The translations under genes were made by a program, and so were the position numbers. Below are positions 1-64,000 of a DNA stretch of 64,000 nt, piece by piece; the stretch's first letter is position 1; every line of letters begins with the position of its first letter. Under the pieces are notes generated by a model. The model was given only the letters and a program-made list of their open reading frames with translations. It was not told where the DNA came from and did not search any database. Source of the DNA: Tritrichomonas foetus (taxonomy: Eukaryota; Parabasalia; Tritrichomonadida; Tritrichomonadidae); the NCBI GenBank assembly GCA_001839685.1, contig MLAK01000567.1, positions 40,355 to 104,354 on the forward strand, in the 5' to 3' direction.

Positions 1-243
1 GTTAAGGGCCCAGGTGAACGCCCAGCTGTCGTCAAGACCCACCTTAGATCAATGGTCGTCCTTCCAGAATTCGTCGATAACGTGATCGGAATCTACAACG
101 GCAAAGAATTCGTCGAAGTCCAAATCAAGCCAGAAATGATCGGACACGTTCTCGCTGACTTCTCAATGGCCAAGAAGATCGTTAAGCACTCAAAGGCCGG
201 TGTCGGTGCTACACGTAGCTCCAGCGCCACATCCTTGAAGTAA
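1..243 (+). CDS. RPS15: Ribosomal protein uS19 (eukaryotic S15), 3' part
   Basis: This is the C-terminal 80 codons of the small-subunit ribosomal protein uS19, which sits in the head of the 40S subunit near the decoding side. The reading frame is open from base 1, so the gene begins upstream of the window and the ATG at 52 is internal. Recognisable family pieces are VVKTHLR, then VYNGK-like [15 protein letters not shown], and the basic end [13 protein letters not shown] finishing in LK, which closely follow eukaryotic uS19. Codon use is rich in GTC/CTC/AAG, as expected for a highly expressed gene, and unlike most other genes here. The stop TAA is followed at once by A, giving the TAAA sequence used as a polyadenylation signal in trichomonads. 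Confidence 0.95.
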
Positions 244-810
244 ACCAGTAATACAATTCTATTAAATCAATACTTCTTATTTTTAATTTCTGTTTATTTA
301 TTTTTCTTCAATTATCACATTTTCAGATTTTTGATCGAATTGTAAATCGATTTTCAAAATCGAACAAAACATCTTAATTTCGACTCTCAATAATGTTTAT
401 AAAAAAATCATGCATTAGCCATTACCCAAATTGGCCAAAAAACAGATTTGATACTAAAATTCTAATAAGAAATATATTTCACTCTAAATGAAAGACAATC
501 CAGAAAATATATGAAATACATTTCACTCTAATCATTCCAATAATAATGAAAACACAAGAAATGACTCAATGAATTTAACAACTAAAAAGAAAGAAAGAGA
601 GAAAATGAGAGAAATGTAATGAAAACAAGAATAATTTATAATATTTTAGTTTTGCTGACAAGGAAAAACACATGAATGTTTAATTGACATCAAATAAAAC
701 ATCGAGAAAACATCGAAAACAATCAATCGGAAAAAAAAAGATACTCATACTTAAAAATAACTAACCAAATAAACCAAATCAATCAAATAAAGAAAGAAAG
801 TCACAAAAAA
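244..810. other. Convergent intergenic gap, no gene seen
   Basis: A+T-rich spacer between the 3' ends of the uS19 gene and the dynein gene. I see only A-rich runs and no open frame or RNA gene. Confidence 0.6.
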
Positions 811-2568
811 TCATTCTTGGTTTGACATCATTTGGATCACGGATGTAAACCTCTTAATTTCTTCTTCTCTCGATCTTCCCGCATTTAGGGAGGCCAGTCC
901 AACAACCTTTGTTAAGTAGACCACTCCAACAACGTTTCCTGATATGAAAACTGGTAAATGTGGGGACCAATCAAGCGAAGTGAATTCTTTCTTATCGTAT
1001 GGTGTCAATTTTGCAACAGGATCAACAGAATCTAAAGAAATATCCCAAATTCTACATTCTCCATCACTACAAGCAGCAGCAAAAACTGTTCCACTGATTG
1101 GCGACCATTCAATGTCATTGAATGTTGCTTTTCCAAGATAAAATGCAGCAACTGGAGTCTGTCTGTGTGTGTTCCAAACTGCTGCAGAACCATCACATGA
1201 TCCAGAAATGAACCAATTTGGTGCAATTGGAGAAAACTTCACAGAAAGAACACTTCTGAAATGGAAAAGTAACTTCTGTGTGAAATCTTCATTATATTGT
1301 GTGTCACACACAAATAAAGCACCATCTTCACTACCAACCACGTAAATGTTTGGTTGAGATTGACTGAAAGATATACAATGGAGATCTTCATAACGAAGAG
1401 TTTGTGTTTCTCCTTCTTTTCCGACAACTTTCAATTTCTTTAAAGTTACTAAGTCTTTATGTTCAAGACCGTTTGCTACAGTCCATTGGGTGACTCTACC
1501 ACCTGCTGCAACTGAAACAACAGCTTCACTTCGAACGCGAGTATCTGTGCGTTGTTGAAAAACGACTTCACCAACTGTTCCTTCGTGCGATCCATTTTCG
1601 ACAGTAGACATCGCAATACACTCGCACTTCTTTTGGCGAATGTCGAAAAGCCCAACAGCACCATCTGCAAAGCCGGCAGCGATGAGGTATGGAACGCCTT
1701 CCGAAAATTTAATCGAAGTTGGTGCGCTTTCGGTTTCAATCACACGCTCAGGTTGGCCGGGGTTCAAAATGTTCCACACACAGATGATGCCAACGGGTGG
1801 CTTTTGGCCCTGCTGGACGGCGATGTCTGCAACTGGGCCGTACGAAGCAGCAAAGAAGTTGGCGCTTTGCGGGTTGAATGAAAGGCCTGTAACTGGTCTC
1901 ATGAACGTCAAATTGTTTTGGAATTTCAGAAGTGGCTCAACATTCGGTGTATCAACGTCAGCTGCTGGAGAAGTATAGGCCAAAATCTTATCGAGGTGGA
2001 TATTCTGTTGAACCATTCTTTCAAGCACGAAAAGTGAATTTCCGATGGTTTTCATTTGATGCATGATTGCATTCGATTCTGGGGAGTTTGGACCGAAATC
2101 GACTTTGATATCTGTAGCTTTGAGTTCATCTTCTCGCGTCTTGCTCCATTCGTGAGAAGCAAGTGGATGGCAGGAATCATGTAAAAGCGAATAGGGTGTG
2201 ATTGAAACCTCATTTTTTTTCGTTTTTGGTACTTCAACCAAATTGTGTAAGTCGAGCTGAATATTTTGTTCGATCTTCTTGACTTCATCAGTCTGTGATT
2301 CTTTTTCTTTCGTGAAAAGGTGAAAAGTTAAGTTCCCTCGCTCTGTAAAGTTTTCTGAAGTCGCTATTGCCTGACAGAATTCGCTGTATCGTTGGTTAAT
2401 CGCCTGAACTTCTTCCGCTTCTGGGCCAGCGGAATTGGCTGCAGATGTTTGCTGCTGCCAGAGAAAAATGGTTGGTGTTTCGTTTAGGAAAATGTTCACG
2501 TCTTCGTCTTTTTGTTGCGTCTTTTGTGCTTCGGCGTCGCCTGCCTTTGCGTTATTCGAGGCTTCCAT
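811..2568 (-). CDS. Axonemal dynein intermediate chain, DNAI1/IC1-like (WD40)
   Basis: A 585-residue WD40 protein that matches the outer-arm dynein intermediate chain family (Chlamydomonas IC1/IC78, animal DNAI1). It would help tether dynein motors to flagellar doublet microtubules. The N-terminal third is polar and lacks repeats. A WD40 propeller follows from about residue 220, with family-like blocks: the SFNPQSANFFAASYG stretch, VGIICVWNILNPGQPE, TESAPTSIKF, AAGFADGAVGLFDIR, FISGSCDGSAAVWN and FAAACSDGECRIWDIS. The run 'CVWN-L-NP--PE---ETES' corresponds to the conserved dynein IC segment 'NPSHPEYSFTTESG'. It is shorter than animal DNAI1 (about 700 residues), with a reduced N-terminus. The ATG at 2568 lies just below TTCAT on the minus strand. 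A cytoplasmic dynein intermediate chain is less likely. Its presence implies a motile flagellum. Confidence 0.8.
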   Translation of the reverse strand: MEASNNAKAGDAEAQKTQQKDEDVNIFLNETPTIFLWQQQTSAANSAGPEAEEVQAINQRYSEFCQAIATSENFTERGNLTFHLFTKEKESQTDEVKKIEQNIQLDLHNLVEVPKTKKNEVSITPYSLLHDSCHPLASHEWSKTREDELKATDIKVDFGPNSPESNAIMHQMKTIGNSLFVLERMVQQNIHLDKILAYTSPAADVDTPNVEPLLKFQNNLTFMRPVTGLSFNPQSANFFAASYGPVADIAVQQGQKPPVGIICVWNILNPGQPERVIETESAPTSIKFSEGVPYLIAAGFADGAVGLFDIRQKKCECIAMSTVENGSHEGTVGEVVFQQRTDTRVRSEAVVSVAAGGRVTQWTVANGLEHKDLVTLKKLKVVGKEGETQTLRYEDLHCISFSQSQPNIYVVGSEDGALFVCDTQYNEDFTQKLLFHFRSVLSVKFSPIAPNWFISGSCDGSAAVWNTHRQTPVAAFYLGKATFNDIEWSPISGTVFAAACSDGECRIWDISLDSVDPVAKLTPYDKKEFTSLDWSPHLPVFISGNVVGVVYLTKVVGLASLNAGRSREEEIKRFTSVIQMMSNQE

Positions 2569-3733
2569 ATGAAATTTATAACGGATCGTGAATCGTCACT
2601 TTTTGATAAGTGACGGTTATTTCACGTTTTTTAATTGTGCTTGTCGGATAAATAATCATAGAAAAAGTCTACTACTTTCATTATATTGCTTGATGTTGTT
2701 GCTTGAAAGTCAATGATAATTTTTTTAGGTTTTATCAGCATTGGCTTGATTAATTGTGATGACCATTTTCTGATCAGTGAAATAATGAATAACTGCGCCA
2801 TTTTGCAAAATGATATTCATATTATGATTAATCGTTGTTGTGATTGTTGTTGAAATCTGTAAAAAAAAAAATAGTTTAAAATACATAATTTAGGCTGAAT
2901 AATTGTTTATTATATATTTTTTACATGAAATCTAAAATATCGACAAGAAATTGAATATTCATTTCAAGAATTTTCTTTCATTTCAAGTCGACTATATGAT
3001 CATCATAAAATAGGCTATTTGATAAATCATTTGATAATTATTTAATACTTATTTGATATGTAATCTGTGGTTATATTACCAATTAATAATTCATATCAAT
3101 TTTGATTGTATTGCTTTACATTTGAAGCAACGAAAGACTCAACAAATATACTCTCTTCAAAGAATTGATTATGTACTGTATAATTCATGTGAGACTTTTT
3201 AATTGTAGTCTAAAATCAAATACGAAAATGGATCGCAAAGAAAAAATACCATTGAGTTACTTCACTTTTTTTGATAGTAATGTATTCAAATTATTTCGAT
3301 TGTTTCGATGATTGTAAATAGATTAAAATTGAAAAGGACATTATCCACATTTTATTCATCACGATCAATGTTCTGGTAAACTTGTGTAGAGCGCATTGAA
3401 TGTGTACCAGATCAAATCAGAAATTTAAAAGTTTTACTTTTCTCAAATGATAAAAATCAAATGGAACTTTGATTGACCGCCACATTTAAACTCTGGTAAT
3501 GATAATTCCAATGCATGTAAGAAAAGAATCAGCATAAATACAAAGTATTAAGAAGGGTTACAGAAAATGGAGATCATAAAGATTGATCTCACGACGTGAG
3601 GTGACAAATTCTCTCTGCTATTGTTCTCAAATAATATTATTCAAATAAAAATTTCAATAAATTCATTCAATCAAAATCTTGATTGATTGTTCAGAAAAGA
3701 TGATGACATCATCAATTCACATTTATTCGGATC
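2569..3733. other. Divergent intergenic region with a short palindrome
   Basis: This 1.16-kb spacer separates the divergent dynein and alpha-actinin genes, so both promoters must lie in it. A perfect 8-bp inverted repeat with a 6-bp spacer occupies 2594-2615, close to the dynein ATG. The sequence TTCACATTTATTC at about 3717 is a candidate initiator for alpha-actinin. No other open frame is convincing. Confidence 0.5.
2594..2615. promoter_or_regulatory. Short perfect palindrome upstream of dynein IC
   Basis: The arms CGTCACTT and AAGTGACG are perfect inverted repeats around TTTGAT, 26 to 47 bases upstream of the dynein intermediate chain ATG. The position suits a transcription-factor site or a 5' UTR stem. 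No known factor is assigned. Confidence 0.3.
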
Positions 3734-6700
3734 ATGTCTGGAAGAGAGTCTTCAATGAAAGCTGGAATTCTTAACAAAAGTTGGGAAGTAACACAAATCA
3801 AAGTGTTTAGTAGATGGTGTGCTAAGCATTTACGCACAAGGAAGCTCGAGTTTGAAACTATTGAAAAAGATTTTTCTGATGGTGTTAAACTTATTAACCT
3901 GTTAGAAGTAATAGGAAAAGAGAAGATGGATGGTAGATGGCATGCAGCTCCTAAGAACAGATTCCAAAAATTAGAAAACATTCAATTAGCTATCCACTAC
4001 ATTACCGACTTAAAGAAAATTAAGCTTATTGGTATCCACCCAGAAGACATTGTAGATTGCAATCTCAAGTTAACATTGGGGTTAATTTGGTCATGCATTA
4101 ATAAATTTGTTATTGAAGACATTTCTGTGGAAGAAGCAACAGCAAGAGATGCTTTACTCATTTGGTGTAAGAAGAACACTCAAGGATATGAAGGTGTTAA
4201 TATAACCAACTTTACAACCTCTTGGTCTTCTGGTCTTGCATTTTGTGCACTTATAAATCACTTTAGACCAGAATTACTTGATTACAATGCACTTGATAAG
4301 AGCAATCACACACAAAATTGTATCACTGCTTTTGAAGCCTGCAAAGAACTCGGTATTACAGTTTTCTTAGATCCAGAAGATCTTGTTGACACAACTCCTG
4401 ATGATAAATCAGTTGTTACACAAGCATCAGAGTTTTTCCACTTCTTTGCTGGTGAATCAAGGACAATTGCAATGGCAGATAAGATTAAAAACACAATCTC
4501 AATTCAAAAGTTTTTGTCTGATCTGAAAAATGATTATGAAAAGCAAGCACAAATTACAATTGATGCAATCAGTGTTGAAAATGAAAATATCACCAACACT
4601 AACTATGAAAGGACTGTTCCAGGTGTCAAAGCAAGGCTTGTTGATGTTGTTAAATTTGGACGTGTAGGAAGACCACAAATTATTGAGCTTCGTGCAACCG
4701 CTCTTCGTACATGGGCAACTTTAATTACCAATTGTAAGACTCATTCAAGAGTTGTTCCAACACCAAAAGAAGGATTAGAACCAGCTGCTTTAGATAAAGC
4801 AGTTAATGATCTTGAGAATATTCAAGCACAAACTCGAATTAATTTAACACAAGAACTTCATGAAATAGAAAATGCTTTATTGACAGCATTTGATAATCAA
4901 TGTGAAACTGTTATTAATTCATGCCAGGATATTAGAAATAGATCTATTTCATTAAATGGAACATTAAGAGAACAGAGAGATATTTTGATTTCACTACTTG
5001 ATGAAGCAAATAATTTATCAGCAAGTGTTGATGCTCTTCAGGCCCCATTTGATGAGTTATGCTCTTATCATTTGAATGATCGTTCTAATAATACAACTTA
5101 TTCCATACAAAGTGAACTATTTCAATTAATTTCACATATTAAGCGTTTAATAGATCAAAGTAATAACAATATCACTGAAGAAGAAAACCAAGCTAAAATT
5201 TTGGCATACAATGAAAAAGCACAATATTATGTTGATGAATGCTCTGCTCTTGAAGCATCATTTAGCGAAATTCAAGGATCAATTGATGAAAGAAGGGATG
5301 CTTTAATTGCAAAACAAGAAGAAATAACAACAAAAAGAAATGGTGTTTCAAATTTGAATGAAGACTTTGCCGCATTAGAGCATGAAGGACTTCATCATAG
5401 CATTGTGAATACACCAGCAACAATTACATCAACATATTCAAAACTTTTAACTACAGCTATTGTTGACACAGGAAAAGTATTTGATGAAATGGTCAATGCT
5501 TTTGATTTATTAACTTTAGAGCTTGATAATAGAATAAAAGATCTCAATAATCAAGCAAATAATCTTTCTGGATCTTTCACAGAACAGCGTGATACAATTG
5601 AATCGTTGACAACACAAGCACATAATCTTCAATCTGAAATTCCAACAGTTCTTAATGAGTCATATGATAAGATATGTCAATTCAAACTTCAATGGAATAT
5701 TAAATTATCCCCAACTGATGTTCTTGGTTCAGTTGAACAATTATTGATTTTGCTTGCTAAGCTTACAGAGCAAAATAAATCAAACTTACTCAAAGAATCT
5801 AATGATGACCGTATCAATCAATATAATCAACTTGCTGCGACCTACGTCCAAGCATCTCAAGATTTCCATGAAACTGTGAATGCAATTCAAAATGAGACTG
5901 ATATTGCTGCTAAGAGATCTCAATATCTTGAAAAGCAACATGAATTAGCACAAAAGCGTGAGGAACTCCAAGCCTTAAATGAGCCATATTTGGAACTTGA
6001 AAGAAATGCTCTTCATATGAGAATAGATGCAACACCATCATCGATTTCTTCCTACTATGCATCAATTTTATCAGAAATATCAAATGCTTTGAACATTATT
6101 TATTCTGAGATGGTTTCTAATTATGATGAGAAAGCAAACGCTATTGCAGACAGTATTAAAGAATTAGACAATCAACAGAAATCACTGAGTGAGAATCTTG
6201 AAGAACGTAAAAATGCTATTTCACAGTTAATTTCTCAAACAGAACCAATTGGTAATGAAATTGGAACACTTAACGAGCCATATGAAGAATTGACACAATA
6301 CAAACTTAATTATAAGGCTAAATCCTCACCATCAGATATCCAAGGAATGCTTGAACAATTATCTTCCAGATTACGCCACTTGGAACAAAACAATGAAGGA
6401 AGTATCAGAAAAGCTAACAATGCTGAGCGTGTTTCTTCATATAATGAAAAGGCCAACGCACTTGTTGATGAAATTAAATCTCTTGAAAAATCAGTATCCA
6501 ATGTCGATGGTTCAAATGAAGAGAAGCAACAAAAACTTTATGCTAAAGAATTAGAAATTAAAGCCAAATTAGATAATGTCCAAGAACTTTCTGGCATTTA
6601 TGATGATCTTGAAAGAGATGAACTTCATCTTGAAATTGAAAACACACCTTCAGCAATCATTACATTTATTAACAGCGCAATTTCCAATGCTGAAACAATT

Positions 6701-7150
6701 ATTCAAGCCATCGATAAAGCAATTGCAGCAGCTAAAGGCCTTGAAATTTCAGAAGAACAACTCGCAGAGTTCAGAGAAACATTTACACACTTCGATAAAA
6801 CAGGTGATAAGATCCTTGCTCCGTATGAACTTGTTGCATGCCTTACTGCAATGGGTGATTCAATTACTGAAGAAGAAGCAGCCAAAATAGCAGCTAAATA
6901 TTCGGGCGGAAAGAGTGGACTTGATTTCGACAGTTATGTTCGCTTTATGCTTGACAGATATTCAAAGAAAGAAACACCAGAAAGCACAAAAGAAGCATTT
7001 GCTGCAATTGCTGCAAATCAACCAGTCATCAATGATGAACAACTCGCCAGATACTTTAGCCCTGAAGATTGTGAATTTATGAAGACACAAATGACACCAG
7101 TTGATGGTGGATATGATTTTGCTGCATGGGTTGATTCAATTTACGCGTAA
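3734..7150 (+). CDS. Alpha-actinin with an expanded three-repeat rod
   Basis: An actin cross-linking protein of 1138 residues. Two calponin-homology domains form the N-terminal actin-binding region (about 19-122 and 134-238); FSRWCAKHLRTRKL and DFSDGVKLINLLEVI are typical CH1 sequence. The rod holds three tandem repeats of about 205 residues. The phrase 'EQRD/EERK' recurs near residues 408, 612 and 819, the phrase 'YNEKA/YNQLA' near 492, 698 and 903, and each repeat ends with an 'LH--I--TP-(S/T)I' signature. The C-terminus (from about 1004) is calmodulin-like. One loop, DKTGDKILAPYE, has acidic residues at positions 1, 5 and 12 and could bind calcium; the next, GGKSGLDFD, looks degenerate. 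Muscle alpha-actinin is about 890 residues with four spectrin repeats, so this rod is different and longer. Trichomonads use such proteins in amoeboid adhesion; that role is inferred here. Confidence 0.92.
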   Translation: MSGRESSMKAGILNKSWEVTQIKVFSRWCAKHLRTRKLEFETIEKDFSDGVKLINLLEVIGKEKMDGRWHAAPKNRFQKLENIQLAIHYITDLKKIKLIGIHPEDIVDCNLKLTLGLIWSCINKFVIEDISVEEATARDALLIWCKKNTQGYEGVNITNFTTSWSSGLAFCALINHFRPELLDYNALDKSNHTQNCITAFEACKELGITVFLDPEDLVDTTPDDKSVVTQASEFFHFFAGESRTIAMADKIKNTISIQKFLSDLKNDYEKQAQITIDAISVENENITNTNYERTVPGVKARLVDVVKFGRVGRPQIIELRATALRTWATLITNCKTHSRVVPTPKEGLEPAALDKAVNDLENIQAQTRINLTQELHEIENALLTAFDNQCETVINSCQDIRNRSISLNGTLREQRDILISLLDEANNLSASVDALQAPFDELCSYHLNDRSNNTTYSIQSELFQLISHIKRLIDQSNNNITEEENQAKILAYNEKAQYYVDECSALEASFSEIQGSIDERRDALIAKQEEITTKRNGVSNLNEDFAALEHEGLHHSIVNTPATITSTYSKLLTTAIVDTGKVFDEMVNAFDLLTLELDNRIKDLNNQANNLSGSFTEQRDTIESLTTQAHNLQSEIPTVLNESYDKICQFKLQWNIKLSPTDVLGSVEQLLILLAKLTEQNKSNLLKESNDDRINQYNQLAATYVQASQDFHETVNAIQNETDIAAKRSQYLEKQHELAQKREELQALNEPYLELERNALHMRIDATPSSISSYYASILSEISNALNIIYSEMVSNYDEKANAIADSIKELDNQQKSLSENLEERKNAISQLISQTEPIGNEIGTLNEPYEELTQYKLNYKAKSSPSDIQGMLEQLSSRLRHLEQNNEGSIRKANNAERVSSYNEKANALVDEIKSLEKSVSNVDGSNEEKQQKLYAKELEIKAKLDNVQELSGIYDDLERDELHLEIENTPSAIITFINSAISNAETIIQAIDKAIAAAKGLEISEEQLAEFRETFTHFDKTGDKILAPYELVACLTAMGDSITEEEAAKIAAKYSGGKSGLDFDSYVRFMLDRYSKKETPESTKEAFAAIAANQPVINDEQLARYFSPEDCEFMKTQMTPVDGGYDFAAWVDSIYA

Positions 7151-7428
7151 AATCAATGAGAATTTATCAAATAATTAAAATGGTATTAACATAATTCACT
7201 TTTTTTATCTTTCTTTTAATCTCGAAATAATATTATATAAAAATATGACATTTAGTAACTCTTTTTTAATCCTCATATTACACATTAGGTATCATATTTT
7301 CTATGAATATTTGGTCATGTGCATGACATGTAAACTTTTCAAAATACAAATCACTAATCACTTGAAAAAGTGAATCAACTGATTCGAAGGTGAATTTTTT
7401 ATACCAAAACTGATTTTGTCCTCAGGAA

Positions 7429-9540
7429 ATGCTTCTTACGCCCTCACCTGAGGCACTCCTCCACAGAAATCATCCAAATTACGCAGACTCCTTAATCCAA
7501 AACTACTACGCTCAGTTGGATAAGTTATCGAACAATGATCCTTCAATAAATTATTCCGCTTTTTTCGACCTAAGCTTTCTTTCTCTTAACGTTCAATTCC
7601 CCAATATAAAATATTCACCTTACAACTCGGCTTTCGTCATTAGCACAGCACTCAATTCCAATAATTCAGATATGAACTTATATTTTGGAACTTTGGCTCT
7701 CCAAAGAAACGACATTCCAAGTGCGATGCATTTCATTAGGGAAGCAGTCAAAAAAGGAAACGTTGCAGCAATGAATCTCTTAGCCCAATGGCAAATTTCA
7801 TTACCAGGATATACAGAATCATTGCAAGACCCAAATTCACAAAAAGAAACACAATCACATAACGGACTTCAGTCTCAAAAAGATAATGAACAAATGAATA
7901 ATGATGTACAACTTCAAAAAGGTGATGAACAACTGAAAAATGATGTTCAACTGAAAAGTGATGTACAATCTCAAAAAGATGATGTTCGAGTGAAAAATGA
8001 TATACAAACACTTGAAAGTCCTTCAAATGTGAATGATTCATCAGAAAAGGAGAAAAAATCATTTGCGTTTCTAAATTCCAGATTACTCCTTTATCGAGCG
8101 AACAAAATGGGTTCAAATGATGCAATTTTACTGATGGCAAATCTTTATGATAGGCCGAATCATTATTTTAGTTCACTCTTTTATTACCTGAAACACTTCA
8201 GTGGAAACCATTCTGTGTATTCTGCTTTACAAATTTGTAAAATTTTACACTCTCATTTAAAGATTAAGCATTCACTTAGGAAATGGATTCTTTATACAAT
8301 TGCATGCGGTGAGCCATATTTTCTTGATGTAATGATTTCATATTCAAAAAATCCGGATAATGCTGACCCAAAATCTTCAAAAGCTCAAGAGGTACTATGG
8401 AACGATGTCAAACTCCAATATTTTAAACGATTAAATTTATTTGAGAAACGAGATTATTTTCAATATTCAAATTTCGAGCCAAAATTGATAGGAATAGATG
8501 CAAAACTGGCAATAAATGAAAATATTAATACTTTATTGCGAGAAGTAATTCGAAAGCGCCGTGATTTTCTTCCATCACCTCAACCACCAGTAGATTTTTG
8601 CAGCACAAAGTATTTAAGTAATGAACCCCCAAACAATACATCAACCAACTCTAGAAATATTAGTATTTTTAATACCAATTTTCATAATAGTAATTGTTTA
8701 TATCGAAATCAGCAGAAACATATTGGTCAAGTGAATTATCAAAATCAATGTCAAAATGGACGTCAAAATCATATCAATTTTAAAAATGAAGAAAATCTAA
8801 TTGCTTATTTTCCACTAAAGAACAAAACACAAATTGTTCTCCGTATATTTGAATTCACTTCCTCTGATTTCAAGAAAAGAAATTTACAAGCTGCACAAAT
8901 ATTATTATATAATTTGTATAATATTGATCAAAAAGGAATTTTAAATAGCAAAATATTTAAAACTCGAATTACTTCCAAAAATCATTTTTGGCTTACATCA
9001 TGCGGATTTATTTGCACTTTATTGAATGATTTGAAATCAGCCGTCAAATTATTTTTGAAAGCATCTCGACTTGGAAACTTTACAGCAACAATGATGTGTG
9101 GATTTTTAATTTTTCACATGGAAACATTCGAAGAAAGCTTGAGACATATATCAGATGTGTATAAGACAGACAATGTTTACATCTTAGATGACTCCAGCCT
9201 TATAGATCAAAATCAAGAAAAAAAGTTTACAATAAATAATAATAAACAAGAAGCAGGAATGTATTTTGGAAAATGCGCTTTAGATCCAGTTGCTTTGATT
9301 CACCTTGGCCTGATGTTAGACGATCCTTCAAAAATTGATTGTGCCTGCTCTTTACTTGGAATTCCATCGCGAATTGAAACGATAGTCTGGCTGATGAAAA
9401 TCCTTGAAAAAGGTGTTAAAATGCCATTTTTATCTCTCGTTCCTGCAAAAATGTTCTGCTTGGCTGCTATTGACACTGGATTGAAGCAGAATGAAGATAT
9501 TACGGAATTATTGAATTATTATCATGAACATTTCGAATAG
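7429..9540 (+). CDS. Sel1-like repeat protein with a polar repeat insert
   Basis: A 703-residue protein with short helical repeats of the Sel1/TPR type. Residues 82-121 read as one clear repeat (LYFGTLALQRND, then AMHFIREAVKKGNVAAMNLLA). Another lies near residue 540 (AVKLFLKASRLGNFTATMMCG). Between about 135 and 195 is a degenerate 10-residue repeat rich in Gln, Lys and Asp (units such as DVQSQKDD and DEQLKNDV). A second polar Asn/Gln-rich stretch lies around 400-450. Sel1 repeats usually serve as adaptor surfaces, for example in ER-associated degradation (HRD3/SEL1L), but I see no signal peptide or membrane segment to support that specific role. Function is unknown beyond protein binding. 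The start is the first ATG after CCTCAGG. Confidence 0.65.
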   Translation: MLLTPSPEALLHRNHPNYADSLIQNYYAQLDKLSNNDPSINYSAFFDLSFLSLNVQFPNIKYSPYNSAFVISTALNSNNSDMNLYFGTLALQRNDIPSAMHFIREAVKKGNVAAMNLLAQWQISLPGYTESLQDPNSQKETQSHNGLQSQKDNEQMNNDVQLQKGDEQLKNDVQLKSDVQSQKDDVRVKNDIQTLESPSNVNDSSEKEKKSFAFLNSRLLLYRANKMGSNDAILLMANLYDRPNHYFSSLFYYLKHFSGNHSVYSALQICKILHSHLKIKHSLRKWILYTIACGEPYFLDVMISYSKNPDNADPKSSKAQEVLWNDVKLQYFKRLNLFEKRDYFQYSNFEPKLIGIDAKLAINENINTLLREVIRKRRDFLPSPQPPVDFCSTKYLSNEPPNNTSTNSRNISIFNTNFHNSNCLYRNQQKHIGQVNYQNQCQNGRQNHINFKNEENLIAYFPLKNKTQIVLRIFEFTSSDFKKRNLQAAQILLYNLYNIDQKGILNSKIFKTRITSKNHFWLTSCGFICTLLNDLKSAVKLFLKASRLGNFTATMMCGFLIFHMETFEESLRHISDVYKTDNVYILDDSSLIDQNQEKKFTINNNKQEAGMYFGKCALDPVALIHLGLMLDDPSKIDCACSLLGIPSRIETIVWLMKILEKGVKMPFLSLVPAKMFCLAAIDTGLKQNEDITELLNYYHEHFE

Positions 9541-10905
9541 ATTGTATTTGTTAATAAATATATATTATGTATGATTTTCTTTTTCTTTTTTTTGTTAGAT
9601 TTTCCAATTTAACAAATTCTATAATGAATGAAAAATATTTATCATTTGCGATTTAGCAGCTTTTTCAGTTTTTGATGAACTCTTGATAATGGCATTGCTT
9701 TTTATTTGAGAAATATTGTTAAAATGTGAAGTGTTTGAAAAACAATTTCCATTAATATTACAATTTAGTGAAAATTCATGGTAAATGCTGAGATATTTCA
9801 CCATGAATTCATGGTAAACACTGAGACATTTCACATTTGATAAATTCTGAATCACTGATAGACTTTTTTTGGTAGATTAATTCTCAAAATGTTTATTCTA
9901 ATTAGATTACTTAAAAGAACGATGAAGCATATCGAATAAACCAAAAAACACAATTTTTATGATTTATTAAGTTGTTGTACTGAACCTATTGAGAGCAGGA
10001 TTTCAATGAGATCATTCAAAAATCCATAATTGAATAGAGTCACAGCATAAATTGAATATTGACAAGATATCTTGCTTTGAAAAAGAAAAATATGTTTCAA
10101 AGAAACCGCATGCAATTCACCAAATGATGGTGAATCTGACAATGATTTATGTCAACTTTTTCTGTGAAACATCGGGAATTTTTTCTAAAAAGTAAGGTCT
10201 TAAATTCCAATTCTATGAGGCTATCAGAAAATTAAATGAATGAGCTATCGTATGCAATACAACCTTAAATGTTCTGACTTTTTCATGATATCTCATTATC
10301 TTATGCTAGAACATAGATATAACCAAATGCAAAATTATAATAACAATTTATTTTTTGGCCTACTTTGATCTGTCAATCATTATCGTGATTGTCAATTTGC
10401 AAGTCTATTCGTAATAATAAAACATCAATAAATTAATACTGATTGCAAATTTATGACATCTACCTTATCAGATCGGAAGATATCTACTGTTAAATAAATA
10501 CCGCCGATGGGAGGGGGCTCTCAATTTGAAATCACTTTAAATACATTCTTAATTTTTTTCTGAGATAAAGTGGCCAACTTTATCATGAAATGAAGTCAAT
10601 TGAAAGTATGACAAAATCCAGTTTTGAATGATATTCATCAACGACAGATTTCAATTGAGAGAAATTAGTGAACTCTGGTCATTATCAACGTCACACAAAT
10701 AATGAAATTAAATTGAATGAAATGAAATTACGTTGAAATAATTGTGAAAGGTCGATATCTTATACAATTTACGTGAACAATTTTATCAAAAATTGATTAC
10801 CATATACAATTCTATTCGAAGCTCAACCAAAACATCTCAAAAAAATGTAGTCCATCTCGAGCAAATTCACCAATCTCTTTCAGAATATTTCACCTTAAAA
10901 TTTGT
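9541..10905. other. Intergenic gap, no gene seen
   Basis: About 1.36 kb of A+T-rich spacer. A 30-base imperfect direct repeat built on CATGGTAAA and CTGAGA lies near 9775-9835. No open frame with an ATG start is convincing. The 3' end holds the DUF1846 promoter. Confidence 0.5.
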
Positions 10906-10925
10906 CCTTTCAAATCATTTTCTCA
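10906..10925 (+). promoter_or_regulatory. Initiator-like core promoter of the DUF1846 gene
   Basis: CCTTTCA at 10906 is followed by TCATTTTCTCA at 10915, ending 6 bases before the ATG at 10932. In Trichomonas vaginalis the initiator TCA(Y)W and an M5-type CCTTT element are known core promoter motifs. The match is by eye. This close placement also supports 10932 as the real start. Confidence 0.55.
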
Positions 10926-10931
10926 TCATCT

Positions 10932-12551
10932 ATGGACATGTCCAACCCACCACCTGACTCTCCTCTTTCGCCACCACGATCCGCATCGATGAGTCTTATT
11001 CGTGCTGAACTTGCTCGCCAGCTTATTACTGCTACATCCAGTATTGGCTTCGATAACAAAAAATATATTGAAACACAGAAAAAAAAGATCCTTGAAAGGC
11101 TATCTAAAAGCGACAATAAGCTATACATTGAATTTGGAGGTAAGCTGCTCTTCGATTTCCACGCAGCTCGTGTTCTTCCAGGTTATGATCCGAATGTTAA
11201 AATCCATCTTCTTTCAGAGCTCTCCTCTGATTGCGACATCATTCTCTGCGTTAACGCCGACGACATCGAGCACCACAAAGTGAGGGCAGACTTTGGAATC
11301 ACCTATCATGAGGATGTCATGAAAATGATCGACGATCTTCGAAATATGGGGATTTTAATTACAGCCGTCGTCATCACCCAGTTCACCGAGCAGCCAGGCG
11401 CAAAATCATTCAAGCAAAGGCTCGAAAATCGAGATATCCTCGTTTACACGCATCCGAAGATCCCCGGCTATCCCGACGACCTGGACACAATTGTGAGTGA
11501 CAACGGATATGGAAAGTGCACGTATATTGAGACGACCAAGCGAATCGTTGTGGTGACCGCCCCGGGGCCAGGCAGTGGAAAGCTGGCCACCTGCCTATCG
11601 CAGCTTTATCACGAGTATAGGCGGGGCGTTAAAGCCGGCTATGCGAAATTTGAAACTTTCCCGGTTTGGAATATTCCATTGAAGCATCCAATAAATGTCG
11701 CCTACGAAGCAGCCACGCTTGATCTGAATGATAACAATTTGATTGACGGCTTCCACAAGGCGGCTTATGGAGTACAATCCGTTAATTACAACCGTGACAT
11801 TGCAGCTTACCCTTTGTTGAAGTGCATCATGGAAAGAATCACTAATGGCGAGTGTCCATATAAATCTCCAACCGATATGGGTGTGAACTGCATTGCTGAT
11901 GGAATTGTCAATGAAAACATCTGCTGTGATGCTTCGAAGCAGGAAATCATTCGTCGTTATTTCAGATGCTTGAATGAATTTTCCATGGGTTCCATCCCAC
12001 AAGATACAATCTTTAAAGCAAAGGAACTGATGGATGAAGTCGGTGTAAACGAAAAAGATAGAGATGTTGTCCCACAGGCAAGAGAAGCTGCAGAGGAAGC
12101 CAAGCTAATGCCAGGAAAAGGAAACCATGGAATTTACTGTGGTGCTGCAATTCGACTTCCAACAGGGGAAATCATCAAAGGAAGAAATTCTCCGTATTTA
12201 CACTCAGCATCAGCTGTTATAATTAGTGCTGCAAAGAAACTCGCTGAAATTCCAGAGGACATGAAAATTTTGTCACCCCAAGTTCTGGATTCAATCGCTC
12301 TAATGAAATCTCATATTTATCATTCAGACGAACCATCACTTGACGTGACCGAGCTTCTCATCGCACTTTCCGTTGTACAGCCAATGAATACCAGTATCGA
12401 TCCAATCATGAAGAGGCTGCCTGAGCTTTATGGATGCGAAATGCATCTCACGCACATTCCAAGCACAGGTGATGAAAATGGCCTCAGAAAACTTGGAATT
12501 AGATTCACTTATGATCCAAATCACTCTTCAAGAAACCTTTTCAACCTTTAA
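10932..12551 (+). CDS. DUF1846 / UPF0371 family protein, bacterial type
   Basis: A 539-residue protein that matches the bacterial UPF0371 (DUF1846) family almost from end to end. Family phrases seen are LYIEFGGKLLFDFHAARVLPG, VTAPGPGSGKLATCLSQLYHE, GVKAGYAKFETFPVWN, PLKHPINVAYEAATLDLND and AAYGVQSVNYNRDI. The biochemical function of this family is not established. The glycine-rich APGPGSGK segment looks like a phosphate-binding loop, which is an inference. About 25 Ser/Pro-rich residues precede the conserved domain; this is a eukaryotic-looking N-terminal extension with no clear targeting signal. The frame stays open upstream to a TTG at 10902, but the first ATG is 10932, just after an initiator. 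Mid-gene G+C is higher than its surroundings. Lateral transfer from a bacterium is the likely origin. Confidence 0.9.
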   Translation: MDMSNPPPDSPLSPPRSASMSLIRAELARQLITATSSIGFDNKKYIETQKKKILERLSKSDNKLYIEFGGKLLFDFHAARVLPGYDPNVKIHLLSELSSDCDIILCVNADDIEHHKVRADFGITYHEDVMKMIDDLRNMGILITAVVITQFTEQPGAKSFKQRLENRDILVYTHPKIPGYPDDLDTIVSDNGYGKCTYIETTKRIVVVTAPGPGSGKLATCLSQLYHEYRRGVKAGYAKFETFPVWNIPLKHPINVAYEAATLDLNDNNLIDGFHKAAYGVQSVNYNRDIAAYPLLKCIMERITNGECPYKSPTDMGVNCIADGIVNENICCDASKQEIIRRYFRCLNEFSMGSIPQDTIFKAKELMDEVGVNEKDRDVVPQAREAAEEAKLMPGKGNHGIYCGAAIRLPTGEIIKGRNSPYLHSASAVIISAAKKLAEIPEDMKILSPQVLDSIALMKSHIYHSDEPSLDVTELLIALSVVQPMNTSIDPIMKRLPELYGCEMHLTHIPSTGDENGLRKLGIRFTYDPNHSSRNLFNL

Positions 12552-13274
12552 AGAAATTCACTAGCTGAGAAATAAGCAAGAATAAAATAATTCAAAATAA
12601 CAAAACCAAATTTATACGAATATAATATAATATAATAATAAAGGACTATAATATAGAACTATATTCATTCTAAAATTTCTTTCTTTTTTTCTTTCTTGGA
12701 TTCCCCCCTCCCCAATTTTTTAAGCAATACAAACCAAATCTTATCATTTACATCACTTTTGATACCTATTATTCCTTTCGTGAAAAATGTTAGATTACAT
12801 TCCATTTAGAAATTCCTGGAATTTCAATATAATCATTGATATCAAATAAAAATATAATCATTGATATCAAATAAGAATATAATCAATGATGTCAATTAAG
12901 AATATAATCATTGATATCAATTAAGAATATAATCATTGATATCAAATAAGAATATAATCAATGATGTCAATTAAGAATATAATCAATGATATCAATTAAG
13001 AATATAATCAATGATATTAATAAAGAATATAATCAATGATATCAAATAAGAATATAATCAATGATATTAATAAAGAATATAATCAGGTGAAAATAAAGGT
13101 TGCCAAAATGAATATCCCATTTGTCAAATAATGATAAATAAAGTTACTCATGAAAATTAGATCATTAAAAAAAAAAAAAATATAAAAAGTATATTCATGC
13201 AGAACGATTTTTAAAAACAAATAAATACAAAACAGACATAAAATATACAAAAACATTGGCCAGAAAGAAAAAAA
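12552..13274. other. Convergent intergenic gap with tandem repeats
   Basis: Spacer between the 3' ends of the DUF1846 gene and the coiled-coil gene. It holds the 25-bp repeat array listed separately, with A+T-rich sequence around it. No gene is seen. Confidence 0.6.
12826..13085. repeat. 25-bp tandem repeat array, about 10 copies
   Basis: Units follow AATATAATCA(T/A)TGAT then (A/G)T(C/T)AA(A/T)TAAG, period 25 bp, about ten copies with a few substitutions. Each unit contains the near-palindrome TCATTGAT. It lies between two converging genes, so both transcripts may end near it. It does not encode an open frame across the array. Confidence 0.85.
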
Positions 13275-14084
13275 TCACAAATTCTGTTCTTTTGTGTATG
13301 TTTCTGAGATGGAATTGCTTACTGTGCTAGAGGAAGACACACTCGTTGAGTTTGAAATTGAATTATATATGGAATTATTCAAGGAACTAGTTAGTGAATT
13401 GGTGACAGTCACGGAAAAATTTTTCATCGGCGTGCTTGCCATTTTCCTCGGCCGGATCATCGGCTTTGTGATTGACTGGCTGGGCGAAGAATTGAAAGAT
13501 GAATTTGGCCTGTACCTGTTTCTTTGTTGTCCTTGATAGAAAGTGGTCTGGTAGATATCTTCTTTTTTCGTGTTCTCTTTCTGCTTTTTACATTCGACGA
13601 TCATTTGTCGAATTTCATCGAATTCATGGCTTATTTCATCTTTCAAGTCTTCAATTTCAAGAAGGATGTTTGAAATTTCGGCTTCTAAAATGTTGTGCTT
13701 TTGCAATATGCTCTGATTGATCATGGCTGTTAATTGAGTGGAAACTCTCTGGAAGGAACTGTCAACGTATTGGCTATTCGCTTTTTCAATTAGTCGTTTA
13801 GTGCTTGCTTTTCGCGCGAGATTTCCTCTCAAATAATTGATCAGATCGAAAACGGCGTCTTCTGGATTAGATTCAATCAGTTCACCAAAGCGATTCCAGT
13901 CAATTTCTTGTGGAGGAGGAATGTCAACTATTGTTCCAACTGAAGAGAAAGACGATTGATTGGCAATGGCGCCTAACTGTGAAAATCCAGGCAACATATC
14001 GCAGGCCTTCGTTTCAATGTCGTTGATTTTGGCATTCATCGATTTTAGGAATTCATCAATCTGCTCTTCGAGCCCATTCGTCAT
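13275..14084 (-). CDS. Coiled-coil protein with a Ser/Asn-rich tail, unknown
   Basis: A 269-residue protein I do not recognise. The N-terminal 180 residues are mostly helical, with heptad-like stretches (EEQIDEFLKSMNAKINDIE, and ILLEIEDLKDEISHEFDEI). The last 90 residues are low complexity, with Ser, Asn and Thr blocks such as NSISNSTSVSSSSTVSNS. No membrane segment, signal peptide or enzyme motif is visible. The ATG at 14084 is the first in frame. The conserved-looking middle (DPENAVFDL-like EDAVFDLINYLRG) suggests a real gene rather than a chance frame. It may be a cytoskeletal or adaptor protein; this is only a guess. Confidence 0.6.
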   Translation of the reverse strand: MTNGLEEQIDEFLKSMNAKINDIETKACDMLPGFSQLGAIANQSSFSSVGTIVDIPPPQEIDWNRFGELIESNPEDAVFDLINYLRGNLARKASTKRLIEKANSQYVDSSFQRVSTQLTAMINQSILQKHNILEAEISNILLEIEDLKDEISHEFDEIRQMIVECKKQKENTKKEDIYQTTFYQGQQRNRYRPNSSFNSSPSQSITKPMIRPRKMASTPMKNFSVTVTNSLTSSLNNSIYNSISNSTSVSSSSTVSNSISETYTKEQNL

Positions 14085-14455
14085 TCGTAATTAACGAACA
14101 AATCTAATCAAAATTGTATACTTTACATAATATTGAATAATCTTCTTTTCATAGAATCAAAAAGACCATTTATTTATTGAATTATATTATAATATTGAAT
14201 AGTCATCTTTCTTAAGGATAATTCAATAAATAAATGGTCTGAGAGTGTCACCTGAACATGGAACATCATTAATCATCATTGAATAATATAATTTGATATT
14301 CTAATTTGGATACAATGATTTACTACTCAGGCATAATACTTATATCGAATATTAAAAATCAAATGTTCCAAAAAGAAATAATGAAAGAAAACTTTACATT
14401 TATTTATGTGAAATATACCTTTTAATAAAAACTTTATTCCTCTTAATTGATTTAA
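14085..14455. other. Intergenic gap holding a long inverted repeat
   Basis: Spacer downstream of calnexin and upstream of the coiled-coil gene, both on the minus strand. Its main feature is the perfect inverted repeat listed separately. Confidence 0.5.
14163..14240. repeat. Perfect 23-bp inverted repeat, 32-bp loop
   Basis: The left arm at 14163-14185 starts AGACCATTTATTTATTG, and the right arm at 14218-14240 ends CAATAAATAAATGGTCT. All 23 bases pair. The loop contains further short ATTGAATA repeats. It could be a small foldback (MITE-like) insertion or a transcript hairpin. I see no target-site duplication at the arm ends. Confidence 0.75.
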
Positions 14456-15961
14456 TCACTGATGCTTTTTCTCATATTGATATTCAAATGGATCGCTAAA
14501 AATATCACAGCAAATAATTGTGAGCGGGATTGTAATCAGGATAACTGCGACCGAGATGGCAACCACTGCCGGCTTGTTTGGTACGCGCGCCCACTGTCTT
14601 TTGACACACCTTCCAAGGTAGAAAGCATAACCTGTTACGCCTGGTCCTGGCCTGTCTGGTGGTTCATCTGTGAATATCCATTGGTAGTTAATTTTCATAG
14701 CGCGAATTTGCCTTCTTTGGCGGGGATTGAAGTCTTCATTATTCCAGCTCTTTACAGCAGTTTCGTTTGTAGCAATTAAAATGTTTGTGAATGCGAATTC
14801 ACGCTGGGCTGTCCAAAGATCAAATCCAATTCCGGTGATTGGCGGCATTACGAAATTATGATTGTCGGACTGGGAGAGTAACTTATAGTTTGGATTTGGA
14901 ATTTGTTTCGGACGCCACTCACCTTTATAGAATGGGTTTGGAACCATCTTTGGCTTCCACACACCGCGTGCCTTTGGATTCCTAATTCTAGGTGGCTTGT
15001 ATGGGCCGCATCCAGGCGCCTTAATGCATTTCGGGTTAGGCACTAATTGCGGTTTCCATTCGCCCATTAGTTGTTCATTCCATTCCCGTGGCTTCTTTGA
15101 TTCAGTATCTAAGATATGTTGTGGTTCGTTAAGGAGCCATCCTTCAGGCGGATTCAGTTTCTTCGGATCAGGAATGGTGTTCGGCGCATTATCGTCCCAG
15201 TCTGCTGGCTTCACCTCATATGGGTCTGGAATGATCGGCCTGTCGTCCCAGTCACTTGGCTTGACGTCATTTGGATCATCCATCGTGGGCCCTTCAACAA
15301 GAGGAATATCAAAGTCATCTGTGAATGTTCCATTTCGCATCGATCGATTATCAATCAAATATTCAAACGTATTGTTTGGCCGAATGATGAGGGTATACAA
15401 ATGCGAAATTTCATCAACTGGAATGAAATAGGGATGCTTTAATTTATGTTCAATTTGCTTTCCGTTTTCATCTTTTGTGAAGAAATTGAGACGAGTTTGG
15501 TTGAATGGCCCGCATCGTTCTGGCCCAAATTCAATAAATTTGTCAGTCGAATTGGATAAATCGGTTGGATCGAAATCAGGCGAGGTGAAAATTTTCATGA
15601 AGGCGCTCGTGCAAGTAAACAAAAACTGTGAGCGCATTTCGTATTGAATAACAAGCGTTTCATTAGGAGCAACAATTGGGTGACGAAACTTGTGAGAAAT
15701 TGCATGCGGCTTCTCTTTCTCTTTCATGACGATTGCGCGTTCGCCGCGTCTGGTCTGGAGAGGGAATGTTTGCTCAGCCTTCCACTTACCGGTATAGCGA
15801 AAATGCATGGTTGGAATCCAATAATCAAGCGCATTTGGATCGGAAAAGTTTTCGTGATAAAGAATACGACAATCTGGTAAATATGGGAAACCGTTTTGAT
15901 CCTTTGGGCGATTTGGTGAGCCCCAAAGAGAGAGGGTAGTTTGAAGAAAGAAAAGAAACAT
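14456..15961 (-). CDS. Calnexin, membrane-bound ER lectin chaperone
   Basis: A 501-residue type I membrane chaperone that binds monoglucosylated N-glycoproteins folding in the ER. A hydrophobic start (MFLFFLQTTLSLWG) is the likely signal peptide. The luminal globular domain contains HFRYTGKWKAEQ and the conserved FGPERCG region. The P-domain (about 225-345) has the paired motifs of the family: DPNDVKPSDWDD, DPYEVKPADWDD and DPKKLNPPEGW, then GEWKPQLVPNP, GVWKPKMVPNP and GEWRPKQIPNP. One transmembrane helix lies near 463-485 (VVAISVAVILITIPLTIICC). The short cytosolic tail ends in KKHQ, which fits the KKxx ER-retrieval signal. Soluble calreticulin is excluded by the membrane segment and the lack of KDEL. 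A TCAAACG element lies about 24 bases above the ATG. Confidence 0.93.
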   Translation of the reverse strand: MFLFFLQTTLSLWGSPNRPKDQNGFPYLPDCRILYHENFSDPNALDYWIPTMHFRYTGKWKAEQTFPLQTRRGERAIVMKEKEKPHAISHKFRHPIVAPNETLVIQYEMRSQFLFTCTSAFMKIFTSPDFDPTDLSNSTDKFIEFGPERCGPFNQTRLNFFTKDENGKQIEHKLKHPYFIPVDEISHLYTLIIRPNNTFEYLIDNRSMRNGTFTDDFDIPLVEGPTMDDPNDVKPSDWDDRPIIPDPYEVKPADWDDNAPNTIPDPKKLNPPEGWLLNEPQHILDTESKKPREWNEQLMGEWKPQLVPNPKCIKAPGCGPYKPPRIRNPKARGVWKPKMVPNPFYKGEWRPKQIPNPNYKLLSQSDNHNFVMPPITGIGFDLWTAQREFAFTNILIATNETAVKSWNNEDFNPRQRRQIRAMKINYQWIFTDEPPDRPGPGVTGYAFYLGRCVKRQWARVPNKPAVVAISVAVILITIPLTIICCDIFSDPFEYQYEKKHQ

Positions 15962-16348
15962 GTTTTAGAATTTAAAAAAACGTTTGACCATTTATATTCT
16001 ATCGTTATAATTTTAGCGGTATAGCTTGAGTGATCGGTAAAATTGATGTTTGATTTCATGATGATCACTTTTTCTGAATATGTGCGTTTATTCACATGTG
16101 AAATGTTCACATAAGAATTATCTTATGAAAAATAATCATGGCCATGGCTAACATTTTATTTATTTTTTTACCAAGGATTGATTTAAAATCATGATGAACA
16201 TCGCTCAATTCACAATCTCAAGCAATTCAGCTGAATTAACATGTGTTATTTCAACGAACTTTGTTCAAATTCCTGACATAATCAACTTTTTGAATAGTAT
16301 GTGAAGTGAATAACAAGCAGATTTATATCTCATTTCATTTTTTTATTT
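15962..16348. other. Divergent spacer, no gene seen
   Basis: About 390 bases between the calnexin start and the E1 pseudogene start. It ends in CTCATTTCATTTTTTTATTT, an initiator-like sequence just ahead of the former E1 ATG, so the dead gene kept a promoter-like region. Confidence 0.45.
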
Positions 16349-17965
16349 ATGATGAATCAAGCAAATACTCAAAATAGTAATCAAGTTATTTATCGCAAAG
16401 TAGAATCAGAAATCGATGAAAAGATTTAATCCCGACAAATATACACCATTGGTCTCGATTTAATGAAAAAAATAACTTCCTCATTTCTGGCATGAGAAAG
16501 TGAGGAGTTGAAATTGCCAAAAATATTATTTTAGCAGATATTATAATAGTTGCTGCTCATGATACAAAAATAATTAATTATTACTGAAACAAGAGGAGTT
16601 TTTGGTTAGATTTTCGATCTATTAGGAAATGATTTTATTGTTTCTGATCTAACTGGTGAAACTCCATTACGTTTCCTAATTAGTGTTATTAAACGATCAA
16701 AGGATGGAGTGCGTACTATTCAAGAAGGAGAAACTCATAATCTGAGTGATGGTGATCATTTACGATTTGAAGAAGTACAAGGAATGATAGAATTAAATGA
16801 TAAAGAATTTCCAGTCAAAGCAATAAACAATCGGCGATTTTCAATTGGAGATACATCATCTTTTGGTGAATTTTCTAACATTCATAGAGTTGGTTATGAC
16901 AATCATCAACATAAAATAATGCAAAATTTGACATTTTTCATTGTAGGTATAGGTGCAATTGGATGTGAACAACTGAAAAAATGTATTTTTATTAGGTTGT
17001 GAGCAGAAATAAATTGCACAATAAATTTAAATGTGAAGATCATTTGAAAAACATGACTTCTATATAATAAGTGAGTTTCTTGAAAAAAATAATAAGAGCT
17101 AATAAAATAGTATTTTTATCTTTTATTCCATGTTAATTTTTTTATCATGATTTTACTGAACATCAATTCATTTAGTGTTTCTTCTGGGGTTTCAAGAAGA
17201 CTTTTATAGAATCTTCGTATTCTCGAAGCATAATCAATGTATATGTAACATAATAAATCGGAAAGAAAGGATATTCTCTCAAACATTATCCTCTTCATTT
17301 GATGTATTTTGTGTTTGGTTGAAAAAAATGTATGGATCGAAATTTGGGATTATCTTCTCATGGTAACTAAAAAAGATTGTTTCATTCGGATATTAGATTT
17401 AGTGTCTAACATTGGTTTAAATATCACAGTTATTAAAAAATTGTTCTTTTTGAAAACTAAATATAAGAGGAATTAGCATTGATCAATCATTTATCACTAA
17501 AATATATTGATTCACAATCTTGGGTCATCTATTCATGCTTGAGTGAAAGTAACAAATTAGGCAAGAGAGATTATATTATAAGGAAAAGATTCAACTTCAA
17601 ATGCATATGATGTTCCTTTGTAAAACATTTCATTTACACAATTAATAGAAAAATTTTTAGTGAGGTCGTTGAAAAGATAACTGCATTCATGATTCCAATA
17701 CTACACGTGAAGATTTCTATTAGATTTAGGAGAAAGATAGAACATCGTTATCGATAGTAGGCAGATTTTGTCTATACTTTAGTGGAGCTCTGCTTTCCCC
17801 AAGCATCTAAAAAGACATATTGTTCATATATTCAAATACTCAGAAAATTGATCAGCTTTTTGACTATATAAGAGTGAAATGATAATTCTTCTTGATATGT
17901 TCCATTGAAGAAAATGGGATTGAAGTAGAAAGAAGAGTGATAATTAAAGAAAATATATTCAATAA
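16349..17965 (+). pseudogene. Decayed ubiquitin-activating enzyme E1 (UBA1) pseudogene
   Basis: Fragments of an E1 enzyme lie in the right order but in shifting frames. From the ATG at 16349 a 30-codon opening runs to a TAA that falls where the family has Tyr before SRQ. In the same frame the match goes on as SRQIYTIGLDLMKK and FLISGM, and across nearby breaks as VEIAKNIILADI and HDTKIINYY. After a further stop in TRGVFG-(stop)-IFDLL come NDFIVSDLTGETPLRF, GETHNLSDGDHLRF, EEVQGMIELND and FSIGDTSSFGEF. This then joins directly to FIVGIGAIGCEQLKK, the second nucleotide-binding motif, so about 160 residues present in normal E1 are missing. Further on, near 17500, YIDSQS and LSES-KLGK match the region before the catalytic cysteine, and IEENGIEVE near 17912 matches the C-terminal ubiquitin-fold domain. 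The 97-codon open frame at 16709 is just one surviving piece. A functional copy must exist elsewhere. Confidence 0.82.
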
Positions 17966-18223
17966 AATAAGGCCCAAGCACACAGTGAAAAAAGTTGTGC
18001 AAATGAAGAAAAGATTCAAAAATAGTTTAAAACCCCTTAATACGTGATTTTATAGAAATAATTAATGAATTATTATTCGATTGTGTAGCTCCATGCTAAA
18101 AAACCGATGATTTGCTTTATCAATTCACTTACTTTTTTGATAGCAAATTTATCAACTTTTTAAATAATTTACAAAAAACTAACACAAAAAACATTTTTTT
18201 GAGGTGAAATCTCTTCGTAATCC

Positions 18224-20863
18224 ATGTCAAAACCGCTATTAATTCAGTCCATGAACATCGATCAGGAGCTTCAAGGGCAGCTCGCCAATGCTCTTGAACT
18301 TTTGAACAACCCAAGTATCTCTCCAGAACAACGCGCAAGTATATTTCAATTTTCGTACACATTCCGAAAGAACGATCCATTAAAATTTATTATTTATTTA
18401 ATTATTCATTTAGCTAATCCAAATACATCAGAATTATCACGTGCTGTTGCCGCTATTTGGCTTTACGAGTCACTTCACAAGCGCACACCTGATGCACAAC
18501 GCCATTTTGTGGTTCAATGGTTTAAAGTCGATCTAAACATTCGTGACCAACTTCGCCTATCAGCAACTGAAGGACTCACTCATAGTTCCACAGACAGCCT
18601 TAAGTTTCAATGCGCGAACCTTCTCGGCCTATTTTATGCCATCGAATTTTATACGTCTTGCACTAGAGAGTCAATCAATCCCGTTTTCAATACCTCTTTT
18701 TCCGAACTTATCGATATAGCCATGAATTCCGATCCAGGAACGCGAATTTTATTATATGGCCTCTTCCAAAATTTCGCAATGAACTCGCTCGAACTCAACC
18801 CAAATTGCGCCCACGATCAGCCGTTTCTACTTTACGCACCGCGCCTGTACGACGTCTATTTGGCCGGAATGATGTCAGGCGTATTGGAATTACAAGGAAA
18901 GGCCCTTGAAGCGTTTACCTCATCATTTTTGATATTTAAACGTCATTTCTCATTCCTTAAGAATCGAACAGACCTTCTTGAAGTTGTTTTCCAGATCATC
19001 CTATCAAATATTCCACCTTTGTGCACCCCAGCTTACCAGCTTCTTCGGAAATGTATTGACTGCTGCTATCCAGACATGAGCGCCCATATGGAGCAGATCA
19101 AGCAGATCACATTAATTGATATGAAAAGCGGAAATGAATTTCGGCAAATTGAGGCCTGCTTTTTATGGTCAACAATTGGTGATGTTGAAAGTGATATTCA
19201 AAACACAAACAAAAATCTCGTTAAACTAAAACATCGAGATTTTACTGCAACTGAGTTTCATTCAAAATGGGCTTTCACTCAACTTTTTGAATCACTCGTT
19301 ATGTTGATTTGCAATACAGACATAAGTGAAACACAAGCTAGTATTCACCTGGAATTCACCCCAGCACATGCCGCATTTTCTTGTTTATCGTCTTTGACAA
19401 AAGCAACAGATGATTTTTCATTACCGCTTATCTTTAAGTTTGTCCAGGATCATGCTCAAGCTGAAGACTGGCGACTAAGATATGCATCTGCTCTTCTTCT
19501 TAATGCTGCATCACAAGTACCATCATTCAATAATGTGAAAAACATTTTAATCGCTTATGAATTCTTTGTGACAGCCATTGTTGATGCTGTCCCGCGTATC
19601 TCTGAAGTTGCCATGTGGTCACTTGGTCGTTTGGTTAATGAAATTCCAGAACTTGTTGTCGATCAGGTCCGCTTCGGTCGATTATGTGAAAATGTTGCTC
19701 AAAAAATGGACGTTTCTGATGAACTCACTTCTCGAGCATGTTGGCTTTTAAACGTCTGTTTTAATGTATTTTGTTTAGATGATACAAATTCACCACTTGT
19801 TCAGAATTTTGAAAAATTCTCCATTTTATTAATGCAAGCTGCTGATAAATATGATGTTAATGCCCAAGATGCTGCTTTTGGCGCATTAAATCGTTTAATT
19901 GAACGAACACCATCAACAATTGCAGATCAATACAATCAATTATTTAATATGGTTACTGCCAAACTTTCTGTTTTAATTTCTGCTGATGATACTGTTCGAA
20001 ACAATCCAAAGTACACCCAACAAATGATTGGCTTACTTTCTTTGGTTCAAGCAATAGTTATGAATGTCGGCGAAATGATTCGAAATGTTTCTGATCAATT
20101 AATGTCAATGTTAATTGTTGCGTTAGATTTCCAAAATGGCACTTTTGTTTGTGAGGTTTTGCCTGCAATGGGAGCAGTTGCTCGTGCAATTCAAGAAGAT
20201 TTCGGGAAATACATGCCTTCTTTACTTGAAAAAGTATTCGAATACTTGTCAAAGGCCGAATTCGTTCAACCTGCTGCAGTTTTCGTCGCTGATATATTCA
20301 ACAGTTTCCCTTCATTCCCTGATGAATTAACTGACCGTTTTGTTAAGGCTCTCTTTAATACATTGAATTTCGATGACATTACAACACAAGCAATAATTGC
20401 ATCTTTTTCTGCCCTTGCTGAAATCGCAAAAATGATTCGCGAAAAGTGTCTCCCATGGATCGAAACTTATTTGGAGTTACTTGAAAGTGAAAGCCGATCA
20501 ATGCTTTCAAGCGAAGATGAAAATCTTGATCAAGATAATGCACAGAGTTTTGCAATTGAGAATTTACAGATTTATCAAACATTAGTACCAATTCTTTCAC
20601 CAATTCCAAAAGGTGATCGAAAAGTTAGAAACTTTTTCCATATTTTCGAAAAGATTGTGAAATTACAAAATAGATTGGATGAGTCTGTTTATCCTGATGC
20701 TGTTATTTTAATTAGAATGATTGCAGAAACTTATCAGAGAAGAATGAACGTTTATTTAAATAAGCCTGCAGTTATAGAAATTCTGAAAAAGGCATCAGAA
20801 TCAGTGGATGCCCAACTAGCCCAACTTGCAAAAGACACATTGGATATCGTGAGACGATTCTAA
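18224..20863 (+). CDS. Importin subunit beta-1 (karyopherin beta)
   Basis: A nuclear import receptor of 879 residues, almost the same length as human importin beta-1 (876). The whole protein reads as HEAT repeats. The N-terminal region contains ELSRAVAAIWLYESLHKR, corresponding to the family's early repeats. Later repeats include WRLRYASALLLNAASQVPS and VPRISEVAMWSLGRLVNEIPE, the latter matching the 'V-D--P-V---A-WALG-I---P' repeat of importin beta. An acidic patch (SSEDENLDQDNAQ) lies near residue 770. It would bind importin alpha and Ran-GTP and carry cargo through nuclear pores. The ATG at 18224 is followed by a normal beginning with no upstream in-frame ATG nearby. Another karyopherin-beta class is possible, but length and repeat content favour importin beta-1. 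Confidence 0.82.
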   Translation: MSKPLLIQSMNIDQELQGQLANALELLNNPSISPEQRASIFQFSYTFRKNDPLKFIIYLIIHLANPNTSELSRAVAAIWLYESLHKRTPDAQRHFVVQWFKVDLNIRDQLRLSATEGLTHSSTDSLKFQCANLLGLFYAIEFYTSCTRESINPVFNTSFSELIDIAMNSDPGTRILLYGLFQNFAMNSLELNPNCAHDQPFLLYAPRLYDVYLAGMMSGVLELQGKALEAFTSSFLIFKRHFSFLKNRTDLLEVVFQIILSNIPPLCTPAYQLLRKCIDCCYPDMSAHMEQIKQITLIDMKSGNEFRQIEACFLWSTIGDVESDIQNTNKNLVKLKHRDFTATEFHSKWAFTQLFESLVMLICNTDISETQASIHLEFTPAHAAFSCLSSLTKATDDFSLPLIFKFVQDHAQAEDWRLRYASALLLNAASQVPSFNNVKNILIAYEFFVTAIVDAVPRISEVAMWSLGRLVNEIPELVVDQVRFGRLCENVAQKMDVSDELTSRACWLLNVCFNVFCLDDTNSPLVQNFEKFSILLMQAADKYDVNAQDAAFGALNRLIERTPSTIADQYNQLFNMVTAKLSVLISADDTVRNNPKYTQQMIGLLSLVQAIVMNVGEMIRNVSDQLMSMLIVALDFQNGTFVCEVLPAMGAVARAIQEDFGKYMPSLLEKVFEYLSKAEFVQPAAVFVADIFNSFPSFPDELTDRFVKALFNTLNFDDITTQAIIASFSALAEIAKMIREKCLPWIETYLELLESESRSMLSSEDENLDQDNAQSFAIENLQIYQTLVPILSPIPKGDRKVRNFFHIFEKIVKLQNRLDESVYPDAVILIRMIAETYQRRMNVYLNKPAVIEILKKASESVDAQLAQLAKDTLDIVRRF

Positions 20864-23561
20864 TCACTTTTTTTCACCTATCAGTTTTTTTGAATTGCGC
20901 TTTTTTTATTTAGAAAATATATAAAATTGAATCATCAGAGAAAGAGAGACTAACAAAAATAATTGTTTGAAATGTATGTATTTTTATTTATTACTATGCA
21001 ACTTTGAAATGTAAATATTTTTATTTACGATAGTTTATTTAAAAAAAATTAACATTTTATACTTTCTTCTTTTTTTTATCTCTTTATTTGAATTATGGAA
21101 GAATCAAATGATTGAGAAAGTTATTAAAGAAGGAAAAAGCTTCCATATTCTATTAATTCAAAGATTACTATTAAAAACCATGGATCATTGATCTGAAGTC
21201 ACCAATGTTGAAAGATATTACTGGAAACTAACATATTCACAACAATATCGAATAGGCATCAAAGTTGGGATTTCTTTTGTTAAATGCTTCTTAGTCAACT
21301 TGCAACAGCTCCATTTTAATGGAATTTTTAATCAACACAAAAATGGAGACAACAACAAGTCAAGCTTCAAATAAAATATACTAAATTCACATTTTCCTGA
21401 GTGGAAATCGAAATATTATCTGAAAACATAGCTCATGAATGGTTGATAAACAGAGAAAACTGAAAAAATATTTTTACAAAATCAACAGAATCATTTATGA
21501 AATAAATTTAATGTTGAACAATCTGAATGCATTAAAAAAACATATGATGACTTGATATTTTCAACTGTAATAAAGAAAAATCCCATCCGTTCATAGAGAC
21601 AGGAATAACGATTGGAGAAATTTTGTCGAAATTGGCAAATTTCAAATTTCGCGAAATAAAAATTTGCTTACACAAATATGGTCATTTTCAATAGAAACAG
21701 TCAGGGTGATAACAATGATGATGGAAGAGAATAGATCTGATTTATATGGTATTAATACAATATTATTTATAATAAGATTTGGAGATTACTGATAGTGACA
21801 TCTTGTGTTATCTTGGGAATAACTGGTATTTCTGAAGATTGAAATTTTGAAATAAATTTGGACGAATTGTAATAATTAGAAGTTTTTGAATAAATTTTAT
21901 GTAAACATGATATGCATATATTTCCTGCTAAAATATTATTATAACCGAATAATTGTGTTGTTTTGGAGGATTAAATTTTAATAATTACTAAAGAAATAAT
22001 ATGAAATCATGCACAAAGTTATATAAAACAGGAAATAAATTGATTAAAAGTTAAATCAATAATCAGTTTTTTTTTATCCTCAGTTTTTCAAATGAATCAC
22101 GTTGTTTTTTGAATTATAATTCAAAATATTGAATAAATTTATCCATATTCAAATTTGTTAATACATTCAAATATTTGAGATGGTGACTTAACGAGAATGA
22201 ATCATGAACATCCCCTATCCTAGAAAAGTTAAACCATAAATATTGGGAGGATAGTGATATACATATGAATTAAATAATTGAAACCAAAATAAATTTAAAA
22301 ATATTGCCCACATTTAACAATTAGATAGATATCGCGTTAGATTTATTAAAAAGAAGGCCTAGATATATGGGACATAATTTATTTGTGATTGAATTATTAC
22401 AGTAAATATATTTAAATATCATTTGATGGGGAGAGAAAACTCAAATATTCATCAAACCGAAAATGTCACAGCAAGAAAGGAGATTCCGCTATTATTGAAA
22501 TGCTACATTCAATATTGATGAAATCAACTCATTAATTAAGTTTACTATAGTTCAGCATCAAATATATAAGTTTTCGTTAGAAACGCCAGTCAATGTGAAA
22601 TATTTATCAATTTTATTCGATAGAATTTATGGATCAAGCAATGAAACACATCATTAAATATGTCCATGAATGAAAAAATGTGACAAAGTGGAAAACACAG
22701 CCTAATAATAAAGCAACAGCACAAATTGTTCCAGAGATGATTTATGAAATGATTCATAATCGTGATTCAGCAATTTTTTAATTTTTAAATATTCGAATGA
22801 CCAAAAAATATTTGAAAAAACCAATTGGAAATCATTTTCAATATAGGTGTGAATATTTAAACCATCATAATTTCATATTTTGGCAATCCTAAAAAAAAAA
22901 ATCGGAATTGATCAAATTTCGGACAAATAACTATTTGATACAGAATTTGGATATAAATATGGTATATAGCATAATTCTAATTGGATGTATTCCATTTATC
23001 TTTCTATTTCTATTTTTCGAATATTCCATTTTGCCTTTTTTATTTCATGATAGAATATTTATCCCTTTTATAGATATGCACTTCAAAACAATTGTTTTTT
23101 TATGGCAAAAGGGATGTCACCCAATCTTGGGATCAATTTGGCTTTTCCTTGTATGAAAAAAGTGTCAAATTTCCAGTTATCTGATTATTGGAATACAATG
23201 TTAGCCTATTTCTATTACCCACTTAAAATCTAAAAACAAGATAACAAGTCTAATCTAATTTCACTCTTGGAATTATGAAGATAATTCATCAATAAAGTTG
23301 AGGAAAATTGAATTTAATGGTTTTACAATATGAAGATTAAATTGACTTGATTGAAAATTCAATTCATCATCACGAAAAATGCCAATCTCATTTGATGGTG
23401 AAAATCTCTTATATTTGACCATTTCACAAAAAGTGTCATCAAGCTCGGTGAGTTTCTTATTCAAATTTTGAATTATCTTTCAAAAAACTTTTTAAATGTC
23501 CATATTCAAAAATTGAATGATTAATTAAAAAAAATGAAAATAACTCCTATTATTTTCCATA
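20864..23561. other. Long intergenic region with broken coding-like fragments
   Basis: A 2.7-kb gap, the longest here, with no complete gene. Short stretches look coding-like but are broken by stops and frame changes: IVPEMIYEMIHNRDSAIF and YLKKPIGNHFQYRCEYLNHH around 22720-22870, and LETPVNVKYLSILFDRIYG around 22580-22640. These may be relics of one dead gene on the plus strand. I cannot name the family. Open frames at 22908 (plus) and 23464 (minus) begin at TTG and are not accepted as genes. Confidence 0.4.
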
Positions 23562-23568
23562 TCATTTC
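23562..23568 (+). promoter_or_regulatory. Initiator motif abutting an ATG
   Basis: TCATTTC directly precedes the ATG at 23569. If this trichomonad-type initiator is used, the 5' UTR would be about 5 bases, consistent with the very short leaders known in this group. Confidence 0.5.
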
Positions 23569-24168
23569 ATGAATCATCAAGCATTTTATGAAATATTTGT
23601 TTGCAACCCAATGAGGTTCCTCAAAGAAGTACGAATCAATGAATTAATGCCAATCGGTTGTTTAGATGGAATCATTCTTCCATTTCATCATCCTCAAAAT
23701 ATTCATTTGGATGATGAAAATATGAAATGTGATTCACAATCTAAAGGTAATATTAATTGTTGCTTTGAAAAAGATAATTCCTCAATAAATCCAACTTTTA
23801 TATTCAAAGGAATGATTCTTGATCGGAAAAAATCATTCAAATTTTACAATATTGGAAAAGGAGATGTTATAATGGCGATAGAAAAGAATAAGTTTACCCA
23901 GAAGTTTAATTTCTTCCTCAAAACTTATGATTACGACGAATTCAAAAATCGCCTCATTCAAATTAAAGACAGAAGTTTCAGAAGAGAATTAAGTCGAATT
24001 ATCGATCAAAAAGTTACATTAAAAGAAGATTATTTGATAAGGTCAGCCTTTTCAAAACGCAAATCAACCTTGTATAAAAAAGATCCGAATCAAAGTCAGA
24101 TCAAAATTGAAGATTACTCAAAAAATACAGAACCATCTGTTGATCCACTGCCTTTGTTTATCTTTTGA
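23569..24168 (+). CDS. Small protein with a ubiquitin-like domain
   Basis: A 199-residue protein. The first 110 residues resemble a ubiquitin-like fold: a beta-strand opening (YEIFVCNPMRFLKEVRI), then the late segment FIFKGMILDRKKSF followed by FYNIGKGDVIMAIEKN. That end parallels ubiquitin's 'IF-GK-L-D--TL--Y-I---ST'. About 40 residues are inserted in the middle relative to ubiquitin (Asp/Ser/Asn-rich). The C-terminal 80 residues are basic and helical (DEFKNRLIQIKDRSFRRELSRI), then a polar tail. There is no C-terminal Gly-Gly, so it would not be conjugated; it more likely acts as an adaptor. The domain call is moderate, made from sequence pattern alone. Confidence 0.55.
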   Translation: MNHQAFYEIFVCNPMRFLKEVRINELMPIGCLDGIILPFHHPQNIHLDDENMKCDSQSKGNINCCFEKDNSSINPTFIFKGMILDRKKSFKFYNIGKGDVIMAIEKNKFTQKFNFFLKTYDYDEFKNRLIQIKDRSFRRELSRIIDQKVTLKEDYLIRSAFSKRKSTLYKKDPNQSQIKIEDYSKNTEPSVDPLPLFIF

Positions 24169-24551
24169 TGCAGAAAATTATTCTTTTTTGTTTGAATTTT
24201 TAAAAATTTGTTGGAAAATAAAAAATTGGCCAAATCAGATCATGAATTGTATTAAACTTATAAATTTGTATTTAACCACTTAATAGTTTATGATTTCATT
24301 TTATTTCAAATATCATGTAAATAATAAAACGGTAGTATTTTTGAAAAATGAATGAACATTGAGCTAGTGAGGTTATTTATATCTTTATTTGAGAATTATA
24401 ATATCTCTTTTTAATTTATTTGTCGAGAAATGAAGAGTAATAATACTTATCGTTTTCAAATTTAATTTGAATGTAACGATAATATCATTTTCAGAAGTCA
24501 CATTTAAAATTCATCAATAAACTACGATAAAATCTGTGAAATTGCAAAAAA
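24169..24551. other. Intergenic gap, no gene seen
   Basis: 383 bases of A+T-rich spacer between two plus-strand genes. No open frame, RNA gene or repeat is seen. Confidence 0.5.
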
Positions 24552-25958
24552 ATGAATCTCGACACGAAAGTTCGTGTTATCTCAGATACGACCACTTTTT
24601 ATCCAGTCGAAAAGGATGGTGAAGAGTCTCATCATAGAAATGACAATATGTCACTTCGTACGACCCTTGTTTATCTCCACGAGCAAATGGGCGAAGATTT
24701 TCAATTTTTTACAGCAGACGATCTTTTTGTTGTTCTCCAACAGTGGCGAGGAATGTTGTTTTTTATTCAAACGAATAATGCCAGATTTCAAGAAGTAATG
24801 CGCCTCCAATTGCAAACCATTCGCGAAATTTTAATCTTTTTATTTGGTACAAAATTTGAATCAGTTATGAAAAGGAGTATTTCGATGGACAAAAGAAAAG
24901 TTTTTTCACAGTATGTTGACAATTACTTGGCCCTATGCCAGGAAGATTATGTTTATCTTTTAAATGCAATGCGCGTTGATTCCGATTCAAAAGAAATGAG
25001 TGACTTTTTCTTAAAAGTTGTTTCCTCAATTGCACCTGATTTTGACATAAATATGCTGAATGTCATCCTTTTTAATAAAAACAAAATTGTTGCTCGGTAT
25101 GATGCTCCAAATGCAGTAAAAGTTGATCCAGAAACATTTTTAACATTATCAGTTTTTGAAAGAGTTGAATATTCTGAACTCGACAATCAAATTTCAGACG
25201 ATATTCAAAAAAACAATAAATTTGATGCATCTTTTGTTGAATCACCAAACAATTCCTCAATGAAACATAAAAACGCTTTCCTTAGAATTGAGAGAACACC
25301 AGTAGCATGCTTGCTCTCCAGTTCACGACTAGGTGAATCTTCTCCATTTGTAATTCTTGTCGCTACCCAAAATATGAAAATTTCTGAAGAAATGAGACAA
25401 TTAATTATGAAGTTTATATCAGCTGTTACTTCACAATTAATGAAATTTGTGGTTCCTCAACCTGAACCACAACCAATACAGGTCATGGAAGAACTAATAC
25501 ATTATATCCTTATCGATCGAACACACGGAAACGTTTGGGAGCTTCCTCTCGATCTTTCAACTGGATTTTTAATGGATTATTTGCATATTGATGACGAAGA
25601 TGAAGCTATTGAAAAAATGCAAAAGCTTACACAACAGATGGCAGCATATGGAATGTCTGCAATGATGCGTGGTTATACAACAATGATGTGGGGAGAACAG
25701 GATTTCCAATTTTGTTACGAATTACGTTTTGAAGACGAAGATCATGAAATTTTGAAGCCTACCCACGTTTTTAGTCCACCACCTTTTAATGACGATAATG
25801 GAATAAATTACAGATTAATTACAAACAGCCTCTTTCCAAATGATGAAGGAATCACCTGTTTGGAGCTTCTTTCTGTTTATCAAGGAAAAGTTCAGGTCAA
25901 AACGGTTATGCAGGCTAATGAAACACTTTTTGATATTTACCGACAAACACACACTTAA
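24552..25958 (+). CDS. Longin-domain protein resembling HPS1/Mon1 (Rab GEF subunit type)
   Basis: A 468-residue protein without membrane segments. Residues 45-160 read like the first longin domain of the HPS1/Mon1/Ccz1 group: FQFFTADDLFVVLQQWRG, LFFIQTNNARFQ, a run of helix LQTIREILIFLFG, then YVDNYLALCQEDYVYLLNAM. The order 'strand, FVVL-W-, FIQT, long helix ILIFLFG' parallels animal HPS1, a subunit of BLOC-3, the Rab32/38 exchange factor of lysosome-related organelles. Two further alpha/beta blocks (about 165-330 and 340-468) could be the second and third longins. Mon1 or a related three-longin protein is equally possible. If right, it would work in endosome or lysosome maturation. No second subunit is nearby. 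Confidence 0.45.
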   Translation: MNLDTKVRVISDTTTFYPVEKDGEESHHRNDNMSLRTTLVYLHEQMGEDFQFFTADDLFVVLQQWRGMLFFIQTNNARFQEVMRLQLQTIREILIFLFGTKFESVMKRSISMDKRKVFSQYVDNYLALCQEDYVYLLNAMRVDSDSKEMSDFFLKVVSSIAPDFDINMLNVILFNKNKIVARYDAPNAVKVDPETFLTLSVFERVEYSELDNQISDDIQKNNKFDASFVESPNNSSMKHKNAFLRIERTPVACLLSSSRLGESSPFVILVATQNMKISEEMRQLIMKFISAVTSQLMKFVVPQPEPQPIQVMEELIHYILIDRTHGNVWELPLDLSTGFLMDYLHIDDEDEAIEKMQKLTQQMAAYGMSAMMRGYTTMMWGEQDFQFCYELRFEDEDHEILKPTHVFSPPPFNDDNGINYRLITNSLFPNDEGITCLELLSVYQGKVQVKTVMQANETLFDIYRQTHT

Positions 25959-26346
25959 ATAAACATGTTTTCTTATTCATACAAAATTATATAAGCTGTT
26001 TATTTATTTATTATAATTACGCATGGAAATAGGGACGAAATTTTTATCCTTCCAGGAAAAAATGTCAGATAAAATAGAAATAAAAACGATTTTAATTATT
26101 ATTTGAATCAATCATTTAATCACACTTTTGGTGATACAGTTTTTACAATGTATCAATATTTTCTGCTGGAAGTACTTTTTATGGTATTTCTTAATTCATA
26201 ATTCATAATAAAAACACTAAAATTATAAAGCAATATTTGGAAAACTCTCTCGTCAAAGCACAGAAAAATAGAAAAGAAATAGAGAATAAATTACTTAAAT
26301 ATAAAATCTTTAAAAATAAGAGTATCTAAATCACCAAACAGAGTCC
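25959..26346. other. Convergent intergenic gap, no gene seen
   Basis: About 390 A+T-rich bases between the 3' ends of the longin gene and the coiled-coil gene. Nothing specific is seen. Confidence 0.5.
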
Positions 26347-26880
26347 TTATTCTTCACTTTCGAAAATGGATTGAATCCTTCTGAGGTCTCTATCGCATTC
26401 TTGGCTTGAGAGCCTGATCTTTACTTCTTCAGGTTGTTTCGTCCTTGTCATCATCTGCGTGTCAGGTGGCATTTGAGGGAAGTCAATCGCATTTTCTTGG
26501 ATATAAGCAGCAAAGTCTTTCCCTTTGAGATCTTTGAGTTGTGCCGTGATGTTTTGGTCAGACTGATAATATGCGCGGATGAGCCTTTCGTTTAAAGTTG
26601 TTTTGGCGACTCGAAATTCACGATCGATTCGATCTGTTTCTTTCTGGTATTGTTTCTGAATGATGTCTTTTCGGAGTTCATGCCTCTCTGTAATTTTCTT
26701 CTTCTTTCGCTCGTGCTGTTCTTGAATTATGTCTATACATGCCTTTTGATCTGTATTTTCGTTGTTTTGTAATTTATTCCACTCTATTTCTAGATCGATC
26801 ATTGCTTTTTGATAGGCGACAAATTCAGCTCTTTGGACTTCGGGCAAATCATCAGGAATTGTGATATCTGCAATCGACAT
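26347..26880 (-). CDS. Coiled-coil protein, possibly Sds3-like
   Basis: A 177-residue protein starting MSIADITIP at 26880. The frame extends to a TTG at 26913, but the first ATG is at 26880. Residues 15-105 form a continuous charged helix (EVQRAEFVAYQKAMIDLE, EQHERKKKKITERHELRK and DRIDREFRVAKTTLNERL). The pattern of an 'E-ER-----Q----LD-E' helix followed by 'R-YR-A---L-E-L' resembles the Sds3/BRMS1 family, subunits of Sin3 histone deacetylase complexes. The match is loose, and any coiled-coil protein would look similar. The C-terminus is short, with an acidic end (SIFESEE). No other domain is seen. Confidence 0.5.
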   Translation of the reverse strand: MSIADITIPDDLPEVQRAEFVAYQKAMIDLEIEWNKLQNNENTDQKACIDIIQEQHERKKKKITERHELRKDIIQKQYQKETDRIDREFRVAKTTLNERLIRAYYQSDQNITAQLKDLKGKDFAAYIQENAIDFPQMPPDTQMMTRTKQPEEVKIRLSSQECDRDLRRIQSIFESEE

Positions 26881-27117
26881 TATGCATGGAGACCGTTTAC
26901 CAAGCCAATTCAAATCACATGTCTCAATCCTAAAACAAGTTTTTTTTCATCTCACAAATCATCTTATGAATGAAATGTGATATAAAATGTATTTGAATCG
27001 AATTGATTGTTGATGTCATTTCAGATCACAATTCATCTTGTTTGGGTCTTCAATGTTGTTGATGACAAAGGTGAAAAATATAGTGAAAATAACGATTATA
27101 TTTGAATGTTTAATTGG

Positions 27118-27125
27118 TCATTACA
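27118..27125 (+). promoter_or_regulatory. Initiator motif of the SGT1 gene
   Basis: TCATTACA immediately precedes the ATG at 27126 and matches the TCAYW initiator pattern. It argues that the upstream in-frame TTG at 27114 is not the start. Confidence 0.5.
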
Positions 27126-27875
27126 ATGGATTACTCAAAGCTTTTATCGCAACCCCAACATAAGCCCAAACGCTATTCCGAAATCGAAGCACAACTTTTA
27201 CTTCTTGTTGAACAGGGAAGATTTGAAGAAGCTCTGAATTACCTTCCACTTGCGGTTATTGATAACGATCCAAGACTTGTTGCAATGAAAGCTTGCGTCC
27301 TCCTCAGAACGGGCCGGCCTTTTCAAGCGCTTCACGAAATCAAGAATTATGAACTCCAAGGAGCAGATCTTCCACAATTACTCTATCTCAAAGGCGAAGC
27401 ACTTTTTCAATTAAAGGATTATGCATCAGCTAAGCACCAATTTGAGAGCGCGCTCAAGTTTGGAAGCACACCCACCATTCAAAGATGGATCCAAAAATGC
27501 GAAATCCATTTGAGCGTTGGAACGCCGGAGGCCGAGCACAGAATATTCAAGTTTGATCCACCGCAAGATGAGCAGTCCAATCCACCTCAAATTGTCCCTC
27601 AACCGCACCACGACTTTTTCCAATCAAACACCCATGTGACAATGGTATTATATATTAAAAATATGCAGGAAAATGATATGAAAGTGGAATTCCATACTAA
27701 GTCCCTCGACATTGAAATTTTGAATACTTCGCCACCAACAAGAATTCATATCGAGCTAATGAAAGAAATTGATCCATCAAATTCTACTTACTCAATCAAG
27801 CCGCTCAACGTGGAATTTAAGATGCTCAAGAAAACAAAGGGAATGTGGAATTCATTTGAAGTCAGACAATTTTGA
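27126..27875 (+). CDS. SGT1-like co-chaperone (TPR plus CS domain)
   Basis: A 249-residue protein combining N-terminal TPR-like helices (about 15-130: LLLVEQGRFEEALNYLPLA, LLRTGRPFQALHEI and LKGEALFQLKDYASAKHQFE) with a CS (p23-like) beta-sandwich at about 160-245 (HVTMVLYIKNMQENDMKVEF and IKPLNVEFKMLKK). This pair defines SGT1, an Hsp90 co-chaperone that also touches SCF ubiquitin ligases and kinetochore assembly. The C-terminal SGS domain of plant, animal and fungal SGT1 is missing; the protein stops right after the CS domain (WNSFEVRQF). This suggests reduced function in leucine-rich-repeat client handling, which is inference. The ATG at 27126 abuts an initiator. Confidence 0.75.
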   Translation: MDYSKLLSQPQHKPKRYSEIEAQLLLLVEQGRFEEALNYLPLAVIDNDPRLVAMKACVLLRTGRPFQALHEIKNYELQGADLPQLLYLKGEALFQLKDYASAKHQFESALKFGSTPTIQRWIQKCEIHLSVGTPEAEHRIFKFDPPQDEQSNPPQIVPQPHHDFFQSNTHVTMVLYIKNMQENDMKVEFHTKSLDIEILNTSPPTRIHIELMKEIDPSNSTYSIKPLNVEFKMLKKTKGMWNSFEVRQF

Positions 27876-29254
27876 AACCGAGCATCTAACGTTTAGATTA
27901 TGCGATTTTTTGTATGTAAAAATGAAAGCTTCCATTTTACTTTTTCACTTTTTTTCGATATTCTAATTTTTCTCGAACAGAGATATAAGAAATGAAAAAT
28001 TAAACGATGAATAATTTACAAAAGATATTTGGGAAAATTATCTATTTCATTTTGTATTCTCTTCATTAACGAAGAAAAAATACATTTTCATTTATACCGA
28101 ATGTTCAATCCAACGTCATAAACAACAGCAACAACAACAACATTAACAATAACAACAACATTAACAATAACAACAACATTAACAATAACAACANNNNNNN
28201 NNNNNNNNNNNNNNNNNNNNNNNNNNNNNNNNNNNNNNNNNNNNNNNNNNNNNNNNNNNNNNNNNNNNNNNNNNNNNNNNNNNNNNNNNNNNNNNNNNNN
28301 NNNNNNNNNNNNNNNNNNNNNNNNNNNNNNNNNNNNNNNNNNNNNNNNNNNNNNNNNNNNNNNNNNNNNNNNNNNNNNNNNNNNNNNNNNNNNNNNNNNN
28401 NNNNNCATTAACAATAACAACAACATTAACAATAACAACATCATTAACAATAACAACAACATTAACAATAACAACATCATTAACAATAACAACATCATTA
28501 ACAACAGCAACAACAACATCATTAACAACAACAACAATAGCAATAACAACAACAATATTAAATAATAATAATAATAAAAATAAAATGAAATGTGAAATGT
28601 ATTTGACACAAAAATCCATAAAAAACTCTCTGATTATCCACACTAGATGCCAATCAACAAATTTATTCTCTCTTGTCCCTAAAAATTTCATTCCATGTCA
28701 CACATCAATGGAAACTGATTCTCATGATTATAGTTAGCGATGTTACAGAAGTTTATTCACTCGATAGATGACAATAATCTGTTTCTACATTGACATATTA
28801 TGATACCCATTATTTTTAGTAACAAATATAGATCCCTTGATTTTTCGATATGATCAATGTTTTGGTGATTTGTTTTTGATTCACACAAATTGAAATAGTA
28901 AATTACACTATTGTAAATCAGAAAACTATATCAGATAATTCATAGTCAATTTTTTTAATCATGATCATGATTCATATGTATTTCAGAAAATTAATAGACA
29001 TTTCACGATCCAAAAATTGTGCAGAATTTCTACATATTCCATTTATCTTTAAATAAGGTGAATTAGAAAACTCAAAAAAAATCTGTTATATCAAATAATT
29101 GGAAAGAAATGATTTTTTTTCTTTCTAAAGAAAATCCAATATAGAACATTGAATGTAGATATTTTTCTATTTAGGTAGATTTCCCAAGAGTCCTTTTTAT
29201 CCGCAAAAAAGTTAATTTTAGTTGTCTGACCAACTTTAAAGCAAACAAACATCG
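27876..29254. other. Intergenic region with microsatellite and assembly gap
   Basis: About 1.4 kb between SGT1 and proteasome alpha2. The first half holds the AAC-rich microsatellite and the N run. The second half is A+T-rich with no gene seen; it contains the proteasome gene's promoter. Confidence 0.5.
28118..28575. repeat. AAC/ATTAAC microsatellite interrupted by 212 N
   Basis: Units such as CATTAACAATAACAACAA repeat on both sides of an unresolved run of N (28194-28405). The plus frame is closed by an early stop after ATGTTC, so an Asn-rich protein is not supported. The long Val/Asn and Leu frames on the minus strand are products of the repeat. The N run is probably a collapsed or unsequenced repeat; its length is an assembly estimate. 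Confidence 0.85.
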
Positions 29255-29265
29255 TCAAATTTTTG
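29255..29265 (+). promoter_or_regulatory. Candidate initiator of proteasome alpha2
   Basis: TCAAATTTTTG lies 15 bases before the ATG at 29280 and is a plausible trichomonad-type initiator. The match is by position and pattern only. Confidence 0.35.
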
Positions 29266-29279
29266 AAGTATTTTTATAA

Positions 29280-29975
29280 ATGGGTGATTCAGATTTCTCA
29301 CTTACCACTTTCTCCTCAGGCGGTAAACTCGGCCAAATCGAACACGCGTTAAAGGCAGTTTCTCTCAGCGGTCAATGCGTCGGTGTTAAGGCTAAAGACG
29401 GTGCCGTTATCGCATGCGAATCCAAGCCTCCTTCACCTCTTGCAGAACGTGACACAAATCTTAAAGTCCAAGCAATCAATCCAAACGTCGGCTGCGTTTA
29501 CAGCGGAATTATTACCGACTACCGCGTCCTTTTGAAGAAATTAAGAAAAGAAGCCATGAAGTACAAATTGAGGCTCGGCGTCGAAATGCCAACCAGAGAA
29601 GTTGTCAAATCAGCAGCGGCAATTAATCAATCCTATACACAGAGCGGAGGCGTTCGTCCATTTGGAGTCTCCCTATTGATTATCGGATGGGAAGATATAC
29701 CAACCCTCTGGCAGGTCGACCCATCAGGAACATTCTGGGCATGGAAAGCGACAGCACTCGGAAAGAGAAGCGATGGCTCAAGGACTTTCCTCGAAAGAAG
29801 ATATAACGAAGATCTTTCAGTAGACGATGCGATACATACTGCTATTTCGACTTTAAAGGAAGGATTTGATGGACAGTTGACTAAGGATTTGATAGAAATT
29901 GGCGTTGTCGATAAAACACACAAATTCCGAACTTTGTCAACAGAAGAAATCGAGGATTTCTTGACTGAAGTTTAA
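29280..29975 (+). CDS. PSMA2: 20S proteasome subunit alpha type-2
   Basis: A 231-residue alpha-ring subunit of the 20S proteasome. It opens with FSLTTFSSGGKLGQIEHALKA, the conserved N-terminal gate helix of alpha subunits. The phrases VYSGIITDYRVL, YTQSGGVRPFGVSLLI, DPSGTFWAWKATALGK and FLERRYNEDL, with DAIHTAI, identify the alpha2 class (human PSMA2, yeast Pre8) rather than other alpha subunits. Length equals the family norm (about 234). Alpha subunits are not proteolytic; they form the gate that controls substrate entry. The usual gate Tyr in 'QIEYA' is His here (QIEHA), a small departure from the family. C-rich codons mark it as well expressed. Confidence 0.95.
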   Translation: MGDSDFSLTTFSSGGKLGQIEHALKAVSLSGQCVGVKAKDGAVIACESKPPSPLAERDTNLKVQAINPNVGCVYSGIITDYRVLLKKLRKEAMKYKLRLGVEMPTREVVKSAAAINQSYTQSGGVRPFGVSLLIIGWEDIPTLWQVDPSGTFWAWKATALGKRSDGSRTFLERRYNEDLSVDDAIHTAISTLKEGFDGQLTKDLIEIGVVDKTHKFRTLSTEEIEDFLTEV

Positions 29976-30761
29976 AAAAAAATATAAATAACAAGGTTTT
30001 GACATATAATTTTCGATAGTTCTTCGTTCTAAAAAAAAATTAATTTTTATTACATTTTTTTCATCATTTTTCATCAAATTTTAATTTTTTTATATTTCTG
30101 GTTTTATAACAAAAGTGGCTTGCCAATAAGCGAATTGGAAATCACTGAGTCTTTTCGCCGATTATAATCAAATTTAATATTCCCAACAGAATTATGATAT
30201 CGTAGATATAAAGTGATATAGAGCAGTTATTTATATAATCAACTTGTTTTATTTGATTTTATATGATTTTTTTGTTACGATGAATAATCTCCTTTCCTAT
30301 TTGATTCCATTCATTATACCAAGTTATTCCATTTTATATCTAAAAAGATTATCAATTGGCTAACCAAATATTACACGACTTTTATCAATAAAAAAAAATG
30401 ATATTTGAAAAATGTGATCTGAGATTATTGAGAATGTGTACAATCATTTGTTTATGCAATGTAGAGAAAGATTCAAGCAGTGATGTGACTGATACGAATC
30501 TACCAATCGGAAAAAAACAAACTTAAAAAAGGTTTTTTTGACAGTCAATTTTATCGAAATAAATAAAAAAACGTTACATTTATCTAAAAAATGTTTTTTT
30601 GAGTACTTTACAACAGTTTATTTCTGACGACAAAAAGGAGAATTCATACAGTTCATTCAACCCTCATTAAAATTAAATTAAATTAATAATCATTATTATT
30701 TCAAAAGATCCAATAAAATTGTTACGAATAAAAATTTGAAAGTAAAAAAAAATATTAATTA
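29976..30761. other. Intergenic gap, no gene seen
   Basis: About 790 bases with runs of A and T and no supported open frame or RNA gene. The phosphatase promoter must lie in its 3' part. Confidence 0.5.
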
Positions 30762-32009
30762 ATGGACGCTGATCGGATTCAGTTCGAAGCAATATTTCAA
30801 TTCTACTCGAATCTATTTAACACCGATGTCAAAGAATACACAACCCGTAATAGGCAACTTTCACTTCCAATCATCCCGCAAAAAATCATGATTCTGCTTC
30901 TTCATGCAGCAATTCAGATTTTCAAGAACGAACCAGTCACGCTACGAACCAGTGGACCAGTTATTGTTGTTGGTGATCTCCACGGGCAAGTATTAGATTT
31001 GATCAGAATTTTGAAAGTCAGAGGTCCGCCCCCAAACACGCATTACATTTTTCTCGGCGATTTAGTTGACCGCGGCCAGTTTTCTACAGAAACAGTGACG
31101 CTTGTATTAGTGATGAAAGTTTTATGGCCAAATGAGGTGATTTTATTACGGGGAAATCACGAATTCGATGAATTGTGCAAAATCGGCGGATTTGGGACAG
31201 AAATTACAAACATTTACTCATCTGATGAAATATCGGGACTTTTTTCTTTGGCCTTTGGCTGCATTCCGATAGCATGTATTGTTAACAAATCCATTGTGTG
31301 TCTTCATGGCGGAATTGGTCCGACCGTAAAGCGGCTATCAGATATTGATAAGATGCCAAGACCGTTATATGCTTTTCCAGATGGTCCTGTAACAGACATA
31401 CTCTGGTCTGATCCGTCAGATGTTGTTGAAATGTTCAGAACAAGTAGTCGCGGATCAGGCGCACTTTTTGGTGAGTTGGCATTAACCATGTTCTTGGAGC
31501 AAGAAGGATTAGATCTTTTGGTACGTGGCCATCAATGCGTTTCAACGGGTGTAGCTGCATCGTTGAATGGAAAATGCGTGACTGTTTTTAGTGCTTCTAA
31601 TTATTGCGGAATTTCGGGAAATAAATCTGGAATATTAGTAATAAATGCAGAAAATGTCATATCACATGAGGAATTTGATCCTTTGAGCCTTTTGTATCGT
31701 GCTGAAGTAAAATTCCTCCAAAGCAAGTCACCAACAGCTTTTATTGTTCCAATTGAAATGGTGACACTTTCAATTCCACAAAACAGTCCTCCTGAAAATA
31801 AGCAGAGAGGTACAGCAAGAGCGAGTCGACCACAAAGATCATCACTTCAGATAAAGAAACTTGATCCAGTGTGTCACACTGGAAGAGACGAAATTCGATC
31901 ACCATTGATTCGATCGCCCCCTCAGAGGAGATCTAAATCGATTGCCAGAACAAAATACGAAAGAGGAAAACCTCCTGTTCCACTTCCATCACTCAAGAAA
32001 AGGCGATGA
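30762..32009 (+). CDS. PP1-like serine/threonine protein phosphatase (PPP family)
   Basis: A 415-residue phosphatase. All PPP signatures are present: GDLHGQ (71-76), GDLVDRG (99-105) and RGNHE (130-134), which carry the metal ligands and the catalytic His. Then come CLHGGIGP (a variant of HGGLSP), WSDP, RGHQ (usually RAHQ) and FSASNYCG. The overall order and the SASNYCG end place it near PP1/PP2A. It is more divergent than a typical PP1, which is over 80 percent conserved across eukaryotes. The C-terminal 110 residues are a basic Ser/Pro/Arg-rich tail (RGTARASRPQRSS and RSPPQRRSKSIARTK) absent from PP1, probably a targeting or regulatory region with a possible nuclear localisation signal. Parabasalids carry expanded sets of such phosphatases. 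Confidence 0.88.
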   Translation: MDADRIQFEAIFQFYSNLFNTDVKEYTTRNRQLSLPIIPQKIMILLLHAAIQIFKNEPVTLRTSGPVIVVGDLHGQVLDLIRILKVRGPPPNTHYIFLGDLVDRGQFSTETVTLVLVMKVLWPNEVILLRGNHEFDELCKIGGFGTEITNIYSSDEISGLFSLAFGCIPIACIVNKSIVCLHGGIGPTVKRLSDIDKMPRPLYAFPDGPVTDILWSDPSDVVEMFRTSSRGSGALFGELALTMFLEQEGLDLLVRGHQCVSTGVAASLNGKCVTVFSASNYCGISGNKSGILVINAENVISHEEFDPLSLLYRAEVKFLQSKSPTAFIVPIEMVTLSIPQNSPPENKQRGTARASRPQRSSLQIKKLDPVCHTGRDEIRSPLIRSPPQRRSKSIARTKYERGKPPVPLPSLKKRR

Positions 32010-32827
32010 AATATGTATTAGAATTAAATTTTTGTTTGTTTTGATTTCAATTAAAAAAAAAAAACTTTTCATTTTATCTTTCTATTTTCTTTCCGAACTA
32101 GATCAAACACATTCATGAGCTTAATCAAACAATGAATGAAGAAGATGAATGCTGTAAAAGATTATCTAAATTCTCTTACAAAAAGAGCTCTTTTCATTCA
32201 CCATAATTCATAAGAGTTATGTATGATAATTAATTATAGACTTCTCAAGAAACAGATCAATAACAATACAGGTATATGCAAATATAGGCTTATTTAGGTA
32301 GGAATAGATGATTTGAAACTTTGTTGCGTAAATGTCTCTATTTCATCATTCTTTGGTTTCTATATGCAAACGCAAGTGTCACTTGTCAACATGCTTGATC
32401 ATCTTAGAAAAGAAAAACTAAGTCTTTTCACAACATCATCTTCACTCATTTAGAACAACTTATGCTCTTTATTCAAAGAAAATTTTTCTCTGTAAATCTC
32501 ATTTTTTGGTGATCACTAATCGATTTATCTTTCATTTCCCGATCGAAATGAGTTTGAAAAAAGTGTGAATTTAGTAACGAAACAGAAAAGTTTTATTTCT
32601 TATTTAGATTTCACACTGTTTTGTCATGGAACATGTTTATGTTTTTGTTTTTGATAAAAGAAAATGAAAATTACTCATTTGTCTATCGTTTCCAAGTATC
32701 CTGCGATTATTTTTGTGTATGAATGAATCACTTTTCGAGGAAAACTGTCTCGAAATAATTTCCCAGTTAAGAAAGCAAAAAAGCCATAAAAGCAGTTTCA
32801 AAAATAACAAAATACAAATTTTTTTAT
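32010..32827. other. Convergent intergenic gap, no gene seen
   Basis: About 820 bases between the 3' ends of the phosphatase and a small minus-strand gene. An open frame at 32637-32831 on the minus strand is low complexity and is not accepted. Confidence 0.5.
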
Positions 32828-33241
32828 TCACTTATTCTTTTGTTTTCCTGTGGCTTGTTTGAATTCAGCAGCATCAAGTTCTGGAAGCTCTCCTTCGTCC
32901 TCTTCGTCATCATCTTTGTCGCCTTTGGAGGTTTCTACTGTCTTTGCTGCAAAAATCGGCTGTTGTGGGTTCCTCATTTTGGCTGCCCTTTTCGTGATGA
33001 AATTTCCTTTGAATTTCTTTGTTTGTGTATTCGTGTTTGTTTCCTCTCTCAGGATAGCAACCAAATAATTCTGCGGGAACTTTCGAATCATTCCAGGATG
33101 ATAACCGCGACGAATAAGTTCTTCTTGAATTGTTTCGATTGGCAATCGCATGAGATCGTTCATACCTTCTGCTATTGGTGCTGAATCTTCTTCATCTTCT
33201 GATGGCGGCTTCTCAGGTTGCTTCTTCTTTCTTGGAGGCAT
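32828..33241 (-). CDS. Small basic/acidic protein, unknown
   Basis: A 137-residue protein I do not recognise. It starts with a strongly basic patch (PPRKKKQPEKPP), which may be a nuclear localisation signal, followed by an acidic stretch. Residues 33-66 (LPIETIQEELIRRGYHPGMIRKFPQNYLVAILREE) form a two-helix segment with the spacing of a SAP-like DNA/RNA-binding motif, a weak resemblance. Then comes a basic region (KFKGNFITKRAAKMR) and an acidic tail (KDDDEEDEGELPELDAAEF). The composition suits a nuclear or nucleolar protein or a chaperone of basic proteins. Its ATG is followed by a proline-rich start with no alternative nearby. Confidence 0.6.
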   Translation of the reverse strand: MPPRKKKQPEKPPSEDEEDSAPIAEGMNDLMRLPIETIQEELIRRGYHPGMIRKFPQNYLVAILREETNTNTQTKKFKGNFITKRAAKMRNPQQPIFAAKTVETSKGDKDDDEEDEGELPELDAAEFKQATGKQKNK

Positions 33242-33734
33242 TAAAATTTTGTGAACTTCACTTTTCCAAATTTTTTCACGTCAGGGAAGGGCTTTAATTT
33301 AAACGTGTCTTTTTAAATTCCAATTTGGCCATTTATACATTGAAAATAGTTAAATCAAAAATTCTATCGTTGAAAAATTTGCCAAATTGTCTGACAACAT
33401 CGAGAAATTTTGGATTAATGCTTCAGATGAATTTGAGTTTCTAGTCCATGCTTTCGTCTTAATTCAGATGTATAAAAAATGTTTTATGAATAGTTGTTCT
33501 CTTAACATCTCTGTTAAGATAAATGCATGATATAATTTTAATTCAGACCAACTGTTCCCTCAATTCACTCCCAAACAAAGAATCCTATTTATTCATATAT
33601 TTACTCACAAAATTCATATCCATTACAAAAAATGAGGAATAAAAATTAAGTGTGGTCTATTCAAAAATGATGTGGTATCATTCAATTTTGAATTAGTAAT
33701 TTGAGATGAATGAGATAAAAAAGCAAACGGTAAA
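33242..33734. other. Divergent intergenic gap, no gene seen
   Basis: About 490 A+T-rich bases between divergent genes. Promoters for both must lie here. Nothing else is seen. Confidence 0.5.
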
Positions 33735-34448
33735 ATGGAAAGATTGATCGAGCATGTGAATATACAAGTAGAGGAACTACAAAGCTACGACTCTATTCAA
33801 TGGGACAGTATTAAAAACGCCCTTGTTGCAATTCAAGAGCAAAATCCATCATTAAGCGATTCTTTAGTGAACCTTTTTGAAGAAATCAAACGACATTATC
33901 TAAATGACATGTTGAAGGCCAAAAATATCTATGAAGAAAAAGCTAAGCAGTTTGAATTAGTTAACGCCAGACTCCAATTAAATGAAATTGAAGGAAACTA
34001 CAGAAATCATGAGAAAACTCAGATGAATGAAGAAGAAGAAATCGACGAGGAAGATATCATTGGAAAGCTTAGTGATCAGTTTAATGAAAATGAAATGATT
34101 TTTAGTGATCAGAATAGTATTCATGGTTTTAATTTTCCAATCAACAATGAAAACACAATTTCAATGTTTACAGAAATGGCTGGATCAACATCAATCAGCG
34201 ATTGCATATGTTTCGAAATTGGAGATTCCAGTGAACATGCAAATATCGAAGTCCAAAAGGAATGTGATGACTTAAATATGATAAATGAGCTCATTTATCA
34301 AAATAACCAATATTTAAAACTTGCAGCATCATGGAAGAAACAGTGTCAAGCTATAATGATGAAAATGGAGGAAATGAAGAAAGGAAACTACAATGAAAAG
34401 AACAAAGAAAAAATGAACACACCATTAGATAAAAAACTCAATTTATAA
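33735..34448 (+). CDS. Coiled-coil protein, unknown
   Basis: A 237-residue, mostly helical and acidic protein with no recognised domain. Helices are seen at 1-110 (NIQVEELQSYDSIQWDSIK and AKNIYEEKAKQFELVNARLQ) and at 185-225 (MINELIYQNNQYLKLAASWKK). The middle (115-180) is polar, with an acidic EEEEIDEEDIIGK. The last 20 residues are very basic (KGNYNEKNKEKMNTPLDKK). It may be a structural or adaptor protein. The ATG at 33735 is the first in frame. Confidence 0.55.
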   Translation: MERLIEHVNIQVEELQSYDSIQWDSIKNALVAIQEQNPSLSDSLVNLFEEIKRHYLNDMLKAKNIYEEKAKQFELVNARLQLNEIEGNYRNHEKTQMNEEEEIDEEDIIGKLSDQFNENEMIFSDQNSIHGFNFPINNENTISMFTEMAGSTSISDCICFEIGDSSEHANIEVQKECDDLNMINELIYQNNQYLKLAASWKKQCQAIMMKMEEMKKGNYNEKNKEKMNTPLDKKLNL

Positions 34449-34615
34449 ATCCACAATATTATCAAAAAGTCTTTCAAGGTGACACAAGTTCATTAAAAAT
34501 TAAATAATTTATAAAATAAAAGTTAACAAATTTCTAATTTTATAAAATCCATAATTTTATAAATTTATTACAAACAAATAAAAATTCTATGATTCAGGTC
34601 TGAAATATGAAAATA

Positions 34616-35962
34616 TCACTCATTTTGTCCATTAATACTAAGTAAAGTTTCAGAAAGATACGTTGAACATGCAACAAGTGTTGCTCTTGCATGAAGAAGC
34701 TCAGATGCAATTTCTTCAATAATTACAAACTCATTTACAAAATTAGCTAAATCCACAAATTCTGGAATATCTGACGCCAAAGTCACACCAATAAATAAAC
34801 TAAAAGTATCATCAAATGAAAAAGAAATTTTTTCTTCGGAATAATGACTCGCTGCTTTTTCTATAGCTTTTACAGTTCTTTGTACACATAACATGATGTC
34901 GAGTGGATTTGTCATAAAATTCATTTCTTCTAAATAGTAAATTGCTTCACCGTAAAATGGATCACCTCTGAAAACTTCTCTTGGAAGTCTATTTAATCTC
35001 GTTTTCGGTGGGCAGTATTTTAAGGCAATTTCAAGCTTCCTGAGATTTACTTCAGATAAACCTTGGATTATATTTTGGGAATTGTCTGAAACTTTGAAGA
35101 ATTGTTTAATTGGGTAAACTTCTTCATAAATGTAACGAAATAATAACATAAATATAATTTTTAAGCTTTTTGAATTGGTCAAATGAAAATGCGACACAAT
35201 ATTATTTCCAATTTCAAAAATTGAGGTATTGAACAATTGAGGAATAAGAGAATCCTGTAATTCTATCAATGATTTGATATCAGTATAAAATAAAAAACGG
35301 GGAGATGAAATTGCTGCATTGAAAATATGCTGATAGCAAGATATATCGAAAAAGGAACAAATCGGAGAAAAATCTTTAATTTGTGGTGATAATTTTGTGA
35401 CTAAATTTTTATAGATTTTTTCATTATTTGGATCGAAGTTTTTTTCTTGATGAAGTTTTGGATAAAAATTATGAAGGTATTTTGTTAAGTAGATAATTTC
35501 TGGAGTTTTTTCATTAAAATTCTCAATGAGTTTAGGTAGGTCTATTATTATAGGTTGTGTTGTAAAATTATTTGAGTAAGGTTTTAAAAATTCAATTATT
35601 GAACAAAAAATATTTTTAAAATATTCATGGTTTTCCATTCGTTGCTTATACAAATAACTTGACAAATAATTTACTATATGAATTTTGAGGTGATCTGCTG
35701 AATAAAAATTCAATAATAAATCAACATCAAAATTATTTTTGGGAGTAGATGTAAGCACATGAAAATGATAGAAGTTAGTTAGTTCACTCAGCACCGAGAT
35801 AAAATTCTCGCAAACTTGAGGTGAAAAATCAAGTGATAAATATGGAACAAGTGTTGGATATTTTAATAGATCAACTATAAATTCACGTGTATATTTGTTT
35901 GGCTCTACATCAATTAAAGCTTTTTGGTGAAGAGGTTGATCCATTGTTTCCCACTTTTCCAT
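34616..35962 (-). CDS. VPS9-domain protein, likely Rab5-type exchange factor
   Basis: A 448-residue protein. The C-terminal part, about 325-425, looks like a VPS9 domain: RGDPFYGEAIYYLEEMNFMT, PLDIMLCVQRTVKAIEKAA, then FSFDDTFSLFIGVTLASDIPEFVDLANFVNEF. The last piece parallels the family's 'ADD-LP-L-YV----P-----N--YI', with the paired Asp residues in place but the usual Tyr replaced. VPS9 domains load GTP onto Rab5-class GTPases in early endosomes. The N-terminal 300 residues are helical and unassigned. It starts at MEKWETMDQ; a second Met seven codons on is an alternative. Several trichomonad VPS9 proteins have such divergent N-termini. Function in endocytic traffic is inferred from the domain. 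Confidence 0.62.
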   Translation of the reverse strand: MEKWETMDQPLHQKALIDVEPNKYTREFIVDLLKYPTLVPYLSLDFSPQVCENFISVLSELTNFYHFHVLTSTPKNNFDVDLLLNFYSADHLKIHIVNYLSSYLYKQRMENHEYFKNIFCSIIEFLKPYSNNFTTQPIIIDLPKLIENFNEKTPEIIYLTKYLHNFYPKLHQEKNFDPNNEKIYKNLVTKLSPQIKDFSPICSFFDISCYQHIFNAAISSPRFLFYTDIKSLIELQDSLIPQLFNTSIFEIGNNIVSHFHLTNSKSLKIIFMLLFRYIYEEVYPIKQFFKVSDNSQNIIQGLSEVNLRKLEIALKYCPPKTRLNRLPREVFRGDPFYGEAIYYLEEMNFMTNPLDIMLCVQRTVKAIEKAASHYSEEKISFSFDDTFSLFIGVTLASDIPEFVDLANFVNEFVIIEEIASELLHARATLVACSTYLSETLLSINGQNE

Positions 35963-36306
35963 TTTTTGGGATAATAAGAAAATAACCTATGAAAAAGTTG
36001 GACGATAAAAAAAAAGGATTGAAAACGTATATTGAATTTGGATTAATCCGTCAGAAGTTACTAAAAAGTTTGACAGTCATTCAATCATAACGAAGATAAA
36101 GTTAACGATACGCATTCAATAGTGTGTTATATTCATTTAAAAAGTCAACAATTTCAGACTGTTTGGATATTAATAATACAAAAAATAATGACGAAATTAT
36201 AGCTTTTTAAATGAAAAACGATGAAAACCCACCTCAAATTGAATATAACAATTACTTTCCTCAGAAAAATTTACAAAAGAGTAGAAACTTCGTATTTATC
36301 GTTGAA
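35963..36306. other. Divergent intergenic gap, no gene seen
   Basis: About 340 bases between the VPS9 gene and the cyclase-like gene, which read apart. It contains A-runs and the likely promoters for both. No gene is supported; an open frame at 36221-36454 overlaps the cyclase-like start and is not accepted. Confidence 0.45.
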
Positions 36307-36341
36307 TTTCACCATTAATTTCACCTTATATTTCACCATTA
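36307..36341 (+). promoter_or_regulatory. Three tandem TTTCACC(A)TTA initiator-like motifs
   Basis: The sequence TTTCACCATTA, or a near copy, occurs three times within about 35 bases ending 17 bases before the cyclase-like ATG. Each contains TCAC plus T-rich sequence, as expected for the initiator. Multiple start sites are possible. Confidence 0.35.
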
Positions 36342-36357
36342 AAATTTCGGTCTTGGA

Positions 36358-39300
36358 ATGGATTCCGAAACATCTGAGAACACTGATGCGATTTCGGCTG
36401 ATCTCATTGCAAACGTATTTTCATCCTTATCGTCTCCTGTTCCACCGAATCTAACAAATTACGAATTCAACATCTTCCATTTTTATTCATCGCTTATTCA
36501 AGGGACGAGGCAGATGATCCCATTTTCTATTATTATGAACATCATCCTAATATTTCAGAGTTTTGCAACAAATAGTCTTTTGATTTTATTAGACAATATT
36601 GAAAGAAATGGCGAAAATATATCAAACACATTTCAGTTCGTTTATTTTTTTCTAAATTTTAATGTTTATTCTAGTAGTGATGGTTTTTCGCCATCTTATT
36701 TTCTTGCAATTGCATTAGCAGCATTTTTATGCATTATTATTTTCTTTTTTGCATTATATTTGGCAGCAACTAAAACATATTTACGAATAAGAATGCAGTG
36801 TTTTTTTGTATTCTTTATTATTGAAGTTCCTTCAATCTTGCTCATTGTTATGGCGAATGTCACTAGCCGTTTAATTTGCCACCTTCTTGCACAGACATAC
36901 AAAAAGTATATTTTTCAATCAATAATATTAGTGATTTTCTTTATATTGCTTTTTGTTATGTACCAATTCACTGCGTTGACATTACATAATTCAGTTTATT
37001 ACCAAATGGGTGCAAAAATTTCCGTTCCGACTATTTCATTTCATGTTCTTTATACACTTATGGCTTTAATCGTAAATATTATGAATACTACACTTCCACC
37101 ACCAAGAACAAAAATTTTCCTTTCTATCTTCTACGGAATTATTGGAGTTTACCAAGTTTTTTTATCGACTTTAAGATTTTATCAATATGATTTATTATCT
37201 GGGTTTTCTCTTGGCTCTGCATTTAGCTTATTTCATTCTTGTATTTATTATTCTTTACGAGCAGCAAATTATGAACTTGATCCTGAGTTGTTCTTATATA
37301 TCAATTTCATCATATTTTTTGGTGTTTCTATCATTTCAAATTTTGTAATAAAATTATCCAATAAATCTATTGTTAAAAAATTGAATCGTGATCCTGATTT
37401 TTTTGTAACGAAACGATTAAAACAAACAAATAATGAGAGTGAAAGTGGTGAATCTCTGAAATCTTTGGATACTTTCGAAAGTGTTGATATCGATGATCAA
37501 GAAAATGATGAAATAATAACTCATAACAAAAAATCCAAAAATTCAAAGAACACTACGGAAAACAATTCGAAATCGAAAGGCAAAAAAGATTCACATGACG
37601 ATAGAACTTTGGAAAGTTATCAAAACAATCGAATCTCTGATTATAAATTAGCACTTTATGCGAAAATTGCATTTATGGAAGCACTTCCATGTGCATTTAA
37701 TTTATCATTTCTAGATCAAGCAATTGAATATCCACGGCCAAATTGGCTTCTATTTCAATTTCTAAGATATGCTACTTTAATAAATTCCCAAGATGAAAAA
37801 ACTTGCCAACTTGTTTCAATTATAGAATCAATCCCAAATTTATCTATCTCTGAGCGTTTCATTGTTTGGGAAATGGAATATTTCACAAATGCCAATATTA
37901 TCGATGATCCTCCAGAAAGTTTAAAGCCGGCAATTTTAGAACTTGAAACCAAAATAATCCAATTCCAAACTGCTAACAAATCATTTACAGCCAAAATAAG
38001 TGATGATGCAACTGTGAATTCATTATTGATAGACGCATTATCATCGATGAAGAACTTAATCACAAATGAAATGCGATTAATGAAATGGATGCTTCCTAAT
38101 TGCCCACAAGTTCTTCAATTATACTCCACTTATAAAAGTAAAGTATGTGATACAGAAAAATCATCTAAAAATTGGAACACGATTGCAAGTGAACTAAAGA
38201 AAAATTCTATTATTTTTGCAGATTTTAATCATGTCCATGCTTATGATATTTTCCCTAAAATGCAATCAAGTCTTCTTCAAATGCTTACAAAAAATCGAGC
38301 ATTTAATACTTCAATTGGTCGTCAAATTACAATGAATCCTTATGCGCAAAAATTACCTCCAATTACACAATCACGCCAAGATTCCAGACAAACTCTCGCT
38401 GCCATTTTTTCCAATAGATTAACGGTTTATTCAACAATTTCAAAAATTTCATTTTTTCTATTGTTTGTAATCTTAATGGTTCATTTTCTTTTATGCTTTA
38501 CCCAAAATTCTTATAACAAACGCTATTATTCAGATTTCTTTGAACTTTCTGTATGCTTTCTTGACACAGCGTCTGCTTATATATCTTTCTTAGTTCCTGC
38601 ACAGGCATTAATTAGAAATGGCAATAATTCCACTATTTCTGATTTTGATTATACCAATATTAAAGCAAATGAATTTGCAGTGCTTTCAAGTAGTTTATCT
38701 TCACTTTTTAAAATGAAATCATTTACAAGAAAATCTATTTTTAAAGAATCATTTGCATGGTTTCCAAAGAAAATCTTTCAATTGCCTTCAATCAATGTTC
38801 ATTATACAATGAATGAAGAAATTACAATAACATTATCTCGACTTACCACCTTATATAATTCTATTGTTCAAGACACCACAATTAATTTTGATGCACCAGA
38901 ATTACCAACTTTCATAGTAACTTCAAAAATATTTCCCCAATTTTGGATCCAAGCACTTGATTTAACTAGAAATTCGGTGATTACACTTCTAGATAAAATC
39001 AAAACAACAATTAACAACAAAATGTATTATTCATCAATCCCATTTATCATAGTTCTTGTTTTTTGTTGTTTTTTACCAATTTTTATATTATACGAGATGA
39101 GACAATTAATTCCACTTTTCCCACATGATAAATCCAAATGAACACAGTCAATTTTATATACATTTTTATCACGAGATTTCACAACTTTCGAAAGAAGCGC
39201 AGCAAAATTGTATTTTCTTTTCGCTGTTCACGTTTTACTTGGACTTTGTGTAATTTTTGCATTAAATTCACGAATTTCAAAACATAACGATATTCTTGAG

Positions 39301-40806
39301 ATTGAATTAGATTCACTTGTTGGTATTGGTTATCAATATGTTTATGGAGGATCTTTATTATCTTGTTTATATTTGAATTCTATGGAGAATAATTATTCCC
39401 AATACGTTGATAAAAAAACATTATTCTATTATATGCAACTAGCAATTGATTATTATTGTAATGGAACTATTACTGGACACATAATGATTCCTTCACAAGA
39501 TTCAACTTATTTAACACATTACTTAATGCTTGCGATCCATCAATCGTTAAATAATGAAATTCGTGTAAATGAAACAGAATTGGCATTAATGAGAGAATTA
39601 TTTGACAACTATATTATTACAAACTTGAATAATATGACAATAAGTTCAATTGAATATATGGAAGACCTCACTGATACATTTTTAATTGATTGCATGTCAA
39701 TCAGTGAAGTATTTCTATGGCTTGCACTCGTGGTTTATCTTCTAGAAATTGTGATTTATTCAAAAATGTGGAATAATTTAACCATTCTTGTAAAAATGCT
39801 TACCCAGCTACCCGAAAAATATATTTCTTCATCAGAAAAACTTCTTGAAATGTTACAAGAAAGAACTCAATTAACTCAATTTTCTGAATTCAAAAGATCT
39901 TCTGTTTTAGATCTCTTAAATTTACCTTGTGCCCTTGCCGATGAAGATAATTATATAATTTCAACAAATCGCCTTTGGCTAGCTTTTTATAATGAATCAC
40001 CTGATTGTGTTATTGGTCGTGATGTTCATGATTTTCTTAAAACAACTGAAGCCAAATATGAAGAAAAAGAAGTTAATGGTACTCAAAAATTAATCATAAT
40101 TAATGAAAAGAAAAGAGAAAAAGAATATAAGAAAAGATTAAAAACTCTTAAAGAGAAAGTTTTAAATTTACGTTCAGTAATTATTCCCCGTCGTTTTCTA
40201 AAAGAAAAAGAGCAAACTGAATTCGATATTAAGTTTATTATTAATTGCTGCATTATTATGTCACCTGCTAAAACAGGTGATGAAAATAATGATAGATTGA
40301 ATCCAGACGAATGGATCACTGATGCAAAAGAATATGAACAATGGATTGTTGAACGTTGTGAAATTTGTGATGATGTAGATATTCTACGTGGATCATGCCG
40401 TGAATTAATGCTTTTGTTTGGTGTCAATGAACGAAGTAGTCCTCATTTATTAGCTGTAACAGCATTAACAATTGTAATTGATTCAATGCGAAGAGGGCTT
40501 GAGTATCGCTGGAGATCTGGCGGCATTGACATTTGTACAACAATTTCGTGTGGATTTGATTCGAAATTCATTTTGAAGAGAGACAGTACAGCAATGATTG
40601 ATATGCTTGGTGATGCATTTTCTAAACAAATGGCCTTGCGTGAGAAGATTGAGTTAAATTCGATTATTTGTGATCGAGAAATTATGGAAATTCTATCACA
40701 ATGCAAATTTGGTGTTGAATTCGACCAAATTGACAATGATGCCTTTATATTTAGTTTTGATATGGCCTCGGAAAATTCTAATATTAGGAGTAGTTCAATA
40801 TATTAG
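36358..40806 (+). pseudogene. Membrane protein with PAS and degenerate cyclase domains, broken by one in-frame TGA
   Basis: One reading frame of 1482 codons is interrupted only by TGA at 39139-39141. The upstream part has 927 residues and the downstream frame is in the same phase, with no other stop between them. The product would be a large multi-pass membrane protein. Hydrophobic segments cluster at about 45-330 and 695-930, and again right after the stop and near residue 1120. Next come a PAS domain (VLDLLNLPCALADEDNYIIS, then FLKTT) and a C-terminal region laid out like a class III nucleotide cyclase but without its catalytic Asp residues (INCCIIMSPAK where IV-DI-GFT is usual; MLGDAFSKQMALREK near the end). 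Such membrane cyclase-like proteins are abundant in trichomonads. The downstream frame's only upstream start would be TTG at 39208. The TGA could be a loss-of-function mutation, a sequencing error or readthrough. Confidence 0.72.
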
Positions 40807-41036
40807 TTATGAATGTTTATATGTTATATTTTGTATTTATGTAAATAGAATATTATTACGTTTTTTTTATACTTCTAATTATCATTGTCATTTTGATTAA
40901 TCTAGATAATAATTGACTACAACATGTAACATCCAAAATATGATGATTGTCATTTTGGAAAAACAAACATTTTTAATATAGATACTGTATCAACAGAATT
41001 TCTGCCCTTTTCAAATGAATGCCAAAATTGTCTTTG

Positions 41037-41048
41037 TCATTTCATTTC
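41037..41048 (+). promoter_or_regulatory. Double initiator at the SNARE gene
   Basis: TCATTTCATTTC, two overlapping initiator motifs, abuts the ATG at 41049. It supports 41049 as the start rather than the ATG at 41019. Confidence 0.5.
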
Positions 41049-41276
41049 ATGTCTATTGGAAACAACCAAGAACTGGTTCAAAACAAAATGGCCCAAATTG
41101 ATAGATCGCTTGATAGTTTATTGGATTTGACTGAAAAGCTGAAAAGCTTATCTTTAGATATGAACAATGAATTAACAGAACAGGATAAAATAACAAAAGA
41201 CACCTTGAACAGAATGGACAAAAATATTATTCAAATAGATAAAACAATAAAAACAACTCAAAAACTAAATGTTTAG
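41049..41276 (+). CDS. Minimal Q-SNARE motif protein without membrane anchor
   Basis: A 75-residue protein that is essentially a single SNARE helix. Heptads run through AQIDRSLDSLLDLTEKL, SLSLDMNNELTEQDKI and LNRMDKNIIQIDKTIK. The Gln of ELTEQDK is at the position of the ionic zero layer, so it is a Q-SNARE. The pattern 'LD-L---L--LALDM-NEL--Q---I--I--K-D' is closest to Qc SNAREs and to the second helix of SNAP-25. It ends six residues after the motif (KLNV) with no transmembrane helix, and the DNA beyond the stop contains no hydrophobic stretch in any frame I checked. There is no visible prenylation motif either. It could work as a soluble fourth helix in a fusion complex, like SNAP-29 or SNAP-25. 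The frame extends to an ATG at 41019, but 41049 follows the initiator. Confidence 0.65.
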   Translation: MSIGNNQELVQNKMAQIDRSLDSLLDLTEKLKSLSLDMNNELTEQDKITKDTLNRMDKNIIQIDKTIKTTQKLNV

Positions 41277-41644
41277 TCAAAAAGAGATACATTTCAATAT
41301 GATAAAATGAAATTATTCAAAATGATATGCTGACTTCGCAAAGAGTGGATACTTTAATAAATGAAAATGATTTGTGATTTGGATATTTCACCGAGAGTTT
41401 TAAATTGTGTTTATTCATGAGAGAATCTCTTTTTAAAAGTATTTTCTAAAATGACACTTTATATGATTATCATTGAGAGAATTTTTTGACACTTAAAGTA
41501 TGCCAAATAACCCCAACTATGCATCGGAAAAAAAAATCTTGCCACAATCATGAAAGGGATTATATATCTTCAGAATTTTTGAATGTACTGTCAATTTTTC
41601 TATTACATTGTTTCGTTTAAAATTTTTCAAAAATTGAACAAAAA
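41277..41644. other. Intergenic gap, no gene seen
   Basis: About 370 bases between two plus-strand genes. No membrane-anchor exon or other gene is seen. Confidence 0.5.
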
Positions 41645-42298
41645 ATGAGTCACAGGGATTCACGACGTTATTATTCACAAGAAAGAGGATATTCACAACG
41701 TTGGGGATCAAGTCAAAGCAACGAATACCCGCCAAGACGCTCATACGAGTCTGAACGAATCGATACGAAAGAATCAGGCTACGACCCTAGAAACCAAAGG
41801 AGATCTCGTGAAGTTGATTACAGAATGAATTCGTCTTCGCGACCGTATGACGACCGTCGAGCACAATCTTCATCGCGACATATAGACGATCGAAATGACA
41901 GAAATGATAGAGTCGATAGAAACGATAGGATCGATAGAGTAGATCGCAGTGATAGAGTTGATAGAGGTGAAGCTCGCTATGTTTATGAAAGGAGTTATAT
42001 CGATGATGATAAACGGTCTCCTCAACAAAATCCAAGAATAAATTCATTTGACCGTTTAAATGATCGCTACGAGAATCGATACTATGACGACCGTTTAAAT
42101 GATCAATCAAACAATGTTCCAATTTTTCAATGTTTTGGTTCATCGTCACGCGAAATTCAGAGCAGAGATGAAAAAGAACCATCTGAGCCGCAATTCGACG
42201 TAAATGACGTGATCTATTTCGTAAATCAACAGAGAAAAGTTGATCCACCAATTGGCATCTTTGCAGCACCAACCCACATAATCGATTCCTGGGATTAA
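41645..42298 (+). CDS. Arg/Asp/Ser/Tyr-rich low-complexity protein
   Basis: A 217-residue protein rich in Arg, Asp, Ser and Tyr. Residues 1-80 have RS/RY-type sequence (SHRDSRRYYSQERGYSQRW). About residues 80-107 form a tandem repeat of DR-N-type units (DRNDRNDRVDR, DRIDRVDRSDRVDR). The C-terminal 45 residues are more ordered (QFDVNDVIYFVNQQRKVD, then PIGIFAAP and IIDSWD) and may be the conserved part. Composition resembles splicing or RNA-granule proteins, but there is no RRM or zinc finger. Function unknown. It starts at the first ATG and is unlikely to be a chance frame, because the bias holds for the full length. Confidence 0.6.
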   Translation: MSHRDSRRYYSQERGYSQRWGSSQSNEYPPRRSYESERIDTKESGYDPRNQRRSREVDYRMNSSSRPYDDRRAQSSSRHIDDRNDRNDRVDRNDRIDRVDRSDRVDRGEARYVYERSYIDDDKRSPQQNPRINSFDRLNDRYENRYYDDRLNDQSNNVPIFQCFGSSSREIQSRDEKEPSEPQFDVNDVIYFVNQQRKVDPPIGIFAAPTHIIDSWD

Positions 42299-43116
42299 AT
42301 GAAATTCCCTTTTCCCCGAATTGACCAAAAACCCAAAATTAGGGTCAAAACTCAGACAAGTTATGTGAAAAATTGTAATACATTCAAAAAGTACAGATTA
42401 GGCAGAAGAATTGAGAGAGAGAGAAAAAGAAATCAAAATCAACGAATAAATGGAGCAAAAACAATTTTTTGAAGTAAAATAGTTAAGAGCTTTAATATTT
42501 ACTCCAGAATTTTTCCAATATCTTTTCTGCCTAATATTCTTGTTTATTAGTCAGAATATAAATCTTATTGATTCAGTTCAAAAACATTGGATAGATCATG
42601 ATTATGAGATTATAAAAAAACAACGAAATATCTTTTTTTTTTTTTTTTTAATTATTTTATCAGAGGAAGAAATCACTGTTAACAATATAAAATTGAATAC
42701 ATTAGGTTTTGTTTCTTAATAGAACCCATAACTTTGCTCGATTTCGAAAACAATCAAATTTTTAAATTTAATATTTCATTCCTGGAAATATTTATCAAAA
42801 ATTATTGGATAAAAATTATATTTCAAACAATTTATTATACATATTTGGATATTAACATTTGCTCCTTTATTTAATTCCATTAATTAATTTTCAATATTCA
42901 TAAATGAAATATAAAATTACTTTTTTATCGATAAATACACCAATATCCGAGAAATGCTCTAATAATTTTAACTCTACAGAATCATTTTCAATCTGAAAGA
43001 TTATTGGAATCTGAAGAATATTTCATTCATGAAAATTTTAAATAATTAGAAAGTTAAACAGTTTTATTTATTAGTAAGCAAGAGTTGACAACAAATTAAA
43101 TCGATGTTTTATGAAT
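42299..43116. other. Convergent intergenic gap, no gene seen
   Basis: About 820 A+T-rich bases, including a run of 18-19 T at about 42632. No supported gene. Confidence 0.5.
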
Positions 43117-43578
43117 TTATATAATTGTCAAAATATTAGAATCATCTTCCAGAAATGTTAAAGTTGTGTCATCAAAAAAAGGCATTTCCAAATCATTTAC
43201 ACAGTCTTCTTCCAGATTTTTGTAAAAAAATTCATCATTCCATTCATCCAATGATTGGTTTGAAGATTTAGAACTGTGTTTTCTCTTACTTGAATCACTC
43301 GATTCAGACAATTGTTCCAAACAAGAAATAATGGCCTTACCTATTCGTTCGTCGTCTTTGTTCACATCAAGATTTTGTTGATTGTCTGTTGAATTTCCCG
43401 TTTCTTTATGTAAAATTAAATCTAATTGTTCAATTAACAATTCCAAATTTCGAGGTCTGCTCTTCGGGAATTTCGACGTCAGTTGCCCAATCTCGTTTAA
43501 ATTGAAAATAGCTGAAACACTTCCATCATCTTCGACAACTGATATTTTCTTCCATTTGGATTCCTTCCTGATTTTCAT
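43117..43578 (-). CDS. Acidic protein, unknown
   Basis: A 153-residue protein I do not recognise. The first 45 residues are basic, with a possible short strand region (KISVVEDDGSVSAIFNLNE). The middle (80-115) is Ser/Lys-rich with SSDSSKRKHSSKSSNQS. The last 40 residues are acidic and hydrophobic (DEFFYKNLEEDCVNDLEM and FFDDTTLTFLEDDSN), resembling an activation domain or a protein-binding tail. No domain is assigned. It starts at MKIRKESKW, and the next ATG is far inside. Confidence 0.5.
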   Translation of the reverse strand: MKIRKESKWKKISVVEDDGSVSAIFNLNEIGQLTSKFPKSRPRNLELLIEQLDLILHKETGNSTDNQQNLDVNKDDERIGKAIISCLEQLSESSDSSKRKHSSKSSNQSLDEWNDEFFYKNLEEDCVNDLEMPFFDDTTLTFLEDDSNILTII

Positions 43579-43736
43579 CTAAGCGAAAGTTTCTGTGTTT
43601 GATTTTAATAATGGAAAATTATTGAATATTGACATCAACAGAAAATTCAATGTTCAATTCAAAATCGAATATTGAAAAAGTGGATATTTTGATAGTGATT
43701 TTTTGACTTGCATCCTTCTTTGATGAATAAGATAGA

Positions 43737-44848
43737 ATTGTTTAAGATGTATACAAACCAAATAGTCTTAACGTACGAAATCACTAAAATGATCCTTATC
43801 ATCAGTATTACTTAATACCATCAGTCAAAAATCAAAACCCAAATAGCTAAAAGAATGACGAAAATTTCCCTTATCGCAAACTTCGCAAATGGTCGAATTC
43901 ACAAATATTTCGAAAATGATTCTGAAGAAGCTATTGTTTCAGTTTTCGGGTGAACAGCTTTCAGTCAATTGTTAAATCTATATTTTATAGTTATGAGCCA
44001 TATTTATTCATAGTTTTGAAATTTTGCAACAATTAAACCGAAAAAAGAGCGATTTTGGAGGAAGCCTAAAAAAAAATTGAGAGAAGCTTTTTTTCCAAGA
44101 ATCATAAAGATTATAACACTGCTTCCCATAATTCTATTTACACTTCTTCTATCGATTTTTAATTAAAAATCGCGAAAATTTTGATAGTTTTAACTCAGTG
44201 ATGGTGAATTAATTCAATTTCCATTTGACAAATATGAATGTATTGAAATCTTTTCTGTCATAAAATTTTAGTATATGAAGAAAATAGACTGGCAGTCCTC
44301 AACAGCACATTCTCAAGCAGGGATACAGATACAACGATTGAAAGACCAAATCAAGAAAAATGGAATCCAATATGTTTTTTTCCAGACTCAATGCCAAGTG
44401 AATTTTCTGATGACTCGCCAATTAGATGGCAAAACATTCGTAATCTTCTCATTGATGCCTAAATTTTTTTTATTTATATCAAAATTATTAATATTTTTTT
44501 TATACTTCATTTTTGTATTTTGGAAAACATTATAATTTTCGATGGAGGGTCATATGATAATAAAAAGCACGATTTATGATAAGAAATAATCAAGATATTA
44601 ATGCTATAAAATCACTTTTTATCTCAATAATTCTCAGAAATTTCTGTTGGGTTTATTTTTTTCTCACAATTTTTTTTTGGATTTGGTTTTCTCTGTATCT
44701 TGATTATTAAATTATAATATTTATATATTATTAATAGGATTACAATTAAATAATATTTAGATGACAATAATATCAACAATTATTCATTTAGATCTCTCAA
44801 TAGTCTTCTACATCTAGAGCTAGTTAGTTTGTATACATCTATTGTTTA
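43737..44848. mobile_element. Transposon copy A, 1096 bp, 8-bp target duplication
   Basis: The element runs 43745-44840 and starts AGATGTATACAAAC, ending in the reverse complement GTTTGTATACATCT. These 14-bp perfect terminal inverted repeats continue imperfectly to about 21 bp. It is flanked by a perfect 8-bp direct repeat ATTGTTTA at 43737-43744 and 44841-44848, which is a target-site duplication. A near-identical copy lies in reverse orientation at 53947-55043. An 86-codon frame is inside. An 8-bp duplication occurs with hAT, Merlin, P and some Mutator-like elements; the termini do not decide which. With only short frames, it is probably non-autonomous. Confidence 0.92.
44275..44535 (+). 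CDS. 86-residue ORF inside transposon copy A
   Basis: The frame encodes a soluble half (MKKIDWQSSTAHSQAGIQI and QRLKDQIKKNGIQYVFFQT) followed by MTRQLDGKTFVIFSLMP and a hydrophobic end (FFLFISKLLIFFLYFIFVFW) that could span a membrane. The copy in element B has the same length, differing at two residues (Q/R and N/T). It may be a relic of a transposase N-terminus. I recognise no catalytic motif. Whether it is expressed is unknown. Confidence 0.35.
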   Translation: MKKIDWQSSTAHSQAGIQIQRLKDQIKKNGIQYVFFQTQCQVNFLMTRQLDGKTFVIFSLMPKFFLFISKLLIFFLYFIFVFWKTL

Positions 44849-46395
44849 CCTAAATATCCAGCGTTTATTCAATGAACACCAAATAATTTCACTCAAGTTT
44901 GAATTTACATGGAATTATCTATGAATAAAACGCTTTTTGAAGACGAGATGAAAAAGATAAAAAAAAGTTCGCTATTTAAATATGGAATTAACTTTGAAAA
45001 AATTTCGAAATAATGAAGTCTTCCAAGAGACCTGAAGAATTTACGGTTTGCACGTGTATTGTAGCTAGGTTCTCCATGATCTCATAATCAAATAGCCATC
45101 AACTTTTTCAAAAGAAATTAGTATTTTGTCCATTCAATTTTAATCAGCTCACTCAGAAATTCTGATCCTCTTTATTTCAATTTTTTTTTCCCCTGACGTC
45201 ATCACTCGAATTCTTTATCATGTTCTCTCAACTCTTCAGCAAGACATCAATTAAATCCAATTCCAAACGGTTTCAGCCTGTTATTCTATAGAATTCGCAC
45301 GATTCGATGTTCCAATGAATTATCTATTTCGTTTTCCCGATCTTCGAGGTTCAAAGTAAATATTCATATTTGTTGTGCATTTAGAAATCTGGATGTGAAA
45401 TCTAACTTCCGAGATTTCAAAGTTGATTATCGAAAATGAATGTTATTTCATAGAATCAGATGTTTGACTTTGAGAATGAAGAAGAATTCGATTTTGTTCT
45501 CATCATTAATTCAATAATTGATCATAATATTTCATTAATTGGGTAACAATTTCCTTTTGGAGAAAAGTTTCTTGTTTATGATTGCAATTAATCTATTATC
45601 AAAATAATTACTAAATCTAACTAATGTAATATTTTTTTGATTATATTCTCATCAGAATTATGAAAATTAGAATTATATATTATTCTAATTATATTCGAAA
45701 CCAAAATCTTGATCATTGATTAATATGATGAGATATTTTTCACCAATATAATCCATTTGGAAGAATCGTTGATTAATTTCTTGGTTTCTAAAGATTTTAC
45801 TTTTAAGTCAGTGTTGCCGTTAACATCGAAGGTCAAATAAAACGTCAAATTATAGAAAAGTGTTCATGGTTAAACATTATAATTAGTCAAATCTGTCTTT
45901 CGAAACATAACTTTTTGTGTGTCATATTTTAACAAATTAACTTTTTGATAGATTATTAGTCTTGGTAAATAAATGCCAAGTTCTGGAAAAATTCGCCCTA
46001 AAAAATGAATGACAAAAAGTCAAAACATTTTTAAAAAATCTGCATGGCTATTTTCACTGCGTGCTATTTGCCTTGTCAGTTTGATTGTATTTAAATTCGA
46101 AATAAATAAAATTAAAAAACATTCCTAATAATTTCCATTTTATCGAATAATAACTTTAACTGTTTGACTTGGCAGAATCTTGTTCTAAACTATGTTAATA
46201 AATTCTCGAGAAAAATATCAAGAGAGTTGAGGGGAAATATTTCAGTTTATTCAGTTTATTCAATGTTTATTCGGTCATTTGCATTTTTAGTCTGACTTCA
46301 TAATTCTACCAAAATAACAGTGATCGAAAGAACGTTTATTAAAAAATGTCAAAACTTTTTAAAATAAAGCATTGAAAAGTTACAAGCAATTACAA
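44849..46395. other. Long intergenic gap, no gene seen
   Basis: About 1.5 kb of A+T-rich DNA between transposon A and the pecanex gene. I find no supported open frame, RNA gene or array. Confidence 0.5.
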
Positions 46396-49300
46396 ATGTT
46401 CGATATATCTTCCACCTTTTTTACTACAGTGACGTCGGGCCTCGTGTTTAGCCATAATTGGAAAATAAACATCATTCGAATAACTGTTTATTTATCATTA
46501 GTCGCGATTTTTTTAATACCATATTTAATCGATTTAAATCAAACAGGAAAAATATTTTTTACATTAGGAATAAGTGGCTTCATTTTTTTGATCAAGTTTT
46601 TTCTATATTTAATGAACAAACTCGTCGATAAATCGATCGAAGTTTCATCATCATCAGCAAACAGAAAACCACTAGTTAATGACGATAGACCACCCAGCAT
46701 TCCCGGTCCTTTATGGGATCGACGATTTGATTACATAAATGGTCGAGGTTTGACAAATGATGATGTGATTAATTTAATGACATCAGGTTTTGATCCTGAT
46801 GCTGTTTTTGAATTTCATAGAATTATGCAAAACAGTGATTTTTTGTTCAGACAATCAATCGCAGAATCACCTAATTCTTCAATTCCAGAATCAAAAAACT
46901 TTATAAAAATATGCGGTCATTTAATTCCACTCCCCTTTCATAGAAAAACAATTAATTCAATTTTTCCTGCAAATGAATCACTCCTTTATGTGATTTTAGC
47001 GACTATATTTTCATGCATTATGAGCTTTGCAGTTTCAAATACAAAAAATTATGCTTGTTGGGTTTTTGGGCCAGCAATTTATTCACTTTTACATCCTTTG
47101 GAAACTGATCCATATTCAACAACAAGAGGTGATATTTATTCAGGTACTACTCGTTCTTTCTATGTTTCTTTAGTTCTTGGAATTCAAGCATTTTTTAAAT
47201 ATTTAGCTGAAAATGTTATTCATACGAAATCCGAATATTTTCATGTAAATATTGACTGGGTTTACATTTTTGATCTTTTGAATCCTTATTTGAATTATTC
47301 TTTGTATTTATTACCTATTTTAATTCTGTTTTTCGTTGGCCATCCGATGACGATAACCTCATGGATTTTCGAATTTGGTGGAAGATACCTTTTTGGACTT
47401 GGTGGATCGACTGGAATAATTCATTCCATCCTTCAATTTTTAAAATCAGTCATAATTGCATCTATTAACGGCATAATCCTCAATGTTCTATTTCACAAGA
47501 ACCAACAATCCAATAATTCTCTTGCTGAAAATGAAATTTTGAGTAGATTTGATTTAAAATGTATCGGCGTTTGTATTTGTATTGGAATTTCAACTTTATT
47601 AATACAGATTCCAATTTCTTATCAAAATCAACTTCGTCAAGAAGCGATTAAATTTATTATTTCTATCATAATAATTTCCATTATATCTGTATCTTTTGCT
47701 TTTATTGGTGCTTTAGTTGATTATCATATAGTTTCAATTGTTTGCTGTTCACTTTCTTTATTGTTCGATATTTTATGGCCATATACTAGTTCAAATAATG
47801 GATATATACTTTTCCATTTTCGCTGTTTTAGTCATACAAGCAAAATTGTTAACATTTTAAGATTAATTACCCCATCAATTTTAGCACCAATGCTTATTTC
47901 TTCTCTTACTGTTTCAGATAAAGATGCACCACTTGCTTTTATTTCTATTTTGATTGTTTGTTGTATTAATCGCTCGTTTATAGAGAGTCATATTTTTGCA
48001 ATTTCTTTGTTAATGTTTGTTTTATTTGATAGATTTGAATTTTATATGATTTCGTCTCGTTCGCATTTATTGTTTTTATTATTTATTAGTTTATGTATTT
48101 CTAGAAAGTTGTTTTCTTCACTCCCTATTTTAGATTATTATCGTCGTATCCGTCCACAAGTCCTATGTGATATTGAATTAGGTGAAATAATTTGGAATTT
48201 TGTTTGTGGATTTTTCTGGAATTATCTTCCTGGGCCTGACAGATCTCTTCATTTCCCTTCTGTTATATTTAGTTTGATTACCGGTTCTCCTATTAATTCA
48301 CCTGGATTAATCACTTTTTTATGTTATCCTTCTGCACCACGTCCAAATTATTTTTGGGAATTGAATAATGGACAAAGTATCGATCCTAAAACCTCATTTA
48401 CTGCTAGATTAACAGAGCATCCAATTGAAACACCTGTATATAATTCCGCAACGCGTGCTCTTTCTTTAACTTTATCCCCATTGATAAAAAGCGGAAGACT
48501 TGGAATTGTTGACAGTAATGATATTTTCCTATTTAAAAATGATACAATGGCAGCTTTTGTTCATATTGTTGCTTGTGAACCACATTGTGTGAAATTTCAA
48601 CTGCGTGGACTTGAATATACAAGTGAAACAACTTGTCATCGTGGTGAAATTTCCTCAATCCAAAGAGTCATTGATGATTACACATTATTTCCTAATATTT
48701 TAGCTAAATCTATATTTTATACCACAAATTGGGAGATTAGAGCCATTAATGTTCCTTTTCAAATTTATGCAGCTTCTAATATCACTCTTGAACGAGCTTT
48801 TATGACTTTAGACAATGAAATGTCACTTGAATGGGCAACAATCGCTTTTGCTTATATATGCACTAAAAAAAGTCAATATATCAACACCAACTATATACCT
48901 CTCAACACAAATAATACTCCCAACACAACCAGTAATAATGGAAATGATGTTCTGAATCAGGCTTTGGTATTTGAAGATACGATAAATGAAGATAATATCG
49001 GTGAATTTAGTCAATTGAATATTGATATACAATATAAACAATTATTTTATGATTGCTTGTCAATGTTTGGCGGATTTAATGATCCAAATTTATACAATAG
49101 AGCGTCTCTTCTCTGGTCAATGCTTTATCATTCTTTATTTTTTGAAAATGGCGATTTAGACTTAATTAATTTAATTCATTTATTTAATGAAGAAAAAAAT
49201 CTTGTTGAAGTTCATTCTCAACAGTTTTCAGGTGACCAGCCATTCATTTCACAATTAATTCGATTTGGTCCACAAGAAAATGAACAAACATTAATTTATA

Positions 49301-49788
49301 AAGCTGTTAGATTTGCTACCCTCTTATTTCTAATGGCTGCAAATGGAATATCGCCTAATGGAATTATTTCTGATAGAGCTAATGAAGGTGAAGTTGTTTC
49401 TTTTGTAAAAGAAATGGATGAAGAGTATACCGAAGCTCCAATAAATTCTAAAAAATTCGCACAAAAATTCCAAGAAGAAAAGAAAGATTTAATCACTATC
49501 ATTTCTAGAGATGGTTTACAAACAAGTATATTGAATTTCCAGCTTACTACTAATAGTTGGAATGTTTTTGCAATTCAAAGAGAATCGGTAAGATCATTTT
49601 GGGCAAGTGAAGCATTTTCTCAATTGTTTTTTAATGAAAATTCTAGTGAAAGAAGAAGTATTCAAATGGATGATCACTTTTTGCATAACTTGATTGTGCA
49701 ATCGTGTAACATCCCAATCGGATATCCTGCGCTTGTGAGCCCTATCCTCACATCGTATGCTGTACCTCCTTCCTTACAAATGTTTTAA
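46396..49788 (+). CDS. Pecanex-like multi-pass membrane protein
   Basis: A 1130-residue protein with at least ten hydrophobic segments in the first 650 residues. The C-terminal domain matches the Pecanex_C family: FWASEAFSQLFFNEN, ERRSIQMDDHFLHNLIVQSC, then IPIGYPALVSPILTS, the counterpart of 'NER-SIQ---LRN---QA-D-P-GYPVYVSP'. The N-terminus also begins pecanex-style, with a hydrophilic MFDISSTFF opening before the first membrane helix. Pecanex proteins localise to the ER or Golgi, and in flies and other animals act in Notch signalling and ER stress; the molecular activity is not settled. The frame reaches a TTG at 46372, but the first ATG is at 46396. Animal pecanex is about 2000-3400 residues, so this is a compact version. 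Confidence 0.82.
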   Translation: MFDISSTFFTTVTSGLVFSHNWKINIIRITVYLSLVAIFLIPYLIDLNQTGKIFFTLGISGFIFLIKFFLYLMNKLVDKSIEVSSSSANRKPLVNDDRPPSIPGPLWDRRFDYINGRGLTNDDVINLMTSGFDPDAVFEFHRIMQNSDFLFRQSIAESPNSSIPESKNFIKICGHLIPLPFHRKTINSIFPANESLLYVILATIFSCIMSFAVSNTKNYACWVFGPAIYSLLHPLETDPYSTTRGDIYSGTTRSFYVSLVLGIQAFFKYLAENVIHTKSEYFHVNIDWVYIFDLLNPYLNYSLYLLPILILFFVGHPMTITSWIFEFGGRYLFGLGGSTGIIHSILQFLKSVIIASINGIILNVLFHKNQQSNNSLAENEILSRFDLKCIGVCICIGISTLLIQIPISYQNQLRQEAIKFIISIIIISIISVSFAFIGALVDYHIVSIVCCSLSLLFDILWPYTSSNNGYILFHFRCFSHTSKIVNILRLITPSILAPMLISSLTVSDKDAPLAFISILIVCCINRSFIESHIFAISLLMFVLFDRFEFYMISSRSHLLFLLFISLCISRKLFSSLPILDYYRRIRPQVLCDIELGEIIWNFVCGFFWNYLPGPDRSLHFPSVIFSLITGSPINSPGLITFLCYPSAPRPNYFWELNNGQSIDPKTSFTARLTEHPIETPVYNSATRALSLTLSPLIKSGRLGIVDSNDIFLFKNDTMAAFVHIVACEPHCVKFQLRGLEYTSETTCHRGEISSIQRVIDDYTLFPNILAKSIFYTTNWEIRAINVPFQIYAASNITLERAFMTLDNEMSLEWATIAFAYICTKKSQYINTNYIPLNTNNTPNTTSNNGNDVLNQALVFEDTINEDNIGEFSQLNIDIQYKQLFYDCLSMFGGFNDPNLYNRASLLWSMLYHSLFFENGDLDLINLIHLFNEEKNLVEVHSQQFSGDQPFISQLIRFGPQENEQTLIYKAVRFATLLFLMAANGISPNGIISDRANEGEVVSFVKEMDEEYTEAPINSKKFAQKFQEEKKDLITIISRDGLQTSILNFQLTTNSWNVFAIQRESVRSFWASEAFSQLFFNENSSERRSIQMDDHFLHNLIVQSCNIPIGYPALVSPILTSYAVPPSLQMF

Positions 49789-50246
49789 ATATAGAATAGT
49801 TCGAACTTTGACGTTTTAATTTCATTCCTATTTTTGCTTTTTTATTTCATATATGATTACATGTATATTTTTTTATATGTTATAGTACTTCGAATCCAAC
49901 TGTTAACTGATTTCGAAACAAAATTAATGAATCTTTGACATGTTATATGAAAATATTTTATCCTCTGATGTTATAAGTTTTATTCTTTTTCGTCTTGGTT
50001 ATTGTATTACTCATTGAGGAATTGTTAACACGTAGATAAAATTATTTTTGTCTTTTCAATGAATTTGAGCGATGAATGTTCAAAATTTAAGTGAGAGTTT
50101 GTTTGTGAGATGATGATTATGATTTAATTTCTCATCAGACGTTTTGAGATTATGGATAGAATTTTTTAAATGATTTTATAATTATTTTATTGAAAACATT
50201 TCAATTTGATCTCATTTTTTGAATCTGTTCTAAATTTATTTGTGAG
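49789..50246. other. Intergenic gap, no gene seen
   Basis: About 460 bases between two plus-strand genes, A+T-rich. No gene is seen. The bZIP promoter lies in its 3' half. Confidence 0.5.
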
Positions 50247-50975
50247 ATGAATATGATGCAAACATTCATCATTTCACATCACAACCAAATGCAAACCACG
50301 AAACTAATTCCTCTGATTCCAAATGTTGATTTCCAAAGAACTCAAATTGAAAACGATTTCATCAAACAACTGCCGCCAATAAGGAGATATAAAAACTTCA
50401 ACATGGTAACGAATGCGAATAATTTAAAAGTTCAACAAACTTTTTCGAATAAGTCAGGATTTTATATTGATATACCATGCAACTATATTCCAAATGTAAA
50501 ACCGCATCATTTTCCACTTCCAGAGATGCCTTTTGTTAGCTCTTCTCAGCAAAATGATAATATGCATTCAAAAAGTGGAAATACTTTCACCATCAATAGT
50601 GTCGCCATCAATAACTCAACCAATAACCCAATTCTAAGACAGGGAAACTACCCAATAGTAAACACTAATATCAACACAAGTTATAATACAGAAATGGATC
50701 TCGATTCAAAAAAAGATATTCATGATAATGCCGAAAATGATGAGGTTGAGAAAAAAGATTATAAAGAAAGAAACAGAATTGCAGCACAGAAATGGAGAAA
50801 AAAGAAAGATGCGTATTTAATGAATCTTGAAAATGAAAATGATCAACTTCGTCAAGAAGCTTTGAAGTTATGCAACCAAACAAATTCATTGAAAATAGAA
50901 AATAGCTTTTTAGAAAAAGAGCTACAATTCTTTCAGATGTTCATTGCAACTGTTATGAAAACTCCTAAAGAATAA
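50247..50975 (+). CDS. bZIP transcription factor
   Basis: A 242-residue protein whose last 75 residues form a bZIP domain. The basic region ERNRIAAQKWRKKKDAYL has the family signature N-x7-R (N in NRIAAQKWR), used for contacts with DNA. A zipper follows, with heptad leucines in LENENDQLRQEALKL, then SLKIENSFLEKELQFF. The basic region lacks the typical AA-x-(S/C)-R core and carries AAQKWR, so the DNA preference is probably not classic AP-1. The N-terminal 160 residues are polar and Asn-rich (GNTFTINSVAINNSTNN), likely disordered and perhaps an activation region. An acidic patch (DDHDNAENDEVEK-like) sits just before the basic region. A nuclear location is implied. Confidence 0.85.
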   Translation: MNMMQTFIISHHNQMQTTKLIPLIPNVDFQRTQIENDFIKQLPPIRRYKNFNMVTNANNLKVQQTFSNKSGFYIDIPCNYIPNVKPHHFPLPEMPFVSSSQQNDNMHSKSGNTFTINSVAINNSTNNPILRQGNYPIVNTNINTSYNTEMDLDSKKDIHDNAENDEVEKKDYKERNRIAAQKWRKKKDAYLMNLENENDQLRQEALKLCNQTNSLKIENSFLEKELQFFQMFIATVMKTPKE

Positions 50976-51322
50976 ATCATTTAAAGTGAAATTAATCAAA
51001 CAATGTTTACAGTGTGAATAAATATATAATAATCATGTTAAATCAAAATTATGTTAAATAAAATCATGTTAAATAAAATCATGTTAAATCAAAATCATGT
51101 TCAATCAAATCATGTTAAATAAAATCATGTTAAATCAAAATTATGTTAAATAAAAATATGTTCAATCAAATCATGTTAAATAAAATCATGTTAAATAAAA
51201 TCATGTTAAATCAAAATTATGTTAAATCAAAAATATGTTAAATAAAAATCATGTTAAATAAAAATTATGTTAAATAAATATAGGCTTTATTAACCAAATA
51301 TTCTGATACTTTGAAGTATTTC
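50976..51322. other. Convergent intergenic gap, mostly tandem repeat
   Basis: Spacer between converging bZIP and aminotransferase genes, most of it the 15-16 bp repeat array listed separately. Confidence 0.6.
51031..51278. repeat. 15-16 bp tandem repeat array, 16 units
   Basis: Sixteen copies of ATGTT(A/C)AAT, spaced by AAAATC or AAAAT (units such as ATCATGTTAAATAAA). Spacing is mildly irregular (15-16 bp). It lies in the 3'-3' gap of two converging genes, like the 25-bp array at 12826. Confidence 0.85.
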
Positions 51323-52525
51323 TTATTTCTTGATATTTTTAATTGTTTCGGCATATGCAGCTTTAAAAACTGGAACGGCCTTTAATATTTGATCTGGTGG
51401 TTTGCAATATGAGAGTCTGAAGAATCCTGGTGCTTTGAATCCAGTTCCTGGAACGACAATAACCATATGATCTGCCATTGTATTACAAAAGTCCCATTCA
51501 TCAATTCCTTCAGGAATCTGTGGGAATATATAAAATGCACCTTCTGGTTTCACATATTTAATTCCACATTCATCCAACATTTTCATGATGATTTCTCGTG
51601 ATTCATTATAGAGCTCTATATGAGATGTAGCTGGCATTACCTTAGGTAAAATTCTCATATGAAGACGATTAGCATGAACAAATCCCATAATTTCATTTGC
51701 ATGAGCTAAAGAATGAACCAGAAGACCAACATTCTCCAATAGTGGGTTTGCAATCATACATCCAAATCTCTCTCCTGGAACTGATAAATCTTTAGAGATT
51801 GAGTAGCAAACAATACTGAATGGATATGATTTGAAGATTTGATGGCATTTCACACCTTTATCAACGACACGAACATAAACATCATCAGAAAGGATGTAAA
51901 TTGGTCTTCCATATTCAGAGGATTTCCTTTTGAGAACTTCTGCCATCTCATCAATGCATTTTTGAGTGAAAACAACACCAGTTGGATTGTGAGGAGAATT
52001 TATGATAACCGCACGTGTTAATGGATTTATGGCTTCTTCAAGCTTTTGAGCATTGATTTGCCATCCTTCTTCAAATGAAGTATGAACTTCTTTGACAACT
52101 CCGTGGAAATTTTCCACATAGAAAGGATATTCCAAAAAGTATGGTGTGAATAATACAACTTCATCACCAACATTGAGAATTACTCTCAATGCCACATTCA
52201 TTGCACCTGCACAACCTGATGTTAAAACAATATGTTCAGGACCAACGGGAATTTCTTGAATCTTTGTGAACATTTCCGCAAGACATTTTCTTGGAGCAAG
52301 ATCACCAACAGTTGAAGAGTAACCATGACATAATGGTACTTCTTCGGCAGCTACTTCTCGAAGAGCTTGAAAGTATTCTTCAGGTGGCGGGACTCGTGGA
52401 TTTCCAATTGAAAAGTTGTGAACTGCATCTAGACCAAATTCTTCAACTAATTTATCAGCTCTATCAGACATCTTTCGAATTAAAGATCCCCCACTGGAGC
52501 ATGCGAGCATATATGGTGATAACAT
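51323..52525 (-). CDS. PLP-dependent aminotransferase, class I, bacterial type
   Basis: A 400-residue fold-type I aminotransferase, likely aspartate/alanine or aromatic type; the exact substrate cannot be told. Seen are HNFSIGNPRVPPPEEY (N-terminal), SGCAGAMNVAL (cofactor phosphate loop), INSPHNPTGV (the conserved Asn-Pro and the Asn that holds the pyridine ring), SDDVYV (Asp and Tyr), and SISKDLSVPGERFG, where the Lys forms the Schiff base. Near the end comes GAFYIFPQIP and GTGFKAPGFFRLSYC, with the Arg that binds the substrate carboxylate. The whole sequence is strongly like the clostridial family (SLGNPNVPAPEE, YSKSLSLPGERIG). It lacks an N-terminal hydrogenosomal extension (it begins MLSPYMLACSSGG). 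A promoter-like TCACTTCATTT lies at 52533-52543 upstream. Confidence 0.9.
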   Translation of the reverse strand: MLSPYMLACSSGGSLIRKMSDRADKLVEEFGLDAVHNFSIGNPRVPPPEEYFQALREVAAEEVPLCHGYSSTVGDLAPRKCLAEMFTKIQEIPVGPEHIVLTSGCAGAMNVALRVILNVGDEVVLFTPYFLEYPFYVENFHGVVKEVHTSFEEGWQINAQKLEEAINPLTRAVIINSPHNPTGVVFTQKCIDEMAEVLKRKSSEYGRPIYILSDDVYVRVVDKGVKCHQIFKSYPFSIVCYSISKDLSVPGERFGCMIANPLLENVGLLVHSLAHANEIMGFVHANRLHMRILPKVMPATSHIELYNESREIIMKMLDECGIKYVKPEGAFYIFPQIPEGIDEWDFCNTMADHMVIVVPGTGFKAPGFFRLSYCKPPDQILKAVPVFKAAYAETIKNIKK

Positions 52526-53936
52526 TGTTGCTAAATGAAGTGATGTTCATCGTTTTATTCAAAAAAAGAAACATCAAAGTAAAAATTCAATGAAATTCAA
52601 TATTCAGAAACTATTCAATTGATTGATATCATGGTTTTTACTGAGCATCGGCCTTGTCCAAAAGTGAGAAATTGCAAATAAATGAAGAAAAATTTTCTTT
52701 GTAATAAAATAATGAAATGTGAAAAAATGTTAAAGATTAGAAAAAAAATAATATCATCGTTTTAAAAAAGGGTCGAGTTTAGTCTAGAAAGTTGAGAAAT
52801 GTTCGATATTTTATTCATTTTTGTTGAATGTTATATGAATTTAGCGAAACGTACATTTGAACATCACTGATCGAAAATGAATCAGATAAATTGGCAAAAA
52901 AGAAGTCGAAATCCTCCAATAATTATAGCAAATTCATTGTTTGTTCTGACCAAATGACGACTTTGGCCATTTTAAAGCAAAAAGGAAATCAATATTATTA
53001 TCACAGAAGAATTGAATTTAATATCTCATTTGATTACATATGATTATATATTTTTGATAAATATTTATTTGAATGCATCTCGGGGCGTTTCGAAAATGAT
53101 ATGTTTTTTTTTACAAATAAAAATGAAAGCTTCTAGAGGCTTTATTTTTGCCATTTACCACCTGCACGAAAATGAGATATCTAAAAAAATGGATTAAGTC
53201 GATATTTTTCTCAAACTAGACTGGCAATGAATTGCCAAATATTACCCATTTTTTAACGACCGATTAATCATAGAATTTCCATTTCACTCATCTCTGAAAA
53301 TGAAGTCAAATATTCGTAACTGTAAGAATTAACAATAAATTGCGTCTTGGCATGACAACAAAATAACAATAGGAAGATTTTTTGGTAGATATAAATGAAT
53401 TTCAACCGAATATAAACTACTCAAAAAACTCAAAAAAAAGTGAACTGAAAAAATTAGATCCTGACATCAGAGATAAGATTGTTTCAGATAGAATTCTTAT
53501 GAAAAAACAATTCAGGATAAATGACTTTAAAGTGAAATGAAAAAACTTTTTAAATAATTATTAGAAATTCACTCAAAATGAAATATTCAATATTGAATTA
53601 CACATAGAATAAATTTGCACAAACTTTGTCTATTTCATTAAGAATTTTTGAAATGATTATATACAATATTAAATTCCATTATTCAATTTCGCCTAAATAT
53701 CCAATATGAAATGATGCAAATTCGAGATCTATGATGAATTTCTTCCAATCTACATAATTTCTATTCATTTAATTTTTGATTTATTATTTATTTATGATTT
53801 TGATTTCCCAATATATCATCAAAAACACTAATAAATGAATAACAAAAAAAGTTGAATATCTCTTCAGAAAAAAATAATATAAATTATTCAAAAAACCAAA
53901 TTATCTCATTTTTCAAAGGTCTATATTCAAATAATG
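52526..53936. other. Intergenic gap up to transposon B, no gene seen
   Basis: About 1.4 kb. Open frames in this stretch begin at TTG or are short, and none is accepted. The aminotransferase promoter lies at its start. Confidence 0.5.
52533..52543 (-). promoter_or_regulatory. Initiator-like motif of the aminotransferase gene
   Basis: On the minus strand, TCACTTCATTT lies 7 to 17 bases before the ATG at 52525 and fits the trichomonad initiator pattern. Confidence 0.45.
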
Positions 53937-53938
53937 AT

Positions 53939-55051
53939 GACTCTACAGATGTATACAAACTAACTAGCTCTAGATGTAGAAGACTATTGAGAGATCTAAA
54001 TGAATAATTGTTGATATTATTGTCATCTAAATATTATTTAATTGTAATCCTATTAATAATATATAAATATTATAATTTAATAATCAAGATACAGAGAAAA
54101 CCAAATCCAAAAAAAAATTGTGAGAAAAAAATAAACCCAACAGAAATTTCTGAGAATTATTGAGATAAAAAGTGATTTTATAGCATTAATATCTTGATTA
54201 TTTCTTATCATAAATCGAGCTTTTTATTATCATATGACCCTCCATCGAAAATTATAATGTTTTCCAAAATACAAAAATGAAGTATAAAAAAAATATTAAT
54301 AATTTTGATATAAATAAAAAAAATTTAGGCATCAATGAGAAGATTACGAATGTTTTGCCATCTAATTGGCGAGTCATCAGAAAAGTCACTTGGCATCGAG
54401 TCTGGAAAAAAACATATTGGATTCCATTTTTCTTGATTTGGTCTTTCAATCGTTGTATCTGTATACCTGCTTGAGAATGTGCTGTTGAGGACTGCCAGTC
54501 TATTTTCTTCATATACTAAAATTTTATGACAGAAAAGATTTCAATACATTCATATTTGTCAAATGGAAATTGAATTAATTCACCATCACTGAGTTAAAAC
54601 TATCAAAATTTTCGCGATTTTTAATTAAAAATCGATAGAAGAAGTGTAAATAGAATTATGGGAAGCAGTGTTATAATCTTTATGATTCTTGGAAAAAAAG
54701 CTTCTCACAATTTTTTTTTTAGGCTTTCTCCAAAATCGCTCTTTTTTCGGTTTAATTGTTGCAAAATTTCAAAACTATGAATAAATATGGCTCATAACTA
54801 TAAAATATAGATTTAACAATTGACTGAAAGCTGTTCACCCGAAAACTGAAACAATAGCTTCTTCAGAATCATTTTCGAAATATTTGTGAATTCGACCATT
54901 TGCGAAGTTTGCGATAAGGGAAATTTTCGTCATTCTTTTAGCTATTTGGGTTTTGATTTTTGACTGATGGTATTAAGTAATACTGATGATAAGGATCATT
55001 TGAGTGATTTCGTACGTTAAGACTATTTGGTTTGTATACATCTGACTCTAC
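53939..55051. mobile_element. Transposon copy B, 1097 bp, inverted relative to copy A
   Basis: The element runs 53947-55043. Its left end, AGATGTATACAAACTAAC, is the reverse complement of copy A's right end, and its right end GTTTGTATACATCT is the complement of copy A's left end, so it is inserted in the opposite orientation. The flanking 8-bp direct repeat GACTCTAC is at 53939-53946 and 55044-55051. Length differs from copy A by one base, and the few base differences seen by eye show that the copies are recent. The two insertions have different target duplications, so each arrived by its own transposition. Confidence 0.92.
54252..54512 (-). CDS. 86-residue ORF inside transposon copy B
   Basis: Same frame and length as the ORF in copy A, on the minus strand. 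Two differences are visible: FFQTRCQVTF in place of FFQTQCQVNF. It starts with an ATG at 54512. Function is unknown; it may be a relic of the transposase. Confidence 0.35.
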   Translation of the reverse strand: MKKIDWQSSTAHSQAGIQIQRLKDQIKKNGIQYVFFQTRCQVTFLMTRQLDGKTFVIFSLMPKFFLFISKLLIFFLYFIFVFWKTL

Positions 55052-55153
55052 AACCATTTGATTGGCTGATAAAATTTTTGACTGCCTCACACAATTCACT
55101 GCCTTTATATAGAAAAAGTTTGATAACATGTTTTGCATAAAATATCGGAAATC

Positions 55154-57772
55154 ATGGGATCTGGTATCTCCGCAAAATTTGACAACGTGACTCATCACTT
55201 CGATATAGGCGTCTGGAAAGTTCATAACGCAATCTCTAAAGCAACCGGAAAACGCGTCTCGCTTTGGGTTATCGATTATCATCTTCTCAAGCAAAAAGAT
55301 CGAAATAAAAAGACAAGAAGACGTTATCTTCAACATTGCGAAAAAGCCATTCAAATGCAGATGAAAATTCAGCATCCAAACATATTAAAAATATTCGAAG
55401 CTGCATCAGCTGGCAAAAAGTTCGGATTTTCATCAGAAAGAGTCGATTTCGCTCTCTCACACGAGAAAAAATACACCAGGGACGAAGCAGTGTACATAAC
55501 TCAACAATTAGCTTCCACTTTGAAATATTTGCATGACCACAGAATTGCATTTTTAGGGCACGAACCAGATAATGTTTTTTTGAATGAACGGTTTTCATTG
55601 AAATTGGGCTTATTTTTACACGCAGCTCAATTTCAAGATCATTCTAATAATTCCGGGAATAGCGGTGGAAATAATAGTGGTTCAAACAATAGCAATAGTA
55701 ACAACAATAATAGTGGAAGTAATCTTAATGTTACTTTATCTCATCCTTTCATGAACTGGTTCCAAGATTCTCCTTATTTCATTCCTGTTAATTATTGTGC
55801 ACCAGAAATGATTACACAGCAAACATTTACACCGATGGCAGATGTTTACATGTTTGCCTTAACGTGCGTTTTTGTTTTCACTGGAAAAGCTCCAACAGAA
55901 GCATCAAATGCGTCAGAAATTGACACAAGTTTGGCTTTAGTTGCTTGCTCGGATTTGCCTCCAGAATATTCCAAATTATTAAAGAATTGTTTATCAACAA
56001 ATGAATCAGCAAGACCAACATTTTCACAAATTTTGGAAGACGAAGCATTTACTTCTTTGGTTTGTGGCGTTTTTAAGTACATTGATCTAATTTCAAAGAA
56101 AGAGCCCAAAGATCTTTTTAATTTCTTTTCAGGATTGAAAAATATCATTAAAGTTTTTTCATTTCGAATAATTCATCAGAAATTCTTACCAATTTTTATT
56201 CATTTTATTAAGAAAGATGTTCGATATGCAATTGCATTATTACCAATGATTCTTAAAAGCCATCATAAATTTAATGATCAACAATTCTTTGAAGACATTG
56301 TGAAGCCTCTACAACCAATTTTAACAATTTCCGAACCACATGAGATCCCAGGAATTTTGATTGATCATATTGGAATATTTATTAAGCGTATTCCAGAACA
56401 TGACTATACAAAATATGTTTATCCTATTGTTCTGACAGCTCTCAAGTGCAACAGTAAGAAAGTTTTGGGACAATCACTCGCTGTTTTACCACAGCTGATA
56501 TCAATAATGCCTACTGAAAATATTAAAAAGGATTTTATTCCAACAATTAATAAATTATTAGAATTAATTCAAGATCAAGACTTCGCAATTTCAATTATTC
56601 GAACATTGATTATCACAATTAAAAAGACAGGCCCAGAATTTATTGCAGAATCATCAATACCTTCAATTCGAAGATTATGGTACAAACAACAATGGCCTGG
56701 TATCACAGAAATTATCGCAGACATGATTTATTTGATGAAAATTCCACTCGCAACTCAATTAAAGACATCTGTTTTATTAGCATCAGATATCCTCTCATGT
56801 TCAAATATCCCTACTTTAAACCAATCTCGCTTTGTTAATTACATTCAAAATGTCATGACACAAATTATCACTGAAAGAAATATCACGAACGAAGAAATTG
56901 AGCAAGCTGCTTCAATTCAGCCTAAAGAATACGAACTACCACAAAACGAATTGAAAGACCAAGGGGAAGAAGAGGAAGTTGAAGATGATGAAGAACTTGG
57001 AGAAGAGACAACTGTTAATGATGATGAAGATTCTTTGGATGATGCAAGTGAAATCGATAAAGCTGTCCTTGAAGAAAGAAAACACGAAATTCAAAAAATT
57101 AAAGACAAAAAATTCAGTTATACAATCGACCTTGGCTCAATTGTGCAAAATGATTCTAATTTACCTTCTCAAAGTAATAAAAATAATTACAGCAAAACTG
57201 CTAGATTCGACCGCGCTCATCTATTTTCTGAACATGAAAATTTAAATTACGATGTCGAAATTAAACGATTTTCATTAAATGAAAAATCAAACCATCCTCC
57301 CGAGAAATCAGTCAAGGTGCCTCCAATTGCATTTGATAACCTGCAACTAAACCATGGATTCAACGTTGAGGATTCCAATAGCGAATCTTCACGAAGTGCT
57401 CACAATAGTACAAATTCGAATGGATTGATATCACCTCGCATATATTCTCCAAGTGCATTAAGTTCGCCTCGCAATCCATTTCATAATCAAATTGAAACGA
57501 ATGTTAACCCGTACAGCATTAATTCACCCTCATCAATAAAGTTAGAAACACAGAATCAGACAAGTGTATCAATTCGTTATATTTTTGGTGAGACTACTTC
57601 TAATCCCTCAAGCCCTAATGATAAGAATGTATTTCAACGGAGAATGAGCGGCAACAATGAAGATCCATTCAGTTTATTCGAACAGAAATTCGTGAGATCA
57701 AATTCCAATTCTCCAATTAATTCGGAAAATTCAAGAGCGAAATATGATTCTGCAGAATTCGAGTTTGATTAG
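55154..57772 (+). CDS. SCY1-like pseudokinase (SCYL2-like)
   Basis: An 872-residue protein with an N-terminal protein-kinase fold (about 10-300) followed by HEAT-type helices (about 310-610), the arrangement of SCY1-like proteins. The kinase lacks its catalytic motifs: the VAIK strand reads VSLWVIDYH, the HRD loop reads FLGHEPDNVFLN, and DFG reads LGLFLHA. It is therefore probably inactive. The activation region resembles SCYL2 (NWFQDSPYFIPVNYCAPEM, then DVYMFAL). HEAT phrases such as FLPIFIHFIKK and PILTISEPHEIPG follow SCYL2 order. A Ser/Asn/Gly-rich insert (residues about 170-195) lies between the catalytic and activation segments. The acidic stretch (EEEEVEDDEELGEE) is followed by a long Ser/Asn-rich tail to the C-terminus. 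SCYL proteins act in clathrin-coated vesicle and Golgi traffic. The frame reaches a TTG at 55133; the first ATG, 55154, begins MGSGISAKF, a Gly-2 that might be acylated. Confidence 0.75.
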   Translation: MGSGISAKFDNVTHHFDIGVWKVHNAISKATGKRVSLWVIDYHLLKQKDRNKKTRRRYLQHCEKAIQMQMKIQHPNILKIFEAASAGKKFGFSSERVDFALSHEKKYTRDEAVYITQQLASTLKYLHDHRIAFLGHEPDNVFLNERFSLKLGLFLHAAQFQDHSNNSGNSGGNNSGSNNSNSNNNNSGSNLNVTLSHPFMNWFQDSPYFIPVNYCAPEMITQQTFTPMADVYMFALTCVFVFTGKAPTEASNASEIDTSLALVACSDLPPEYSKLLKNCLSTNESARPTFSQILEDEAFTSLVCGVFKYIDLISKKEPKDLFNFFSGLKNIIKVFSFRIIHQKFLPIFIHFIKKDVRYAIALLPMILKSHHKFNDQQFFEDIVKPLQPILTISEPHEIPGILIDHIGIFIKRIPEHDYTKYVYPIVLTALKCNSKKVLGQSLAVLPQLISIMPTENIKKDFIPTINKLLELIQDQDFAISIIRTLIITIKKTGPEFIAESSIPSIRRLWYKQQWPGITEIIADMIYLMKIPLATQLKTSVLLASDILSCSNIPTLNQSRFVNYIQNVMTQIITERNITNEEIEQAASIQPKEYELPQNELKDQGEEEEVEDDEELGEETTVNDDEDSLDDASEIDKAVLEERKHEIQKIKDKKFSYTIDLGSIVQNDSNLPSQSNKNNYSKTARFDRAHLFSEHENLNYDVEIKRFSLNEKSNHPPEKSVKVPPIAFDNLQLNHGFNVEDSNSESSRSAHNSTNSNGLISPRIYSPSALSSPRNPFHNQIETNVNPYSINSPSSIKLETQNQTSVSIRYIFGETTSNPSSPNDKNVFQRRMSGNNEDPFSLFEQKFVRSNSNSPINSENSRAKYDSAEFEFD

Positions 57773-57996
57773 ATCTAATTGTATATATTAATTATTCGGT
57801 AATTATATTTTATTTATTAAAATGCTATCTCTATTTTCTCTTTATATATATATATTATCCGATTCATTTTTATCTTTGATTTTTTGAATGAATAAGAATT
57901 TAAAGATATTTATTATTTCTTCTTTCATTTTTAAGCTTATCATATTGATTTAAAGAATAATAAGTAATAAAAATATTAATCCGATAATTTCAATCA

Positions 57997-59385
57997 TTAA
58001 TTATTAAGGAATAAGTCATTTTCATTTAAAATATTTTGTAATTTTTGTATATCATCTTCATAATGTTCAACTCGGTCACTGTTTAGATTTTCTATAGTTT
58101 GATGAATAATATTTAGCAAATTTTCATCAAGTTGAATAAGATTAAGCTCAATTATTTTCTTAAAAGCATCTATCATATTAGTAATATAAGGATAAGGTGT
58201 AACACTCATGTAATCAATTATTATATCAAACCCTCTATTAGAAATCAATATTTGGATATTTTCAGGAGATTCACATAATACATACACAGAAATACAACTC
58301 AATATTTCATATTTTTCAATTATGTGCATTTGGTCAATTCTTTTGATTAAAACAGGCAGTAAACCTGTTCGTAAAAATAGTTCACTTTTACTTTCCATTG
58401 CTGCCCTAAAGAAATTACACATTGCTGGCCAATGATCTGTGTAATAACGAAATAAACTATCAATTTCAATAAGTCTTGCGCATGTTCTAAAAATATTTGG
58501 TATATCCAATGATTCAATATCATTCCAATGAATAATATGGGAATAAATTGCAAATGTATATGTAGCATATTCTCTCCTATATATCGCATTATTGCTGAAA
58601 AGTTTTGGGAAAATATTCATACCTTTTATTTTCTCATATAAATCATGGTTTAAAAGTGCTATCGCCACAATACTCATTGTGGATTCCAAAAACATATTTG
58701 GTGATTGACTAAATTGATTAAAATAAGGTTCAAAAATATTTTCAAAAAGAATATATTCATCAGAGGGAAGAGTTTCAAGGATGTTTTTGAGAATTCTTGT
58801 AATCGAGATGAAAATTCCATCAGGACATTTTTTTAATAAGTATATCAATGTTTGGATTAAATCATGGTTTATCAAAATATGAATACAATCATAATTTTTG
58901 GTATAATGCATTAATAGGCTCAATGATTCGACCACCATTGTTTTAGATTGAATACACTGGATCAATAAAGATGAAAGGCTTTCCATAAAAATAATATTGT
59001 CTTGAAGTGATTCTGATGATAACAGTCTATTGACAAAGCATATTAAGCAATAGGATTCATGTGATAATTTGTTTGTTAGACAATATTGAAAAGCACTTGT
59101 TAAAGAAGACAAAAAAGCTTCAGAAAAAAAAACATCAACTAATTGAAAAGTTGGACAGTTCAACAATTCAAACAATTTGTTAATCTTCTTTAAATTACCA
59201 TTCATAAAATCATGAGCAATCGTTTCCAAATTCTCCCTGATATCAGGCAAATGCCCACCTTCATCATCATCAAAATACCAAACATGATTATTTTTTGGAT
59301 CTTTTCCAGAAATTTTTAGATGATGAATAAATTTTGAGTTTTCTGTATCTGTTGGAGAATCTGCTTTATAGTTATCGATATTCAT
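57997..59385 (-). CDS. ARM-like repeat protein, unknown
   Basis: A 462-residue helical protein. From about residue 60 it reads as paired helices with the length and pattern of armadillo repeats (FFSEAFLSSLTSAFQYCL, VESLSLLMHYTKNYDCI, DLIQTLIYLLKKCPDG and LLPVLIKRIDQMHI). The N-terminal 45 residues are acidic and polar (SPTDTENSKF and YFDDDEGGHLPDI). I see no beta-catenin or importin-alpha signature, so function is unknown. Parabasalid genomes hold many such solenoid proteins. It begins at MNIDNYKAD; no upstream ATG is in frame nearby. Confidence 0.62.
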   Translation of the reverse strand: MNIDNYKADSPTDTENSKFIHHLKISGKDPKNNHVWYFDDDEGGHLPDIRENLETIAHDFMNGNLKKINKLFELLNCPTFQLVDVFFSEAFLSSLTSAFQYCLTNKLSHESYCLICFVNRLLSSESLQDNIIFMESLSSLLIQCIQSKTMVVESLSLLMHYTKNYDCIHILINHDLIQTLIYLLKKCPDGIFISITRILKNILETLPSDEYILFENIFEPYFNQFSQSPNMFLESTMSIVAIALLNHDLYEKIKGMNIFPKLFSNNAIYRREYATYTFAIYSHIIHWNDIESLDIPNIFRTCARLIEIDSLFRYYTDHWPAMCNFFRAAMESKSELFLRTGLLPVLIKRIDQMHIIEKYEILSCISVYVLCESPENIQILISNRGFDIIIDYMSVTPYPYITNMIDAFKKIIELNLIQLDENLLNIIHQTIENLNSDRVEHYEDDIQKLQNILNENDLFLNN

Positions 59386-59835
59386 GCAGTTCTGTATAGG
59401 ACGAAACTGACTTGTTATATGAAATTCATCGTTCTCAATTTTTTCATTTGAATTGATTCATTTCCCGGAATTATGATCATTAATATATAAGTTAGATTTA
59501 TTATAACTCGAAATTAAGAGAAATATTATACCACTGTACTACAATCCAGTTTATAAAAGCAGTAATCCATTATTCAATCATAAAAGTTGATTATATGATT
59601 ATTAAAAAAGAAACACTCTATTCATTGAAAATTTTATTATGACAACATTAAATATAGTATATAAAACTAAAATAAGAACAATTTCTTGTTACTTTCCTAT
59701 TTAGCTTTTACAGCATAGCTCTAATCCAATCTGAATTCATCTGAATCTCAATAGATCTAATTATATATTATAAATAAAGAAAATAATTCGAATGAGCCAA
59801 ATTTAATAAAAATTACATAAAACTTCGTTTTCTTC
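59386..59835. other. Intergenic gap, no gene seen
   Basis: About 450 bases between two minus-strand genes. A+T-rich, nothing specific. Confidence 0.5.
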
Positions 59836-60984
59836 TTAAACAAGTAAAGCTTTCGCTCTATCTTGAATTGTTTTTGTTGAGTTTATCATCAAATTATCCA
59901 AAATAGGCTTAAGCTCGTGCGTCTTTTGGAAAGGGTGAATGTTGTCTTTGAATTCAAGTAATGTGTCCAAAATTAAAATAATGACATTATCATTGTTTGC
60001 TGTTGCTTTGAGTTTTCTTATCATTGGCAAAAACAAAACATTTCTTAGGTACTGTGTTGGAATGTAACTGGCAAGTTCACTGAGACAGTAAATATAAGCT
60101 TGCTGATAGATAAAATTATCGGATTTCGAGTAGGTTTTTTCGAGATTAACAAGAAGACTCTTCATTAGCCATGTCATATCTTTTTCTCCGTTTTCATGCA
60201 TGCAAAAATGCTCGACGAGTGTTGGAAGTGAGGAGATTGTATAATCTCTCACTTTTTGGCATGAGTCAAGTAAAAACTTCTCAATGAATGGATAAAGATA
60301 TTCATCAAAATAATCAGTTTCGGAAAGCATCGATAAAGCGAACACAAGTTCAGCTGCGTTTGTTCGAATTCGCCATTGTGAGTCGATAAACATCACATGA
60401 AGAGAATTATATAATCGACAAAAAACAAAATCAAATCCAAGATTACTAATAAAATATCTATAGTTGTTTGATGCAGCAATTCGCACATCATCATTGGGAT
60501 CAAGAAGGAGGCCATTTTGAAGAAAAATATCATTGAGCTTAGTTCGTGTAAATGTTTCTAATAAATTTTCATCGGTTTGTGCTTTTTCATTTTGCGTCTG
60601 CGCTGTCAGAAATGTATGCTGATGAATGATATCCGCCAAAGCACATCGAACGCTGGCAACTGGATCTTTAACATTATCTTTCATTAATTCGAGAATGTAG
60701 TCGTTATTCATGGCTCGTCTAATTTTCTCGGAATTTTTTATCGTTGCGATTCGAACTTGTGGTACTTGATCGTGTAGGAGGCTTTCAATTACATCGTTTA
60801 TTGGCTGTGTGTGAATCATTTGTGCAACAGCTTCCCGTATCTCGTAATATACATCTTCAGATGCTAAGCGAAATAAATTTGCGCGCTCTTTTGCGGGAAT
60901 ACTTGGGTCATCAAATTGTTTTATTGCATTAATTCGAACTGAAATGTCCGGACTGGATAGTAATTCCTGGAAGTTGTTCGACAT
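59836..60984 (-). CDS. PP2A scaffold (A subunit)-like HEAT protein
   Basis: A 382-residue HEAT-repeat protein similar to the 65-kDa scaffold of protein phosphatase 2A. Typical repeats are VYYEIREAVAQMI, DQVPQVRIATIKN, DPVASVRCALADII and PNDDVRIAASNNYR. The central phrase 'DSQWRIRTNAAELVFALS' parallels the PP2A-A sequence 'DAQWRVRLAIIEYMP', and QKVRDYTISSLPTLVEHF follows. It is much shorter than PP2A-A (about 589 residues, 15 repeats), so it is either a reduced A subunit or a related regulator. It would hold catalytic and targeting subunits together. No PP2A catalytic gene is nearby. It starts at MSNNFQELL after a TCAAAACTTTT element on the minus strand. Confidence 0.6.
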   Translation of the reverse strand: MSNNFQELLSSPDISVRINAIKQFDDPSIPAKERANLFRLASEDVYYEIREAVAQMIHTQPINDVIESLLHDQVPQVRIATIKNSEKIRRAMNNDYILELMKDNVKDPVASVRCALADIIHQHTFLTAQTQNEKAQTDENLLETFTRTKLNDIFLQNGLLLDPNDDVRIAASNNYRYFISNLGFDFVFCRLYNSLHVMFIDSQWRIRTNAAELVFALSMLSETDYFDEYLYPFIEKFLLDSCQKVRDYTISSLPTLVEHFCMHENGEKDMTWLMKSLLVNLEKTYSKSDNFIYQQAYIYCLSELASYIPTQYLRNVLFLPMIRKLKATANNDNVIILILDTLLEFKDNIHPFQKTHELKPILDNLMINSTKTIQDRAKALLV

Positions 60985-61559
60985 TTGTAAAAGTTTTGAG
61001 AGAAATTCTCAAATTTTGTGAATTTTTTGTTTAATTTTTTGAGTGCTCTTAGTATTATAAAATAAACCAATGAAAAACTCACAATTGAGTCAAATTTTGG
61101 ATAGTTCATCCTCCATCAAGTGAAGCAACATCACACTGATTAAGTGAACTTATAAGAAATGAAGAGGTTTATGTGCATTTCAACCAAACATGAAAAATAA
61201 CATCATTTTTATTGTATATCAAATAACTCAAACTATATAAATATATATTATTGTAAATCAAAATCTTCAGAGTGTTTTTATGGTTTTCAAATCTAACTTA
61301 TAACAAGACTTTTTACTTTATCAACTAATAATCTTCGGGAATATGAGAAATGAACCAAAAGGTTGAGTGTGATTTGGTTAAAAGTTGAATAAAAATGGCA
61401 GTTTTCTTTTTATTTGACCATTTAATTTTTTGGCGAACCATTTTCAAAAAGTTTATTTGTTTGGACAAATAAATTCACAATTTCGATTTGGAAGTTGGTT
61501 CGCAACCTATCTTTTTCAATAGATTTCAAAAAAATGACTATTGAAAAATTGAGCATGAA
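60985..61559. other. Divergent intergenic gap, no gene seen
   Basis: About 575 bases between divergent genes. It contains the promoters for both; nothing else is seen. Confidence 0.5.
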
Positions 61560-61570
61560 TCATTTTTTTT
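61560..61570 (+). promoter_or_regulatory. Initiator-like motif of the acetate-CoA ligase gene
   Basis: TCATTTTTTTT lies 16 bases before the ATG at 61587, in the usual place for a trichomonad initiator. Confidence 0.45.
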
Positions 61571-61586
61571 GACCTCTACATAAAAA

Positions 61587-63734
61587 ATGGGAAAACTCGA
61601 TTTCTTCTTACACCCACAATCCATTGCCATCATTGGAGCTTCCGCTATTGAAGGCAAAGTTGGAAACGCAGTCCTCAAAAACATAATTAAAAGCGAATAC
61701 CAAGGAATTATTTATCCGATAAATCCAAAGCCAGGAACCATTATGGGGCTCGATAGTTACAAATCTGTTGAAGATGTTCCAGGACCAATCGATGTTGCTG
61801 TCATTTGCATTCCTGCGAGCATCGTCAATCGCGCCGCTGAAGAATGCGGAAGGAAAGGCGTAAGAGGCATCGTAATTGTTGCAGCAGGATTCAAGGAAGT
61901 TGGCGGAAAAGGAATTGAACTCGAAAACGAACTCATTCAAATATGCAAAAAATATAATATGCGATGTGTTGGCCCAAATGTTCTTGGAAATATTACAACA
62001 GCTGCAAACATGTCATTTTCTGCCAAAACACCCATGCGCGGAAAAGTTGCGATGTTGTCTCAATCGGGCGCAATGATGACAGCAGTTTTGGACTGGGCCG
62101 ATACTCAGAAAATTGGGTTCTCTCATTTCATATCACTTGGCAACAAATGTGATGTTGACGAGGTCGATTTTGTTGAAGAAATAGCTGATGATCCAGACAC
62201 ATCAATTCTTATTCTATATCTTGAATCTGTTTCTGACGGAAAGAAGTTTTTTGATGTTGTTTCAAAAGCAACAAAAAAGAAACCTGTTGTAATTTTAAAG
62301 TCTGGAATTTCACCAGCTGGTAAAGAAGCAGCTTCATCACATACAGGCGCACTTGCAGGTGATGATATTGCATTCGATATTGCCTTCGAAAGGTGCGGAG
62401 TTATTCGTGCAAAGACAATGAAAGAATTATTCGATCTTTCTAATCTCTTTGATAAAGTTAAATTACCACTTGGTGAAAAATTTGCAATTCTGACAAATGC
62501 AGGTGGACCTGGAATTATCGCTACAGATACATTCGAACAATTCAATATTGAATTTGCAAAATTCACTGATGAAACAACTGAAAAATTAAGAGCAACTCTA
62601 CCAGCTGAAGCATCAGTCAAGAATCCTGTTGATATTGTCGGCGATGCCCGTCCAAAGCGTTTTGGTGAAGCTTTAAGCGCAATTTTCCAAGAATCAAGCG
62701 ATATTTGTGCTGGTGCACTAGTTTTGGTTACTCCACAATCAACAACTGATCCAACAGCAGTTGCTGACACTCTTGTTGCAATTCATAAACAATATCCTGA
62801 TAGACTTATGTTAACAACTTTCATTGGTGGAGAAACAATGCAAGTTCCAAGACGAATTGTTGAATCGCATGGAATTCCAGCTTATTCATTCCCTGAGCCA
62901 GCAATTCGTTCATTACGCGCTTTAATTGACTATAAGAGATATATTCGTGAAAGTGAACAAGATCCAAATCATGAAAATGTAAATAACAAAGTTATTAGGT
63001 TTGAAGTTGATGATAAAAGAATTGATGAAATCATTGAAAAGGCGAAAGCTGAAAATCGAAGAATGTTACTTCCTTATGAAACTTCGGAAATTTGTTCAAT
63101 GTATGGCCTTCCTGTTCCAGCTTCAAGGCTTGCAGAAACAAAAGAAAGTGTTTCAAGAATATGCGAAGAAGTTGGATTTCCAATCATTATGAAAATTGCC
63201 TCACCTGAAATTCAACATAAAACTGATTGTGGTGGGGTTAGGCCAAACATTAATAGTGTTGAAGAAGCTGAAGAAGCCTTCACTGAAATTCTAAATAATG
63301 TTGCTGAAAAAGGACCAAAAGGTGCCAAAATTGCAGGCGTGGAAATCCAAAAAATGGTTGATTCAAGTAAGGCTTCAAAGAAAACCGAAATTATTGTTGG
63401 CATGTCTAAAGATCCACAATGGGGGCCAATGCTTATGGTTGGTGCTGGTGGAATTTACGCAAATTACATGAAAGATGTTTCTTTCGAACTTGCACGCGAA
63501 TATACAAAAGATTTAGCTCTTAAACAACTCAGTGCAACAAAAGTTTACCAAATTTTAGAAGGAGTTCGTGGTGAGAAGCCATCAGAAATAAACATTCTTC
63601 TTGAGACCATGATGAAAGTTGCACAACTTGTTAGAGATCATAATAACATTGATGAAATGGATATGAATCCGATTTGGGTCTTTGCTGAAGGCGAAGGAGT
63701 TGTTGCACTTGATGTGAAGATAATGGTAAGTTAG
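61587..63734 (+). CDS. Acetate--CoA ligase (ADP-forming), fused alpha-beta
   Basis: A 715-residue enzyme that converts acetyl-CoA, ADP and phosphate to acetate, CoA and ATP; it is an energy-conserving step of anaerobic fermentation known in Giardia, Entamoeba, archaea and many bacteria. The N-terminal CoA-binding domain (about 1-125) starts FFLHPQSIAIIGAS and contains GIIYPINPKPGTIMGL. The succinyl-CoA-synthetase-like ligase domains follow; the phosphohistidine lies in SSHTGALAGDD (His252). The C-terminal ATP-grasp domain (about 480-715) has FPIIMKIASPEIQHKTDCGGV, IVGMSKDPQWGPMLMVGAGG, MDMNPIW and ends GVVALDVKIMVS, close to the family end 'VVALDAR-V-'. It looks complete. Alpha and beta parts are fused in one chain. 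The product is cytosolic, with no targeting signal. A lateral origin is likely. Confidence 0.93.
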   Translation: MGKLDFFLHPQSIAIIGASAIEGKVGNAVLKNIIKSEYQGIIYPINPKPGTIMGLDSYKSVEDVPGPIDVAVICIPASIVNRAAEECGRKGVRGIVIVAAGFKEVGGKGIELENELIQICKKYNMRCVGPNVLGNITTAANMSFSAKTPMRGKVAMLSQSGAMMTAVLDWADTQKIGFSHFISLGNKCDVDEVDFVEEIADDPDTSILILYLESVSDGKKFFDVVSKATKKKPVVILKSGISPAGKEAASSHTGALAGDDIAFDIAFERCGVIRAKTMKELFDLSNLFDKVKLPLGEKFAILTNAGGPGIIATDTFEQFNIEFAKFTDETTEKLRATLPAEASVKNPVDIVGDARPKRFGEALSAIFQESSDICAGALVLVTPQSTTDPTAVADTLVAIHKQYPDRLMLTTFIGGETMQVPRRIVESHGIPAYSFPEPAIRSLRALIDYKRYIRESEQDPNHENVNNKVIRFEVDDKRIDEIIEKAKAENRRMLLPYETSEICSMYGLPVPASRLAETKESVSRICEEVGFPIIMKIASPEIQHKTDCGGVRPNINSVEEAEEAFTEILNNVAEKGPKGAKIAGVEIQKMVDSSKASKKTEIIVGMSKDPQWGPMLMVGAGGIYANYMKDVSFELAREYTKDLALKQLSATKVYQILEGVRGEKPSEINILLETMMKVAQLVRDHNNIDEMDMNPIWVFAEGEGVVALDVKIMVS

Positions 63735-64000
63735 TAATAGTAGTAAGTGGATTTGGTACCTACTGAAAATAATAAAACTTTTTGAAATCACTAGTTCACG
63801 ATAGAGAGATATATGTCGTATTATANANNNNAACTTTATGAANGCANTAATGAGCAAAAACAGAACAACAGAAACGAAAACTAAAACCATTCAAAACCGA
63901 AAACATATAGAACGACCCCCACCACTGACATCAAAAATTTTTCATTAATGATTTCATTTATGAGTAATAGTAAGAAGTGGAAGTGGTACCTACTGAAAAT
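63733..64000 (+). repeat. Direct repeat pair and low-quality bases at the window end
   Basis: A 38-base sequence at 63733-63770 (GTAATAG to TGGTACC and TACTGAAAAT) recurs at 63963-64000 with a few changes, a period of 230 bases. Between them lie single N calls at 63826, 63828-63831, 63843 and 63847. The first copy starts right after the acetate-CoA ligase stop. Either a tandem repeat starts here or this is an assembly artefact near a contig end. Confidence 0.6.

Follow-up and report, generated by a model that had tools for sequence, protein, structure and literature searches.

P elements are the classic invading transposons of flies and, as far as is known, are thinly documented outside animals. 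The Drosophila P element and its short deletion derivatives KP and Har-P resemble the two elements, A and B, found in the stretch of Tritrichomonas foetus DNA analysed here (the window, 64,000 nucleotides): 8-bp duplications are common to them, and the derivatives, deleted internally with both termini retained, move in trans, as A and B probably do. Har-P measures about 630 bp, keeps about 130 bp at the 5′ and 500 bp at the 3′ end, and seemed unlikely to be translated (excerpt of PMC6917496). In zebrafish, Pdre2 combines 13-bp terminal repeats and 8-bp duplications with full-length as well as internally deleted copies (excerpt of PMC10983969), and outside animals the non-autonomous P elements P-N1_MLP and P-N2_MLP of the rust Melampsora (Repbase) have 8-bp duplications (excerpt of PMC3164196); these fungal elements were likened to the window family by description. 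For the parabasalid Trichomonas vaginalis, P.1N1 is given as present 164 times in the genome, with 82 expressed (excerpt of PMC7845603), so that P-superfamily repeats were already known from parabasalids. By its name, P.1N1 shares its superfamily with the elements described here, and it would differ from the window family in genus. N1 in this designation presumably denotes a non-autonomous family, following Repbase convention.

The window family differs from Drosophila P in its end sequence and from both Drosophila P and Pdre2 in that no THAP finger was found, the Pdre2 transposase being of THAP9 type (excerpt of PMC10983969). The ends of Pdre2 (CATACCTGTCAAC) begin with CATACC (same excerpt), whereas those of the window family begin with AGATGT, and nothing corresponding to the 12-bp subterminal repeats of Pdre2 was recognised in the window family. 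The paper on the T. foetus genome nowhere uses the words P element, superfamily, hAT, Maverick or Mutator, and no description of this P family in Tritrichomonas or Trichomonas was found in the literature searched (partial coverage, without Repbase).

Copies A and B in the window

An earlier note on this DNA had described two inverted copies of about 1.1 kb with 14-bp ends and different perfect 8-bp flanks, and both coordinates and flanks were recovered as described. The features are:

43737..43744, unstranded: left 8-bp target-site duplication of A, ATTGTTTA, exact repeat of 44841-44848
43745..44840, + strand (transposase orientation): copy A, 1,096-bp internally deleted, very probably P-type transposon of class I, with the shared ends, arms and deletion joint
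43745..43758, + strand: 14-bp terminal inverted repeat at the 5′ end of A, type 1a, with an imperfect extension to 21 bp
44153..44172, unstranded: 20-bp perfect palindrome in the element leader of A (inverted-repeat search)
44275..44535, + strand: residual 86-codon frame of A (translation), first 28 residues as in longer copies
44344..44368, + strand: 25-mer spanning the class I deletion joint of A, with GAAA microhomology (4 bp) at 44355-44358
44361..44462, + strand: remnant of the transposase C-terminus in A (WNPICFFPDSMPSEF...NLLIDA, stop), in a different frame from the 86-codon frame (translations)
44827..44840, − strand: 14-bp terminal inverted repeat at the 3′ end of A, type 1b, exact 14-mer
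44841..44848, unstranded: right 8-bp target-site duplication of A, ATTGTTTA, exact repeat of 43737-43744
53939..53946, unstranded: left 8-bp target-site duplication of B, GACTCTAC, perfect repeat
53947..55043, − strand: copy B, 1,097 bp, class I like A with orientation reversed, 99.27% identical to A, joint at 54419-54443
53947..53960, + strand: 14-bp terminal inverted repeat of B, type 1b, exact 14-mer
55030..55043, − strand: 14-bp terminal inverted repeat of B, type 1a, exact 14-mer
55044..55051, unstranded: right 8-bp target-site duplication of B, GACTCTAC, perfect repeat

Each copy begins with AGATGTATACAAAC and closes with its complement. This exact 14-mer occurs four times in the window, namely at the four ends of A and B, and five matches were obtained with up to two mismatches (mean of 0.78 in shuffles). 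The terminal repeat is perfect over 14 bp, and its 21-bp version is 90% complementary; the identity between A and B was determined over 1,097 alignment columns in opposite orientation. Only short frames had been noticed inside the copies, which holds and can be refined, as both ends of a transposase gene are present and its middle is deleted. The 86-codon frame of A comprises transposase codons 1–28 (the start of a coiled-coil-like region), after which the frame is lost past the joint, and a whole transposase is beyond the coding capacity of either copy. GC content within the window ranges from 26 to 39% (2-kb steps), and B ends about 110 bp ahead of the first ATG (55154) of a protein-kinase frame. 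A small frame on the − strand (43117-43578) gave a sub-threshold Tad5 match (21.1 bits, cut-off 27), which is probably due to chance, and a 38-bp direct repeat (63733-63770 and 63963-64000, 89% identical) lies at the right edge of the window.

Copies, target sites and deletion classes in the assembly

Genome counts refer to a 63.7-Mb assembly of 1,064 contigs, in which the window lies within contig C177. A calreticulin-family protein encoded in the window has its best named relative in Tritrichomonas musculus (70%); among the 120 hits listed out of 345, T. foetus is represented by two divergent relatives (43% and 38%), which would be expected if the window protein is itself the T. foetus copy. 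Excerpts of published work give T. foetus a GC content of 30.75% and a long-read assembly of 148 Mb (PMC11415386), and a draft of 68.5 Mb for strain K (PMC12428144); the GC content of the window and the size of the assembly are in keeping with this species. The 63.7-Mb assembly would thus hold less than half of the genome, with repeats as the likeliest missing part.

In a genome-wide check of the 14-bp ends, along the lines proposed in the earlier note, the exact 14-mer was found 544 times in forward and 545 times in reverse orientation (reversed control: 0). Among the first 100 of these 1,089 places, 78 fell into 39 convergent pairs and 22 were single, and 35 of the 39 pairs spanned 1,066–1,103 bp. 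A non-random sample (first places listed and coding-piece searches, a few composites included) comprised 56 different elements in which the two ends were exact, 53 of them with N-free flanks. An exact target-site duplication was present in 48/53 elements (8 bp in 45, 9 bp in 3); an exact 8- or 9-bp duplication was missing in L010, L039 (6 bp), L042, L056 and L091. When the left flank of one element was compared with the right flank of another, one agreement was obtained in 2,756 pairs. Targets were AT-rich, and a strict motif was absent. Searching the assembly for empty sites with the joined flanks of A and of B returned self-matches alone.

Two end arrangements stood apart. In L014, three tandem 14-bp end repeats (one with a single change) lie at one element end at about 287-328, as if a terminus had been duplicated. 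In L091 (60-1212), two elements are 46 bp apart, their left flanks (AAATAACT and AGTTATTT) are mutual reverse complements and a matching right flank is absent for both, perhaps as a result of inversion or paired-end insertion.

The 25-mer across the class I joint was found at 443 places in the assembly, composites included (control: 0), among them C177:84698-84722 (A) and C177:94773-94797 (B). Read against a longer copy on contig C546, the class I joint lies at the shared 4-bp GAAA. The identity of the joint across copies suggests that the class I copies stem from one founder. Of the 56 elements, 51 could be oriented (the five left aside were L010, L031, L059 and two short copies, L017 and L028), and divergence was compared for 20 short copies and 25 copies of 1.25–1.26 kb, the other six being left out. 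Identities of the short copies ranged from 98.17 to 99.91% (mean 99.14), A and B being the two most diverged of the 20 relative to the majority (1.09 and 1.19%). As the copies have diverged by only about 1%, their spread looks recent.

Two further deletion classes share the same ends. In the 1.26-kb class, the N-terminal region is retained; at least 115 of the 192 query bases were matched by 23 of the 40 candidates scored (out of 496), the other 17 matching only 36. All 20 fetched members had one of each end, and 19 measured 1,255–1,260 bp, L031 being 1,567 bp long. In the 1.25-kb class, the C-terminal 95 residues are retained and the joint lies at a shared TCTCAAGC; among 150 scored places for the C-terminal query, 8 matched all 95 residues and 12 matched at least 75.

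Transposase evidence and competing explanations

The C546 copy is longer than A and B, has the same arms and contains a reading frame with P-type Pfam matches of modest strength, namely PF12017 (Tnp_P_element, helix-turn-helix; E-value 2.7e-6, 28.1 bits, cut-off 23) and, passing narrowly, PF21787 (TNP-like_RNaseH_N; 24.8 bits, cut-off 24.6). It is the one hit of PF21787 in the assembly, above cut-off, and in the search for body copies it was the one of 34 matches (52 candidates scored) that covered the query. This copy is damaged by internal stops, a deletion and one faulty end, and is without the second half of the RNase H core. The earlier note had proposed a search for a larger relative with a DDE transposase; this same-armed copy with a P-type frame was found, and an intact transposase with these ends was not found in the 63.7-Mb assembly. 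In this the family differs from Drosophila P, since one joint is spread over hundreds of assembled places and an intact source was not found.

In 11 relatives, PF12017 was matched in four and PF21787 in three at E-values up to 0.05, all below cut-off. The core of a metagenomic relative that retains this part, used in place of the window family's own protein, was predicted to fold like the Drosophila P transposase (split RNase H, inserted domain). A structure model of another relative (P0005) was too poor (pLDDT 44.5), and its structural matches were discarded. Sequence-profile searches with the relatives' profiles retrieved no P transposase in the PDB. THAP was absent among Pfam matches with E-values up to 1 for the C546 pieces (beyond codon 44) and 10 relatives, and the C2CH pattern was absent from all six frames of A and of a 1.4-kb C546 stretch (leader into body) as well as from P0001-P0005; for P0126-P0130, whose sequences contained alignment gaps in the pattern search, the negative result is that of Pfam, and several relatives are partial. 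The ends begin with AG, and the CA start of the canonical THAP-bearing P/THAP9 lineage was not seen.

Of the superfamilies put forward earlier (hAT, P, Merlin, Mutator-like), the Pfam matches of the longer copy and the predicted fold of the relative point to P, and Mutator-like elements were set aside in view of the P-family matches of the coding remains. We therefore regard A and B as, very probably, non-autonomous P-superfamily DNA transposons for which a longer relative would provide the transposase in trans. The earlier proposal that they are non-autonomous and moved by a transposase coded elsewhere is supported.

Other, distant P-like transposase frames (L093, L094, L096; the longest of about 730 codons within the sequence retrieved, with open stretches up to 4,044 codons in the assembly) indicate several P-type lineages in the genome. 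Neither end was found as an exact match in four fetched stretches around such frames.

A second kind of element (type 2) has the same 14-bp end as type 1 and a different internal sequence. Its exact 28-bp end was found 45 times in the assembly, and the 40 candidates scored (out of 134) matched at 99–100% each. In four contigs (C48, C379, C390, C443) a type-2 end lies at bases 25-52, so that assembly breaks coincide with elements. Type-2/type-1 units of about 1.9–2.0 kb occur, with 8-bp duplications around the whole unit in L009, L097 and L098. In L097, type 2 and type 1 are fused with loss of the inner ends, giving a 1,999-bp unit flanked by GAAAAAAA; the fusion joint (998-1028) has 17 identical occurrences in the assembly and is shared with L090, the type-1 half carrying the class I deletion in L097 and the class III deletion in L090, which indicates that joint and deletions recombined. 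In L009 a run of N hides the joint, and L098, with an internal run of N, has kept an exact inner 14-mer in its type-1 part, so that its fusion is other than that of L097. L009 (2.0 kb, C39) had been considered as an autonomous copy and proved to be such a unit; L010 (3.1 kb, C55) was likewise rejected, since it consists of a run of N with a 1b end on either side and has no duplication. In L086 (C345), a chimera of type 1, a zinc-finger-like frame (2981-3541, 187 residues) and type 2 is flanked by the duplication ATCTAAAC.

The P-like gene might be an old passenger, the copies now being mobilised by the transposase of a type-2 element, an account that draws on the common end, the numerous type-2 ends, the recurrent fusion joint, the duplications around whole units and the position of the zinc-finger-like frame beside type 2. 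We consider it unlikely. Among 7 scored candidates, the zinc-finger-like frame was located four times in the genome, the three places other than C345 being weaker relatives; in the sequence retrieved around these three, no such end was found even when 3 mismatches were allowed. Pfam gave no convincing family and did not recognise the frame as a transposase, and it was rejected as a second transposase. Furthermore, a P-like enzyme could equally serve both kinds of end.

Mobilisation of the ends in trans by a hAT transposase, which also makes 8-bp duplications, is very improbable. Scanned against Pfam, the pieces recovered from this incomplete element gave no hAT family. Merlin elements have 8–9 bp duplications and are reported from Metamonada, but in the excerpt of PMC8101967 they are confined there to Preaxostyla and have ends of 24–462 bp with terminal 5′-GG; as the ends here are 14 bp (21 bp imperfectly), start with AG and accompany P-like coding remains, a Merlin origin is hardly credible. 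A segmental inverted duplication, suggested by the high identity and opposite orientation of A and B, is practically negligible, given that identity does not extend beyond the 14-bp ends and the two regions match nowhere else (window self-comparison), that A and B are flanked by separate perfect 8-bp duplications, and that hundreds of copies lie elsewhere in the assembly.

Proposed history and meaning of the family

Under the preferred reading of A and B as P-superfamily transposons moved in trans, a complete ancestor would have had the same ends and coded for a P-like transposase, in which a coiled-coil-like region at the N-terminus was followed by a helix-turn-helix and a split RNase H core carrying an inserted domain. 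Nearly all of this gene would then have been lost through an internal deletion, closed at the 4-bp microhomology, while both ends were kept. The transposase of a longer relative would act in trans, pair both ends and excise the element, which would reinsert with an 8-bp stagger, in a cut-and-paste manner. Copy number would rise where the donor gap is refilled from another copy, as may often happen, and aborted or switched refilling would produce the deletion and composite classes. Interrupted or switched gap repair is the textbook source of deletions in Drosophila P.

More tentatively, adjacent unlike elements may fuse, lose their inner ends and spread as a macro-transposon, and trichomonad P elements may form a THAP-less branch with finger-free end recognition; we hold this to be possible, at somewhat below even chances. 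Within this reading, the occurrence of one fusion joint 17 times, together with at least two internal deletions, would mean that fused and deleted parts are reshuffled by gap repair or recombination.

In the assembly analysed, one deletion derivative is far more numerous than any remains of its parent. The class I copies may serve as markers for insertion differences among isolates, and the relatives offer material for asking how a THAP-less P-type transposase would find its ends.
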